Assembly: GCA_021199335.1 (NCBI GenBank)
Contig: JAJQIG010000046.1
Location: forward strand, 1-64,000
DNA length: 64,000 bases
Reading direction: 5' to 3'
Source of the DNA: Oscillospiraceae bacterium
GTDB lineage: Bacteria > Bacillota > Clostridia > Oscillospirales > Ruminococcaceae
In this document: positions 1 to 64,000 of the stretch, piece after piece
Layout of the letters: every line of letters starts with the position of its first letter
Position numbering within the stretch: the first letter of the stretch is position 1
Program-made: the position numbers and the translations under genes
Notes under the pieces: model-generated
Told to the model about the DNA's origin: nothing
The model's input: only the letters and a program-made list of their open reading frames with translations
The model's database searches: none

Positions 1-68
1 TACTGGATTCGAACCAGTGGCTTACTGCTTAGAAGGCAGTTACTCTATCCAGCTGAGTTAATGACGCC
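1..68 (-). tRNA. tRNA-Arg(TCT), 3' end truncated by window start
   Basis: Reverse complement GGCGTCATTAACTCAGCTGGATAGAGTAACTGCCTTCTAAGCAGTAAGCCACTGGTTCGAATCCAGTA has D arm, anticodon loop CTTCTAA and TTCGAATC T-arm. Confidence 0.88.
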
Positions 69-93
69 GATACAAAGTCCCTAAAGGGAAAAA

Positions 94-167
94 TGGAGCG
101 GGTGATGGGAATCGAACCCACACAACCAGCTTGGAAGGCTAGTGTTCTACCATTGAACTACACCCGC
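94..167 (-). tRNA. tRNA-Gly(TCC)
   Basis: Reverse complement GCGGGTGTAGTTCAATGGTAGAACACTAGCCTTCCAAGCTGGTTGTGTGGGTTCGATTCCCATCACCCGCTCCA; anticodon TCC, encoded CCA. Confidence 0.95.
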
Positions 168-501
168 ATCGTATTTGCCATATCCCTGACAACGAAATAT
201 ATTATATCACATAGATTTTGGTTTGTCAATACTTTTTTGGAATTTTTTTTGGAAATTTTCTAAGAGAAGAAAAAACGGCTGCTTGCCGGTAAAAATCAAA
301 TGCGAGCTTGAGTTGTTTTCAAAAAAATTTCCGATAAAAATGTCACAAAATGAACCCATAATTCGTTATAATAGACAGAGCGTTCAAAAAAGCGTTCGCC
401 TTCGATTACATTTAGTCAGGTCGGCGCATTTGACGGTATTTTCTGCGCAGGAAAAAGCTGTTACATACTGTCCATCAAGATAAAATCGGGAAGTGAGAAA
501 A

Positions 502-987
502 ATGAATTCAGAAAATCAGCGGAAGGTGGAGCTGCTGTATGAGCTTTACGAACAGGCGATGTACAGAGTTGCGTTTTCTGTTCTGAAAAATGAGGCGGAG
601 GCGGAAGATGCGGTTTCCGAAAGCTTTGTGGTCATCATCAAAAGCCTAAGAAAAATAGATTTACCCGAAAGCGAAATGACAAAGCGTTTCATTCTTAAAA
701 CAATAAAGAATAAGTCCATCGATATGTACAGAAGCATAGCCAAAAAGAGGGAAAAGGCTCTGTCGATTGATGAGTATGACCTGCAAAGCAATGAAAACGT
801 TGAGGATAACGCCATTAATCGAGAGATTATTTCGGGACTTGAAATGGGTGATGATGAGAAAAGACTGATTTATTTAAGGGAGTGTCAGGAGCTTTCGTGG
901 AAAGAGATTTCGGAACGGTTGGATATTTCCGAAAGTGCCGCAAGAAAACGGTTTGAAAGGCTTAAAAGAAAACTTGTAAAGAGGTAA
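502..987 (+). CDS. ECF-type RNA polymerase sigma-70 factor
   Basis: Translation has region 2 (YRVAFSVLKNEAEAEDAVSESFV) and region 4 HTH (ELSWKEISERLDISESAARKRFERLKRKL); alternative GTG start at 493. Confidence 0.85.
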   Translation: MNSENQRKVELLYELYEQAMYRVAFSVLKNEAEAEDAVSESFVVIIKSLRKIDLPESEMTKRFILKTIKNKSIDMYRSIAKKREKALSIDEYDLQSNENVEDNAINREIISGLEMGDDEKRLIYLRECQELSWKEISERLDISESAARKRFERLKRKLVKR

Positions 988-992
988 AAGGC

Positions 993-2330
993 ATGAAAAA
1001 TTATAACGAAAAAGAGCTTGATATAATATTTGAAAATGCGCTTAAAGGAGGAGAAATTCATGAATTTTCCGAAAGCTACAAAAAACGCAGAAAAGAAATT
1101 ATGAAGAGCGTTTCGGGGAGGAATATACGCATAAAAAGAATCTGTTTTACCACTGCCGCCGCAGCTGCCGTTATAGCGATAATTCCTTTGGGAGTATATG
1201 CGTATTCCCTTATAACCGCAAATATTGAAAAGACGGAGAAGTACCGAAGCACCGTTTATGTGAGTGCAGGGGAAGAGATGGAGAGCGACCCTATGGAGGT
1301 TGTCTTGAGCTATGTTCCCGAAAGCCTTGTTCTGCAAGGGGAGGACAGCCCGTTCGCAGGGAAGTATAAGAATGAAAACGGCGGCGGGATGACCTCTTTG
1401 TTCTATCATCTTAGCGGAGAAACCTATAAGAATCTTAGCTTTTCGCAAGCATCGGAGGAGTTTGAAACGGAAACCGCAAAGATACTTATAAATTATCGTG
1501 TAAGCTTTGACGCCGAAAAAGCGTCACCCGACAATTTCGGGCGTGAGGTTTTCGTGGTTATGAAGAATGCTCCGTACCTTGCAAGGCTTTATTTCACGGA
1601 TGATATTCTCTCGGAGGAGATAAGGAAAATCGCCGAGGGAGTGACCTTAAAACCTGCCGAAACAGAGCTTTATCCCGATTTTGCCGCAGAGCCCGAGGCT
1701 GAAGAAGGAGAAACAGACGATGAAGCCGTAAATGCCGAGAAAATCTATGCAGTCGGTGAGAAGGCGCAATTCAAATACAGTGACGGAGTAACGTTAAATG
1801 TCGCTGTAAGGAGCGTTAATTTCTATGACAGTTATGAAACCCTTACAACGGACGACGCAGGATATGATAAGGATTTCAGCGCATTTGTCGGAAGCCTTGA
1901 CGAAAATATAAGAACATACTATACTTATGGCGATGGAATATCAACGCTTGACGAGGATATTGAAGAAAGGAATGTTCCCCTTGAAATAGTGACAATGGAG
2001 GTTGAATACGAAAACATTTCGTCCGAAGAAGCCGAAATATGCGTGTGTCCGACACTTTTTACAGGCATTGGCGATGATACAAGATTATCGATGCAGTCGG
2101 GCGAAAATGGCATTGGAATAAGAGATACTCTTGCGGCAAAGTGCGATTCGGGATTACAGATTTCGTTTGTGGCAAGCGGCGAGCATAACAAAAATAACAT
2201 CATTGTTCCTGCGGGAGAAAAGCAAACCGTAAAGATTTCGTTCATTTTTGAAAAGGAGTACAGGGACAGTCTTTATCTTTCCTACACCTACAGCAGCGAC
2301 CCAACCTCATTTATTAAAATCGATGAATAA
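993..2330 (+). CDS. Putative membrane-anchored anti-sigma-like protein
   Basis: Directly downstream of ECF sigma gene; short N-terminal cytoplasmic part, one TM (ICFTTAAAAAVIAIIPLGVYAYSLI), large extracellular domain. Confidence 0.6.
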   Translation: MKNYNEKELDIIFENALKGGEIHEFSESYKKRRKEIMKSVSGRNIRIKRICFTTAAAAAVIAIIPLGVYAYSLITANIEKTEKYRSTVYVSAGEEMESDPMEVVLSYVPESLVLQGEDSPFAGKYKNENGGGMTSLFYHLSGETYKNLSFSQASEEFETETAKILINYRVSFDAEKASPDNFGREVFVVMKNAPYLARLYFTDDILSEEIRKIAEGVTLKPAETELYPDFAAEPEAEEGETDDEAVNAEKIYAVGEKAQFKYSDGVTLNVAVRSVNFYDSYETLTTDDAGYDKDFSAFVGSLDENIRTYYTYGDGISTLDEDIEERNVPLEIVTMEVEYENISSEEAEICVCPTLFTGIGDDTRLSMQSGENGIGIRDTLAAKCDSGLQISFVASGEHNKNNIIVPAGEKQTVKISFIFEKEYRDSLYLSYTYSSDPTSFIKIDE

Positions 2331-2336
2331 AGTAAC

Positions 2337-2373
2337 AGAGCTGCCGATTCACTTCGGCGGCTCTGCTTTTTTT
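2337..2373 (+). terminator. Rho-independent terminator after sigma/anti-sigma pair
   Basis: CAGAGCTGCCG...CGGCGGCTCTG hairpin followed by T-tract. Confidence 0.8.
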
Positions 2374-2412
2374 GAGCGGATAATACCCAAAATCAAGTTT
2401 TTTCCTGTCCCC

Positions 2413-2441
2413 TTGACAAAATAATAGGTCGGTGATATACT
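2413..2441 (+). promoter_or_regulatory. Sigma-A type promoter
   Basis: TTGACA-N17-TATACT. Confidence 0.7.
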
Positions 2442-2522
2442 ATATATGTGCTTTTTGATTGAAATTTGCTGCCGAAACAGCGTGTTCATATACATATATT
2501 TTAAATGAAAGAAGTGACCGTA

Positions 2523-3368
2523 ATGATATGTCCGAAATGTGGTAAAGAAAATAGTGAGGATGCGGCTTTCTGCGGGGAGTGCGGATATGATTTCTCCTCC
2601 GATAACATAATGAACGCCCTTGATAATGGTGATTCCGAGAGCGAGAAGCCATCTTCAAAGAAAGAGAAAAGGCGTTCCAAAAAGGAAAAGGACAAGCGGA
2701 ATAATGGCGAAAATACCGATAATAAAAAATCCAAGAAAACTAAGGTTAAGGTAATCCTTGTCGCTGTCGCTGTCATCATCGTTGTGATTGCCGTTGCGGT
2801 TCTCGTTCTGTTTTTCTCCTCAACCGAGGGCGAAAAGGTGCTGAATAATATCCCGATAGGCAGAGATGTCGCCTATGCCGAGTCCAAGACGGGGAGAAAC
2901 TTCACAACCGTTTCGAAATATGCCGCAGTTGAGGACATTGCAGCATTTGATAATATTTGTGAGGCTGATTCGGGCCTGCGTGTTGAGGGGATACAGTACC
3001 CCGAATGGGCGGTCACAATTTCCCTTGCGGAGGATAAGACTATAAATAAGGTCGTCTATTATGACTTCTCCCAGCTCCAGAAAAACTGGAAGGGTCACCA
3101 CTCTAATGATGAAATTCCCCTTGCGAGGATTGAATACGGAATGAGCGAAAAATCCGTTGAACGAGCAATGGGCTTTAAGCCGTATACAATAATAAAAGAG
3201 GTTGACAATAACGTTACGTATGTCTACCGTTACTATTATTCCGACGATGTAACGGGCAATGACGTTGTCTGCAACTATTCCGTTGTGTTTGATGATGCAA
3301 ACGGCTCGGTTAAAGATGTTTATGTAAGCATTGTCGACTATGCGTCTGTTATAATTAATGCGGATTGA
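2523..3368 (+). CDS. Zinc-ribbon membrane protein of unknown function
   Basis: N-terminal MICPKCGKENSEDAAFCGECGYDF zinc ribbon, charged linker, one TM helix, extracellular domain. Confidence 0.7.
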   Translation: MICPKCGKENSEDAAFCGECGYDFSSDNIMNALDNGDSESEKPSSKKEKRRSKKEKDKRNNGENTDNKKSKKTKVKVILVAVAVIIVVIAVAVLVLFFSSTEGEKVLNNIPIGRDVAYAESKTGRNFTTVSKYAAVEDIAAFDNICEADSGLRVEGIQYPEWAVTISLAEDKTINKVVYYDFSQLQKNWKGHHSNDEIPLARIEYGMSEKSVERAMGFKPYTIIKEVDNNVTYVYRYYYSDDVTGNDVVCNYSVVFDDANGSVKDVYVSIVDYASVIINAD

Positions 3369-3400
3369 TGTAACGAAATTGGCGGAGGATTTAATATAAT

Positions 3401-4447
3401 ATGAAAAAGCTTTTGTCTGCAATACTTCCGATAATAATTATGATTTCCATGACGGCTTGTTCGTCGGAGGATACGACCGAGGCTGCGGAAGCCTCGGATG
3501 CGACCGTTCAGACTGCTTCCGAAACAGCAGAGGAAACGCAGGAGAACGCAGGCGGTTTTACCGTCAGCGGAACAAAGCTCCTTGATGCTAACGGAAACGA
3601 GTTCGTTTTCAGGGGAATAAATCATGCGCATTCGTGGTTTCCTCAGAATGACGGCGAGGCGCTCCAAGCTATTGCCGATACGGGCGCAAACTGCGTGAGA
3701 ATAGTTTTGGCAAACGGTATTCAGTGGACGAAGGATTCTTCTGAAACAATTACCTCGCTTATTGAAAAATGCAAAGCCCTGAATATGATCGCCATTGTTG
3801 AGGTTCATGACGGCACAGGCGATGACAGCCTTGAAACTATAGAGCAAATCTGCGACTACTGGATTGAGGTTAAGGACGCCCTTATCGGAACGGAGGACTA
3901 TGTTATCCTTAACATTGCCAATGAATGGGTCGGCACATGGGACAGTACAATTTGGCGTGACGGATATGTAAGCGTTATCCCAAAGCTGCGTGAGGCCGGT
4001 ATAAAGAATACGCTTATGGTTGATGCGGCAGGCTGGGGACAGTACAGCAAAAGCATTGCGGATTACGGAGCAGAGGTTTTTGCTGCAGACCCCGATGCGA
4101 ATACAATGTTTTCTATTCATATGTACGGCTCGGCAGGAAAGAATGAAAGTACGATTAAATCGGGTATCGAGGGAGTAACCTCGCAGAATCTCTGCGTGTG
4201 TGTCGGCGAATTCGGCTATAAGCATTCGGACGGTGACGTTGACGAAGCATATATAATGCAATACTGCACGGAGAATGATATAGGATACCTGGGCTGGAGT
4301 TGGAAAGGCAACGGCGGCGGAGTTGAATATCTTGATATTTCCGAAAGCTGGGACGGCTCCGTCCTTTCAGCCGATTGGGGCGAGGTGCTTATTAACGGAG
4401 AAAACGGAATAAAGGCTACGTCCGAAATCTGTTCCGTTTTTGAATAA
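3401..4447 (+). CDS. GH5-family lipoprotein, probable endo-beta-1,4-mannanase (GH5_8-like)
   Basis: Lipobox-type signal (ILPIIIMISMTAC); FRGINHAHSWF, NIANEWVGTWD (acid/base Glu), CVGEFGYKHSDGDVDE (nucleophile Glu), WSWKGNGGGVEYLD resemble bacterial GH5_8 mannanases. Confidence 0.8.
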   Translation: MKKLLSAILPIIIMISMTACSSEDTTEAAEASDATVQTASETAEETQENAGGFTVSGTKLLDANGNEFVFRGINHAHSWFPQNDGEALQAIADTGANCVRIVLANGIQWTKDSSETITSLIEKCKALNMIAIVEVHDGTGDDSLETIEQICDYWIEVKDALIGTEDYVILNIANEWVGTWDSTIWRDGYVSVIPKLREAGIKNTLMVDAAGWGQYSKSIADYGAEVFAADPDANTMFSIHMYGSAGKNESTIKSGIEGVTSQNLCVCVGEFGYKHSDGDVDEAYIMQYCTENDIGYLGWSWKGNGGGVEYLDISESWDGSVLSADWGEVLINGENGIKATSEICSVFE

Positions 4448-4474
4448 ATTGATGCTTTAAAAGGAGATTTTACC

Positions 4475-5128
4475 ATGACGGACGGCGAAATTTTTTCTCA
4501 TATCGACCATACACAGCTGAAGGCTGTTTCAACGCAAGCCGATATTGACCTCCTTTGTGAGGAAGCGCTAAGGCTTAAAACGGCATCCGTTTGTATTCCT
4601 CCGTCATATGTCGCTTATGCAAGAAAAAAATTCGGCGGGGAGCTTAATATTTGCACAGTTATAGGCTTCCCGTTGGGATATAATACAACCGCAGTTAAGG
4701 TGTTTGAAACACAGTGTGCCGTTGCGGACGGCGCGGATGAGATTGATATGGTTGTTAACCTCGGTGATGTCAAAAACGGCTGTTACGATAAGGTAACGTC
4801 GGAGATCTCAGCTGTAAAAAAAGCCGCAGGGGGCAAAATTCTCAAGGTTATAGTCGAAACCTGTTACCTTAATGAGAGTGAAAAAACAGCCCTTTGCAAA
4901 TGCGTTTCGGACGGTGGCGCCGACTATATAAAAACCTCCACAGGCTTTGGTACGGACGGAGCAAGGATTGAGGATGTACGTCTTTTTGCGAAGAATCTCA
5001 GCGGTGGAGTGAAAATCAAAGCGGCGGGCGGAATAAGAACCCGTGAGGATATCGAGATGTTCCTTGCGGATGGGTGCGACCGCATAGGAACAAGCTCTGC
5101 GGTGAAAATCCTAACCTCCGAATTGTAA
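4475..5128 (+). CDS. deoC: Deoxyribose-phosphate aldolase
   Basis: DHTQLKA, VCIPPSYV, VIGFPLGYNTTAVKVFE, KVIVETCYL, YIKTSTGF, KAAGGIR motifs. Confidence 0.93.
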   Translation: MTDGEIFSHIDHTQLKAVSTQADIDLLCEEALRLKTASVCIPPSYVAYARKKFGGELNICTVIGFPLGYNTTAVKVFETQCAVADGADEIDMVVNLGDVKNGCYDKVTSEISAVKKAAGGKILKVIVETCYLNESEKTALCKCVSDGGADYIKTSTGFGTDGARIEDVRLFAKNLSGGVKIKAAGGIRTREDIEMFLADGCDRIGTSSAVKILTSEL

Positions 5129-5170
5129 CTGTTGTATTCATATTGTAATAGAATTGAAACCGAATGGTAG

Positions 5171-5199
5171 TTGACCTTGCAAATTCCCCCTGGTACAAT
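5171..5199 (+). promoter_or_regulatory. Sigma-A type promoter upstream of LRR lipoprotein
   Basis: TTGACC-N17-TACAAT. Confidence 0.65.
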
Positions 5200-5234
5200 T
5201 TTCTTATGTGAAATTTGTATAGGGGGATTTTTAT

Positions 5235-6575
5235 ATGAGAAAAAAAGCAATTATATCCGTAATAATGATTTTGGCGCTTTTTACAGCTTGTTCAAAGCAC
5301 GAAAATGAAGAGGAGCTGATTACCTTGCTTACCTCCGAAGCGGTATTTAGTGAGGAAGCATCAACCGATAACAGCTTTTTGGGGGATTATGCGGAGGAAA
5401 AATCGGAAAATATCGATGATACGGAAAGCGAATATGTTACCATTATGGGTAGGCTTTATTCCAAGAAGCGAACGTCGTTCTCCTTTTACCCCGAAATGGG
5501 GGTTACAAGCGAGGGAATTGCCGAGCTTTGCAATTTGCCGAACCTGAAAACTCTGTATTTGTCAAGCTTCGACCTCACGGATGTTGATTTAAGTCCGCTC
5601 TCCGAGCTAACATCACTTGAAAGTCTGTATTTAAGCTATAATACGGGAATTACGGATATAGGCTTTTTATCAAGCCTTACAAATCTTGAAGAATTGCAGC
5701 TTTGCAGCAATTCTATTAATGACATAAACGCATTGTCAACTCTTACAAATCTTGAAAAATTGGAGCTTTGTTACAATTCTGTCAATGATATAAGCGCACT
5801 GTCAAGCCTTACGAACCTTGAAGAATTGGATCTTAGTTCCAATTCGGTCGATGATATAACCGCTTTGTCCGGGCTTGTTAAGCTCAGGGAGTTAAAGCTC
5901 AGTGAGAATAATATCAGCGATTTAACGGCATTGTCGGAGCTAAAGAACCTTACTGTCCTTGAATTAGGCTCAAATGAAATTACCGAAATTGATGCTCTGT
6001 CAAACCTAACGGAGCTTACGGAATTGTATCTTGGCTCAAATGAAATTACCGAAATTAACGCTCTGTCAAACCTAACGAGGCTTGCGAAATTAAGCCTTTG
6101 GGGAAATAAAATTACCGAAATTGACGCCCTGTCAAACCTTACAGGGCTTACGGAATTGTATCTTGGCTCAAATGAAATTACCGAAATTGATGCCCTGTCA
6201 AGCCTTACAGGGCTTGCGGGACTGGAGCTTTCGGGAAACGAAATCAGCAATGCGGAACCGCTGTCCAAACTCGTGGGGTTGAATCGGTTGTACATTAGTG
6301 ATAACGTCATTGTAAGCATAGAGGCATTGTCGTGTTTGCAAAGTCTTGAGTATTTGCTCATTGACGGCAACCTAATTACCGATATAAGTCCGTTATCGGA
6401 GCTTTCTCGGCTTAAAGCGCTCGAATTATCCGAAAATCCGCTTGACAGCTTGGATGTTGATACACTTTCAAAGCTGACAAGCCTTGAATTTTTGACCCTC
6501 GGCGATGGGGTAACATTTGATAATGCCGATATTGAAGAATTAAGGGCGGCGCTGCCGGAATGTTCTATCAGTTAA
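5235..6575 (+). CDS. Leucine-rich-repeat lipoprotein (SDS22/internalin-like)
   Basis: Lipobox (MILALFTAC) and about 13 tandem 22-aa LRRs (LTELYLGSNEITEIDALSNLT). Confidence 0.85.
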   Translation: MRKKAIISVIMILALFTACSKHENEEELITLLTSEAVFSEEASTDNSFLGDYAEEKSENIDDTESEYVTIMGRLYSKKRTSFSFYPEMGVTSEGIAELCNLPNLKTLYLSSFDLTDVDLSPLSELTSLESLYLSYNTGITDIGFLSSLTNLEELQLCSNSINDINALSTLTNLEKLELCYNSVNDISALSSLTNLEELDLSSNSVDDITALSGLVKLRELKLSENNISDLTALSELKNLTVLELGSNEITEIDALSNLTELTELYLGSNEITEINALSNLTRLAKLSLWGNKITEIDALSNLTGLTELYLGSNEITEIDALSSLTGLAGLELSGNEISNAEPLSKLVGLNRLYISDNVIVSIEALSCLQSLEYLLIDGNLITDISPLSELSRLKALELSENPLDSLDVDTLSKLTSLEFLTLGDGVTFDNADIEELRAALPECSIS

Positions 6576-6838
6576 TCGGGATAAGAACGATACCCCAAAA
6601 GCGTTTTATGGCTGATTTTTTCCGATTATTATGCAGCTTTAACCAAAATCGGCAAGGATTCCCCCACTTCAACCGATAGGTAGGTGATGGTGAATTGCCA
6701 AAGGGGGAATTAACGGCAGCGGTGGGCGGAGAGAACCCGGTATCAAAATAGTACGCATGCGTAATACGCATGCATGCCTATGTACGATGCCGCACTCCGT
6801 TAAATTACCGAGAGTGGATTGAAACAATAAAACAATAC

Positions 6839-6867
6839 TGGACAAAGGAAGAAAACTGTGGTATAAT
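6839..6867 (+). promoter_or_regulatory. Promoter upstream of GH13 gene
   Basis: TGGACA-N17-TATAAT. Confidence 0.6.
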
Positions 6868-6993
6868 GTTACTCAGTTGAAGTTTTCCTACTGCCTTTAG
6901 TCTTGGATTGAACCAAATTCGGCGGCGGACTGCGTTAGGTGATACAGTAAGCTCCCGATTAAAGGCAAATATTATTGAAGAGGTATACCGAAT

Positions 6994-8727
6994 ATGTCAC
7001 ATTGGATTGAGAAAAGTAATGTTTATCACATTTACCCCCTTGGTTTCTGCGGATGCGAACAGTATCGCTCCGAATCATCGGAAAAACCAGTTCCTCGCAT
7101 AAGAAAGGTTATCGATTGGATTCCTCATCTTAAACAAATGCATTTCAACGCCGTTTATTTCGGACCCGTTTTTGAGTCGGTTAAGCACGGATATGATACA
7201 ATAGATTATATGGTAATTGACAGACGTCTTGGAACAAATCAGGATTTTAAGGATGTCTGCAATGCGCTCCATGAAAACGGAATAAAGGTTATCCTTGACG
7301 GAGTTTTCAACCATGTCGGCAGGGAAAACCCCATGTTTATGGATGTCCGTGCAAATAAGCAGGGTTCACGCTATAAGGATTGGTTCTGCGGACTTAATTT
7401 TGGCGGAAATTCTTCCTATAACGACGGTTTTTGGTATGAGGGCTGGAATAACTGCTACGACCTTGTTAAGCTGAACCTCTGGAATGATGAGGTTGTGAAC
7501 TACCTTCTCTCGGCGGTAAAAATGTGGATTGAGGAATGGGATATTGACGGGATAAGATTCGATGCCGCAGATTGCCTTAGGGATGAATTTATTAAGCGAA
7601 TCCACGGCTTTACACGCTCGCTTAAACCTGATTTTTGGCTTATGGGCGAAATTATTCACGGAAATTATTCACGTTGGGCTAACAGCGAAATGTTTGACTG
7701 CGTAACAAATTATCAATGCTATAAGGGAATTTATTCCTCACATAATGACCGCAACTATTTTGAAATTGCGCATTCGATTGAATACCAAATGGGGCAGTAT
7801 GGCAGCATATATATGTATAACTTCCTCGATAACCATGATGTTCCCCGCCTTGCATCCGTCCTCCGCAACCCCGAACATATCGAATGCTGTTATACAATGA
7901 TATACATGATGTACGGCGTTCCGTCCGTTTATTACGGAAGCGAGTTTGGAATAAAGGGCGAAAAGGGCAGGGGAGAAAATGCCGACGCGCCCCTCAGACC
8001 ATGCATTGACCTTGATATGGCTGAAGAAAATATCAAGCTCATGAAGCATATTTCCGACCTTGGAGCGATCCGACAGTGCATTCCCGCAGTCCAAACAGGC
8101 TCCTATGCAAAAATGGAACTTAAAAATCAGACGTTCCTCTTTAAGAGGGAAAAGGACGGCGAAACGGTCTATGTTGCCCTTAATATAAGCGATGGCGACT
8201 ATACATTCCGTTTTAATACAAAATATTCTAAGCTTGCAGACAGACTTTCGGGCAGACAGTTTAATGTTAATAACGGAAATGCCGAAATTACAGTGCCGAA
8301 AAATACTTCTATGGTTCTTGTGGATTCCGAATTGCAAATGCCGCATAAGGACGAGGAAGAAATGGTTCAGCCTGTTCCTGAAGAAAAAACAGAACCTACG
8401 GTAATTCCCGAAGCAAAGGTTCGGGAGGATATATCGGAGGAAAAGCCCGTTTCCTGCGTAACTCCCGCTATGGATAAGGGCAACGGAGTAAAAGGAATTG
8501 GCGTTCCCGATGGAAGAAAGCCCGTTATCGGAGGACAGTATAAGCATTTCAAGGGCGGAGATTACGTACTCCTTAACTGCGCAAAGGACCATGAAACCTG
8601 CGAGGAAATTGCGGTTTATATGTCGCTTAACGGCAAACCCGATGTTTGGGTAAGACCTATGTCGATGTTCCTTGAGGATGTTGACGACCACGGCAATGTT
8701 AAGCCGAGATTTGAACTTGTGCAGTGA
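6994..8727 (+). CDS. Cytoplasmic GH13 alpha-amylase family enzyme with C-terminal DUF1653-like domain
   Basis: GH13 motifs DGVFNH, DGIRFDAAD, GEII, NFLDNHD; C-terminal GGQYKHFKGGDYVLLNCAKDHETCEEIAVY...WVRPMSMFLE resembles DUF1653. Confidence 0.85.
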   Translation: MSHWIEKSNVYHIYPLGFCGCEQYRSESSEKPVPRIRKVIDWIPHLKQMHFNAVYFGPVFESVKHGYDTIDYMVIDRRLGTNQDFKDVCNALHENGIKVILDGVFNHVGRENPMFMDVRANKQGSRYKDWFCGLNFGGNSSYNDGFWYEGWNNCYDLVKLNLWNDEVVNYLLSAVKMWIEEWDIDGIRFDAADCLRDEFIKRIHGFTRSLKPDFWLMGEIIHGNYSRWANSEMFDCVTNYQCYKGIYSSHNDRNYFEIAHSIEYQMGQYGSIYMYNFLDNHDVPRLASVLRNPEHIECCYTMIYMMYGVPSVYYGSEFGIKGEKGRGENADAPLRPCIDLDMAEENIKLMKHISDLGAIRQCIPAVQTGSYAKMELKNQTFLFKREKDGETVYVALNISDGDYTFRFNTKYSKLADRLSGRQFNVNNGNAEITVPKNTSMVLVDSELQMPHKDEEEMVQPVPEEKTEPTVIPEAKVREDISEEKPVSCVTPAMDKGNGVKGIGVPDGRKPVIGGQYKHFKGGDYVLLNCAKDHETCEEIAVYMSLNGKPDVWVRPMSMFLEDVDDHGNVKPRFELVQ

Positions 8728-8821
8728 TTTTATGTAAATCTGTGAAGCGGGAATATTCCTTGCTTCACAGATTATTGCTGTAAGCCGTCACGCTAAAGCG
8801 ATAACTTTTTGGGGGTAACGC

Positions 8822-8989
8822 TTAGCAGCTGCACTTCTTTTCAAAGGACTCGCAGTCAACGCATTCGCAAACGGAGGGGTTGGGTTCGTGAGTTCCTACC
8901 TTGATTGATTCAAGCGAACAGTAATGCTCCGAGTTAAGATTGTACTTGCACGATGCAACATCACAATGAATACTTGGATTTTTTGACAT
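8822..8989 (-). CDS. Small DUF1540-like Cys-rich protein (55 aa), absent from ORF track
   Basis: Translation MSKNPSIHCDVASCKYNLNSEHYCSLESIKVGTHEPNPSVCECVDCESFEKKCSC; preceded by AGGAGAAAGAAC. Confidence 0.8.
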   Translation of the reverse strand: MSKNPSIHCDVASCKYNLNSEHYCSLESIKVGTHEPNPSVCECVDCESFEKKCSC

Positions 8990-9153
8990 AGTTCTTTCTC
9001 CTTAGCTTATAAATAATATGGTAAAACCGCATCTCATCTGCGGTACGGTTATAGTATTTGCGCTGCGGCGATAAAAATGCATTTTTGCAGAAGTCAATTT
9101 TTTCTTTTATGGGAGAAATGTTTTTCTGCATCCGTAAAATGTGGAGGATTAAT

Positions 9154-10482
9154 ATGGATATTTATATTCCCGAAAATGTATTGAATATAATGAAATGTCT
9201 GGAAAAAGGCGGATTTGAGGCTTACACCGCAGGCGGATGCGTGAGGGATGCTATCCTCGGTAAAGAGCCGAAGGATTACGATATTGCAACCTCGGCTTCT
9301 CCCGATGAAATAAAGCGTTGCCTTGAGGGATATAATGTTATAGATACAGGCATAAAGCACGGAACGGTTACCGTAATTTCCGATGATGATTATGTCGAGG
9401 TAACAACCTTTCGCATTGACGGAAACTATTCCGACCATCGCCGCCCCGACAGCGTGAAGTTTTCACGCAGCCTTGATGACGACCTTTCAAGGCGTGATTT
9501 TACCATAAACGCAATGGCTTATAACCCCGAAAAGGGACTTATAGATAAATTCGGCGGTCAGAAGGATCTGTTTAGGCAGAAAATCCGCTGCGTTGGAGAA
9601 CCCGCCGTGAGATTCAATGAAGACGCTCTCAGAATAATTCGCGCTTTGAGGTTTGCTTCGGTCCTTAATTTTGAGATTGACAGCGTTACCTCGCTTGCGA
9701 TTCATGATATGAAGTATCTCCTCACAAACGTATCTATGGAGAGAATCTCCAAAGAGATTGATATGCTTATAACAGGAAAATCTCCCGCCGATATTTTAAC
9801 CGACTATTCGGATGTTATGAGCGTAATTATTCCCGAGGTACGTCCCTGTATAGGCTTTGACCAGCATAGCCGTTACCATGTCTACGACGTATGGCAGCAT
9901 ACGGCAATGGCGGTTGAACATTCCAAGTGTGATAGGGATGTTCGCCTTGCGCTGCTCCTGCATGATATAGCGAAGCCCTCCTGCTGTACCATTGACGATG
10001 AGGGAAACGGGCATTTTCCGGGGCACGAGCAGGTCGGCGCACATATGGCGGAGGATATTCTTCACCGTATGCACTATCCGAATGAAACCGTGAACTGCAT
10101 TTCGGAGCTTATAAAGTATCATTATGTTACGCCCGTTGACGACGCCGTCGTTGTAAAAAGGCTTCTTTCCGTTATCGGCATACAGAATTTCTTCAAGCTT
10201 ACCGAGGTTATGAAGGGCGACAGCAGAGCTAAACAGAGCCTTTGCTTTGAGCGTGTCCAAACACTTGAAGCAATGGAAAGAAAAGCGGAGCAGATAATTG
10301 CGAATAAGGAGTGCATAAGTATATCCCAGCTCAATGTCAACGGAACGGATATAACCGCACTCGGCGCAGAGGGTAAGCAAATCGGAGATATTCTGGAAAA
10401 TCTTCTCTCTCTTGTTATTGATTCAAGAGTCGGAAATGTAAGAGCCGAGCTGCTGAAATGCGCAAAGGCTATGATTGATTAG
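9154..10482 (+). CDS. cca: CCA tRNA nucleotidyltransferase with HD domain
   Basis: TAGGCVRDAILGKEPKDYDIATSA, RRDFTINAMAY, RFNEDALRIIRALRFA, LLHDIAKP; start with GGAGG SD. Confidence 0.92.
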   Translation: MDIYIPENVLNIMKCLEKGGFEAYTAGGCVRDAILGKEPKDYDIATSASPDEIKRCLEGYNVIDTGIKHGTVTVISDDDYVEVTTFRIDGNYSDHRRPDSVKFSRSLDDDLSRRDFTINAMAYNPEKGLIDKFGGQKDLFRQKIRCVGEPAVRFNEDALRIIRALRFASVLNFEIDSVTSLAIHDMKYLLTNVSMERISKEIDMLITGKSPADILTDYSDVMSVIIPEVRPCIGFDQHSRYHVYDVWQHTAMAVEHSKCDRDVRLALLLHDIAKPSCCTIDDEGNGHFPGHEQVGAHMAEDILHRMHYPNETVNCISELIKYHYVTPVDDAVVVKRLLSVIGIQNFFKLTEVMKGDSRAKQSLCFERVQTLEAMERKAEQIIANKECISISQLNVNGTDITALGAEGKQIGDILENLLSLVIDSRVGNVRAELLKCAKAMID

Positions 10483-10499
10483 GATAATCGAAAAAATCC

Positions 10500-10528
10500 T
10501 TGACAAACCCAAAATTGTATGGTAAAAT
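10500..10528 (+). promoter_or_regulatory. Promoter for ABC transporter leader
   Basis: TTGACA-N17-TAAAAT. Confidence 0.7.
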
Positions 10529-10561
10529 AATTGCGTATTATTACAGAAAGGAGGCAGACAA

Positions 10562-10639
10562 ATGTTTGTTCATGAAATTTTTTGGAAAAATCTGCATTTC
10601 ATACGGAAAGTTCTTTTGTTTGCCGACAGAACCGTGTAA
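10562..10639 (+). CDS. Putative 25-aa leader peptide (uORF)
   Basis: AGAAAGGAGG SD then ATG; MFVHEIFWKNLHFIRKVLLFADRTV*; lies between promoter and terminator. Confidence 0.6.
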   Translation: MFVHEIFWKNLHFIRKVLLFADRTV

Positions 10640-10678
10640 AAAAAACGGCTTGAATTCTAATCGGATAAGCAAACGGAT

Positions 10679-10708
10679 GGACGTTCCCGTGTGGGGGCGT
10701 CCTTTTTT
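10679..10708 (+). terminator. Intrinsic terminator/attenuator upstream of ABC genes
   Basis: GGACGTTCCC-GTGT-GGGGGCGTCC 10-bp stem (2 G-U) followed by TTTTTT. Confidence 0.85.
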
Positions 10709-10784
10709 GTTGGAATGGGGTGCAAACAAAAAATTCATTAACACAAAATATGACTAAAAAATTTTCAGCGGAGGAAAAATAAAT

Positions 10785-12683
10785 ATGAGCTTATTCGGAA
10801 AAAAGAAAGATGAAAATACCGATGAATTTCACAAGGAATACGGGGTTATAAGCAATTGCCGCTTTGTCCTCGGAAAATTCATGAAATACCGCAAATCCCT
10901 CATTGCCTTTACACTTATCGGAGGAATAGCGGGGGCATCAATGTCATATATGTGGAGCTTTATAGGAAAGCTTGTTATCGATATGATAGAACAGCAGGCG
11001 GTTTCCCCCGATAAGGACATTAAACCGCTTTTGTATCTTGTTTTGATAACCACTGCGGCGGAGCTGATTTTTATGTGGCTCAGTACCTATTCCAATATGA
11101 AAACGAGCGTGGGTTTTACATATGTTAGGCTTATGATAATCAAGGAAAGAATAGCGAAGGTGCTCGGAATGGAATACGAAACCCTTGAAACTCCCGAAAT
11201 GCTCGATAGACTGCAAAAGGCTAAGAGAGCCACTTCGGGCGATTGGCAGGGCGTTCAAGGAATGATGACCTATATGCAGGTTATGGTGGTGCATATTTTC
11301 TCAATAATCATTGCATCCGTTGTAATGACGACATTCAATCCGATTATAATAGCGGTAATTGCGGTATTCTCGTTTATTCAATTCCTGTTCTTTGATTATG
11401 TAAGAAAAAAGGACAAAAAAGAGATGTGGGATGCGATGGCAAAGCAATGGAGAAAAACGGATTATATGGAGAACGTAACCACGGATTTTTCATATGCCAA
11501 GGATATAAGACTTTTCGGGATGAAAAAATATCTTGCGCAAAAGCAAGGCGAGGTTTATGATGAGGAGCTGAGGCATTGGGTTAAGTCAAGGCAGTTTTGG
11601 ATTCATAACTCTATCTTCTATCATTCCGTAACCCTTGTTCGGCAGATTATAATTGTCGGATGGCTTGTATACAGTGTCGTCTATGACGGACTTTCCATAG
11701 GTAATTTTACCCTTTATACCGCAAGCGCAGCAACATTTTCCAATGCCATAGGTGAGATACTCGAGGCGCTTGTCGCATTGCGTGAGAGAAGCGCACACAC
11801 CGATGATTACCGCAGCTTTATGGATATTCCATCTGCGGATGACTTGCAAAAAACCGTCCCTGTGCCAAAATCAGGTAAATATACATTCGTTTTTGAGAAT
11901 GTTTCCTTTAAATATCGCGGACAGGAAAGCTATGCCCTCAAAAATGTCAACCTTACCCTTAATGCAGGGGAAAAATTGGCGGTTGTTGGACTTAACGGAG
12001 CGGGAAAAAGCACATTTATTAAGCTCCTGCTTAGGCTTTATGACGTTACCGAGGGACGTATTCTTATGAATGGCACGGACATAAGGAGGTTTGACAGAAA
12101 CGAATATTTTCGACTGTTTTCCCCCGCTTTCCAGGACGTTATGGTTTTTGCGTTCCCAATGGCGGAGAATGTTTCAATGAAAGAGCCTTTTAACACGGAT
12201 AAGGCAGAAGCGGAAAAAGTGCTCCGCAGCGCAGGACTTGGAGATAAACTGGATTCGCTCGAAAAGGGAGTTGACACGGAGCTTTTGAAGGTTCTTTATG
12301 ATGACGGCATAGACCTTTCGGGCGGCGAGAAGCAGAAGCTCGCCCTCGCCCGTGCGCTCTACAAGAAAAGCTCGATAATTGTCCTTGACGAGCCTACCGC
12401 CGCACTCGATGCCCTTGCGGAATATCGTCTTTATCAAAGCTTTAACAAGCTTGTAGGCTCCGGAACCGCCGTTTATATCTCACACCGCCTTTCCTCCACT
12501 CGTTTTTGCGACAGAGTTGCAATGTTTAAGGATGGCGAAGTCGTGGAAATCGGTACGCATGAGCAGCTTATGGCTCAAAACGGCGCATATGCGGAGATGT
12601 TTCGAGTTCAGGCGCAGTATTATGTTGAGGATAAGGACATTTTTGATGTTCCCGAGGATATGGAGGTGAAGGAAAATGGCTGA
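10785..12683 (+). CDS. ABC transporter, fused permease/ATP-binding half-transporter
   Basis: Six-TM region; Walker A GLNGAGKST, signature DLSGGEKQK, Walker B IIVLDEPTAALD. Confidence 0.92.
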   Translation: MSLFGKKKDENTDEFHKEYGVISNCRFVLGKFMKYRKSLIAFTLIGGIAGASMSYMWSFIGKLVIDMIEQQAVSPDKDIKPLLYLVLITTAAELIFMWLSTYSNMKTSVGFTYVRLMIIKERIAKVLGMEYETLETPEMLDRLQKAKRATSGDWQGVQGMMTYMQVMVVHIFSIIIASVVMTTFNPIIIAVIAVFSFIQFLFFDYVRKKDKKEMWDAMAKQWRKTDYMENVTTDFSYAKDIRLFGMKKYLAQKQGEVYDEELRHWVKSRQFWIHNSIFYHSVTLVRQIIIVGWLVYSVVYDGLSIGNFTLYTASAATFSNAIGEILEALVALRERSAHTDDYRSFMDIPSADDLQKTVPVPKSGKYTFVFENVSFKYRGQESYALKNVNLTLNAGEKLAVVGLNGAGKSTFIKLLLRLYDVTEGRILMNGTDIRRFDRNEYFRLFSPAFQDVMVFAFPMAENVSMKEPFNTDKAEAEKVLRSAGLGDKLDSLEKGVDTELLKVLYDDGIDLSGGEKQKLALARALYKKSSIIVLDEPTAALDALAEYRLYQSFNKLVGSGTAVYISHRLSSTRFCDRVAMFKDGEVVEIGTHEQLMAQNGAYAEMFRVQAQYYVEDKDIFDVPEDMEVKENG

Positions 12684-14466
12684 TAAAAAGACCCGCGTTG
12701 TAAAAGAATCGCTGAAATATTGTTTCAGGCAGATAAAGCGCTATAAGAAATCCTATCTGCCAATTTCCTTTTTGCGTGTTATTGCCGATGCGGCGGTTCC
12801 CTTTGCTGAGCTGATTTTTCTCCCTTTGCTTATCGATGCGATGATGGCGGAGCAAAAGGATATTAAGCTTATCGTGTTCTATGGAGCGGCAATGGTGGTT
12901 TTGAATGTGCTTTTGGACGGAATCAGCAACGTGCTGAATATACATCTTAATAAGTGTGAGGACCTTTTCCTGAATGCATCATTTAAGGAAATTTCGGAGC
13001 TTTGCATGGATATTGACTTTTCCCTTACCGAAAATAAGGAGGCTCTCGAACAGATACATAAGGCAAGGAGTGGGATGGATATGTCGGGCGGCGGAACACA
13101 TGGCATCTCAACCGCCTTTTGCACCATTGTTTCCAATTGTCTGAAGTTCATCGGAGTGGTTGCGGTGCTTGTCTTGAATGCTCCGATCCTTTTGGTAATA
13201 ATAGGTATACTGCTTGTCGCATCAACCCTAATAAACGCAAAGAGTAACAATATTGATATAAAAAATTTCGCTGAGGCTTCAAACATAAACCGTATTTTCG
13301 GACATATCTGCTGGGAAATGGAGGATTTTCGTTACGGCAAGGATATACGTCTTTACGGCGCGGCGGGAATGATGATTGAAAAATCCGCACAGCAAATAAA
13401 GCGGCTCATCGATTATTGGCAGAATATCAATGATAAAAAGTATCCTTTGAAAATCCTCGATACCATTGTGGGTGTACTCCGTGATTTCGGAACATACCTT
13501 TATCTCGGTATACTTGCAATTATGGGGAAAATTACGATCGGTACGTTCTCACAGCTTCTCAGTGCGGGGGGAACTATGTATTCATCGCTCCAGGCAATTA
13601 TTTTGGGGTCACAGGATATAGTAAAGCGCAGCGTATATATGTATGAAATAATTAAATTTATGAACTATCCTCCCGCTATGGAAAAGGGAGATAGGAAAAT
13701 TGAGCAAACTGCGGGAGGCCATGAAATCGAGTTCAGAAATGTCAGCTTCAAATATCCCGCAACAGATGTAAAGGTGCTTGAAAATGTTTCAATAGTTCTC
13801 CACAGCGGAGAAAAGCTGTCGGTGGTGGGACTTAACGGAGCAGGAAAAACAACGTTTATAAAGCTGCTTTGTCGGCTTTACGATGTTGACGGCGGAGAAA
13901 TTCTTCTTGACGGAATTAATATCCGTGAATATGATTATGAGGAATATATGAAGCTCTTTTCGGTTGTTTTTCAGGATTTCAGACTTCTTTCATTCTCAGC
14001 AAAGGATAATGTCCTCCTCGGACAGGATGATTCCGACGAAGCGGTAAATGAGCTTTTTGAAAAGGTCGGACTTCTTGATAAAATAAACTCCCTGCCGAAC
14101 GGAATGAATACCATGATGTTTAAGCAGTTTGATAATGACGGAATCGAGCTTTCGGGGGGAGAACAGCAAAAAATGGCAATTGCCCGTGCGCTGTATAAAA
14201 AAGCTCCCATCGTAATCCTCGATGAACCCACGGCTGCGCTTGACCCCGTTGCGGAATATGAAATCTACCGCCGATTCAACGACCTTGTAGAGGGAAAAAC
14301 AGCCGTCTATATCTCCCATCGCCTATCCTCCTGCAAATTCTGCGACAGAATAGCGGTTTTCTCCGGCGGAACAATTGCCGAAATGGGAACTCATGACGAG
14401 CTTGTCAGAAAGCAGGACGGAATCTATGCCGAAATGTTCAAGGCGCAGGCGCAGTATTATATCTGA
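12676..14466 (+). CDS. ABC transporter, fused permease/ATP-binding half-transporter (partner)
   Basis: Overlaps preceding gene by 8 nt; Walker A GLNGAGKTT, ELSGGEQQK, IVILDEPTAALD. Confidence 0.92.
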   Translation: MADKKTRVVKESLKYCFRQIKRYKKSYLPISFLRVIADAAVPFAELIFLPLLIDAMMAEQKDIKLIVFYGAAMVVLNVLLDGISNVLNIHLNKCEDLFLNASFKEISELCMDIDFSLTENKEALEQIHKARSGMDMSGGGTHGISTAFCTIVSNCLKFIGVVAVLVLNAPILLVIIGILLVASTLINAKSNNIDIKNFAEASNINRIFGHICWEMEDFRYGKDIRLYGAAGMMIEKSAQQIKRLIDYWQNINDKKYPLKILDTIVGVLRDFGTYLYLGILAIMGKITIGTFSQLLSAGGTMYSSLQAIILGSQDIVKRSVYMYEIIKFMNYPPAMEKGDRKIEQTAGGHEIEFRNVSFKYPATDVKVLENVSIVLHSGEKLSVVGLNGAGKTTFIKLLCRLYDVDGGEILLDGINIREYDYEEYMKLFSVVFQDFRLLSFSAKDNVLLGQDDSDEAVNELFEKVGLLDKINSLPNGMNTMMFKQFDNDGIELSGGEQQKMAIARALYKKAPIVILDEPTAALDPVAEYEIYRRFNDLVEGKTAVYISHRLSSCKFCDRIAVFSGGTIAEMGTHDELVRKQDGIYAEMFKAQAQYYI

Positions 14467-14636
14467 CAATTGCCGATTTTTCCAAGCCGTTTCGGCGGGG
14501 AACATACTATATTAAGCGGGGGACGCTATCGCCGCTGAATACTTTTAGAATAATGAATTTTTAAACAAAAAATCGGCATAATATTTCTGGAATATGGGTT
14601 TTGTGAAAATTTTGAAGATTTTTTTGTATGAAATGC

Positions 14637-14665
14637 TTGACAAATCGGGAAACTGCGTGTATAAT
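14637..14665 (+). promoter_or_regulatory. Promoter for str operon
   Basis: TTGACA-N17-TATAAT. Confidence 0.75.
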
Positions 14666-14729
14666 TATTACTTGTGTGAAACTGTGTAAAAACGTTTCCA
14701 TTTAATTTTTTCGGAAAGGAGATAGATTA

Positions 14730-15155
14730 ATGCCTACATTTAACCAGTTGGTTCGTAAGGGAAGAGAAGTTTCTGAAAAGAAGTCCACTGCTCCTGCTCT
14801 TCAGAAGGGCTACAATGCCAAGAAGAAGATTCAGATTGACCAGAGCGCACCTCAGAAGAGAGGCGTATGCACCGCTGTAAGAACTGCTACACCTAAGAAG
14901 CCTAACTCAGCTATGAGAAAGATTGCCAGAGTAAGACTTACTAACGGCACGGAAGTAACAGCTTATATCCCCGGTATCGGTCATAACCTCCAGGAACACT
15001 CTGTTGTTCTTATCAGAGGCGGACGTGTAAAGGACCTCCCCGGTGTTCGTTACCACATCATCAGAGGAACACTCGATGCACAGGGCGTTGCCAAGAGAAA
15101 TCAGGCTCGTTCCAAGTACGGCGCAAAGAAGCCTAAGGCAGGCGCTGCAAAGTAA
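14730..15155 (+). CDS. rpsL: 30S ribosomal protein S12
   Basis: [70 protein letters not shown]. Confidence 0.98.
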
Positions 15156-15338
15156 TTTTTATTCAAGGCATATCATTAGTCGGTAAAACTCAATGAAACC
15201 ACATGATTACTGTGGAGTATTCATTTATATATAGATGGATGCCTCTGCATTGGTCTGCGTGTCATCGCACCGCATAAGGCGGATTTGTGGAATGAAACGA
15301 GTACCTATGATATCATTTCTATGAAGGAGGGAAGTATT

Positions 15339-15809
15339 GTGCCAAGAAGAGGTAAAATCGCAAAACGTGAGGTTTTGTGTGATCCGGTTTACAATTCTGA
15401 AATTGTAACACGCCTTATCAACAACATTATGCTTGACGGTAAGAAGGGTGTTGCTCAGAAAATCGTTTACGATGCATTTGAAATTGTTGCTGAAAAGACA
15501 GGCAAGGATGCTCTTGAGGCTTTTGAGGAAGCTCTCGAAAACATTATGCCTATGCTTGAAGTTAAGGCTCGCCGTGTCGGCGGTTCAACCTACCAGGTTC
15601 CTATGGAGGTTCGCCCCGAAAGAAGGCAGACTCTCGGTCTTAGATGGCTGACAACTTATTCAAGAGCAAGAAGCGAAAGAACTATGAAGGAAAGACTTGC
15701 GGGCGAAATCATGGACGCTATGAATGGTACAGGCGGAGCTTGCAAGAAGCGTGAAGACACTCACAAAATGGCAGAAGCAAATAAGGCTTTCGCACATTAC
15801 CGTTGGTAA
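15339..15809 (+). CDS. rpsG: 30S ribosomal protein S7
   Basis: GTG start after [20 protein letters not shown]...[18 protein letters not shown]. Confidence 0.97.
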
Positions 15810-15871
15810 TTGCGGCGTGAGTGCCGAGGCTCTGCTTATTTGGCGGAGCTTATTAAATGGAGGAAAAATTT

Positions 15872-17956
15872 ATGCCAAGAGATTGTTCACTTGAAGAAAC
15901 AAGAAATATTGGTATAATGGCCCACATTGATGCAGGTAAAACCACTACAACCGAGCGTATCCTTTTTTACACCGGTATTAACCATAAAATTGGTGAAACT
16001 CATGACGGTTCTGCTACAATGGACTGGATGGCGCAGGAGCAGGAAAGAGGTATCACAATTACCTCCGCCGCTACAACTGCACACTGGGCAGGTCATAGAA
16101 TCAATATTATCGATACCCCCGGTCACGTTGACTTTACAGTTGAGGTTGAGCGTTCACTTCGAGTTCTTGACGGTTCTGTAACGGTTCTTTGCGCAAAGGG
16201 CGGTGTTGAACCCCAGACTGAAACAGTTTGGAGACAGGCTAACAAGTACCAGGTTCCGAGAATGGTTTATGTCAATAAGATGGATATAATGGGCGCAAAT
16301 TTCTACCATGTTGTAGATATGATGCTCGACCGTCTTAAGTGTAACGCTGTTCCGATTCAGCTCCCTATCGGCGCTGAGGAAACCTTTAAGGGTATTGTTG
16401 ACTTGGTTGAAATGAAGGCTTATGTTTACTATGATGATCTCGGAAAGGATATCCGCGTTGAGGATATCCCCGCCGATATGGTTGACAAGGCCAATGAATA
16501 TCATGATAAGCTCCTTGAGGCTGTTGCTGAGCAGGATGATGAGATCATGAACAAATATTTCGAGGGTGAGGAAATCACTATCGAAGAAATCAAGAAGTGC
16601 ATTCGTAAGGCAACTATTGCCAATGAGATGGTTCCCGTAACCTGCGGTACATCTTATAAGAACAAGGGCGTTCAGAAGCTCCTTGATGCAATCGTTGACT
16701 ATATGCCTTCTCCTATCGATATTCCCCACATTAAGGGCGTTAACCCTGATACAGGCGCCGAAGAGGAAAGACCTTCTTCCGATGATGAGCCTTTTGCAGC
16801 TCTTGCATTCAAGATTGCAACAGACCCGTTTGTCGGTAAGCTCTGCTATTTCAGAGTTTACTCCGGTAAGGTTGATGCAGGCGCTACCGTTCTTAATGCA
16901 ACAAAGGATTCAAGCGAAAGAATGGGACGTATTCTTCAGATGCATTCCAACCACAGAAAGGATATCGATACCTGTTATTCTGGCGATATCGCCGCTTGCG
17001 TTGGTCTGAAAAATACAACAACGGGTGATACGCTTTGCGACCCCAAAGCACCGATTATTCTTGAATCAATGGAATTCCCCGAGCCTGTTATCCAGCTCGC
17101 TATCGAGCCCAAGACAAAAGCAGGTCAGGAGAAAATGGGTATCGGTCTTTCAAAGCTTGCTGAAGAGGATCCTACCTTCAGAACATGGACAGATGAGGAA
17201 ACAGGTCAGACTATTATCGCAGGTATGGGTGAGCTTCACCTTGACATTATCGTTGACCGTCTTCTCAGAGAATTCAAGGTTGAGGCTAACGTAGGCGCTC
17301 CCCAGGTTGCTTATAAGGAAACAATTAAGAAGCTTGCCGATGTCGATCATAAGTATGCTCGTCAGTCCGGTGGTAAGGGTCAGTACGGCCACGTTAAGAT
17401 TAAGGTTGAGCCGAACGAATCCGGTAAGGGCTATGAGTTTGTTAATGCCGTTGTCGGCGGCGCAATTCCTAAGGAATATATTCCAGCCGTTGATAAGGGT
17501 ATCCAGGGCGCTATGAAGGCAGGCGTTCTCGCCGGCTATCAGGTAGTAGACGTAAAGGTTACGCTTTATGATGGTTCTTATCATGAGGTTGACTCATCCG
17601 AAATGGCGTTCTCTATCGCAGGCTCTATGGCATTCAAGGAAGCTATGAAGAAGGCTGACGCTTGCATTCTTGAACCTATTATGAAGGTATCCGCAATTGT
17701 TCCCGAGGACTTTATGGGAACGGTTATCGGCGACCTTAACTCCCGCCGCGGACAGATTCTCGGTCAGGAGATTAATAACGGAATTGCTCAGGTTGACGCT
17801 CTTGTTCCGCTTTCTGAAATGTTCGGTTATTCAAACGACCTGCGTTCAAAGACACAGGGTCGTGGTCAGTATACAATGGAACCCCACAGCTATATCGAGG
17901 TTCCGAGATCCATCGCTGAGAAGATTATGTCTTCCAGAAATAAGGGCGAGGATTAA
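15872..17956 (+). CDS. fusA: Elongation factor G
   Basis: [43 protein letters not shown]. Confidence 0.98.
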
Positions 17957-18054
17957 TTTTTATAAAATTTCTGAAAATACTTGCAATTTCAGAGAAAATC
18001 TGATAATATAAGTATATCAGTTCAATTTCTATTTATTATAAGGAGGAAATTCCA

Positions 18055-19254
<1,200 letters not shown>

Positions 19255-19275
19255 TTAAAGCCAAATAGGCTGTTA

Positions 19276-19325
19276 AAAAGCCGACTGACTCGTTTTTGGC
19301 GGGTTGGTCGGCTTTTGTTGTCTGT
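19276..19325 (+). terminator. Terminator of str operon
   Basis: AAAAGCCGACT...GGTCGGCTTTT hairpin with T-rich tail. Confidence 0.75.
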
Positions 19326-19364
19326 ATTTAATCATGGTTTAGCTTTAATAAAATGAATAAAAAA

Positions 19365-19393
19365 AACGCTGTAATCAAAGTAATTACAGCGTT
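19365..19393 (-). terminator. Terminator downstream of ferredoxin gene
   Basis: AACGCTGTAAT-caaagta-ATTACAGCGTT; T-tract on minus strand. Confidence 0.75.
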
Positions 19394-19413
19394 CATTTGG
19401 CTTTGCTATGTAA

Positions 19414-19584
19414 TTATTCAGCGGAAGGAGCACCAACGGGGCAGACAGATGCACAAGAACCGCAGTCAATACAAGCGTTAGCATCAATAACGTACTTGCC
19501 GTCACCTTCGGAAATTGCGCTTACAGGACAACCGTCTGCGCAAGCGCCGCACATAATGCATTCATCGGAAATTTTGTATGCCAT
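19414..19584 (-). CDS. 2x[4Fe-4S] ferredoxin
   Basis: MAYKISDECIMCGACADGCPVSAI...CIDCGSCASVCPVGAPSAE. Confidence 0.95.
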   Translation of the reverse strand: MAYKISDECIMCGACADGCPVSAISEGDGKYVIDANACIDCGSCASVCPVGAPSAE

Positions 19585-19713
19585 AATAAAGCACCTCCAT
19601 AAAAAATAAACAATAAGGGATATTCCCTTGTTCGTTATTCTATCACATTTTAATATAAAATGCAATATGTAAATTGTAATTTTTATAAAATAAAAAATAT
19701 TTACAATAAACAC

Positions 19714-19742
19714 TTGCAATTCTTGGCGAAATACAGTACAAT
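19714..19742 (+). promoter_or_regulatory. Promoter for pur cluster leader
   Basis: TTGCAA-N17-TACAAT. Confidence 0.55.
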
Positions 19743-19806
19743 GGTATATATGGCGAACAAAAGTAAGTAAATTTTATTTTGCGTTTCGGTAAGGGAGGTA
19801 AAATTT

Positions 19807-19927
19807 GTGTTTGGTAGTCTTAAATTCGTGTATAGCTGCGGCTGCTCACATATTTTTACTCTCGAAGTGCATAATAAAGGTGTAAGTGTAGGTAAATTAA
19901 GACTGTGAAAATCTTCACAGTTTTTTT
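19807..19927 (+). promoter_or_regulatory. purE 5' leader with candidate antiterminator stem, uORF and intrinsic terminator
   Basis: AGTCTTAA (19816-19823) complementary to TTAAGACT (19897-19904), which overlaps the terminator 5' arm ACTGTGAA (19902-19909); TTCACAGT plus T7 follows. GTG-started 33-codon uORF ends within the terminator stem. Confidence 0.6.
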
Positions 19928-19958
19928 GTTTTTACTTAATTTATTTGGGAGGTAAATA

Positions 19959-20456
19959 ATGTCTAAAAAAGTTGCTGTTATTATGGGCAGCGACAGTGAT
20001 TTTCCTGTTGTAAAGGACGCTGTTGCCGAGTTAAAAAGCTATGGTGTGCCATATGAGGCACATATAATGTCCGCCCACAGAACTCCCGAGCTTGCTTGCG
20101 AATTTGCTTCAAAGGCAAAGGAGAACGGCTTTGGTGTAATCATCTGCGCGGCCGGTATGGCTGCACACCTTGCGGGCGTTATTGCGGGTCATACTACCCT
20201 GCCTGTAATCGGGATTCCGATGAAATCTTCCTTTGATGGCTTGGACGCTCTCCTTGCAACGGTACAGATGCCCTCGGGAATTCCTGTTGCCACGGTCGCT
20301 GTTAACGGCGCAAAGAACGCCGCAATTCTTGCAATTCAAATGCTTGCGCTCTCCGATGAAAGCCTTTCCGAAAAGCTGTCGGAATCCAAGCAGAAAATGA
20401 TTGATGGGGTTAAAGCTAAGGAAGACAAGCTTCAAAAAATGTTAGAGGAATTGTAA
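19959..20456 (+). CDS. purE: 5-(carboxyamino)imidazole ribonucleotide mutase
   Basis: [49 protein letters not shown]. Confidence 0.95.
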
Positions 20457-20552
20457 TCGCTTTCCGCAAAATCAGTCGGAGCGCCGCAGTAAAATTGTGG
20501 CTTGTTTATATTTTGTATTAATTATGTAAATTTTTGTTTGGAGGAATTATAA

Positions 20553-21269
20553 ATGGAAAACATTGAAAAAAAAGGTCAGCTCTATGAGGGTAAAGCTAAG
20601 AAGGTTTACGCTACAAATGACCCGGACCTTGTTATTGTGGATTATAAGGACGACGCAACTGCTTTCAATGGTGAAAAGAAAGGCACTATTAGGGGCAAGG
20701 GCGTTGTTAACAATAAAATGTCCAACTATATGTTTAAGCAGCTTGAAGAAGTCGGCGTCCCAACCCACCTTGTAGAGGAAATCAGCGACCGTGAAACTGT
20801 CGTTAAAAGGGTTGAGATTGTTCCGCTTGAGGTTATTGTGAGAAACGTTGCGGCAGGAAGCTTCTCAAAGAAGCTCGGAATTGAGGAGGGTACTCCCCTT
20901 AAGCAGCCTACCCTTGAATTCAGCTATAAAAACGACGAGCTGGGCGATCCGTTCATCAATGATTATTACGCTCTCGGTCTTGGCCTTGCTACAAAGGAGG
21001 AGATTGCCGATATTACCAAGTATGCCTTTAAGGTAAATGAGTTTATGCTTGACTTCTTTAAGAAGCTTAATATCGACCTTATCGACTTCAAAATCGAGTT
21101 TGGAAGATTCCATGGACAGATTTTGCTCGCCGATGAAATTTCCCCCGATACCTGTCGTTTCTGGGACAGCACAACCCACGAAAAGCTTGATAAGGACCGC
21201 TTCCGCAGAGATATGGGCGGAGTTGAGGAAGCTTATCAGGAAATGATGAAGCGTATTTTCGGTGAATAA
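20553..21269 (+). CDS. purC: SAICAR synthetase
   Basis: [51 protein letters not shown]. Confidence 0.96.
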
Positions 21270-21272
21270 TCT

Positions 21273-22694
21273 ATGGGCGGCTTTTTTGGGGCAGCATCCC
21301 ATAATGACTGCATAAGCGATGTGTTTTTCGGAACGGATTATCATTCCCACCTCGGCACAAGAAGGGGAGGCATGACCGCCTATTCCGAAGAGCTTGGATT
21401 TCAAAGAAATATCCACCGAATCGAAAATTCCCCTTTCAGAACCAAATTTGAGGACGATGTAGTAAATATGAGGGGGAAGCTCTGTATCGGCTGCATAAGC
21501 GACAGCGACCCCCAGCCAATCCTTGTCCGTTCAAAGCTCGGGCTTTATGCTGTTTGTACCGTTGGAATAATAAACAATGCCGAGCAGCTTCAGGACGAGC
21601 TTCTTGACAGCTGCGGCGAGAGTTTTGAGGCTATGAGCAGCGGAAATGTTAATTCCAGCTCCATTGTCGGCGCACTTATTGCGCAAAAAACATCCTTCGC
21701 CGAGGGAATAAAGTATGCCCAAAGTAAAATAGACGGCACTGTATCGCTCCTTATCCTTACAAAGGATTGCATTATTGCCGCAAGAGATAAAAAGGGCAGG
21801 CTTCCGATTATTGTCGGAAAGCGTGATGACGGCTTCTGCCTGTCATTTGAATCATTTGCTTTCCAAAAATTGGGCTATGAAACCTACCGTGAGCTTTTCC
21901 CCGGGGAAATTGTGAGGGTCACCGCCGATGAGTGCGAGGTTCTTGACAAGGGCGGGGATGATATGAGTATCTGCTCGTTTCTTTGGACATATTACGGCTA
22001 CCCCAATTCGGTGTACGAGGGCGTAACCGTTGAAACAATGCGCACACGCAATGGTGAAATTATGGCGGAAGCGGATATAAAAAGCGGAAATCTTCCCGAT
22101 GTGGATTACGTCTGCGGAGTCCCCGATTCGGGAATCCCACACGCAATTGGCTACGCAAACAGAAGCGGAATCCCATTCGCAAGACCCTTTATAAAGTATA
22201 CCCCCACATGGCCGAGAAGCTTTATGCCGCAGAATCAGTCCATGCGAAACCAGGTCGCTAAAATGAAGCTGATTCCCGTTCATGAGCTTATAGAGGGCAA
22301 AAAGCTGCTGTTTGTTGACGATAGTATTGTAAGAGGTACACAGCTTAGGGAAACCGTTGAATTTCTTTACGCAAACGGTGCGAAGGAGGTTCATATGCGT
22401 TCTGCGTGTCCCCCTATAATGTATGGATGCAAATATCTTAACTTTTCAAGAAGCACCTCGGAGCTTGAGCTTATCGCAAGAAAAATTATCGATGAGTTTG
22501 AGGGTAAAGAGGGCGTAAAATATATTGAGGAATACAGCGACACAAATACCGAAAGAGGAAAAAGGCTTCGCGCCGAAATTTGCTCCCGGCTTAAGCTGAC
22601 ATCTCTTGAATTTCAGTCACTTGAGGGAACGACAAAAGCTATCGGGCTGCCGCAGTGTAAGCTGTGCAGCTATTGCTGGAACGGAAAGGGATGA
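21273..22694 (+). CDS. PurF-like amidophosphoribosyltransferase paralogue lacking N-terminal Cys
   Basis: MGGFFGAASHNDC...HLGTRRGGM N-terminus; intact PRPP motif LLFVDDSIVRGTQLRE; C-terminal CKLCSYC. Confidence 0.85.
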   Translation: MGGFFGAASHNDCISDVFFGTDYHSHLGTRRGGMTAYSEELGFQRNIHRIENSPFRTKFEDDVVNMRGKLCIGCISDSDPQPILVRSKLGLYAVCTVGIINNAEQLQDELLDSCGESFEAMSSGNVNSSSIVGALIAQKTSFAEGIKYAQSKIDGTVSLLILTKDCIIAARDKKGRLPIIVGKRDDGFCLSFESFAFQKLGYETYRELFPGEIVRVTADECEVLDKGGDDMSICSFLWTYYGYPNSVYEGVTVETMRTRNGEIMAEADIKSGNLPDVDYVCGVPDSGIPHAIGYANRSGIPFARPFIKYTPTWPRSFMPQNQSMRNQVAKMKLIPVHELIEGKKLLFVDDSIVRGTQLRETVEFLYANGAKEVHMRSACPPIMYGCKYLNFSRSTSELELIARKIIDEFEGKEGVKYIEEYSDTNTERGKRLRAEICSRLKLTSLEFQSLEGTTKAIGLPQCKLCSYCWNGKG

Positions 22695-22700
22695 CTTTGA

Positions 22701-24131
22701 ATGTTTGGTAATGTTCATGAGGAGTGCGGAGTGTTTGCAATTTACGGCAGCAAATCCTCCAATGTGGCAGTGCAAACCTACCTCGGTTTGTATGCCCTCC
22801 AGCACAGGGGCCAGGAGTCCTGTGGAATAGTTGTAAACGACGATGGCGTTTTCAGCTATCGCAGGGATTTGGGCTTGGTGCATGAGGTTTTCAATAAGGA
22901 TACCTTAGCGGCTCTCGGCGATGGAAATATTGCCGTGGGTCATGTCAGATATTCAACAACGGGAAACTCAAACCGCAGCAATGCACAGCCGCTTGTTGTC
23001 CGTCATGTGAAAGGCCCAATGGCTATCGCTCATAACGGAAATCTTGTTAACGCAAGGGAGCTGCGTGAGGAATATGAGCTCAAGGGTGCGATTTTTCATA
23101 CAACAAACGATACGGAGGTCATTTCCTACGTTATAACGGAGCAGCGCCTTGTAAGCCCATCAATAGAGGATGCGGTTTTGAACGCTATGTCCAAAATAAA
23201 GGGCGCTTATTCAATTGTTGTAATGTCCCCCAAAAAGCTTATTGCCGCAAGAGATCCTGTTGGATTTAGACCGCTTAGCCTTGGCAAGCTGGACGACGGA
23301 TCATATATAATTTCCTCCGAGACCTGCGCCTTTGACAGCATTGGGGCGGAGTTTGTCCGTGATATTGAACCGGGCGAGCTTATTGTTATCGATGAAAACG
23401 GCGTGCGTTCCGACAGAAGGCACTGCGGAGAGCATGAGCATAAAATGTGCGTGTTTGAATATGTGTATTTTGCCCGCCCCGATTCGGTTATCGAGGGCGT
23501 GAGCGTACATAACGCAAGGCTTAAAGCGGGTGAATTCCTCTGGAAGGAGCATCCCGTTGATGCGGATGTTGTTGTGGGAGTCCCCGACAGCGGCCTTGAT
23601 GCAGCTTTGGGATTTTCCCGTGCAAGCGGTATCCCTTACGGAGTGGGATTTATCAAAAACAGATATATCGGAAGAACCTTTATCCAGCCAAGCCAAGCTG
23701 AAAGGACAAACTCCGTTAAGATTAAGTTGAATGCCATTTCAAGCACCGTAAAGGATAAAAAAGTCGTTATGATTGATGACAGCATGGTAAGAGGCACAAC
23801 CTCGGGCAGAGTTGTAAAGCTCCTCAGAGATGCGGGAGCTAAAGAGGTTCATGTAAGATTTGCCTGCCCCCAGTTTATTGCGCCGTGCTTCTTCGGAACG
23901 GATATAGACAGCAAAGAAAATCTTATTGCCTGCAAAATGACCCTTCCCGAAATATGCGAACATATCGGGGCGGACAGCCTTGGTTTCCTTTCGGTTGAGA
24001 ATGTGCAGAAGCTGGCTGAAAATCCACATTGCGGATTTTGCGTTGGCTGCTTTACCGAGGAATATCCTATTCCTGTTCCTAAGGAAATGCCCAAGGATAA
24101 GTTTGAATTTAAAATCGGAGGCAAAAAGTAA
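22701..24131 (+). CDS. purF: Amidophosphoribosyltransferase
   Basis: EECGVFAIYG, LQHRGQESCGI, VVMIDDSMVRGTTSGR, C-terminal CGFCVGCF. Confidence 0.95.
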   Translation: MFGNVHEECGVFAIYGSKSSNVAVQTYLGLYALQHRGQESCGIVVNDDGVFSYRRDLGLVHEVFNKDTLAALGDGNIAVGHVRYSTTGNSNRSNAQPLVVRHVKGPMAIAHNGNLVNARELREEYELKGAIFHTTNDTEVISYVITEQRLVSPSIEDAVLNAMSKIKGAYSIVVMSPKKLIAARDPVGFRPLSLGKLDDGSYIISSETCAFDSIGAEFVRDIEPGELIVIDENGVRSDRRHCGEHEHKMCVFEYVYFARPDSVIEGVSVHNARLKAGEFLWKEHPVDADVVVGVPDSGLDAALGFSRASGIPYGVGFIKNRYIGRTFIQPSQAERTNSVKIKLNAISSTVKDKKVVMIDDSMVRGTTSGRVVKLLRDAGAKEVHVRFACPQFIAPCFFGTDIDSKENLIACKMTLPEICEHIGADSLGFLSVENVQKLAENPHCGFCVGCFTEEYPIPVPKEMPKDKFEFKIGGKK

Positions 24132-24164
24132 AATAAAACCCCATTTAAGAAAGGTTTGAATAAC

Positions 24165-25199
24165 ATGAAAAGTTTTTCTGAAAGCTATAAGGAAGCAGGC
24201 GTTGACGTAACTGCAGGCTATAAGGCGGTTGAGCTTATGAAGGCTCATGTCTCAAAGACTGTAACGAGCGGAGTTCTTTCGGGAATCGGCGGTTTCGGCG
24301 GCCTTTTTGAGCTTGATATGACGGGTATAAATAAGCCTGTCCTCGTTTCGGGTACAGATGGCGTCGGCACGAAGCTTAAAATCGCTTTCCTTATGGATAA
24401 GCATAATACAGTTGGCATTGACTGCGTTGCAATGTGCGTTAACGATATCATCTGCTGCGGAGCGAAGCCGCAGTTTTTCCTTGATTATATTGCGGTTGGA
24501 AAGAATTATCCCGAAAAGGTAGCCGATATTGTGTCGGGCGTTGCGGAGGGCTGCGTTCAGTCGGGCGCTGCGCTTATCGGAGGAGAAACTGCCGAAATGC
24601 CCGGCTTTTACCCCGAGGATGAGTATGACCTTGCAGGATTTGCGGTAGGCGTTGTCGATAAGGACAAGATTCTCAAGCCGGATTCCCAAAAAGCGGGGGA
24701 TATTATGATCGGAATTAAGTCGAGCGGAGTTCATTCCAACGGCTTCTCCCTCGTAAGAAAGGTTTTTAACGTAAGCGAACAAAACCTTGCAAGGCATTAC
24801 AGCGATTTGGGAACAACCCTCGGCGAATGTCTGCTTACGCCCACAAAAATCTATGTTAAGGCAGTTATGAGCCTGATTGATGCCGTGTCCGTGAAGTCGA
24901 TAAGCCATATTACGGGCGGCGGATTTTATGAGAACATACCACGTTCCCTTCCAAAGGGAATTTCCGTTAAAATCGAACGCAGCGCGGTTCAGGTTCTTCC
25001 TATTTTCGAGCTTATCGCATCGGTCGGAAAAATTCCCGAGCGAGATATGTTTAATACATTCAATATGGGTGTGGGAATGACTGTTGTGGTTGACAAAAAT
25101 GATGCCGACAAAGCTATAGCCGCAATTAATGCGGCAGGCGAGGAGGCTTACGTTCTCGGTGAGCTTGTTGAAAGCGATGAGGGCGTGATTATTTCTTAA
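24165..25199 (+). CDS. purM: Phosphoribosylformylglycinamidine cyclo-ligase
   Basis: [46 protein letters not shown]. Confidence 0.96.
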
Positions 25200-25276
25200 A
25201 GTAACGGCCGTCGGGGCTGTCCGAAGCCGAATATCGGGCAGCCTCGGCGGTTGCATTGTTTCGGGGAGGAATGCTT

Positions 25277-25903
25277 ATGAAGAATATAGCCGTGCTGGTT
25301 TCGGGCGGCGGAACAAATCTGCAGGCTCTTATCGATGCCGAAAAAAGAGGAGAGATAGAGAACGGCAAAATAAGCTGTGTTATTTCCTCAAAGGAGGGAG
25401 CGTATGCCCTTCAAAGAGCTGCCGAAAACGGGATAAAGGGGATAACCCTGCCAAGGAAAAATTATTCCGACAGCATAGAATACAGTAAGGCCTTGCTTGA
25501 GATATTCAAGGAAGAAAATGCCGATGTTATCGTCTATGCGGGCTTTATGACAATTCTTGATGAATGTGTCTGCAAGGCATATCCATACAAAATGGTGAAT
25601 GTCCATCCTGCGCTCATTCCATCGTTTTGCGGAAAGGGCTATTACGGTTTAAGGGTTCATGAGGAAGCCCTTGCAAGGGGAGTAAAGGTAACGGGCGCAA
25701 CGGTCCATTTTGTTACGGAGGAATGTGACGGCGGCCCGATTATCCTGCAAAAAGCCGTGGAGGTTAAAAACGGAGATACGCCCGAGATTCTGCAAAGACG
25801 AGTTATGGAACAGGCTGAATGGAAAATACTTCCCAAGGCTGTTTCGTTGCTTTGCGCAGATAAAATAGAGATACGTGACGGAAGGGCGTATGTAAATGAA
25901 TGA
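25277..25903 (+). CDS. purN: Phosphoribosylglycinamide formyltransferase
   Basis: IAVLVSGGGTNLQALIDA, MVNVHPALIPSFCGKGYYGLRVHE. Confidence 0.95.
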   Translation: MKNIAVLVSGGGTNLQALIDAEKRGEIENGKISCVISSKEGAYALQRAAENGIKGITLPRKNYSDSIEYSKALLEIFKEENADVIVYAGFMTILDECVCKAYPYKMVNVHPALIPSFCGKGYYGLRVHEEALARGVKVTGATVHFVTEECDGGPIILQKAVEVKNGDTPEILQRRVMEQAEWKILPKAVSLLCADKIEIRDGRAYVNE

Positions 25904-26627
25904 AGAATTATTTTCGGGTAAGGCGGATTTATATGATAAATACCGTCCGTCATATCCGAGTGAGCTTGCGGATTGGCTCTGCATAAAAACAAGGGCGCAG
26001 AGCGTTGCGGATATTGGCGCGGGAACGGGAAAATTTACGAAGTGCCTTTTGAATAAGCCATGGAAAATTACCGCTGTTGAGCCTAACAGAGATATGATTG
26101 TTAGACTGCAAAGAAATATCCCCGAGGTTAAGGCTGTTGAAGCGCCTGCGGAAAAAACGGGACTTCCTGACAGTTCAATTGACCTTGTAACAGCCGCAAC
26201 GGCTTTTCATTGGTTCGATGAAGAAAAATTCAAGGAGGAATGCAAACGCATTTTAACTCCCAACGGCAGAGTTGCGATAATTTTCAATGGCAAAATTGTT
26301 GACGATACGGTAAAGGCAAGGGACGAAATAAGCCGTATATACTGTGGTTATAAGGGCCATGCGGGTAAAAGTTCGCAAGAGGATGGAGATAGGTTCCTGC
26401 GGGAGGAATATTTCTCCGAGGTAGAATATGTGGAATTTGAACACAGCATTTCCCTTGACGAAGACGGTTTTGTTGGGAACACCCTTTCCCGTTCGTATGC
26501 CCTTAAGCCCGATGATGTCGGATATGAGGGTTATGTTTGGGAGCTGCGGGAGCTGTTCAAGAAGTGCAACGACTTTGGCTCGGTGGAGCTTAGGTTTAAG
26601 GCGACCTGCTATTTAGGCAGATTCTGA
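25896..26627 (+). CDS. Class I SAM-dependent methyltransferase
   Basis: VADIGAGTGKFTKCLL, TAATAFHWFDEEKFKEECKRIL; overlaps purN by 8 nt. Confidence 0.85.
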   Translation: MNEELFSGKADLYDKYRPSYPSELADWLCIKTRAQSVADIGAGTGKFTKCLLNKPWKITAVEPNRDMIVRLQRNIPEVKAVEAPAEKTGLPDSSIDLVTAATAFHWFDEEKFKEECKRILTPNGRVAIIFNGKIVDDTVKARDEISRIYCGYKGHAGKSSQEDGDRFLREEYFSEVEYVEFEHSISLDEDGFVGNTLSRSYALKPDDVGYEGYVWELRELFKKCNDFGSVELRFKATCYLGRF

Positions 26628-26668
26628 ACGAGCCGATCTATTAAATAAAAATTGGAGGATTTTGACTT

Positions 26669-27385
26669 ATGAAGAAGCTTTCGATCGAAACACAGCTTAA
26701 AGCAAACGCATACCCCGGCAGAGGTATTATCATCGGTAAATCCGCCGATGGGAAATGCGCCGTAACCGCTTATTTTATTATGGGAAGAAGCGAGAACAGC
26801 CGAAACAGAGTTTTTGTACCAACGGAGGACGGAATAAGGACTGAAGCTTTTGACCCATCCAAAATGGTTGATCCGCACCTTATAATCTATTCACCCGTCC
26901 GTGTTTTAAATAATCAGACCATAGTTACAAACGGCGACCAGACCGATACCGTTTATGAACTTATGGAAAAGGGACAAACCTTTGAACAGGCTCTCCGTAC
27001 AAGAGAGTATGAGGATGACGCTCCCAATTTTACACCGAGAATTTCGGGAATCATCTGCAACGAGTGCGGCGATTATTCCATGTCTATACTCAAAAGCGCA
27101 GACGGAAACCCCGATTCCTGTCGGCGTTATACATTCACATACAGCAACCCCATAGCAGGCGAGGGGCACTTTATTCATACCTATATGGGCGATGGCAGCC
27201 CCCTCCCATCATTTGAGGGCGAACCTGAGCTTGTTGATATGACAAGCCTTGATATTGACGGATTTACCGATATGGTGTGGAACTCGCTTAATGAGGATAA
27301 CAAGGTTTCGCTTTTTGTGCGTTATATCAACCTTGAAACAGGAAGTTCGGATACAAGAATAGTAAATAAAAATACAAAGCAGTAA
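26669..27385 (+). CDS. PurO-type IMP cyclohydrolase
   Basis: YPGRGIIIGKSADGKCAVTAYFIMGRSENSRNRVF, DPSKMVDPHLIIYSPV; resembles IMP cyclohydrolase (PF07826-like). Confidence 0.85.
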   Translation: MKKLSIETQLKANAYPGRGIIIGKSADGKCAVTAYFIMGRSENSRNRVFVPTEDGIRTEAFDPSKMVDPHLIIYSPVRVLNNQTIVTNGDQTDTVYELMEKGQTFEQALRTREYEDDAPNFTPRISGIICNECGDYSMSILKSADGNPDSCRRYTFTYSNPIAGEGHFIHTYMGDGSPLPSFEGEPELVDMTSLDIDGFTDMVWNSLNEDNKVSLFVRYINLETGSSDTRIVNKNTKQ

Positions 27386-27400
27386 CGGAGGAATAAAACG

Positions 27401-28579
27401 ATGAATGAAATGCAGTTAAAATATGGCTGTAACCCCAATCAGAAGCCATCCAGAGTTTATATGGAGGATGGTTCGGAGCTTCCCATCGAGGTTTTGAACG
27501 GCAAGCCGGGTTACATTAATCTTCTTGATGCTTTTAACGGCTGGCAGCTTGTTAAGGAGCTTAAAAAGGCGACAGGTTTTTGTGCGGCTACCTCATTTAA
27601 GCATGTTTCACCCGCAGGTGCGGCTGTCGGACTTCCGCTTTCCGATACGCTTAAGAAAATCTATTGGGTTGATGACTTGGAGCTTTCTCCACTTGCTTGC
27701 GCCTATGCAAGAGCGAGGGGAGCGGATAGAATGTCCTCCTATGGTGATTTTATTGCGCTTTCCGATGTTTGTGACGTCCCTACAGCAAAGATGATTCAGC
27801 GTGAGGTTTCGGACGGAGTAATTGCTCCGGGATATACCGATGAAGCGCTTGAAATTCTTAAATCAAAGAGAAAGGGCACATATAACATTATCAAAATTGA
27901 CGAGGCTTATCAGCCGGCGCCCATTGAAACAAAGCAGGTTTACGGCGTTTCGTTTGAACAGGGTAGGAACGAACTCCCTATTGATAATGCGCTTCTTGAA
28001 AATGTGGTTACGAATAATAAGGATATCCCCGAAGAAAAGAAGCGTGATCTCCTTATTTCCCTTATCGTGCTTAAATATACCCAGTCAAACAGCGTTTGTT
28101 ACGTTAAGGACGGACAGGCTGTTGGCATCGGAGCAGGTCAGCAGTCAAGAATTCACTGCACTCGTCTTGCGGGTAACAAGGCCGACAATTGGTGGCTCAG
28201 GCAGTCCCCACAGGTTCTCGGTCTTGAGTTTATGGATGATATACGCCGTGCCGACAGGGATAACGCCATTGACGTATATATGTCCCCCGATGAGTATATG
28301 GATGTTCTCCAAGATGGCGAATGGCAGAAAATCTTCAAAACAAAGCCCGCCATTTTCACCGCCGAGGAAAAGAAAGCATGGCTTGCAAAGAATACGGGGG
28401 TTTGCCTCGGTTCGGATGCGTTTTTCCCATTCGGCGATAATATCGAGCGCGCGCATAAGAGCGGCGTGCAGTACATCGCCCAGCCCGGCGGCTCTATACG
28501 TGATGATAACGTAATAGATACCTGCAATAAATATAACATAGCTATGGCGTTTACGGGCATAAGACTTTTCCACCATTAA
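27401..28579 (+). CDS. Stand-alone AICAR formyltransferase (PurH N-terminal MGS domain absent)
   Basis: LKYGCNPNQKPSR, SFKHVSPAGAAVG, VQYIAQPGGSIRDDNVIDTCNKYNIAMAFTGIRLFHH. Confidence 0.88.
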   Translation: MNEMQLKYGCNPNQKPSRVYMEDGSELPIEVLNGKPGYINLLDAFNGWQLVKELKKATGFCAATSFKHVSPAGAAVGLPLSDTLKKIYWVDDLELSPLACAYARARGADRMSSYGDFIALSDVCDVPTAKMIQREVSDGVIAPGYTDEALEILKSKRKGTYNIIKIDEAYQPAPIETKQVYGVSFEQGRNELPIDNALLENVVTNNKDIPEEKKRDLLISLIVLKYTQSNSVCYVKDGQAVGIGAGQQSRIHCTRLAGNKADNWWLRQSPQVLGLEFMDDIRRADRDNAIDVYMSPDEYMDVLQDGEWQKIFKTKPAIFTAEEKKAWLAKNTGVCLGSDAFFPFGDNIERAHKSGVQYIAQPGGSIRDDNVIDTCNKYNIAMAFTGIRLFHH

Positions 28580-28812
28580 TCGGACATTATGAGAAAATGC
28601 AATGAGGGCACCTAAGTTCGCAGGAAAATATATTAACCTATCACAGAGCGTATGATAACGAATGGGAGTTTGTTTCCTCCGACACCATAATTGTATATGC
28701 ACTGTGCGCCGTATCTGCAATATAGGAAGCAGTAAGCGCATGGACGGCTGCATACATTTCTCCCAAGGAAGAAAAATCGTAATTGCCGAAATTTGAGGAG
28801 TGATTGATAAAA

Positions 28813-30099
28813 ATGAAAATACTTGTAGTAGGCGGCGGCGGCCGTGAACACGCTATTATAATGAAGCTTGCCGAAAGCAAGCGTGTCGATAAAATATACT
28901 GTACCCCCGGCAACGGCGGAATTTCACGCTATGCCGAGTGCTTCAATATTAAAGCAACAGATATTGAGGGCGTTACAGCTCTTGCAAAGAAGCTGTCTGT
29001 CGATATGGTCGTGGTTGCCCCCGATGATCCGCTTGTCCTTGGAATGGTTGATGCCCTTAATAAAGAGGGATTTATGACATTCGGCCCAAACAAGGCGGCG
29101 GCAATTATCGAGGGAAGCAAGGTTTTTTCCAAGAACCTTATGAAGAAGTATAATATCCCAACGGCAGGATATGAAACGTTCAGCGACAGCAATTCCGCAA
29201 TCGCTTACCTCAAGGAGCAGGATAGCTATCCCGCAGTAATTAAGGCGGATGGTCTTGCCCTCGGAAAGGGAGTTATTATCGCAGCAAATGAGGAGGAAGC
29301 TGTTGCGGCGGTAAAATCTATGATTGATGATAAGCAGTTTGGCGAGAGCAGCTCAACGGTTGTCATCGAAGAATTCCTTACAGGCCCCGAGATTTCGGTT
29401 CTTTCCTTTACGGACGGAAATGTCGTTGTCCCCATGATTTCTTCAATGGATCATAAGAGAGCGCTTGACGGCGATAAGGGACTTAATACAGGCGGAATGG
29501 GAACGGTTGCGCCTAATCCGTTTTACACCGAGGAGATTGCGAAGGAATGCATGGAAAAAATCTTTATCCCAACTATGAACGCCATGAATGCCGAGGGAAG
29601 AAGATTCAAAGGCTGCCTTTATTTCGGACTTATGGCAACGCCAAAGGGAGTTAAGGTTATCGAATACAACTGCCGCTTTGGCGACCCCGAAACACAGGTC
29701 GTTCTTCCTCTGCTTGATACGGATCTTTACGATATTTTTGAAGCCGTTTATAACGAAAAGCTGGCGGATATCGATATAAAGTGGAAGGATGAGTGCTGCT
29801 CCTGCGTTATAATGGCAAGCGGCGGCTATCCGCAGAGCTACCCCAAGGGAATAGAGATGTTCGGAATGGACGATAAAGGTCAGGTTAACGGCGTTTTCGT
29901 CTATCACGCAGGAACAAAGTACGAAAACGGTAAATTTTATACCAACGGAGGACGTGTTATCGGCGTAACCGCAACAGGGGAAACCTTAAAGGCTGCCCTT
30001 GATAAATCCTATGGCGCGGTAGAAAAAATAAGCTTCCAAAATGCGCATTACAGAAAAGATATAGGCGCAAGAGCATTGTCGGCTGCAGCGAAAAATTGA
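28813..30099 (+). CDS. purD: Phosphoribosylamine-glycine ligase
   Basis: MKILVVGGGGREHAI, FGPNKAAAIIEGSK, VIKADGLALGKGV, EYNCRFGDPETQVVLP. Confidence 0.96.
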   Translation: MKILVVGGGGREHAIIMKLAESKRVDKIYCTPGNGGISRYAECFNIKATDIEGVTALAKKLSVDMVVVAPDDPLVLGMVDALNKEGFMTFGPNKAAAIIEGSKVFSKNLMKKYNIPTAGYETFSDSNSAIAYLKEQDSYPAVIKADGLALGKGVIIAANEEEAVAAVKSMIDDKQFGESSSTVVIEEFLTGPEISVLSFTDGNVVVPMISSMDHKRALDGDKGLNTGGMGTVAPNPFYTEEIAKECMEKIFIPTMNAMNAEGRRFKGCLYFGLMATPKGVKVIEYNCRFGDPETQVVLPLLDTDLYDIFEAVYNEKLADIDIKWKDECCSCVIMASGGYPQSYPKGIEMFGMDDKGQVNGVFVYHAGTKYENGKFYTNGGRVIGVTATGETLKAALDKSYGAVEKISFQNAHYRKDIGARALSAAAKN

Positions 30100-30137
30100 A
30101 TACAGCCTGCTTCAAGGGCAATTTGAAAATAAAAATG

Positions 30138-30173
30138 TCGGCATTGACTGAACAAAAAAGCAGTCAATGCCGA
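30138..30173. terminator. Bidirectional terminator between purD and spoIIID
   Basis: TCGGCATTGACTG-aacaaaaaag-CAGTCAATGCCGA with flanking A/T tracts. Confidence 0.85.
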
Positions 30174-30178
30174 TTTTT

Positions 30179-30463
30179 TCATTTTTGCTCCTTTTTGTGA
30201 GCTGACTGTTCCTCATATTTGTGCTTTGTTGCCATTCCTCCACGAATATGACGTTCCTGCTTGTTAATTTCAAGCACCTCTTTAACTGCGGGATAAAGCT
30301 GCGGAGCAACTATCGGCAACTTTTCGGTAATATCTTTATGTACAGTAGATTTGGAAATCCCGAATTGTTTGGCGGCGGCGCGAACTGTTGACTTGTGTTC
30401 GATGATATACTGCGCAAGGATAACAGCTCTGTCCTCAATATCCTGTTCCGTCCTGAACTTCAT
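30179..30463 (-). CDS. spoIIID: Sporulation transcriptional regulator SpoIIID family
   Basis: RAVILAQYIIEHKSTVRAAAKQFGISKSTVHKDITEKLP. Confidence 0.92.
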   Translation of the reverse strand: MKFRTEQDIEDRAVILAQYIIEHKSTVRAAAKQFGISKSTVHKDITEKLPIVAPQLYPAVKEVLEINKQERHIRGGMATKHKYEEQSAHKKEQK

Positions 30464-30590
30464 AGGCTCACTCCAATACAAATAGTGTATATAACTATTT
30501 ATATGCGAGATTGCCGATGGAAATTCTACATAATGTATGTGAGCCCAAATAGCGAAACTTCTGCAGTTTGCCTATTATATGTTATATCCA

Positions 30591-31361
30591 TCAGTGATAT
30601 GAAGCGGTTTTCTCAAATTCCATAGCTCCACCGAAAATGTCAAGAGCGCTTCCGACGGTGAAGTTAAGGTTTCCCCTGCCAAGCCGTTTTAGAGTATCGA
30701 GGTCGGCAAATGAGCCAATGCCCCCCGCATAGGTAACGGTGATTTTATTCCATTTTCCGAGCATTTCCGCAAGATTTTCCTCAATTCCCTTTGCTTTTCC
30801 CTCAACATCGACTGCGTGAATAAGGAACTCATCGCAGTACGAAGAAAACATATCAAGAGTTTCCTCGCATAGCCTTGCCTCGGTAAATTTCTGCCAACGA
30901 TCCGTTACAACATAGTATTCTCCGTTTCGCTTGCGGCAGGAAAGGTCAATCACAAGACGGTTTTTGCCGACTTTTTTTGAAATGTTGGCAAGATTGTCAT
31001 AGTTAATTTCCCCGTTTTTAAATACATATGATGTTACTATGACGTGAGATGCGCCCGCATTAAGGTAATCGGCGGCGTTTTCGGCTGTTATCCCTCCGCC
31101 GACTTGAAGCCCGCCATCATAAGCCGAAAGAGCCGAGAATGCTTGACTGCGGTCGGCGTTATAAAACTCTGTTCCGACTGCGTTGAGGATTATGATGTGG
31201 CCGCCCTTTAAGCCCCTGCTTTTATAAAGCCTTGCATAAAATCCCGCATCATATTCCGAAACAAAATTTTCCTCTGCCGAATTATTTTTATCGGCAAGAC
31301 TTCCGCCAACAATTTGTTTTACCTTTCCGTTGTGAATATCTATGCATGGTCTGAAATCCAT
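30591..31361 (-). CDS. HisA-family isomerase, eukaryotic-type
   Basis: MDFRPCIDIHNGKVKQIVGGSL, ARLYKSRGLKGGHIIILN, GGLQVGGGITAENA, TYAGGI. Confidence 0.85.
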   Translation of the reverse strand: MDFRPCIDIHNGKVKQIVGGSLADKNNSAEENFVSEYDAGFYARLYKSRGLKGGHIIILNAVGTEFYNADRSQAFSALSAYDGGLQVGGGITAENAADYLNAGASHVIVTSYVFKNGEINYDNLANISKKVGKNRLVIDLSCRKRNGEYYVVTDRWQKFTEARLCEETLDMFSSYCDEFLIHAVDVEGKAKGIEENLAEMLGKWNKITVTYAGGIGSFADLDTLKRLGRGNLNFTVGSALDIFGGAMEFEKTASYH

Positions 31362-31481
31362 TTTCTGAGCATCCTTTCCTGTTACAAATTGATTCCGCAT
31401 AAGCTCTGTGGGGTATTGCCTAAAAAGTATCTCCTTTATTATACACTTTTATCATAAATTTTGCAAATATTATTGTAACGA

Positions 31482-31511
31482 TTGACTTTTTATATAGTAT
31501 TGTGCTATAAT
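31482..31511 (+). promoter_or_regulatory. Promoter upstream of dynamin operon
   Basis: TTGACT-N18-TATAAT. Confidence 0.55.
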
Positions 31512-31598
31512 TTAATGTATGTATTGGATATTTTTACGGATTTTAATTTCTTGTTTTTTATTTTGAATATATTTTTAAAATTTTGAGGGAGGAATACC

Positions 31599-33650
31599 AT
31601 GGAAGAACAGGTACTTAACTACGGCAGCTATGCCGCATTTAAGCGAACAGTCAGCGAGCTTACCGACTGCCTTTATCAGCTTAAAGAGTACAGCGAGGAG
31701 CTTGAACTTACCAATACCGCATTGTCAATAGGTGATACCATTGAAAAAATTGCCAAGGAGCATTTCGAGGTTGCTATTGTCGGAGAATTTAAGCGAGGAA
31801 AAAGTACGCTTATTAATGCGCTCCTCGGGGAGGAGGTTCTCCCTGCCGATGTCCTTCCCGCAACCGCTACTCTTAATAGGGTTACATACAGCGATACGCC
31901 ATATGTCGAGGTTGAATATAAGGACGGTTCTTCGGAAAATGTCGATATAGATAAGCTCGCCGATTATGTTACAAAGCTTTCATATGAATCGGAAAAGCGT
32001 GCGGAAAGCGTAAAGCAGGCTACGGTACATTATGCAACGGATTTCTGCAAAAATAATGTCGATATTATCGATACCCCGGGCCTTAACGATGATGAACAGA
32101 TGACCAACGTCACACTCTCCATTCTTCCTAAAATTGACGCTGCTGTTTTTGTTATAAGCGCTAACTCCCCCTTTTCACAGTTTGAGAAGGAATTCCTTGA
32201 GAAAAAAATGCTGACAAGTGATATGGGGCGGATTATTTTTGCGGTAAACTGCTTCGGCACATTCTCAAAGGAGGATGAGGACAGAATAGTTGAAACCGTT
32301 GAAAAGCGTATCGTAAGCTATGTTATGGATAAGGCAAAAACGGTTATGGGCGAGAATTCCAAGGAATTTGCCGTTTATAAGCGTAAAATCGGTACGCCCA
32401 AGGTTATCGGCGTTTATGCTAAAAAGGCTCTTATGGCTAAGGAGAGCCACGATGAGCAGATGCTTGCCGAGAGTAACTTCCCAACCTTTGAGAATGCCCT
32501 TGAAAGTATGCTTACAAAGGATAGGGGTTCAATCACTCTTCAAATTCTGGCAAATAAAATAATAAGCTCCGGTTCGGAAATCATTAATTCAATTGTAATC
32601 CGTGAAAATTCCCTTATGATGGAAACGGATGAGTTTATGGATAAATACAATGCCGCTATTGAGGAAATCGATGCTATCCGTACAAAAAAGCGTGCCGAGT
32701 TCGTTCGCATAAATGAAGCCGCAAATAAAGTTTTTGAGAATTTGCAGCCTATCCTTGACGGATATTGGACGCAGATTGAAGAAACCGCTATGCAGGTTAT
32801 TGACGATTACCCTATGTCCGCCGACGACCTTAAGCGGGATAAAATTAAGATTGTCTATTCAAAGCTTACCGAGAAGATTAAGGAAAATATCGAAAATAAG
32901 GCTCAGATTATATGCGAACAGATACAAAACGAAATCAATGTTGCCCTCAGCGATGAGGCGGAGCGCTTGCAGTCGTTCGAGGATGAGTTCTTCGCATCCG
33001 TTGCAAGAATTCAGGAGATGTTTTCCGTTTCCCAGCGCCATGCGAGAAACGGCGGCGTTGTCGATTCCATCATCGGGGTTGCAATAGGCAGCATCGGAAC
33101 GGGCGGGTTGTTCGTTGGCTTCAGGGAAGCCGGAATAAAGGGCGCTCTCCTCGGCGGAACAGCAGGCTTCGCAGGCTTTTGCGCAACATTCTACGCCGCG
33201 TTTTATCTTGCCGGATTCCTCGGAATTGCGGCAGCGGGTCCCGTTACGCTATGCATAATGGCGGTCGCAGGACTTGCGGGAACATTTAACGGAAAACTCT
33301 TTGTCGATAAGCTCCTTGTTCAGGAACGTATAGATAAATATAAGAACAGCTTCAAAAACTCCGTCCAAAAGCAGTTTCATGAAATGAAAATTTCCAGCGA
33401 CTTTTCCGAAACCGTGCGCCAGCAGGTGTTCGCATCATTTGAGGGACTTAAAAGAAAAATCGAGGATGAAACGGAAATTATCCTTAAGGATACACAGAAA
33501 ACTCTCGATAATCTTAATGAGCTTAAAACCGAACGCAAAACAATGTCCGATAATGAAAAGATTAAGCTCCAGAATATTGCGGAGTATACGGGTGCGCTTC
33601 TTGCCGAAACCTATAATCTGCATAAGGCGCTTACGGACGATTCGGAATAA
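31599..33650 (+). CDS. Dynamin-like GTPase A with hydrophobic C-terminal membrane segment
   Basis: P-loop GEFKRGKSTLINALLG, DTPGLNDDEQMTN, long Gly/Ala hydrophobic stretch GGVVDSIIGVAIGSIG...MAVAGLAGTFNGKLF, coiled flanks. Confidence 0.9.
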   Translation: MEEQVLNYGSYAAFKRTVSELTDCLYQLKEYSEELELTNTALSIGDTIEKIAKEHFEVAIVGEFKRGKSTLINALLGEEVLPADVLPATATLNRVTYSDTPYVEVEYKDGSSENVDIDKLADYVTKLSYESEKRAESVKQATVHYATDFCKNNVDIIDTPGLNDDEQMTNVTLSILPKIDAAVFVISANSPFSQFEKEFLEKKMLTSDMGRIIFAVNCFGTFSKEDEDRIVETVEKRIVSYVMDKAKTVMGENSKEFAVYKRKIGTPKVIGVYAKKALMAKESHDEQMLAESNFPTFENALESMLTKDRGSITLQILANKIISSGSEIINSIVIRENSLMMETDEFMDKYNAAIEEIDAIRTKKRAEFVRINEAANKVFENLQPILDGYWTQIEETAMQVIDDYPMSADDLKRDKIKIVYSKLTEKIKENIENKAQIICEQIQNEINVALSDEAERLQSFEDEFFASVARIQEMFSVSQRHARNGGVVDSIIGVAIGSIGTGGLFVGFREAGIKGALLGGTAGFAGFCATFYAAFYLAGFLGIAAAGPVTLCIMAVAGLAGTFNGKLFVDKLLVQERIDKYKNSFKNSVQKQFHEMKISSDFSETVRQQVFASFEGLKRKIEDETEIILKDTQKTLDNLNELKTERKTMSDNEKIKLQNIAEYTGALLAETYNLHKALTDDSE

Positions 33651-33677
33651 TTGCTTAATAAGAGGGAGGTTTTAGTA

Positions 33678-34670
33678 ATGGACAATGTTCTCGATTCTCT
33701 TGCAGGGCAGAACCCACTGCTTGAAATAGATACAAGCTTCAGCAATTATCTTGCTGTGAGAACAAGAACTTCCAAGGATCATATGGTCGGCGGAAGGATG
33801 GACTATGCATTTGATGCGGATTTCTCGATTCGCCAAAAATTTATTACATATTCAGGTTGGAACAGGATATATAAAAATCTTGTTTCCTCGGAAATTCCCA
33901 ATAAGTTTAAAAGGGTTTTCCAAACCGCCAGTAAGGCATCTCAGGAGGTTTATCCCGAGGCCCTCGCTATAGTCAAAACCTGTGCGGAAAGACTTATGAT
34001 TGATCCGCCCGATGTCTATGTAAGAAGTGCGCCGAATAAGCTGGAGATATATGCTATTTCCGCCGAAAATACAGCTCCCGTTATCGTCCTGACATCAGGG
34101 CTTTGCGATGCCTGCACAAAGGAGGAGCTGCAGTTCCTTATCGGCTGTGAGTGCGGCCATATTCAGAATAACCACTGCATTTACTATATGGCTGCCCCGA
34201 GCTTTGGAATTACTATGGACAGCGATGTTGTTAACCCTATTATGGATGGAGGAAAACAGCTTTCCTCAACCATGATGGATTGGCTTGCGCTCTCCAATGT
34301 TACCGCTGACAGGGCGGGGATAATCTGCCTTGATAAACCAAAGGACTACGCCGCCGTTTTTGCGGGCATAAGAAACAAAGGAATAAACGATATTTACAGC
34401 AGAACAGGCTGCGTATATGACAATGAACGCATTATGAAAATGTATGAAACAATCCATGTCACCCCCGCAAGGAGTATTTTCCTTGACAGCACATGGAACA
34501 GCCTTGAACGCCGTGCCTTTGCGGGAATGGAATTTCTTAACTGTGAAGTACTTTATAACTGGCGTAACGATATAGAAAAGGTTGACATCCACACTGTAAA
34601 TAAGCAGGCTCTTGAGGTAAGATGTGAAATTATCCTCGGTTCCGATTCTTCGGGAAAGGCAGGTGTTTGA
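33678..34670 (+). CDS. M48-metallopeptidase-like protein with substituted metal-ligand positions
   Basis: EELQFLIGCECGHIQNNH aligns by eye with M48 HExxH helix; SNVTADRAG with the ExxxD (E-L-x-AD-RAG) helix. Confidence 0.65.
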   Translation: MDNVLDSLAGQNPLLEIDTSFSNYLAVRTRTSKDHMVGGRMDYAFDADFSIRQKFITYSGWNRIYKNLVSSEIPNKFKRVFQTASKASQEVYPEALAIVKTCAERLMIDPPDVYVRSAPNKLEIYAISAENTAPVIVLTSGLCDACTKEELQFLIGCECGHIQNNHCIYYMAAPSFGITMDSDVVNPIMDGGKQLSSTMMDWLALSNVTADRAGIICLDKPKDYAAVFAGIRNKGINDIYSRTGCVYDNERIMKMYETIHVTPARSIFLDSTWNSLERRAFAGMEFLNCEVLYNWRNDIEKVDIHTVNKQALEVRCEIILGSDSSGKAGV

Positions 34671-34671
34671 T

Positions 34672-36435
34672 ATGGCTGAAAATATAGGGAACAGCACTTT
34701 AACCTATGCTGCCGCAGAGCCCGATATCGAAGCGGTTCAGAACAGTATGAGGGAAATTATTTCAAATAAGGCTGTATGCCAGATTCTCGGTGACGAATTT
34801 ACCGAGCACCTTAAGGAATGGGATAAGGCAATTACAAAGCGCCGTACAGAGCCGTTCTCGCTTGTTGTCCTCGGCGATTTCAAACGAGGAAAGAGCACAA
34901 TAATAAATGCCATCCTCGGTAAATCCATTGCGCCCGTAAATGTTGCCCCCGAAACCTTCACGATAAATTCGATAAGCTATGGCGAAACTCCCCTTGCGGA
35001 GGCTGTCCTCAAAAATGGTCAACGAATTACCCTTACTGCGGACGACCTTGTCCGTGAACGCCTTGAAAAGCTGATGAGGGCTTTTCCTGACAGCCTTGAT
35101 TATATCGATATAAGGGATAATGCGGAAATTCTTAAGGAAATCCGTATTGTCGATACGCCGGGCCTTAGCGACCTTGACTGCCTTGATAAACAGGTTCAGG
35201 ACTACCTTGTCAATGCAGATGCCATTATTTATATAGCCTCCGCCCTCTCACCGTTTTCCGAATCGGAGCAGGTCTTTTTGGCCAGCCATATCCGTCCGAT
35301 GAGCTTCAGTAAGCTGTTTGTGCTTGTCAATATGATTGATGCCATGAACACTATGGAGGATATTGAAAAAATTATAAGCCGTGTTAGCGAGCGTTGCGAA
35401 ATGATTATGCCCAACGCATTTGTCTACGGCGTAAGCGGCATTGACGAATACCGCCGCAAAATCGGACTCAACCGCCCCGATATAAAGGGTTTCCAGGAGT
35501 TCTATGAGAATGAATTTCTGAAATTTGAGATGGCATTGAAGCGTGAAATTATCCTCCAAAAGGACTACATCCGCACGCAGCGTGTTATTACAATGCTTAA
35601 CCTTATGCTTAATGATACCGCCGCAAGAATACATATGATTTACGATATGATTGCGATGGATAAGAAAAAGCTTGACGATCTTTCTATTCAGATTAATAGT
35701 GAGTGTGAGTCCCTTGCGAGCGCAATTGAAAACCGAAGACCGAAAATCCTGCTCAGCGTCACCGAGATGCAGCAGCAGGCGGAGCAGTGGATGTATGGCT
35801 TTTTCTCAAAGCTCCGGGAGGATATTTATGAAGCAAGAAACAGCGGAAATCCCGAGGATATCGAAAAGCATTTCTATTCCTACCTTGTTGATAAGGTTGG
35901 AGAGGCCTATAAAAAATGTATAGAAATTCACGAAAAGGCTCTGGGCGAGGTTATTGTCGAAATGGGCAGCGATCTTTCTAAAAAGCTTGGTATTTCGGCG
36001 ATTGCCGATGGCGCAGCCGCTGCGGCGGGAAAGGATTCCAATTATTTCGGCAGTCTTATGCTTGTAAGCCAGTCGGTTATAGATGCCGCAGGGGCAGGGG
36101 AGAACGGCAGTTTTCCATCCGAAACCATGTCGTCGTTCAAGAATATTCTTAAACGTAAGCGTACAACGAACATTATCGATACAGCTCTTGAAAATTACGA
36201 TGATGTACGAAATAATGCGGTTAAGGACCTCAAAGCGGCATATAAAAAGATGGCGGAAAATGCCCTTAAACAGCTTGACAGTATCTATCAGATGCAGGTT
36301 GAAGCAAGCAGGGATGCCCTTGCTCAGGCTAAGGAAATGACGGAGAATACTAATAACGACGCTATGAAATTGCATTTGGGCAAAGCAGTACAGATTCTTG
36401 ATAAAGCGGCGGATATTCTCAGAAAATACAGCTGA
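34672..36435 (+). CDS. Dynamin-like GTPase B without obvious TM segment
   Basis: GDFKRGKSTIINAILG, DTPGLSDLDCLDKQVQDYL, LFVLVNMID; no long hydrophobic stretch. Confidence 0.9.
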   Translation: MAENIGNSTLTYAAAEPDIEAVQNSMREIISNKAVCQILGDEFTEHLKEWDKAITKRRTEPFSLVVLGDFKRGKSTIINAILGKSIAPVNVAPETFTINSISYGETPLAEAVLKNGQRITLTADDLVRERLEKLMRAFPDSLDYIDIRDNAEILKEIRIVDTPGLSDLDCLDKQVQDYLVNADAIIYIASALSPFSESEQVFLASHIRPMSFSKLFVLVNMIDAMNTMEDIEKIISRVSERCEMIMPNAFVYGVSGIDEYRRKIGLNRPDIKGFQEFYENEFLKFEMALKREIILQKDYIRTQRVITMLNLMLNDTAARIHMIYDMIAMDKKKLDDLSIQINSECESLASAIENRRPKILLSVTEMQQQAEQWMYGFFSKLREDIYEARNSGNPEDIEKHFYSYLVDKVGEAYKKCIEIHEKALGEVIVEMGSDLSKKLGISAIADGAAAAAGKDSNYFGSLMLVSQSVIDAAGAGENGSFPSETMSSFKNILKRKRTTNIIDTALENYDDVRNNAVKDLKAAYKKMAENALKQLDSIYQMQVEASRDALAQAKEMTENTNNDAMKLHLGKAVQILDKAADILRKYS

Positions 36436-36447
36436 TGTATAAAAAAT

Positions 36448-36488
36448 CGGCAGGAATGTAACAAGCTTGTCATTCCTGCCGCATTTTT
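36448..36488. terminator. Terminator at end of dynamin operon (bidirectional)
   Basis: CGGCAGGAATG...CATTCCTGCCG with A tract 5' and T tract 3'. Confidence 0.85.
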
Positions 36489-36869
36489 TTAACCGCCGAG
36501 CCTGTCATACTCCTTGCTAAGCTCAGAAATCAGCTTTTTTAAACTCCAGCTTTGGTTTGAGGCGGTTACAACCGCTTTGAAGGGGATAGAAATTCCCGAT
36601 TTTCTGAGTGATGAAAGAACGAAGTCTATCTGCTTGCTTGAAAGCTCCGCAAAAATCAAACAGCCGCTGTCAGCGGATTCGCTTGAACCGTTTGAGGAAA
36701 ATCCGCCGAAGCCTGCAAGATATCCAACCGCTTCACCCGCTCGGTTTTCCTCTGTTCTGACAAGCCTTATCCCTAAGGAGTCGGCAATTCTGCGAATACT
36801 ATCTATATTTTCGTCCTGTTTGTAAGCTATAATTGTGCCTGCAGAGCTTTTTATAACGTGTGATTTCAT
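36489..36869 (-). CDS. DUF3783-like protein
   Basis: IIAYKQDENIDSIRRIADSLGIRLVRTEENRAGEAVGYLAG; family assignment by eye. Confidence 0.5.
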   Translation of the reverse strand: MKSHVIKSSAGTIIAYKQDENIDSIRRIADSLGIRLVRTEENRAGEAVGYLAGFGGFSSNGSSESADSGCLIFAELSSKQIDFVLSSLRKSGISIPFKAVVTASNQSWSLKKLISELSKEYDRLGG

Positions 36870-37062
36870 TTAATAATCATCCCTTTTCAGTAGGTTGTTT
36901 ATCCAACTATTCTGTTACAGTATAGCATAAATACACCGGTTCGTCAAATGTCACTGATTTGTTACCAATTGTAATTGTATTGTTTTGGAATATTCATTGA
37001 CTTTAACAAATATAAGTGCTAAAATATAGGTAATATTAATGGAGAGTATGGAGGGATTAGTT

Positions 37063-38829
37063 ATGACAAAGTGCTTCTTTAAATCATTCCTGAGCAGCCT
37101 TATCGCATTGCTTATGATAGTATCGCTCGCGGCAATTCCGTCCTCGGCGGCAACTGCTACAATCAGCAAAACATCCTTTAACCTCACAAAGGGTTATGCA
37201 ACAACTCTTTCGGTTGAGGGTGCCTCGGGTACGGTTACATGGTCCACGGGGGATAAAACTATCGCTACCGTCAACAGCAGCGGCAGGGTTATCGGTAAGG
37301 GGCTTGGAACAACTTATATTTATGCAAAAGTGAATGGGGAAACACTCAAGAGCAAGGTCACTGTCGTTGCGGGAAAAATTGCCGTTGGAAAAACAACTGT
37401 GAGTCTTGACAGCGGCGATACAACAACCGTCAAAATTAAGGCAATCGGTACGCATACTCTTTCGGTTTCGTCCTCCGATAAGTCGGTTGTAAAGGCTTCA
37501 TGGAACGGGGCTAAATTTGACGGAGATTATGTTAATCTTACCCTCCAAGCAGTTGGTGAGGGAACGGCAAAGGTTAAGGTGTATGCTAAAAATTACTCCT
37601 CGACAGTCTATAAATATATTACAGTAACAGTGGACGGCGCAGATCTTAGCGATGACGGCAGTACCACAAGCCAGCTTGTTTCCTCTGTAAGCTCGGTGTC
37701 GGTCAATGCGGGGGAAAGCTCAACCTTCAGCGTTTATTCCCTTAGCTCAAGCACATCAAGCCTTAAGGCTTCATCCGCAAATTCATCGATTGCAACGGCA
37801 AGCATAAGCGGTACAAAGGTTACAGTAACGGGAGTCGCTGCGGGAACAACATCGGTTAAGGTGTATGTTTCGGGCAATACAAGTACATACATAACCGTTC
37901 CCGTGACTGTCAGTGCAAGCTCATCATATTATGTTATTTCTTCCACAAGACCGACAAAAATGGTTAGCACCGACCAGATTGTAACTATCAAAATTACACA
38001 GTATACCGAAAGATATATGCTTGTTCCGTATGGGTATGACGAGGCGTACGTGAATACCGTAATTGCACAATATGTCGGAACATACAGCTACTATACAATA
38101 TATGATTCTCAGCCGACAAAGCTGCTTTCATCCGATACTATCCTTACAAAGACGGTAACGCTGAACGGACAGAGCGTAATAAGGTATGTCCTTGTCCCCA
38201 CGGGCTATGATACAGCAAAGGCAGCAACTGTTTTCGCTAAGTATTCATCAACGTATGAGTATTATGTGGTTTACACAAGCTATCCTACATTATTGGCATA
38301 TTCCGATGTAGTAAAGTCGTGGACGATTGAAACTGTTGACGAATCAACGGGAACTACTTCCACATCATCAAGATATATGCTTGTTCCATACAGCTACGAT
38401 TCAACCAAGGTTGATCTGCTGATTGAGAATGATAAGTCTGCAAATCAGGTTACAAGCATCTACAAGGTTTTGACAACAATGCCAACGAATTATAATGCAT
38501 CTGTTTACGAGCTTATCACATGGACTAATAACGGTTCAAACAGATATATGATTGTTCCTATCTCAAATTGCGATTACGTAAAGAGAAATGATGCGGTTCA
38601 GGCTGATATGGGAGTTTATTGCTATTATGTTGTATATTCTACCAAGCCTACAGTAACAAATTCATCCGTTGAAGCGGTATGGACGGGTTCTATCCTTTCC
38701 GCAGACGGAAATTCCAGCCGCAGGGTATATATCCTTTACAACCCATCTGATACCGACTTTGCTACTAAGATAAGTGCCGCAATTACAGGTTCCGATTATA
38801 TTGGTATAAAGCAGGGTTCTGTGTCATAA
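37063..38829 (+). CDS. Secreted BIG2-type Ig-like protein with C-terminal tandem repeats
   Basis: Signal peptide; BIG2 motifs (VTWSTGDKTIATVNSSGRVIGKGLGTTYIYAKVNG); five repeats with YYVVYxxxPT...RYMLVPxxYD. Confidence 0.8.
   Translation: MTKCFFKSFLSSLIALLMIVSLAAIPSSAATATISKTSFNLTKGYATTLSVEGASGTVTWSTGDKTIATVNSSGRVIGKGLGTTYIYAKVNGETLKSKVTVVAGKIAVGKTTVSLDSGDTTTVKIKAIGTHTLSVSSSDKSVVKASWNGAKFDGDYVNLTLQAVGEGTAKVKVYAKNYSSTVYKYITVTVDGADLSDDGSTTSQLVSSVSSVSVNAGESSTFSVYSLSSSTSSLKASSANSSIATASISGTKVTVTGVAAGTTSVKVYVSGNTSTYITVPVTVSASSSYYVISSTRPTKMVSTDQIVTIKITQYTERYMLVPYGYDEAYVNTVIAQYVGTYSYYTIYDSQPTKLLSSDTILTKTVTLNGQSVIRYVLVPTGYDTAKAATVFAKYSSTYEYYVVYTSYPTLLAYSDVVKSWTIETVDESTGTTSTSSRYMLVPYSYDSTKVDLLIENDKSANQVTSIYKVLTTMPTNYNASVYELITWTNNGSNRYMIVPISNCDYVKRNDAVQADMGVYCYYVVYSTKPTVTNSSVEAVWTGSILSADGNSSRRVYILYNPSDTDFATKISAAITGSDYIGIKQGSVS
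37918..38808 (+). repeat. Five degenerate 55-65 aa protein repeats
   Basis: Recurring YY(V/T)(I/V)Y/S..PT ... R(Y/V)(M/V)(L/I)(V/L)(P/Y) motif in the translation. Confidence 0.7.
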
Positions 38830-38848
38830 CGAATATCGATTGATAAAA

Positions 38849-38877
38849 AAGGGCATCCGTGAAAATCGGATGCCCTT
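38849..38877. terminator. Bidirectional hairpin terminator
   Basis: AAGGGCATCCG-tgaaaat-CGGATGCCCTT; A-tract on 5' side gives T-tract on minus strand. Confidence 0.7.
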
Positions 38878-38930
38878 GCTGTTTATGCGTAAATTGTTTA
38901 TGCCGAATGTAAGCCTAAATGGGAAATATG

Positions 38931-40025
38931 TTAAACATTAAACCTAAAGAGAATAATATCTCCGTCCTGAACAACATATTCCTTGCCCTCAAGACGGACA
39001 AGTCCTTTTTCCTTTGCGCCGCTCATAGAGCCGCATGATACAAGGTCATTGAAGCTGACAACCTCTGCGCGAATAAATCCCTTTTCAAAGTCGGTGTGAA
39101 TTTTTCCTGCCGCCTGGGGAGCTTTAGTTCCGCTTGTGATTGTCCATGCGCGAACCTCGTCCTTGCCCGCCGTAAGGAATGAAATAAGCCCGAGAAGCGC
39201 GTAACCCTCCTTGATAATGCGGTCAAGACCCGAAACCTCAAGCCCAAGCTCGGAAAGGAACATTGCTTTATCCTCATCGTTCATATCGGAAATTTCCGCT
39301 TCAAGCTGTGCGCAGATAGGGAAAACGGAGGCTCTTTCCTCCTTTGCAATCCTGCAGACTTCACAATAATGTTTGGAGGATTCAATGTTGTCCTTGAAAT
39401 CATCCTCAGAGAGGTTGGCTGCAAAAATTACAGGCTTTGCGGAAAGAAGAGGAGTTGTCTTAATGATTTCCGCTTCTTCGTCTGTAAAGTCAAAGGAACG
39501 TGCCGAATGACCCGATTCGAGGTGTTCCTTGAGCTTTTCGAGAAATTCAACCTCGGCAATGTATTTTTTATCACCCTTAACAAGCTTTTTGGTGCGTTCT
39601 ATACGGCGTTCAAGAAGCTCAATATCAGAGAAAATAAGCTCAAGGTCAATGGTTTCAATGTCACGGCGAGGGTTTATGCTGCCATCAACATGTATAACGT
39701 CCGTTCCCTCAAAGCAGCGTACAACGTGAACAATTGCATCTACCTCACGGATGTTTGCAAGGAATTTGTTTCCAAGACCCTCACCCTTTGAAGCACCCTT
39801 TACAAGCCCCGCAATATCAACAAATTCGAGGGTTGCGGGAGTAAATTTGTTGGGTTCATACATTTCTTTGAGTTTAAGAAGCCTTTCATCGGGGACGGAA
39901 ACAATTCCTATATTGGGTTCAATTGTGCAGAATGGATAATTCGCAGATTCTGCGCCTGCATTTGTAAGAGCGTTAAAAAGTGTGCTCTTTCCCACATTGG
40001 GGAGTCCAACCATACCAAGTTTCAT
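38931..40025 (-). CDS. ychF: Redox-regulated ATPase YchF
   Basis: [40 protein letters not shown]. Confidence 0.97.
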
Positions 40026-40058
40026 ATTTTAAAAATATCCTTTACAAGTAAATTTCTT

Positions 40059-40271
40059 TTAGTCCAAATTAAGGCTGCGAACATATTCGTCTGCGTTAAA
40101 GCTGCCATTATTGTCACGGCTGCTGAACTTTTTTACCTTTTTGCCGCCCTTGAGGGCAGCCTTTGTCACAGCGGAGCCTGCGATTACGCCCAAAACAAAC
40201 GATAAAACCGCAACGACTGTGATCACCACTGTAAAAAACGAGTCATTTTCGTCATTTTCACAATTGCACAT
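40059..40271 (-). CDS. Small single-TM hypothetical protein
   Basis: 70 aa; one TM (FFTVVITVVAVLSFVLGVIAGSAV); SD GGAAGA upstream. Confidence 0.65.
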   Translation of the reverse strand: MCNCENDENDSFFTVVITVVAVLSFVLGVIAGSAVTKAALKGGKKVKKFSSRDNNGSFNADEYVRSLNLD

Positions 40272-40376
40272 ATAACATCTTCCTTTCCGTTTTTGAGTTC
40301 TGCCTTATTGAACGACAGTATTCCCTTATATTATAATAGTATTTTGCAAAAATTGCAATAGTTATTTTACAAAAAA

Positions 40377-40404
40377 AGCGGAAACGCCAAAAAACGTTTC
40401 CGCT
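40377..40404 (-). terminator. Terminator downstream of McrC-like gene
   Basis: AGCGGAAACG-ccaaaaaa-CGTTTCCGCT with T-tract on minus strand. Confidence 0.75.
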
Positions 40405-40414
40405 GTAATTTATT

Positions 40415-41626
40415 TTAAAGAAAAAAGGTTTCGTTGAGAACAGAAACGCTTCCGTCAATGTCTTTAAGGTCAACAAGGTACATATTTTTCTTTATCCCTT
40501 CCAGTTTTCGGTTGAGAACCTCTGTAACAGGGAAAACAACAGCCGTGTTTCCGTCATCAATACCATGATAATTGTTAAAATCATAAAACTTGAATACAAT
40601 ATTTATTGCGGAATCATCAGCCTTGCTTTTTACATAGAAGTTGGAAACAGGTTCCATGTTAAGGTCAAGCGAAGTGTTTGAAAGGGAGTTTGTCATTTTT
40701 TCAGGGGTCATAAAATAATATTTTTCTCTGTTAATTTGTTTGCGCAGACTTGTTGCAATGCAGGCGCAGAAAAGCTTGTCGATGGGGAAAAGCATTGCAT
40801 AGGAAACCTTTCCGCCGCAGAAAAATGTTGTCGTACCCTTGTTGAGGAGAAAAAGTCTGCACCATTGCATTGCGTTGGTGTATTTGCTCATACTTCTGTC
40901 ATCGATTACGGCTTTGAAGTCTTTGTAAACATTGAGGGAAAAGTCGATGCCATCAAAAGCGGGGAGAAGCATTTTTATTTTCTTCAAATTAAGCGTGTTG
41001 GTCGAGAGCTTGCCGAGCATACGCAAAGTGGATTTAATAAGCCTGTTCTCCGCACGGTTGGTGCTGAAAACATCATATTCCACGAAAAACTTTTCTTTGT
41101 GCGCATAGTTTCTCTTAGCGTGCTCCGAGTAAATCGTCTTGCCCTTGACGAACATTTCGTTGCCCTGATAGGGAACATAGGTCTGCTTCAGACCGCCCCT
41201 TACAACATCAAGAACTTCATCGGTAAACATTCTTACGCAGATTTCAAAGATATTAAGCTGTTCCTTTTTAAAATAAAGCTCGTCAACTTTTCTGACAGGA
41301 ATTTCAAGCATAGATTGAAGCATCCGTAGAATAAGGCTCTTTGAAACAAGCGCATTTTCATCACGGTCTAAGCAAATTTGGGGCATAAGCTCAATTTGCG
41401 TGCCGTCTTTAAGCGTTATTATTCCCGCATATCTGGCAGGCCGTATCGCTTTACAGCCATCCGCCATAAAAAATTCATGCATAACGGGGAAACGGTTATT
41501 TTCCGTAAAATCTGCAAGGCGGTCAAAATTAAGCTCATTCAGCGGTATAATATGCGGGTCATCGGAGCTTTGCCCCTTTATAAAGCAATCCGCATCGGTA
41601 ATAACAAAGCGTTTAAGTTTTTTCAT
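40415..41626 (-). CDS. McrC-family protein
   Basis: PYQGNEMFVKGKTIYSEHAKRNYAHKEKFFVEYDVFSTNRAENRLIKSTLRML typical of McrC/LlaJI-like partner proteins. Confidence 0.85.
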   Translation of the reverse strand: MKKLKRFVITDADCFIKGQSSDDPHIIPLNELNFDRLADFTENNRFPVMHEFFMADGCKAIRPARYAGIITLKDGTQIELMPQICLDRDENALVSKSLILRMLQSMLEIPVRKVDELYFKKEQLNIFEICVRMFTDEVLDVVRGGLKQTYVPYQGNEMFVKGKTIYSEHAKRNYAHKEKFFVEYDVFSTNRAENRLIKSTLRMLGKLSTNTLNLKKIKMLLPAFDGIDFSLNVYKDFKAVIDDRSMSKYTNAMQWCRLFLLNKGTTTFFCGGKVSYAMLFPIDKLFCACIATSLRKQINREKYYFMTPEKMTNSLSNTSLDLNMEPVSNFYVKSKADDSAINIVFKFYDFNNYHGIDDGNTAVVFPVTEVLNRKLEGIKKNMYLVDLKDIDGSVSVLNETFFL

Positions 41627-41643
41627 CGCTGATTTCCCTCAAA

Positions 41644-42651
41644 CTATATTTTAAGATAAGCGTTAACGTTGCCGAAAGCAGCGTTGTTGACAGTGTAAAC
41701 CTCATCATTTTCGAGATAAAGCTCCGCATTTGCACCGAAAATTTGTGCGTAATCAACATCCGTTGCACGGACAAACTGTTCGTTCTCCTCTTTGTTTGAG
41801 TCACCGAGAACAAGTCGGATTTTCTCATAATCATCATAAAAATAGTCCTGAAGCAGCGGAACTATCGAATTTTTAAAGATGTGCGCAAGCACCGCAAGGC
41901 TTGGGCGGGAACGAAGCGCCATAAAATATGCGTGTCCGATTGTATGATCACGATCAAGAAGAATTTCAATTCGTTTGTTAATTTTAATCATAAGCTGGCG
42001 AATATCTATTCCCTCAACGGTAACCCCAGCAAGAAGGTCGGGATTGGGCAGCATTTCAACAAAGTCAAAACGACGTCTTAAAGCGGAGTCAAGCATAGCG
42101 ATTGAACGGTCGGCAGTGTTCATCGTGCCGAGTATGTACACATTGTCGGGAACGCCGAACGCCTCTTGAGAATAGGCAAGCTTAACCGTAGCTTCCTCAG
42201 CCTGTCCCACTCGTTTTGTCGGTTCAATAATAGTAATCATTTCACCGAAGATTTTGGAAACGTTTCCTCGGTTAATTTCATCTATAATAAATACATATTT
42301 TTCACCGGGATTTTTGGCGGCTTCATCACAGAAACGCTTGAAAACGCCTTGGCTTACACGGTAAACCATTTCCTCCTTACGGGAACGTTCACCTTTCTCG
42401 TTCATTACCTGAATAAATACAGGCTTGATACCCTCTACAAACTCCTCGTAGCCGAAAGACTGATGGAATGTTGTAAATTCTATCTGACCGTAAAGGGATT
42501 TAAGAGCGTTATATTTTTCGAGAAGATCGTTATAATCATCCTTCATAACCTCTCTGATAGGCCTTCCATAAATAATGGAAATAGCATACGCAACGGTATT
42601 ATAGGTTTTGCCGGTTCCGGGGGGACCGTAAAGAATAATATTAGAGCCCAT
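41644..42651 (-). CDS. McrB-like AAA+ GTPase, no N-terminal specificity domain
   Basis: Starts MGSNIILYGPPGTGKTY; FTTFHQSFGYEEFVEGIKP, FIIDEINRGNVSKIFGEMITIIE, GTMNTADRSIAMLDSALRRRFDF; in-frame TAA 15 nt upstream. Confidence 0.9.
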   Translation of the reverse strand: MGSNIILYGPPGTGKTYNTVAYAISIIYGRPIREVMKDDYNDLLEKYNALKSLYGQIEFTTFHQSFGYEEFVEGIKPVFIQVMNEKGERSRKEEMVYRVSQGVFKRFCDEAAKNPGEKYVFIIDEINRGNVSKIFGEMITIIEPTKRVGQAEEATVKLAYSQEAFGVPDNVYILGTMNTADRSIAMLDSALRRRFDFVEMLPNPDLLAGVTVEGIDIRQLMIKINKRIEILLDRDHTIGHAYFMALRSRPSLAVLAHIFKNSIVPLLQDYFYDDYEKIRLVLGDSNKEENEQFVRATDVDYAQIFGANAELYLENDEVYTVNNAAFGNVNAYLKI

Positions 42652-42894
42652 TAATCTGCCACCTTACATATAAAAAATAAGTCATACCGCATACTTGTAA
42701 AAAGCTTCACTACGATACATATTTATTATATTTTACCTCAATTTCAAAAAAATTTCAATAGAAAAATGCCCCTTGCAAATTTTTTTGACTATTATAACAA
42801 ATTACTAAGGCTATAATATACATTTTACACTAAATAATTAAGGAATCCAAGCCAAAAATCTCCGCACAAATTTATGGGATACATTTGGGCAATA

Positions 42895-43260
42895 TTAAAG
42901 ACCGTCCATCGGTGGTTTGTGCATCCTTACGATTTTTTCAACAATTTCCGCAACCTGAACGGCTTCGTCTTCGGTAAGCTCACTCAGCGCAGCATCGATA
43001 CGATGGCGTGCTTCCTCGCTTGAAGGATGTATATCCGCCTCAAAATCAAGGAGCTGAGTTATGGAAATTTTCAGTCCCATGCAGATTTTATACAGCGTAT
43101 CAATGCTGGGACAGCGTTCGCCGCGTTCCAACCTCCCGAGGAAATCGGGATGGATTCCTGAGGTCAAGGCTAAATTTTCCTGGCTCATTTTTCGCTCTAT
43201 GCGGTAATCACGAATTCTTGTTCCTACCATATATGATATTTTTTCACGACTGTAAGTCAT
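42895..43260 (-). CDS. XRE-family HTH transcriptional regulator
   Basis: IRDYRIERKMSQENLALTSGIHPDFLGRLERGERCPSIDTLYKI. Confidence 0.92.
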   Translation of the reverse strand: MTYSREKISYMVGTRIRDYRIERKMSQENLALTSGIHPDFLGRLERGERCPSIDTLYKICMGLKISITQLLDFEADIHPSSEEARHRIDAALSELTEDEAVQVAEIVEKIVRMHKPPMDGL

Positions 43261-43348
43261 TTCAGCATCCTCTCCGCGATATAATTTTACACTTTAATCA
43301 TATATGTTTACAACCGTATTTTGGACGTTAAAATTAAAGTCAATAAAC

Positions 43349-43377
43349 TTGACAAAACAATTTCGTTATATTATAAT
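43349..43377 (+). promoter_or_regulatory. Promoter upstream of WYL regulator
   Basis: TTGACA-N17-TATAAT. Confidence 0.65.
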
Positions 43378-43532
43378 TAATTTGTCGAAACGTCGGGAAA
43401 AATGCATAATGACAACAGATGTCTAACCTTGTAGGTATAATAATATAAAAGGAATATAAATGCGTGTTCTTTCGGGGAAATTTGGAGTAAGCTATTTTGA
43501 AATATGAATTATAATGTTTGGAGTGCCGAATT

Positions 43533-44489
43533 ATGCCAAAAAATGTTGAGGAGTCGGGGTTTAAGTATAACCGTGTTCTTGTAATTTATACACGGCTTAT
43601 GAATGGAGAGGTTATTAATAAGGCGGAGGAGGCAAAACGTTTCGGAGTTGCGCTTCGTTCAATACAACGTGATATAGACAGCCTGAGATGTTTCTTTGCG
43701 GACAGAGCAGCTAAAGGCGAGCTTGAAAAAGAGCTTGTTTATGACTCGAAGCTGAATGGGTACTACCTTAAAACAAAGGATGATCAATCCCTTACCAACA
43801 GTGAAATATTAGCTGTCTGCAAGATTCTCCTGGAAAGCAGGGCGTTCTGCAAGAGCGATATTACGCCGATTCTTGAAAAGCTGCTGAACAACTGCGTTCC
43901 CAAAAGCAAGCAGGGTACATTTAAGGAGCTTATTTCCAACGAGCTTTTTCATTACGTTGAGCCAAGGCATGGCAAGCATTTTGTTGAATCCCTATGGGAA
44001 ATAGGCGAGGCTGTCAGTGGGCATAGGGTTATGGAAATAAACTACGAAAAGCAGGATGGCAGCGTTGTTGAGCGGAAAATTCAGCCTGTGGGAATAATGT
44101 TTTCCGAGTTTTATTTTTATCTTACGGGATTTATTGAAGGAATTGATAGGAATGCGGAATTCAGTAACCCCGATGATATTTTCCCGACAATCTACCGAAT
44201 AGATCGAATCAAAAGCTTCAGGGCAACGGAGGAGTGCTTTGATATTCCCTACCGTGACAGATCCGAAGAGGGTGAATTTCGCAAGAGAGTGCAGTTTATG
44301 TACGGCGGCAGACTCAGGAGGATAAGGTTCATATATAAAGGGAAAAATGTCGAATCCGTCCTTGACAGACTCCCCACTGCAAGGGTCATCGAAAAAACCG
44401 ATAATGGCTGCCTAATCACCGCAGAAGTCTTTGGCGATGGCGTAGATATGTGGCTCAGAAGTCAGGGGAACCTGCTGGAGATGGTGTGA
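43533..44489 (+). CDS. HTH-WYL domain transcriptional regulator
   Basis: N-terminal HTH (VINKAEEAKRFGVALRSIQRDIDSLR) and WYL-like core (RVMEINYEKQDGSVVERKIQPVGIMFSEFYFYLTGF). Confidence 0.88.
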   Translation: MPKNVEESGFKYNRVLVIYTRLMNGEVINKAEEAKRFGVALRSIQRDIDSLRCFFADRAAKGELEKELVYDSKLNGYYLKTKDDQSLTNSEILAVCKILLESRAFCKSDITPILEKLLNNCVPKSKQGTFKELISNELFHYVEPRHGKHFVESLWEIGEAVSGHRVMEINYEKQDGSVVERKIQPVGIMFSEFYFYLTGFIEGIDRNAEFSNPDDIFPTIYRIDRIKSFRATEECFDIPYRDRSEEGEFRKRVQFMYGGRLRRIRFIYKGKNVESVLDRLPTARVIEKTDNGCLITAEVFGDGVDMWLRSQGNLLEMV

Positions 44490-44547
44490 TTGTAAAACCG
44501 ATGTTTAAAAATCACTGCCGCAATGGGGTGCGCTATTCTAATTATAA

Positions 44548-44582
44548 AAAAACGGACAGAGTTGTACCTCGTCCGTTTTTCT
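44548..44582. terminator. Terminator after WYL gene
   Basis: AAAAACGGAC...GTCCGTTTTT hairpin. Confidence 0.75.
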
Positions 44583-44690
44583 TTTATAAAATATTCCCGA
44601 ATTACTGTTTTACCCTTAAATATGTCCAATACAGACATTTTTATATCATAGGGTATGTCTGTTTATCGGTCTGCTGACCTTTAAAAGCCC

Positions 44691-45440
44691 TTATACCAAA
44701 ACCTTTTCGTTCGCCGTTTCATTTGCGCCTTCAATTTTTTCACGAATGGACTGCATTTTCATGTCAATGCGGTTTGTTTCATCTGAACAGATGCGAAGCT
44801 CATCCTCAAGCTCCGCAGAAAGCTGCGGGTCAAGATTTTTCTTGTATCGAAGCTTATGCTCAAGGCTTGCCCAAAAGTCCATCGCAATTGTGCGGAGCTG
44901 AACCTCTACTTTCATGGGCTTTTTCTCATCGCTGAGGAAAATCGGAACCTCAACCACAAGGTGAAGCCCCCGATAGCCGTTTGGCTTTGGATTTTCGATG
45001 TAATCCTTGCGCCTGATAAGGGTTATGTCGTCCTGTTTAAGCAGACATTCCGCAAGAAGATAAATATCTGTCGGAAATGAGCAGATTACCCTTAATCCCG
45101 CAATATCGCTTATGTTTTCCATAATTGATGAGAATGTAAGCGGCAGATTCTTGCGAATCATTTTTTCGGCTATGCTTTCGGGAGATTTGATTCTGGCTTT
45201 GATTGTTTCGATAGGGTTGCGGTCATATTCCAAGGAAAACTGCTCGTTAAGCACGTTGAATTTCGTCTCAACCTCCATCATTGCACACCGATACCAAGCA
45301 TTAAGCTCCTTCCACAGTTTAAGGTTGTTCCCTGCAATGTTAATAAAGTCTTCTTTTGTTATTTCCTCATAAAACTTCGGAAAAGTTGATTCAAGCGGCA
45401 TAAGAAGCTTTGTTTCGGGATTTTGCGCATTGTTATTCAT
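44691..45440 (-). CDS. Small alarmone synthetase (RelA/SpoT synthetase domain only)
   Basis: IKSPESIAEKMIRKNL, ISDIAGLRVICSF, PNGYRGLHLVVEVP, VEVQLRTIAMDFWASLEHKLRYK; no HD domain. Confidence 0.9.
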   Translation of the reverse strand: MNNNAQNPETKLLMPLESTFPKFYEEITKEDFINIAGNNLKLWKELNAWYRCAMMEVETKFNVLNEQFSLEYDRNPIETIKARIKSPESIAEKMIRKNLPLTFSSIMENISDIAGLRVICSFPTDIYLLAECLLKQDDITLIRRKDYIENPKPNGYRGLHLVVEVPIFLSDEKKPMKVEVQLRTIAMDFWASLEHKLRYKKNLDPQLSAELEDELRICSDETNRIDMKMQSIREKIEGANETANEKVLV

Positions 45441-45457
45441 ACATTCGGACCTCCGAC

Positions 45458-46729
45458 TCAGCCGTTCCAGCTGTTAAGATATTTTTCCTGCTTGTCCGTA
45501 AGGCTGTCAATTTCCATATTCCAGAATTTAATCTTACGCTCGGCAACCTCACGGTCGATATATTTCGGAACATCGATAACCATATCGCCGTCCTTGAGCT
45601 TGTCCTTATTTTTTACAAGGTGAAGTGCTGATAAAGCCTGAATTGCAAAGCTCATATCCATAATTTCGGCGGGGTGGCCATCACCTGCCGCAAGGTTTAC
45701 AAGCCTGCCCTCGGCAATAACGTTGATCCAATTCCCGTTTTTCAGTTTGTAGCCCATAATGTTTTTGCGCGCAACCTTTGTTTCAACGGCAATCCTTCGG
45801 AGGGCGTCAACGTCAACCTCAACGTCAAAATGTCCTGCGTTGCAGCAGATTGCGCCGTCCTTCATTACGTTAAAGCAGTCCTCGGTAATAACATCGCAGC
45901 AGCCTGTTACGGTGATGAAGAAATCGCCGATTTCAGCCGCTTTTTCCATTTTCATTACCTTGAATCCGTCCATAACCGCTTCCATAGCCTTTATGGGGTC
46001 GATTTCGGTTACAATAACCTCTGCTCCAAGACCCTTGGCGCGCATAGCAACTCCCTTGCCACACCAGCCATAGCCGGCGACAACAACATTTTTCCCTGCA
46101 ACAATAAGATTGGTTGTGCGGTTTATTCCATCCCATACTGACTGACCTGTGCCGTAACGGTTGTCGAAAAGATGTTTGCAGTCGGCATTGTTTACAAGAA
46201 CCATAGGGAATTTCAGTTCCTTTGCCTTATTCATTGCAATAAGGCGGATAATGCCCGTGGTTGTTTCCTCGCAGCCGCCGATAACTCCGTCTATTTTATC
46301 TCTGTATTCGTTATGGATAAGGTGAACAAGGTCGCCGCCGTCGTCAATAATGATATTTGGACCTGCTTCAATGACCCTCGATGTGTGGCGGTGGTACTCC
46401 TCGGGAGAGGCATTGTACCATGCGTAAACGTTAAGACCGTCATGAACAAGGGCAGCCGCAACATCGTCCTGAGTTGAAAGAGGGTTGCTCCCCGTCACAA
46501 ACATTTCAGCTCCGCCCGCCGCAAGAACCTTGCAGAGGTATGCCGTTTTTGCTTCAAGGTGAACCGAAAGAGCGATTTTGATGTTCTTAAATGGCTTTGT
46601 TTGGGAAAATTCAGCTTCAATGCTCCTAAGAAGCGGCATATTTGCTTTCACCCAATCTATTTTGATTTCTCCGTCCTTCCAAAGATTAACGTCACGGATT
46701 TCACTGTTCACAAAAATCAATCCTTTCAT
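45458..46729 (-). CDS. ahcY: Adenosylhomocysteinase (start may be GTG at 46711)
   Basis: GGAEMFVTGSNPLSTQDDVAAAL, NRYGTGQSVWDGINRTTN, VVAGYGWCGKGVAMRAKGLGAEVIVTEIDP. Confidence 0.94.
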   Translation of the reverse strand: MKGLIFVNSEIRDVNLWKDGEIKIDWVKANMPLLRSIEAEFSQTKPFKNIKIALSVHLEAKTAYLCKVLAAGGAEMFVTGSNPLSTQDDVAAALVHDGLNVYAWYNASPEEYHRHTSRVIEAGPNIIIDDGGDLVHLIHNEYRDKIDGVIGGCEETTTGIIRLIAMNKAKELKFPMVLVNNADCKHLFDNRYGTGQSVWDGINRTTNLIVAGKNVVVAGYGWCGKGVAMRAKGLGAEVIVTEIDPIKAMEAVMDGFKVMKMEKAAEIGDFFITVTGCCDVITEDCFNVMKDGAICCNAGHFDVEVDVDALRRIAVETKVARKNIMGYKLKNGNWINVIAEGRLVNLAAGDGHPAEIMDMSFAIQALSALHLVKNKDKLKDGDMVIDVPKYIDREVAERKIKFWNMEIDSLTDKQEKYLNSWNG

Positions 46730-46859
46730 AGCTAAACTGAGTATATTTTATCATATTATAATAAAAATTGCAATAGAAACAAAACTTTGTCATTGCATTT
46801 ACGGAAAAAATGTGTTATGATAAAAGGCGACTGAAAAAATGATGAAAGGAACTTGTTTT

Positions 46860-47852
46860 ATGTTTGTTGCGAATGAAAAAAGATACGATAAAATGGTATA
46901 TAACCGCTGCGGAAAAAGCGGCTTGAAGCTGTCAGCGGTTTCTCTCGGCTTTTGGCAGAATTTCGGAAGCAGAGGATGCTATGCGAATATGGAAAAAATG
47001 GTTCATACCGCATTTGACCTCGGTATTACCAATTTCGATCTCGCAAATAATTACGGAAATCCTTATAACGGCAGCGCAGAGGAAAATTTTGGAAGAATCC
47101 TTGACGGAATGAGGAGTTATCGAGATGAAATGTGTATCTGCACAAAGGCGGGCTACGAAATGTGGGACGGCCCATATGGGGACAAGAACGGTTCAAGAAA
47201 GTACCTTACAGCTTCGCTTGACCAAAGCCTTAAAAGAATGAAGCTCGATTATGTCGATATATTTTATCACCATATTTATGACAATGATACACCGCTAGAG
47301 GAAACTGCGCTCGCCCTTGATAATGCCGTAAGGCAGGGCAAGGCGCTATATGTCGGAATTTCAAATTACAATACGAAAAATACTGCTGAAATTATGGAAA
47401 TCTTTAAGGAGCTGCATACTCCGTTTGTTGTAAATCAACCGTCCTATGCAATGCTCAACCGTTGGATTGAACGTGACGGCTTGGATGAATTTGCAAAGGA
47501 AAACGGGGTGGGAATAGCCGTTTTCTCGCCGCTGTACCAGGGGCTTCTTACCAATAAGTATCTCAAGGGCATTCCCGAGGATTCAAGAGTCGGCAGGGGA
47601 GAAACATGGATAGGCAACGAAATTGACGATAAGATGATAAAGAAGCTTAATGAGCTTAACACAGTCGCTGAGGAGAGGGGACAGAAGCTGTCGCAGATGG
47701 CTCTTTCATGGGTGCTCCGCAATAAGGCGGTTACAACGGTTATTATCGGAGCAAGCCGCCCCGAACAGATTGTTGAAAACACCGCCTGCATTGAAAAGCT
47801 CGATTTCTCGGATGAGGAGATTTCAAGAATCGAAAAAATCCTTGCGGAGTAG
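46860..47852 (+). CDS. Aldo/keto reductase (YghZ/Kv-beta type)
   Basis: MVYNRCGKSGLKLSAVSLGFWQNFG, YVDIFYHHIYDNDTPLEETALALDNAVRQGKALYVGISNY. Confidence 0.92.
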   Translation: MFVANEKRYDKMVYNRCGKSGLKLSAVSLGFWQNFGSRGCYANMEKMVHTAFDLGITNFDLANNYGNPYNGSAEENFGRILDGMRSYRDEMCICTKAGYEMWDGPYGDKNGSRKYLTASLDQSLKRMKLDYVDIFYHHIYDNDTPLEETALALDNAVRQGKALYVGISNYNTKNTAEIMEIFKELHTPFVVNQPSYAMLNRWIERDGLDEFAKENGVGIAVFSPLYQGLLTNKYLKGIPEDSRVGRGETWIGNEIDDKMIKKLNELNTVAEERGQKLSQMALSWVLRNKAVTTVIIGASRPEQIVENTACIEKLDFSDEEISRIEKILAE

Positions 47853-47888
47853 GAAAATATAGGCTTATTGCGAAAAGAGGTTTCTTTT

Positions 47889-48812
47889 ATGACGTTCATG
47901 ATTACATCGGCTACGGTTGCAACAATGCTTTTGTATGCCGTGTCCGGGTGGCTTGCCGTGCATTTCGGCAAGGTAAAGGAAAGCAGTATATCGTCCTTTG
48001 CATCATTCCTTATGTATGTGTGCCAGCCATGCCTGACGATTTACTGCTTCGGCAAGGTGGAATACAGCAGCGGGATTATCAAGAATATGCTCATTTTCTT
48101 CTGCATAACATTTATGCTTATGCTTGTTTCTATAGCGGTAACGGTTTTTGTTCTGAAAAAATTCGGCTCGGAGGTTAAGTACCGTATAAGCAGCCTCGCA
48201 ATGTCGCTCGGAAATTGTACGTTTATGGGGGTTCCGCTCGTTGAAGCGCTGCTCCCCGATTATCCCGAAGCTGTGGTTTATTCAAATGTGTATTTCTTCG
48301 GGATGAGCATTCTCTGCTGGACGCTGGCATCGTACCTTATAACGCAGGATAAGAAGTACATAAGCGTAAAAAAGGTTATCCTTAATCCCGCGGTGATAGC
48401 CGTGCTGCTTTCCGTTATTATGATGGTAACGGGCGTGGAACTGCCGAGTATAATTGACGATACGATAACAACACTCGGTAAAATGTCAACTCCGCTTTGT
48501 ATGATTGTACTTGGAATGAGACTCGCTTCTATTCCCGTAAAGCCGATATTTACCTCGGGGCTTCAATATGCATCGGCGGGTGTTAAGCTGATAATTTATC
48601 CCCTGACCGCATTGCTCCTCGGTATGATTATCCCAATTGAACCGCAAATGGCGCAGACCCTGTTTATACTTTCCTGCGCACCCTCGGCGGCGGTGGTGCT
48701 GACATTTTCCGAAATGCTTGGGGAGGGTCAGGATGTGGCGGCGAATAATGTTTTGCTCAGTACGATCCTGAGCGTTGTAACAATTCCCGTTATGATGCTT
48801 CTTGCAGGGTAA
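47889..48812 (+). CDS. AEC family transporter
   Basis: Ten-TM hydrophobic profile; LGNCTFMGVPLVEALLP, LGMRLASIP. Confidence 0.88.
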   Translation: MTFMITSATVATMLLYAVSGWLAVHFGKVKESSISSFASFLMYVCQPCLTIYCFGKVEYSSGIIKNMLIFFCITFMLMLVSIAVTVFVLKKFGSEVKYRISSLAMSLGNCTFMGVPLVEALLPDYPEAVVYSNVYFFGMSILCWTLASYLITQDKKYISVKKVILNPAVIAVLLSVIMMVTGVELPSIIDDTITTLGKMSTPLCMIVLGMRLASIPVKPIFTSGLQYASAGVKLIIYPLTALLLGMIIPIEPQMAQTLFILSCAPSAAVVLTFSEMLGEGQDVAANNVLLSTILSVVTIPVMMLLAG

Positions 48813-49038
48813 CGATTGTGTCTGCTTTCGGCGGCCGCTGAAAAGGTTAACCTCAGTTTTTATCCATTTTGTAGAAAAATTTATTCCAAAGTCTAAAAAA
48901 ACATAACTGTGCGCATTATTTGAGCATTATGTATAAATTTATATGTCATATTCCACTCAAAAATACTTGAAATTTAAAAAAATCATGTTATAATATATAT
49001 TGTAATAAAGATTGTCGGATGAACTTCATATAGTTTTT

Positions 49039-49067
49039 TTGACAATTACAATTAAGTTCTATATAAT
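49039..49067 (+). promoter_or_regulatory. Promoter of pflB
   Basis: TTGACA-N17-TATAAT; second potential TATAAT upstream at about 48988-48993. Confidence 0.65.
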
Positions 49068-49089
49068 TTTTATTAGGAGGAAAACATAT

Positions 49090-51384
49090 ATGGTAAATTT
49101 TGATCAGTGGAATGGCTTTAAAGGCCGTCTCTGGAAAGAAGAAGTCAATGTAAGGGACTTCGTTCAGAAGAATTATACTCCCTATGACGGGGATGAGTCA
49201 TTTCTTGAAGGCCCTACAGAGGCTACTGATAAGCTTTGGGGAAAGCTCCAGGAGCTTATGATTGAACAGCGTAATAAGGGTGGAGTTCTCGATTGCGAAA
49301 CTGAGGTTGTAACAGGTCTTACCGCTTATGGTCCCGGATATATCGATGAGTCTATGAAGGACCTCGAAAAGATTGTCGGACTTCAGACCGATAAGCCTTT
49401 GAAGAGAGCGTTTATGCCTTACGGCGGTATCAAAATGGCTCAGCAGGCTGCCGAAAGCTATGGCTACAAGATTGATCCTAAGTACGACCAAATCTTCAAT
49501 GAGTACCACAAGACTCATAACCAGGGCGTATTTGATGCTTATACACCTGAAATCAGAGCAGCTCGTAACAGCCATATTATCACAGGACTTCCCGATACAT
49601 ACGGCCGTGGACGTATCGTAGGCGACTATCGCCGTGTTGCTCTTTACGGAATTGATTTCCTTATAAAGCAGAAAGAGGAGGATAAGGCTAACTGCGGCGA
49701 CGGAACAATGACCGATGATGTAATCCGCCTCAGAGAAGAGCTTTCCGACCAGATTAACGCTCTTAAGGGCATGAAGAAAATGGCTGAGGTTTACGGCTAT
49801 GATATTTCCCAGCCCGCAAAGAATGCTAAGGAAGCTGTTCAGTGGCTCTACTTCGGCTACCTCGCAGCTATAAAGACACAGAACGGTGCGGCAATGTCTG
49901 TAGGTCGTATCTCCACATTCCTCGATATTTATATTGACAGAGATCTTAAGAGCGGCGCTCTTACAGAGAAAGAGGCCCAGGAGCTTATCGACCATATGGT
50001 TATGAAATTCAGAATGGTTAAGTTCGCAAGAATTCCTTCTTATAACGAACTCTTCTCGGGCGACCCCGTATGGGCTACGCTTGAAGTCGGCGGAATCGGC
50101 TGTGACGGACGTTCGATGGTTACAAAGAATGACTTCCGTTTCCTCCATACTCTCGAAAATATGGGCCCTTCACCCGAGCCTAACCTTACGGTTCTTTATT
50201 CCTCCGCTCTTCCCGAAACATTCAAGAAGTATGCGGCTAAGATTTCCATTGACACAAGCTCAATCCAGTATGAGAACGACGATGTCATGAAGCCTGTATG
50301 GGGCGATGATTATTCTATTTGCTGCTGCGTATCCGCTACACAGACAGGTAAGGAAATTCAGTTCTTCGGCGCTCGCGCAAACCTTGCTAAGTGCCTTAAT
50401 TACGCTATCAACGGCGGCGTTGATGAAAAGCTCGGCGTTCAGGTTGGTCCTGCTTATCAGAAGATTACATCCGAATACCTCGACTATGATGAGGTTCTTA
50501 AGAAGTATACTGTAATGCTCGATTGGCTCGCAGGACTTTATGTAAATACTCTTAACCTTATCCACTATATGCATGATAAGTATTACTATGAAGCAGCTGA
50601 AATGGCTCTTATCGATACGGATGTAAGACGTACATTTGCAACAGGTATCGCAGGCTTCTCTCACGTTATCGATTCCCTCTCCGCTATCAAGTACGCTAAG
50701 GTAAAGGTTGTTCGCAGCGATGTTGAAATCAAGAACAAGAAGGGCGAGGTTATCGGCGTTGCAAAGGATGTTGCCACAAATTATATTGTTGAAGGCGACT
50801 TCCCGAAGTACGGCAACGATGACGACAGAGCTGACGAGATTGGCGTATGGCTCCTCAAGACATTCCTTGATATGATTAAGAAGAGACACACATATAGGGA
50901 TTCCGAGCCTACAACATCTATCCTTACAATTACATCCAACGTTGTATACGGTAAGGCTACAGGCGCTCTTCCTGATGGACGTAAGGCAGGCGCTCCGTTC
51001 GCTCCGGGAGCTAACCCCAGCTACGGTGCAGAGCAGAATGGCCTTGTTGCATCCCTTAACTCAACAGCTAAGATTCCTTATGTCTGGGCTCTTGACGGTA
51101 TCTCCAATACCCAGTCCATGAACCCTGAGGCTCTCGGCAACAATAAGCCCGAAAGAATCGACAACCTCGTTGCTGTAATGGATGGCTACTTTGACCAGGG
51201 CGCTCATCACCTCAATGTAAATGTATTCGGCAGAGATCTCCTTGAGAAGATTAAGGCTGACCCTAAGAATCCTGAGTATGCTAACTTTACAATCCGTGTA
51301 TCGGGCTACGCTGTACGTTTTGTAGACCTCACACCTGAGCAGCAGGATGACGTTATTGCCAGAACATTCCATGCTACAAGATAA
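49090..51384 (+). CDS. pflB: Formate C-acetyltransferase (pyruvate formate-lyase)
   Basis: Active-site CCCVSAT; C-terminal glycyl radical [29 protein letters not shown]. Confidence 0.97.
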
Positions 51385-51418
51385 GAATGATTTGAGCATA
51401 AAGTGAAAAAATAAAAAG

Positions 51419-51447
51419 TGGCAGGTATATTTTTACCTGCCATTTTT
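51419..51447 (+). terminator. Hairpin between pflB and pflA
   Basis: TGGCAGGTA-tatttt-TACCTGCCA then TTTTT. Confidence 0.8.
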
Positions 51448-51466
51448 GTGAAAGGAATGTTCTGAA

Positions 51467-52210
51467 ATGGAAGAAATAAAAGGTCTTATCCATTCTGTTG
51501 AAAGCTTTGGTTCCGCCGATGGCCCAGGAATAAGGTATATCTTTTTCCTAAGGGGCTGCCCGATGCGATGCCGCTACTGCCATAACCCCGATACATGGGC
51601 ATCTAAAACCGAGCCGGAGATTATGACGCCTGCAGAAGCATTTGAAAAGGCTGCGCGATATGAAACCTATTGGAAGAATAACGGCGGAATAACAGTTAGC
51701 GGCGGCGAGGCACTTATGCAGATAGATTTTGTTACAGAGCTTTTCAAAATCGCCAAGGGTAGGGGAGTCAATACTTGTATAGATACCTCGGGACAGCCGT
51801 TTACAAGAACCGAGCCTATGTTCGGCAAATTTAAGGAGCTTATTAAATATACAGACCTGTTCCTGCTTGATATAAAAGAAATTGACGATGAAAAGCATAA
51901 GCAGCTCACGGGCTGCTCAAATAAGAGTATACTTGATTTTGCAAAATTTCTCTCCGATGAGGGAAAACATATGTGGATTCGTTATGTACTTGTTCCAACC
52001 GTTACCGATGCGCAGGAGGATCTGGTTAAGCTCAGAGAATTTCTGGATACCCTTAAAACCGTTGACCGTGTCGAGGTTTTGCCTTATCATACGCTTGGCG
52101 TGTTTAAATGGGAAAATCTTGGTATAAAATATACTCTTGAGGGTGTCCCTACACCAACTCCCGAGGAAGTAAGCAGGGCGGAAGATATCCTCAGAGCGAT
52201 AAAAAGGTAA
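51467..52210 (+). CDS. pflA: Pyruvate formate-lyase activating enzyme
   Basis: FLRGCPMRCRYCHNPDTW radical SAM CxxxCxxC; GGITVSGGEALMQ. Confidence 0.96.
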   Translation: MEEIKGLIHSVESFGSADGPGIRYIFFLRGCPMRCRYCHNPDTWASKTEPEIMTPAEAFEKAARYETYWKNNGGITVSGGEALMQIDFVTELFKIAKGRGVNTCIDTSGQPFTRTEPMFGKFKELIKYTDLFLLDIKEIDDEKHKQLTGCSNKSILDFAKFLSDEGKHMWIRYVLVPTVTDAQEDLVKLREFLDTLKTVDRVEVLPYHTLGVFKWENLGIKYTLEGVPTPTPEEVSRAEDILRAIKR

Positions 52211-52335
52211 AATTGCTGCCGATAATAATGCGAGCCGCTGAAAAAATCAGCGGCTCGTTACTCTGCGTAAATTATTTACAAGAAAACTGTTGAAAATGAA
52301 GAAAAAAAGGACTATAATATTCACCCGAAGGTTTT

Positions 52336-52365
52336 ATGAAAAAGTATAGGTATCCTTTGCCCTAA
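52336..52365 (+). CDS. Putative 9-aa leader peptide MKKYRYPLP upstream of MATE gene
   Basis: ATG with GAAGG upstream; uORF overlaps hairpin TCCTTTGCC...GGCtAAAGGA (52353-52377). Confidence 0.35.
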   Translation: MKKYRYPLP

Positions 52366-52387
52366 TCGGCTAAAGGACTCGGAGAGG

Positions 52388-53758
52388 ATGGTTGTGGTGA
52401 AGAATAAGGATTTAACGGTTGGTGATCCTAAAAAAACGCTGGTTTATTTTACAATTCCCCTTTTTGTAAGTGTGATTTTTCAGCAGCTTTACAGTATTGC
52501 CGATAGCGTAATTGCAGGTAAATTTGCAGGGGAAAGCGCCCTTGCGGCTGTCGGAGCGAGCTATCCCATCACAATGATTTTCATGGCTGTTGCCGTTGGA
52601 AGTCAGATAGGATGCTCGGTCGTTATAAGCCGATATTTCGGCTCGGGTAATATTAAGGCGACAAAAACCTGCGTAACAACATCGCTTATAGCAGGATTTG
52701 TGATTTCCGCATTGCTGACACTGCTTGGCGTGCTGTTCAGTCCGCAGATGATGAATCTTGTTAATACCCCACAGGATATTTTTAACGACGGAAACCTATA
52801 CCTTAAAATTTATACGGGCGGATTCGTTTTTCTCTATATTTATAACGTCACAACAGGAATTTTTAACAGCCTTGGCGACAGCAAAACACCGCTTTGGCTG
52901 CTGATAGGTTCATCGGTGGGAAATATAATCCTTGATGCGTTTTTTGTAATTGTCCTTAAATGGGGAGTGGCAGGCGTTGCTTGGGCAACGTTCATTGCAC
53001 AGGGAGCGTCAGGAATTATTTCGGTAATTTTACTTTACATAAGGCTAAAATCAATGGTAATCAGCGAAAATGCGCCGATTTTCAGCACTAAATCACTAAA
53101 GGAGATTGCCTCAATTGCAATTCCCAGCATTTTGCAGCAAAGCTTTATTTCCATAGGCAATATGTTTGTGCAGTATCTTGTAAATGGATTTGGCTCATCG
53201 GTAATTGCGGGATATTCCGCTGCAATAAAACTTAATACCTTCGCTATAACCGGTTTCACTACCCTCGGAAACGGAATTTCCAGCTTTACAGCGCAAAATC
53301 TCGGCGCAGGAAAAATAGACCGCATAAAAACAGCCTTTAAGGCGGGGCTTGTTTTTTCTGTGAGCATAGCCATAGTGTTTTTTGCAGTTTATTTCATATT
53401 CGGAAAGCAGCTTCTCTATATGTTCATGAATGAGGACAGCACCGAGCTTGCTATGAATACAGGACTTAACTTCCTTAGAATAGTTTCGCCGTTCTATATT
53501 ATCGTTTGCACAAAGCTTATATGTGATGGCGTTCTCAGGGGAAGCGAAAGCATGGGCTGCTTTATGGCATCCACATTCACCGATTTGGTGCTGAGGGTCG
53601 TTCTTGCGTTTGTATTGTCAAACTTTTGGAACGAAACGGGTATATGGATAGGCTGGCCTATAAGCTGGTTTATGGGAGCGGCATTGTCCGTGTTCTTCTA
53701 TGTGAATGGAATATGGCTTAAAAAGTTCAATGCGCATCATGGGGAAAATGCGGGTTAA
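52388..53758 (+). CDS. MATE family efflux transporter (start possibly GTG at 52394/52397)
   Basis: 12-TM hydrophobic profile; VSVIFQQLYSIADSVIAGKFAGESALAAVGASYP. Confidence 0.93.
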   Translation: MVVVKNKDLTVGDPKKTLVYFTIPLFVSVIFQQLYSIADSVIAGKFAGESALAAVGASYPITMIFMAVAVGSQIGCSVVISRYFGSGNIKATKTCVTTSLIAGFVISALLTLLGVLFSPQMMNLVNTPQDIFNDGNLYLKIYTGGFVFLYIYNVTTGIFNSLGDSKTPLWLLIGSSVGNIILDAFFVIVLKWGVAGVAWATFIAQGASGIISVILLYIRLKSMVISENAPIFSTKSLKEIASIAIPSILQQSFISIGNMFVQYLVNGFGSSVIAGYSAAIKLNTFAITGFTTLGNGISSFTAQNLGAGKIDRIKTAFKAGLVFSVSIAIVFFAVYFIFGKQLLYMFMNEDSTELAMNTGLNFLRIVSPFYIIVCTKLICDGVLRGSESMGCFMASTFTDLVLRVVLAFVLSNFWNETGIWIGWPISWFMGAALSVFFYVNGIWLKKFNAHHGENAG

Positions 53759-53773
53759 AGGTTAGAATAAAAA

Positions 53774-53827
53774 AATACGGTCACACAAAAGCATTTGAGC
53801 TTCTGCATGACCGTATTCTCTTTTCCC
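53774..53827. terminator. Terminator between MATE gene and rpmB
   Basis: ATACGGTCA...TGACCGTAT with flanking A and T runs. Confidence 0.7.
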
Positions 53828-53888
53828 TGCTTAAAGACTGTTAAAATTTCTTAACTCAGCCCTTTAAGAGCCTTTATTATACGGTAAA

Positions 53889-54077
53889 TTATACGGCACG
53901 GGTAACCTTGTTGGAACGAAGACATCTTGTGCAAGCGTAAACATGCACGGGAGTTCCGTTAACGATTGCCTTTACACGCTTAACGTTAGGCTTCCAAGTT
54001 CTGTTTGAGCGGCGATGTGAGTGAGAAACCTTTATACCGAAAGTAACACCCTTTCCGCAAAAATCGCACTTTGCCAT
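53889..54077 (-). CDS. rpmB: 50S ribosomal protein L28
   Basis: MAKCDFCGKGVTFGIKVSHSHRRSNRTWKPNVKRVK...ACTRCLRSNKV. Confidence 0.97.
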   Translation of the reverse strand: MAKCDFCGKGVTFGIKVSHSHRRSNRTWKPNVKRVKAIVNGTPVHVYACTRCLRSNKVTRAV

Positions 54078-54312
54078 GGGGTTACACCTCCTTTTCAAAA
54101 TCATTACAAAGTCAACGTTACTATTCTACCACAATCCTTCATAAATTGCAAGGGATTTTTGAAAAAAAGTTTGAAAAAACAAAAGTTTTTAGCCATTGAA
54201 CAGAAAATCGGAAAAAATCTATTGTAATTTTTCCTAAAATGTGATATAATCAGAATGTTTAGTTGTTTTTAAATTGCCCCTGAGGAGTTTTTGTACCTTT
54301 CGGAGATGTTCT

Positions 54313-54981
54313 ATGGATTCTTTAACAAAACAAAGGCTGCTTTCATTTGCTGTAAGGTTTGTCGTTTTAATGATTGCGTTTCCTGTGCATGAGTCCGCCC
54401 ATGCCCTTGTAGCGCATTGGCTCGGGGATGATACGGCAAAAAACAGTGGCAGAATTACGCTTAATCCGCTGAAACATATAAGCCCATGGGGAGCGCTTTT
54501 TATGCTCTTTGTGGGAGTGGGTGCGGCAAATCCCGTCCCTATAGATGCAAGAAATTTCAAGAAACCAAAGCTTGGAATGGCAATCTCCTCGCTGGCGGGG
54601 CCTGTTTCCAACCTGCTCCTTGCGTATCTGTCGATATTGGCGTACCGTGTTTTCTATATAGTTTCGTACTGCAAGAATGTCGACTTTTCTATACTCCTTT
54701 ACTTTCTGCAGTATGGGGCAGTGCTCAATGTTGGACTTGCCGTGTTCAATCTTCTGCCAATTCCGCCGCTTGACGGTTCAAGGATACTTACACTTTTTCT
54801 TCCCGAAAAGAAGTATTTCGGCATAATGAAGTATGAAAAATACATATTGGCGGTTATGTTTGTCATTGTTTTTTTGGGATTTCTCGATAAGCCGCTTGCA
54901 TTTTTGCAGAATATTGCTTTCAATGTGATGTGGTTTCTCACCGGCTGGATTGATGGAATTGTAAATATATTTTTGAGGTAG
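54313..54981 (+). CDS. Site-2 protease (M50) family membrane protein
   Basis: FPVHESAHALVAHWLGD (HExxH), NLLPIPPLDGSRIL. Confidence 0.9.
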   Translation: MDSLTKQRLLSFAVRFVVLMIAFPVHESAHALVAHWLGDDTAKNSGRITLNPLKHISPWGALFMLFVGVGAANPVPIDARNFKKPKLGMAISSLAGPVSNLLLAYLSILAYRVFYIVSYCKNVDFSILLYFLQYGAVLNVGLAVFNLLPIPPLDGSRILTLFLPEKKYFGIMKYEKYILAVMFVIVFLGFLDKPLAFLQNIAFNVMWFLTGWIDGIVNIFLR

Positions 54982-54986
54982 TTATT

Positions 54987-55733
54987 TTGGAAGCGATTTC
55001 TTTTAAGCTGGAGGTTTTTGAAGGACCTCTCGATTTGCTGCTGCATCTTATTTCAAAGCATAAGCTGAATATAAATGATATTCCGATTGTTATGCTTGTT
55101 AATCAGTACCTTGATTACATTAATGATATGTCCGATCAGAATATGGAGGTAGCGGGGGAGTTCCTTGAAATGGCAGCTCACCTTGTCTATATAAAAACCG
55201 TGTCGCTCCTTCCTCGGCATGAGGAAGCGGAGGTTATGAAAAAGGAGCTTCAAGGGCGATTGATAGAATATTCACTCTGCAAGCTCGCCGCATCGTCACT
55301 GCAGAGCAGATATATAGGCAATAATATTACTGTGCGAAAGCCAATGAAGATTGAATTTGACAATACCTATGCCCTTGTGCATGACCCTGAGATTCTCCTT
55401 AAAGCCTACCTCGGAATAAATATAAGAAAAACGGAAGAACCTGTTAAGCTTGATTCGTTTAATACCATAGTAAGGAAGAAAATTGTTTCCGTTACATCAA
55501 AGATTGTTTTTGTTTTAAGAAAGCTTTATAAATTCGGGGAATGCCTTACGGACAGCCTTTTTGACGGACTTACCGACCGCTCCGAAAGGGTTGCTGTTTT
55601 CCTTGCGATTTTGGAGCTTACAAAGTCGGGAAGAATTCTTCTTAACGATGATAACACACTTATAACCTTTAATAAAAACTATGTTAAGGGGGAGGATAAC
55701 GGCGAAAAGGGCTCGGCTGATTCATATGATTGA
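54987..55733 (+). CDS. scpA: Segregation and condensation protein A
   Basis: FKLEVFEGPLDLLLHLISKHKLNINDIPI. Confidence 0.94.
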   Translation: MEAISFKLEVFEGPLDLLLHLISKHKLNINDIPIVMLVNQYLDYINDMSDQNMEVAGEFLEMAAHLVYIKTVSLLPRHEEAEVMKKELQGRLIEYSLCKLAASSLQSRYIGNNITVRKPMKIEFDNTYALVHDPEILLKAYLGINIRKTEEPVKLDSFNTIVRKKIVSVTSKIVFVLRKLYKFGECLTDSLFDGLTDRSERVAVFLAILELTKSGRILLNDDNTLITFNKNYVKGEDNGEKGSADSYD

Positions 55734-55781
55734 GAATAAGCTGATTACTAAGTGCTTCTTTGAGAAAGAGTTGGTCAAAAT

Positions 55782-56378
55782 ATGAAACTGAATGAAGAAA
55801 TGTCGATTGTTGAGGCTGTGCTTTTCGCTAGCGGGGAACCGATTGAAATTTCAAGAATTTCATCCGCTGTGGGAATAGAAACTGAGCTTGCTGAAAAAAT
55901 AATCCGGCTTATCAATGATAAATATGAGGAAAACGGCAGCGCAATGCAGATTATAAGGCTCGCTGACAGCTACCAGCTTTGTGTCAGGGAGAAGTATATA
56001 GACTATGTCCGCGCGGCGATGGAAACCAAGAAAACTGCGCCGCTCTCCTCCGCGGCAATGGAGGTTCTTACGATTGTTGCGTATAATCAGCCTGTGACAA
56101 AGGGTTTTGTTGAACATATAAGGGGAACAGACAGTTCAAGTGTTGTTAACTCCCTTGTCGAAAAAAATCTTCTTGAAGAGGCGGGTAGGCTTGATGTCCC
56201 CGGAAAGCCCATTGCATATCGTACAACGTCAACGTTTCTGCGCTGCTTTCAGCTTGCGTCCATCGATGATCTTCCTGCTGTCCCCAACAGCGATGGTCAG
56301 GTGAGCTTTGATGAGCTTCTTGTTAAGGAGAATGAGGAACCGCCGCAGACTGCCTCGGTTACAACGGAGGATGTATAA
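55782..56378 (+). CDS. scpB: Segregation and condensation protein B
   Basis: VEAVLFASGEPIEISRI, AAMEVLTIVAYNQPVTKGFVEHIRGTDSSSVVNSLVEKNLLEEAGRLDVPGKPIAYRTT. Confidence 0.94.
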   Translation: MKLNEEMSIVEAVLFASGEPIEISRISSAVGIETELAEKIIRLINDKYEENGSAMQIIRLADSYQLCVREKYIDYVRAAMETKKTAPLSSAAMEVLTIVAYNQPVTKGFVEHIRGTDSSSVVNSLVEKNLLEEAGRLDVPGKPIAYRTTSTFLRCFQLASIDDLPAVPNSDGQVSFDELLVKENEEPPQTASVTTEDV

Positions 56379-57118
56379 TGACAGCGTTTATTATAATCAT
56401 TGGGATTGCAATTATCATCTTTTTTCTCCTTAAAAGCGATATAAAGGCTGAGCTTCAGTTTATTGGCGGCGAGTTTGATTTCAAGGTAAAGTATCTTTTC
56501 TTTACTGTTTTTCCCATAAAAAAGAAAGAGAAGAGCAAGTCTGAGAGGAAGAAAAAGTCTAAGAGCAAGAAGGAGAGCTTTGACGAGGAGGATGCGGATA
56601 TAAAATCCAATTCGGAATCCGAGCCGAAAAGCACTGCGGAAACATCCTCCGATGATATGACTGAGGAAAATCCCGAAAGGAAACGCAAAAAGAGCGGCGA
56701 TGTAATAAATAATGTCAAGGTTAAAATCAAACAGGCGGAGGTAATCTGGAAAAGCGTAAAAAATGCGCTCATAAGGCTGTTTGGCGGTGTTCACATAAAT
56801 AATCTTATGATAGATTTTAGAATAGGTGGCGAGGATGCCTGCGAGTCGGCATTGAATTACGGAAAAACAAGCGCCGTGGTTTATAACGCCATATCTGTTG
56901 TCAGAGTTTGGTTTCCGATTACCGTTAAAACCGTTGATATAAGCTGTGATTTTGACTCAAAAGAGAGCGTTTATGATGTTTCACTGTCCGTAAACCTCGG
57001 ACTTGGAACGGCAATTGCCATATTATTTACCGCCCTTTTCGGCTTTTTGAAGAACAAGGGCGAATTTGACAGCGCAGGAAAGGACAGCAGCGCTTCTGAT
57101 TCAAACAAGGCTGCATAA
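56378..57118 (+). CDS. DUF2953-like membrane protein
   Basis: N-terminal TM, charged linker, position between scpB and ytfJ as in other Firmicutes. Confidence 0.7.
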   Translation: MTAFIIIIGIAIIIFFLLKSDIKAELQFIGGEFDFKVKYLFFTVFPIKKKEKSKSERKKKSKSKKESFDEEDADIKSNSESEPKSTAETSSDDMTEENPERKRKKSGDVINNVKVKIKQAEVIWKSVKNALIRLFGGVHINNLMIDFRIGGEDACESALNYGKTSAVVYNAISVVRVWFPITVKTVDISCDFDSKESVYDVSLSVNLGLGTAIAILFTALFGFLKNKGEFDSAGKDSSASDSNKAA

Positions 57119-57158
57119 AAAATACAGATGCTCCCAATGGAGCGGAAAGGATGTTACT

Positions 57159-57665
57159 ATGGACGATAAGGTAAAGGATTTGGTCGGCACTGCAATGAGC
57201 AAAATAAAGGAGATGTCCGATGCGGATACCATCATTGGCGATGCCATAAAAATTGACGGAAATATTACTATTATTCCCGTATCAAAGGTTTCCTACGGCT
57301 TTGCTGCGGGTGGTTCGGATCTGCCCTCAAAATCAAACAGCGGACTTTTCGGCGGCGGTACGGGCGGTGGAGTTACTATTCAGCCACTTGCGTTTATAGT
57401 TGTTTCGGATGGAGATGTAAAGCTGCTTCAGCTTAACCAGGATAAATCCTCTACGGGGGCGATTGTGAATCTTGTTCCCGAGCTTTTTGATAAAATACAA
57501 GGCTTGTTCAGCAAAAATAAATCAAAGAAGGGCGATGACGAACCATCCGATATTGCCCCGCAGACCATAAACACAGATGGACTCAATCTTTCCCTTGACG
57601 ATGATGATGATTTCCGACCCGAAAGTGGCGGAACATCCAATTTTGCGGGTGAGTTTGATTTTTAA
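57159..57665 (+). CDS. ytfJ: YtfJ/GerW sporulation protein
   Basis: GDAIKIDGNITIIPVSKVSYGFAAGGSDL...GGTGGGVTIQPLAFIVV. Confidence 0.92.
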   Translation: MDDKVKDLVGTAMSKIKEMSDADTIIGDAIKIDGNITIIPVSKVSYGFAAGGSDLPSKSNSGLFGGGTGGGVTIQPLAFIVVSDGDVKLLQLNQDKSSTGAIVNLVPELFDKIQGLFSKNKSKKGDDEPSDIAPQTINTDGLNLSLDDDDDFRPESGGTSNFAGEFDF

Positions 57666-57707
57666 GGATAATTAATGGCTTTCCGTCATAAAATGTAATA
57701 AATTTTT

Positions 57708-58868
57708 ATGGCGGTGAGTTTTATTATGAAGAAGATTATATGTGTTGTAATGGCGGCTGTTACTGTAATGCTTTTGGGATTCCCAAGGGCAAGAGCTGTG
57801 GAAACGTTAAGCGTTTCGGCGAAATCGGCGATAGTGATTGATGCGCAAACGGGGGCGGTAATCTATGCAAAAAGCGAGAATACCCATCTCCCGATGGCAA
57901 GCACAACCAAGATTATGACAACCCTTTTGCTTATCGAAAGCGGTGACCTTGATACGGAGTTTGTTGTTGACGATGAGGCACTTTTGACGGAAGGCTCGTC
58001 AATGTATCTCCGCTCGGGCGATATGGTTACAAAGCGTGAGCTTTGCTATGGAATGATGCTCCCATCGGGGAACGATGCGGCTAATGCATCTGCGCTTAAG
58101 CTTGCGGGTGATTACGAAGGCTTTGCAGCGATGATGAATAAGCGCGCAAATTCTATCGGGATGATGAATACAAGCTTTGTTACACCCTCGGGTCTGCATG
58201 ACGAAAACCATTATTCAACGGCTTATGATATGTCGCTCCTTGCAAGAGAGGCAATGAAGAACGAGCTGTTTCGTGAGATATGCAGTACCCAAAGCATAAG
58301 GCTTTCCTCCGAGAATTGGAGCGCAGATAAGTACCTTTCCAACACTAACAGGCTTTTGAACAAATATGAATATTGCATAGGAATAAAAACAGGATTTACC
58401 GATGAAGCGGGAAGATGCCTTGTTTCCGCCGCAGAAAAGGACGGTGTAACCCTTATTGCCGTTACCCTTAACGCCCCCGATGACTGGAACGACCATATAA
58501 AAATGTATGAGTATGGCTTTAAGGCGGCGCAGAAACAGCCTATTGACGGAGCTTCCGATTCACTTGAAGCTGAGGTTGTCGGCGGTGATAGCGACAGGGT
58601 GAAATGCAGGCTTGCCGAAGCTCCCATGTGTACGGCGGTTAACGGAGTTATGCCCGAAATAACGGAGGAAATTCACATGAAGGAGTTTTCCTATGCCCCC
58701 GTTCTGAGCGGGGATAAACTGGGTTATGCCGAATACAGCATCGGCGGCGAGGTTATTGCGGAGGTTGATATTGTTGCGGATGAGGACTGCGCATACCGTT
58801 TTGCGGAAGCGGAAATTTCTTTATATAATAAATTAATAGATTGGTTAAAAGGTTTCTTTAAAGGATAA
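57708..58868 (+). CDS. D-alanyl-D-alanine carboxypeptidase (DacF-like)
   Basis: MASTTKIMTTLL (SxxK), SGNDAANA (SxN), IKTGFTDEAG (KTG). Confidence 0.93.
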   Translation: MAVSFIMKKIICVVMAAVTVMLLGFPRARAVETLSVSAKSAIVIDAQTGAVIYAKSENTHLPMASTTKIMTTLLLIESGDLDTEFVVDDEALLTEGSSMYLRSGDMVTKRELCYGMMLPSGNDAANASALKLAGDYEGFAAMMNKRANSIGMMNTSFVTPSGLHDENHYSTAYDMSLLAREAMKNELFREICSTQSIRLSSENWSADKYLSNTNRLLNKYEYCIGIKTGFTDEAGRCLVSAAEKDGVTLIAVTLNAPDDWNDHIKMYEYGFKAAQKQPIDGASDSLEAEVVGGDSDRVKCRLAEAPMCTAVNGVMPEITEEIHMKEFSYAPVLSGDKLGYAEYSIGGEVIAEVDIVADEDCAYRFAEAEISLYNKLIDWLKGFFKG

Positions 58869-58879
58869 GGAGCGTAAAA

Positions 58880-59605
58880 GTGGAAAAAATCAGACTTCAA
58901 AAGTTAATTGCCGAAAGCGGAATGTGTTCACGCAGAAAAGCGGAGGAGCTTGTTAAAAACGGCAAAGTAAAGGTTAACGGACACGTTGCTTCAATCGGGG
59001 ACAGCGCATCATATGACGACGTGATTATGGTTTCGGGAGAGCGGCTTTATATCGAAAAGAAGCGGAAAAAATATTATATTATGCTTAATAAACCCAGGGG
59101 CTATGTTACGACAATGTCCGATGAGCTTGACAGAAGATGCGTTACCGACCTTCTTACGGGCATTGACGAAAGAGTTTATCCCATAGGAAGGCTCGATAGA
59201 AATTCGGAGGGTATGCTTTTGTTTACAAATGACGGTAAATTTGCGAACGATATAATGCACCCGAGTAAGCATATTTCCAAAACATACCGTGTTACCGTAA
59301 GACCTTCGGTTACTGAGGATCAGCTTGTTCGGCTTGCGGACGGGGTTGTTATAGATGGAAAGAAAACCCTCCCTGCAAACGTCAGCGTTTTGACAGAGGA
59401 GGAGGGCAGAGTCGTTCTCAGAATAGTAATTCGTGAGGGAAGAAACAGGCAGATAAGAAAAATGTGCGAGGCTGTCGGATTGGAAGTTGCAAGACTTCGC
59501 AGAACCGCTATAGGCCCCGTTAAGCTCGGTATGCTTAAACCGGGAACATATCGCGAGCTTACCCCCGAGGAGATAAAGGCGCTCCGAAACGCTGTCGGAG
59601 AGTGA
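58880..59605 (+). CDS. rRNA pseudouridine synthase (RluB family)
   Basis: S4 domain RLQKLIAESGMCSRRKAEELVKNGKVKVNG; YPIGRLDRNSEGMLLFTNDG. Confidence 0.93.
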   Translation: MEKIRLQKLIAESGMCSRRKAEELVKNGKVKVNGHVASIGDSASYDDVIMVSGERLYIEKKRKKYYIMLNKPRGYVTTMSDELDRRCVTDLLTGIDERVYPIGRLDRNSEGMLLFTNDGKFANDIMHPSKHISKTYRVTVRPSVTEDQLVRLADGVVIDGKKTLPANVSVLTEEEGRVVLRIVIREGRNRQIRKMCEAVGLEVARLRRTAIGPVKLGMLKPGTYRELTPEEIKALRNAVGE

Positions 59606-59715
59606 CATTTTGATTAAAAATATGAATAAATTGAAAAAAACAGTGAAAAATATTATTTTTGGCTTGTAAAAGCGGAAAAAATGATGTATAATATATGATG
59701 GTTTAATTTTAATTA

Positions 59716-61086
59716 TTGAACGGAGGAACGTTTATGCTAACTGAAAGTCAGAAGGCAAAGCTCGTTGAGTACAAAAATGCTGTTTCAGCACCAAATCAAG
59801 CGAAAGAAAGACTTGCAAAATTGTTCGATGACGGAATTTATACCGAAATCGACTCTTCTGTAAAGGATGGAGCAGGTGTTGTTGCCGCATATGGCTATGT
59901 TGACGGAAGTCCTGTCTATGCTTTTTCTCAGGATAAAAGTGTTAAGAGCGGTGCTGTAAGCAAGCAGCATTCCGCAAAAATATGCAAGGTTTATGACCTT
60001 GCCGCAAAGAATGGTATTCCCGTTGTGGGAATTTTTGATTCGGACGGTGCTGTTGTGTCGGATGGTGCGGATGCGCTTGCCGCATACAGCGATATTCTGG
60101 CTTGGACGAATAACCTTTCGGGTGTTGTTCCGCAGATTGCTGTCGTTGCGGGAACTTGTATCGGAAGCGCCGCATTAATTGCCTGCTCCGCAGATATCGT
60201 TATTGCCGCAGAGGATGCTGAGCTTTATCTTACGGTGGGTGAGGGCAGGAACGGTTCTGATGCTGCAAAGCTTGGCACTGCTTCCGTGCTTGCGGAGAGT
60301 GATATTGAGGCAGTAGAGAGCGCAAGAAAGCTTCTTTCGATGCTCCCTGCGAATAATATTTCTGCCGCTCCCGAATTTGAATTTTCCGTCTCTTCAAAGC
60401 TTGCGGAGGGAAAGGCAGCCGATATTGCCGAAGCCGTTGCCGATGAGGGCAGCTTGGTTGAGCTTTCGGGTGAATTCGGTAAGGCTTCTTATACTGCGAT
60501 TGCTACAGTCGGCGGTTCTGCAGTTGGTATTGCCGCAACAAATAAGACGGGCGATAAGCTTTCGTCCGATGACAGCGCAAAGCTTGCAAGATTTGTAAGA
60601 ACCTGCGATGCGTTCTCTATCCCCGTTGTTACGATTATAGATACAGAGGGCTTTGAGTCGAACGACAATATTCGTGACATTGCAAAGCTCGCCAATGCTT
60701 ATGCCGAAGCGACAACCTTGAAGATTTCCGTAGTAACGGGTAAGGCTTACGGCTCTGCAATGGTTGCTTTGGGAACGGCTAATGCCGATATGACGTTTGC
60801 ATATCCCGATGCCGTTATTTCTCCCATTGCGCCCGTTACCGCCGTGGAATTCCTTTGGCATGATAAGCTCAAGGGCGCCGCAGATGTTAAGGTGGAGCGT
60901 GAAAAGCTTGCTGCCGAGTATGCCGAAACGGAAGTGTCCGCTTTTGCCGCTGCCGAAAAGGGCTGCGTTGATGAGATAATTACTCCCGACGAAGCAAGGG
61001 CGAAAATCGTTGCCGTACTCGATCTTATGGCAGGCAAGCGCCTTAATAAGCGCCTTCCTAAGAAGCACAGCAATATGCCTTTCTAA
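59716..61086 (+). CDS. Acyl-CoA carboxyltransferase subunit (12S/MmdA-like)
   Basis: Carboxyltransferase fold motifs; AKERLAKLFDDGIYTEI, FAYPDAVISPIAPVTAVEFLW. Confidence 0.82.
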   Translation: MNGGTFMLTESQKAKLVEYKNAVSAPNQAKERLAKLFDDGIYTEIDSSVKDGAGVVAAYGYVDGSPVYAFSQDKSVKSGAVSKQHSAKICKVYDLAAKNGIPVVGIFDSDGAVVSDGADALAAYSDILAWTNNLSGVVPQIAVVAGTCIGSAALIACSADIVIAAEDAELYLTVGEGRNGSDAAKLGTASVLAESDIEAVESARKLLSMLPANNISAAPEFEFSVSSKLAEGKAADIAEAVADEGSLVELSGEFGKASYTAIATVGGSAVGIAATNKTGDKLSSDDSAKLARFVRTCDAFSIPVVTIIDTEGFESNDNIRDIAKLANAYAEATTLKISVVTGKAYGSAMVALGTANADMTFAYPDAVISPIAPVTAVEFLWHDKLKGAADVKVEREKLAAEYAETEVSAFAAAEKGCVDEIITPDEARAKIVAVLDLMAGKRLNKRLPKKHSNMPF

Positions 61087-61166
61087 AGGTCACTGCACGT
61101 ACTTATTTTACCGGTTCAGATGGACAGGCATCTGTCAAAAAAATATATTGAATGGTGGTTATTGAT

Positions 61167-61535
61167 ATGAAAAGATTTAATATTACTGTAAACGGCAAGG
61201 CTTATGATGTTGCTGTTGAAGAAACCTCCGGCGGCGCAGCACCCGCTGCAGCCCCTGCATCCGTTCCCGCACCCGTAGCTCCTGCTGCACCCGCACCCGC
61301 TGCGGCTCCCGCACCTGCAAGCGGCACACCTATCAACGCCCCGATGCCGGGAACAATCCTTGATGTAAAGGTTACGGTTGGCGCAACTGTTACAGAGGGT
61401 CAGGTTGTTGCGGTTCTTGAAGCAATGAAGATGGAAAATGACATCTGCTCTCCTGTTGCAGGTAAGGTTGTAGCTGTAAACGTTAAGAAGGGCGATTCGG
61501 TTAATTCCAACGATCTTCTTATTTCTGTTCAGTAA
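61167..61535 (+). CDS. Biotin carboxyl carrier protein (1.3S-like)
   Basis: Ala/Pro linker and biotinylation motif VVAVLEAMKMEND. Confidence 0.93.
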   Translation: MKRFNITVNGKAYDVAVEETSGGAAPAAAPASVPAPVAPAAPAPAAAPAPASGTPINAPMPGTILDVKVTVGATVTEGQVVAVLEAMKMENDICSPVAGKVVAVNVKKGDSVNSNDLLISVQ

Positions 61536-61558
61536 CATCTGGGAAAGGTTGATTAAAA

Positions 61559-62956
61559 ATGGCTAAGATTAAAGTTACGGAAACTGTCCTTCGTGATGCG
61601 CACCAATCTCTTATCGCAACACGTATGCCTATTGAGGATATGCTTCCTATTCTTCCTAAAATGGATAAGGTCGGATTTTATTCAGCTGAGGTTTGGGGCG
61701 GCGCAACGTTCGATTCATGCCTTCGCTTCCTCAATGAAGATCCGTGGGAAAGACTTCGTACAATAAGAAAGGAAATGCCGAACACAAAGCTTCAGATGCT
61801 TTTCAGAGGTCAAAATATGCTCGGATATCGTCATTATGCCGATGATGTTCTTGAATATTTTGTTCAGAAGTCTGTTGCAAACGGCATTGATATTATCAGA
61901 ATTTTTGATGCGCTTAATGATATAAGAAATCTTAAGACGGCTATTGCTGCCGCAAAGAAAGAGGGCGCTCACGCTCAGGTTGCGATTTCATTCACACTCG
62001 GCGAGGTGTTTACGGACGAATATTATGCCGAATACGCTAAGCAGTGTGAGGCAGAGGGCGCCGATTCCATATGCATTAAGGACATGGCTGCGCTTCTTAC
62101 ACCATACCGTACGGCTGAGCTTGTCAAGACAATCAAAGCCGCTGTAAAAATCCCTGTACAGCTCCATACGCATTACACATCCGGTCTTGCTTCAATGTGT
62201 CTGCTCAAGGGCGTTGAAAACGGACTTGATATGATTGATACAAGTATGTCGCCCCTTGCCCTCGGTACATCACATGCTCCTACAGAGTCTATGGTTGCGG
62301 CTTTCCAAGGAACCGAGTATGATACAGGGCTTGACCTTGTTCTTCTTAATGAAATCAGAGATTACTTTATGACGCTCCGTGAGAAGTATATCGCAAGTGG
62401 ACTTCTTGACCCCAAGATGCTCGCTACAGATACAAACGCACTTATGTATCAGGTCCCCGGCGGAATGCTTTCCAACCTTCTTTCACAGCTTAAACAAGCA
62501 GGCAAGGAGGATCAGTTCGTTGAGGTTCTTAAGGAAGTTCCGAATGTTCGTAAGGATTCGGGTATGCCTCCTCTTGTAACCCCGACATCGCAGATTGTTG
62601 GTACTCAGGCTGTGTTCAATATCATCAATGGTGAGAGATACAAGACCGTTACAAAAGAATTTAAGGGCCTTGTCAAGGGCGAATACGGTAAAACTCCCGT
62701 TCCTATTTCAAAGGAATTCCAGGATAAGATTCTTAAGGGAGAGGAACCCATTACCTGCCGCCCTGCCGACCTCATCGAACCCGAGCTTGATAAGCTCCGC
62801 GAAGAGTGCGCCGAATGGATTGAACAGGATGAGGATGTACTTAGCTACGCAATGTTCCCGAAGGTTGCTCCTAAATTCTTTGAGAATAGGAGAAACGCAA
62901 AGTACGGAATTGATGGTAAGCATTCCGATGCCGAAACACAGGTTCACCCCGTTTGA
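61559..62956 (+). CDS. Oxaloacetate decarboxylase alpha / transcarboxylase 5S-type subunit
   Basis: VTETVLRDAHQSLIATRMPIEDMLPIL, VEVWGGATFDSCLRFLNEDPWERLR (observed AEVWGGATFDSCLRFLNEDPWERLR), CIKDMAALLTPY, PVQLHTHYTSGLA. Confidence 0.93.
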   Translation: MAKIKVTETVLRDAHQSLIATRMPIEDMLPILPKMDKVGFYSAEVWGGATFDSCLRFLNEDPWERLRTIRKEMPNTKLQMLFRGQNMLGYRHYADDVLEYFVQKSVANGIDIIRIFDALNDIRNLKTAIAAAKKEGAHAQVAISFTLGEVFTDEYYAEYAKQCEAEGADSICIKDMAALLTPYRTAELVKTIKAAVKIPVQLHTHYTSGLASMCLLKGVENGLDMIDTSMSPLALGTSHAPTESMVAAFQGTEYDTGLDLVLLNEIRDYFMTLREKYIASGLLDPKMLATDTNALMYQVPGGMLSNLLSQLKQAGKEDQFVEVLKEVPNVRKDSGMPPLVTPTSQIVGTQAVFNIINGERYKTVTKEFKGLVKGEYGKTPVPISKEFQDKILKGEEPITCRPADLIEPELDKLREECAEWIEQDEDVLSYAMFPKVAPKFFENRRNAKYGIDGKHSDAETQVHPV

Positions 62957-62973
62957 TTGTTTTGATGTAATTT

Positions 62974-63003
62974 AAAAGAGCCGAAACATTCGGCTCTTTT
63001 TGT
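62974..63003 (+). terminator. Terminator after carboxyltransferase genes
   Basis: AAAAGAGCCGAA-aca-TTCGGCTCTTTT. Confidence 0.85.
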
Positions 63004-63111
63004 TATGCCGCTTTTTAGGGAAATCGAGAAAATGCTTGATTTTTTAATACTTAAATGTTATAATATAATAATAGGTAGGTATGCTTATTAAAATGTGTTG
63101 GCGGTGATTGT

Positions 63112-63990
63112 ATGATTAGAAGTATGACGGGATTCGGAAGATGCCTTGAAACAGTCAATGGCAGAGATATTCTTGTGGAAATTAAATCCGTCAATCATAG
63201 ATATTATGAGTTTTCTTCACGCATCCCGAGAAGCTGCGGCTACCTCGATGAAAAGCTGAAGGGCTTTCTCCAAGGCAAGGTTTCAAGGGGAAAAATTGAA
63301 GCGAGTGTTACTATATATAATGCAGAGGTCGAGAATGAATCTATTGAGGTAAACAGAGCCATTGCAAAGGGATATATTGCCGCATTACGCTCCGCCAATG
63401 AGGAACTCGGCCTTACCGACGACCTTACCTTGTCAAGAATAATGCGCCTGCCTGATATATTTAATGTAAAAAAAGTCCAAGAGGACGAGGATGCCGTATG
63501 GAATGATGTCAAGGTTGTTGCTGATAAGGCGCTTGATAGGTTTGTTTCCATGCGTGAAGCAGAGGGCGCAAAAATGAGGGAGGATATCCTCTCCCGCCTT
63601 GACTACATAGCGGAGCTGGTTGGGAAAATTGAGGAGAAATCCCCCGAAACTACGGAGAAATATCGAAAAAAGCTCTATGACAGAATAAGTGATGTTCTTA
63701 ATGACAAAAATATCGATGAACAAAGAATTATTACGGAAGCAGCAATCTTTTCCGAGAAAATTGCGGTTGACGAGGAAACCGTTCGCTTGAAAAGTCACAT
63801 AAATCAATGCAGGGATATGCTTAGCTCCGATGAAGCTGTCGGCAGAAAAATGGATTTTCTTATCCAAGAATTTAACCGTGAGGCAAATACAATCGGTTCA
63901 AAGGCACAGGATGTTGAAATTACCAAAATTGTCGTTGACCTAAAATCGGAAATAGAAAAAATCAGGGAACAGGTTCAAAATATTGAGTAA
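63112..63990 (+). CDS. YicC family endoribonuclease-like protein
   Basis: MIRSMTGFGR, EIKSVNHRYYEFSSRIPR, KMDFLIQEFNREANTIGSKAQD. Confidence 0.95.
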   Translation: MIRSMTGFGRCLETVNGRDILVEIKSVNHRYYEFSSRIPRSCGYLDEKLKGFLQGKVSRGKIEASVTIYNAEVENESIEVNRAIAKGYIAALRSANEELGLTDDLTLSRIMRLPDIFNVKKVQEDEDAVWNDVKVVADKALDRFVSMREAEGAKMREDILSRLDYIAELVGKIEEKSPETTEKYRKKLYDRISDVLNDKNIDEQRIITEAAIFSEKIAVDEETVRLKSHINQCRDMLSSDEAVGRKMDFLIQEFNREANTIGSKAQDVEITKIVVDLKSEIEKIREQVQNIE

Positions 63991-64000
63991 AGCAACAAGG

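Follow-up and report, generated by a model that had tools for sequence, protein, structure and literature searches.

The locus and its two genes

When a restriction system no longer has the part that reads modified DNA or the residues that cut it, and has kept its motor, what does the motor do? This question is raised by a McrB-McrC pair found in the window, i.e. the whole stretch of 64,000 nucleotides from an Oscillospiraceae bacterium that was analysed in this work. McrBC is textbook restriction and constitutes a defence family. The pair lies at positions 40415-42651, with both genes on the minus strand, where a first interpretation made from the DNA letters (termed here the sequence-only reading) had correctly placed it.

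The mcrB-like gene (41644..42651, minus strand) encodes 335 residues that form a bare AAA+ core according to both profile and structure matches, and no domain was seen fused to it. Profile searches matched the protein to the AAA_5 and McrB models, and sequence comparison aligned it to the solved McrB of Thermococcus gammatolerans (TgMcrB, E 2e-56) and to that of E. coli (EcMcrB, E 6e-42). The same two proteins are the best PDB folds retrieved with its AlphaFold model (pLDDT 83.9), in which the first strand comprises residues 5-9 and leads into the P-loop; NorQ is a further structural neighbour. The mcrC-like gene (40415..41626, minus strand) encodes 403 residues, with the scaffold and the finger kept and a C-terminal PD-(D/E)XK domain that is shortened and, judged by its residues, probably non-catalytic. 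The PF10117 match covers only profile positions 2-238 of 318 and thus ends before the nuclease end of McrC. By sequence, McrC gives a weak match to TgMcrC; the best PDB matches of its whole AlphaFold model (pLDDT 85.8) are TgMcrC (E 7e-17) and EcMcrC (E 9e-11). The YdiS-YdjA proteins of BsuM (model 9a5m) are a structural match for both the McrB and the McrC models.

The McrB start and the lost N-terminal segment

The sequence-only reading held that McrB has no N-terminal targeting domain, and pointed to an in-frame TAA 15 nt before the gene and to an AAGGTGG site. Both are present (stop codon at 42664-42666, ribosome-binding site at 42659..42665, minus strand), and the absence of the domain was borne out when about 48 related loci were compared. 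They share the start MG[S/A/K]N(I/L)ILYGPPGTGKT, with g136 deviating in the first residues, and in most of them a purine-rich ribosome-binding sequence precedes it. Upstream of this start there is either a stop codon or a run of unconserved codons, and no conserved upstream extension was detected among the roughly 48 loci. A misannotated or frameshifted N-terminus is therefore ruled out. Across the minimal clade McrB opens right at the P-loop strand with MG[S/A/K]NIILYGPPGTGKT; an N-terminal reader of modified DNA is absent, and a separate conserved reader gene was also not found beside the pair.

The truncation appears to reach further than the reader. In EcMcrB guanine is recognised by Asp176 and Phe178 in the linker, and in TgMcrB this role falls to Asn193, where helix 1 starts (PMC7680126). 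In alignment numbering, the equivalent of residue 4 of the window McrB lies 17 residues after TgMcrB Asn193, i.e. the known guanine-recognition residues fall upstream of the McrB start, and the truncation would thus have deleted the elements of GTP specificity together with the reader. Although another part of McrB might take over guanine recognition, the loss of this segment means that the GTP specificity of the minimal McrB may be gone, and that the use of ATP, or of both nucleotides, is possible.

Motor residues of McrB and McrC

The McrB-type AAA+ core is present with its MNxxDRS loop and catalytic set. Walker A (GPPGTGKT, residues 9-16, 42604..42627), Walker B with the residues that follow it (IIDEINRG with D124, E125, N127 and R128, 42265..42288) and the signature loop MNTADR of the NxxD type (residues 177-182, 42106..42123), all on the minus strand, are invariant in the clade and the outgroups, as are D188 and R193/R194. 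Their counterparts in TgMcrB, apart from Walker A, are Asp356, Glu357, Asn359, Arg360, residues 409-414, Asp420 and Arg425/426 (PMC7680126).

The McrC partner likewise has the finger with a GTPase-stimulating Arg/Lys. In T. gammatolerans, Arg263 of McrC triggers GTP hydrolysis by McrB (PMC7680126), and in the alignment to 6ut5_G its equivalent is R244 of the window McrC (40895..40897, minus strand), a position occupied by R in all 61 McrC proteins compared. The stalk tip, identified by homology to TgMcrC and EcMcrC (residues 156-180, NEMFVKGKTIYSEHAKRNYAHKEKF, 41087..41161, minus strand), is among the most conserved stretches of McrC in the clade and is expected to lie inside the McrB pore. 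Judged by its residues, the motor of the pair is intact.

The McrC nuclease domain

In canonical relatives the nuclease site reads PD...DTKW and is followed by a helix with QxxxY; among the outgroup McrC proteins PD was found in 14 of 14, and the D, K and Q of the remaining motif in 13 of 14. In the minimal clade the PD-(D/E)XK residues are lost in 46 of 47 McrC proteins, and the loss proceeds in steps. The first D has become G in g143, where DAKW is retained; in g115, P is replaced by A and D by L in 15 of 16 proteins, and D(S/A)KW is retained; in g136 both acids are lost. The acid of DTK is replaced by V, I, R, K, Q or T in g147, g21, g117 and the genus of the window, four genera in which the QxxxY helix has been deleted and McrC shortened to about 403 residues. 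An acid still aligns at the first site in g117, with R, Q or T at the second. The window McrC retains the P and the K (K346, which its genus also retains), has N and V/I in place of the two acids, and is missing the QxxxY helix. The degenerate nuclease motif proposed by the sequence-only reading is confirmed by these comparisons, and an intact PD-(D/E)XK site elsewhere in McrC, which it had named as contrary evidence, was not found. One or more of the catalytic residues are absent from the McrC proteins of the clade with one exception, the locus L114 (1645-2994, g115), which keeps D...DAK; by its sequence this protein may be still active or may represent a reversion.

The structure prediction of the McrC C-terminus that had been suggested was carried out, and shows that the domain still folds as helix-strands-helix although the catalytic residues are absent. 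By alignment and model, residues 282-402 (40421..40783, minus strand) are a remnant PD-(D/E)XK fold, and this domain is under purifying selection.

Distribution and phylogeny

About 50 loci, the window pair among them, make up a single clade, and every one of them comes from the same family of uncultured Oscillospiraceae/"Ruminococcus". A search among relatives found the pair in all six genomes of the window's genus. A family-level search that took in 398 genomes, together with searches genus by genus, added five more genera, in which 17/21, 18/20, 4/4, 5/5 and 2/2 of the genomes have it, and two loci of a seventh genus, g136. McrC matches are sporadic in the rest of the family, and those that were read out and have an in-frame McrB have a long McrB with N-terminal domains. 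Two McrC peptide patterns run against 84,980 species genomes gave 62 loci, among which the minimal type occurs in uncultured Oscillospiraceae/Ruminococcus/Clostridia MAGs only and was not found outside this family; the McrB proteins of the ten other loci are long or fragmentary. The clade is one branch in both the McrB tree (98/97) and the McrC tree (100/99), and the genera form their own branches within each. This survey of orthologues, also proposed with the sequence-only reading, shows that the pattern of McrB and McrC losses is fixed clade-wide.

Among 399 genomes sampled from the phylum, McrB proteins are almost all long, and the three short-frame exceptions that were inspected proved to be different from the minimal type. 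One of them, L145 (2763-5438), has a 317-aa McrB, a separate 166-aa gene and a McrC with a possible PDxK motif in one operon, i.e. a split reader arrangement in contrast to the window pair. The second has a 492-aa gene just upstream of McrB, and the third has about 100 residues ahead of the McrB match.

Selection and conservation

Pairwise Nei-Gojobori comparisons, in which pairs with saturated dS are uninformative, gave dN/dS values between 0.005 and 0.10 for McrB; in McrC they reach at most 0.07 over residues 1-280 and 0.15 from residue 281 to the end. The frames are open in nearly all loci of the clade. Since dN/dS does not exceed 0.15, the pair is not decaying, and the pseudogene lineage that the sequence-only reading had named as a possible refutation is ruled out. 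In one genome (G279) McrC is interrupted by a TAG stop (L119 8001-8576), which could reflect a genuine loss or a fault in the assembly.

The identity of McrB between species pairs is 90-98%, which equals or exceeds that of most neighbouring proteins and, within most genera, the conservation of YchF. Between genera the McrB and YchF distances match only loosely (Mantel r 0.38, a value reached in 0 of 2000 permutations). McrB separates {g1, g117, g21, g147} from {g115, g143, g136} more deeply than YchF does, and an early transfer between genera or a change of rate is therefore possible.

Genomic context

The pair sits outside defence islands, among housekeeping genes such as ispE, an aminotransferase gene, thiN, rsgA, prkC, rlmN, ychF or dnaX. 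In g117, in g147 and, within the window's genus, in the species of L077, it follows the aminotransferase gene and ispE; in other members of that genus it lies between dnaX and ychF, or elsewhere. Housekeeping synteny aside, no nuclease, reader or other gene was found to be conserved beside the pair across genera in about 50 loci, and a linked effector or a split reader gene was rejected on these grounds. A second McrB or McrC was not found in the window's genome; most carriers have a single McrC match, and two genomes (G394 and G444) have a second, divergent one. The gap between mcrB and mcrC is a few to about 190 bases, except at one g147 locus where it reaches 380 bases (L095 7620-8001).

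Upstream of mcrB the window contains an HTH_3 regulator (42895-43260), a WYL-domain regulator (43518-44489) and, further on, a small RelA/SpoT-type synthetase (44691-45440). Each of these genes is touched by PADLOC profiles, but the other loci do not have them in common with the window, and a defence-island context of the window was rejected for this reason. A 596-aa protein with bacterial Ig-like (Big_2) domains is encoded next to ychF (37039-38829).

A proposed motor without reader and nuclease

The explanation that we favour, with somewhat better than even confidence, is that the two proteins are a McrBC motor which has been domesticated and no longer cleaves. McrB would form an NTP-driven AAA+ ring into which the McrC stalk is inserted, and R244 would trigger hydrolysis as it does in restriction McrBC, with ATP, or both nucleotides, possibly driving the motor. 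Modified DNA would no longer be read through McrB or cut through McrC, and the complex would most likely be a remodelling or translocating machine that acts on a host substrate, either a protein assembly or the cell's own DNA. The shrunken nuclease fold might act as a head for binding or dimerisation, much as in MoxR-type AAA+/adaptor pairs such as NorQ-NorD. The sequences show that reader and catalytic residues were lost while the motor residues stayed intact, under strong selection, near-universally and with no linked partner; complex formation, NTP use, substrate and cellular role we infer. A motor that is near-universal and tightly conserved after losing its reading and cutting parts suggests another job in the cell. 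Points against domestication are that all members come from uncultured organisms, that McrB distances between genera follow those of YchF only loosely, that the L114 protein could still cut, and that an unlinked reader or nuclease may exist. We consider the chances about even for the full proposal, in which an intact McrB-McrC motor has been domesticated into a core machine of the cell, its nucleotide specificity changed and its head no longer a nuclease.

The most serious competitor, which we nevertheless regard as unlikely, is a defence role without cleavage: the motor would bind to or travel on foreign nucleic acid and block phage or signal to an unlinked effector, with contact made by what is left of the nuclease fold or by a reader that is not linked to the pair. 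This would be in keeping with the defensive nature of the family, with CoCoNuTs, in which dead McrC nuclease domains are kept as proposed nucleic-acid binders (PMC11090510), and with L145, where a short McrB and a separate small gene accompany a McrC with a possible PDxK. However, the dead-nuclease CoCoNuTs always have a linked nuclease, whereas no linked effector or reader is seen in about 50 loci, and near-universal presence with very slow change is unlike defence genes. It is less probable still, at perhaps the level of an outside chance, that McrC cuts via a rearranged active site that has escaped recognition. PD-(D/E)XK sites are able to migrate, and both K346 in the window's genus and the motif of L114 have been retained; yet neither acid is left in g1, g21, g147 and g136, g117 has R, Q or T at the second site, and g147, g21, g117 and the window's genus have no QxxxY helix.

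Co-assembly of the minimal McrB and the dead McrC with an incoming active McrBC, which would be poisoned by a dominant-negative regulator of this kind, would extend the idea of the E. coli McrBs, described as a modulator of McrBC (cited in PMC6344862), and a second, divergent McrC match is present in G394 and G444. We find this quite improbable, because the window's genome carries this McrB and this McrC alone, a single McrC match is the rule among carriers, and a poison would need neither an intact GTPase nor the R244 activator. The step-wise loss of nuclease residues and the one stop codon in G279 could be taken as signs of a restriction system on its way to disappearance, but with low dN/dS, open frames in nearly all loci and a McrB whose conservation ranks among the highest in the region, such decay is hardly credible.

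Returning to the domesticated motor, the suggestion of the sequence-only reading that the pair may act without DNA cleavage is well supported, since the catalytic residues are lost, the fold is kept, selection is strong and the motor residues are intact. Reliance on an unlinked effector, its other suggestion, is possible but gains no support, and no linked gene is conserved. The label of a minimal restriction system is doubtful, because the pair behaves as a stably kept core gene and not as a mobile defence gene. Clade-wide fixation, the intact GTPase machinery and the loss of the guanine-recognition segment go beyond that first reading. If the proposal is true, this would be, to our knowledge, the first McrBC pair, as opposed to McrB alone, known outside restriction; a literature search for domesticated McrBC or McrC in Ruminococcus returned nothing relevant. 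Such a motor-only lineage is a natural experiment on a McrB-McrC rotor uncoupled from DNA reading and cutting, and it bears on how a defence machine turns into a core one, while the missing guanine-recognition segment bears on the origin of GTP specificity in the McrB AAA+ family.

Comparison with known systems

The window pair resembles the McrBC systems of E. coli and T. gammatolerans (6hz4, 6ut5, 6ut7) in the NxxD loop, the paired arginines, the Walker motifs, the McrC scaffold with its finger and catalytic arginine, and the gene order, and it differs from them in having no reader, guanine-recognition segment, nuclease residues or QxxxY helix. An inactivated or missing PD-(D/E)XK domain of McrC is also found in CoCoNuT types II and III, in which a HEPN or other nuclease is always linked to the dead McrC and McrB has an NxD-type loop and coiled coils (PMC11090510). 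The window pair, in contrast, has NTAD (NxxD), no coiled-coil fusion and no linked nuclease such as HEPN, and CoCoNuT membership was rejected on these three features. PcdA, a McrB co-opted for cell division in Staphylococcus, has lost McrC as well as NTPase motifs, and its hydrolysis of ATP equals that of GTP (PMC10602043). It shows that a McrB can be recruited for a cell-division role, and, like the window pair as proposed here, it is a Firmicutes McrB-family protein of one lineage only that was recruited away from restriction. PcdA keeps two EVE readers and has a degraded NTPase with a degraded Walker A, whereas the window McrB, with no tandem EVE, no N-terminal domain, an intact GPPGTGKT and a McrC partner, is not a member of that group.

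The N-terminally shortened McrBs also has no DNA-binding domain, but unlike the window McrB it is made from a complete mcrB gene and has an active McrC as its partner. It also retains the linker, with about 39 residues before the P-loop. YdiS-YdjA of BsuM in B. subtilis is likewise a short McrB-like protein (343 residues) paired with a McrC-like protein (465 residues). This pair belongs to a restriction system with a further gene, ydiR; a separate specificity gene of the BsuM type was not found beside the short McrB, as no conserved third gene adjoins the pair. An AAA+ ring with an activating partner is also the plan of MoxR AAA+/adaptor pairs such as NorQ-NorD (PMC9976466, PMC13036017). NorD, however, has a VWA domain and no McrC finger, and the partners are unrelated by sequence. 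The nearest precedents are PcdA, the CoCoNuTs with dead McrC, the E. coli McrBs and BsuM, and none of the compared systems joins, as the window pair does, an intact motor with the absence of a reader, a nuclease and a partner gene.
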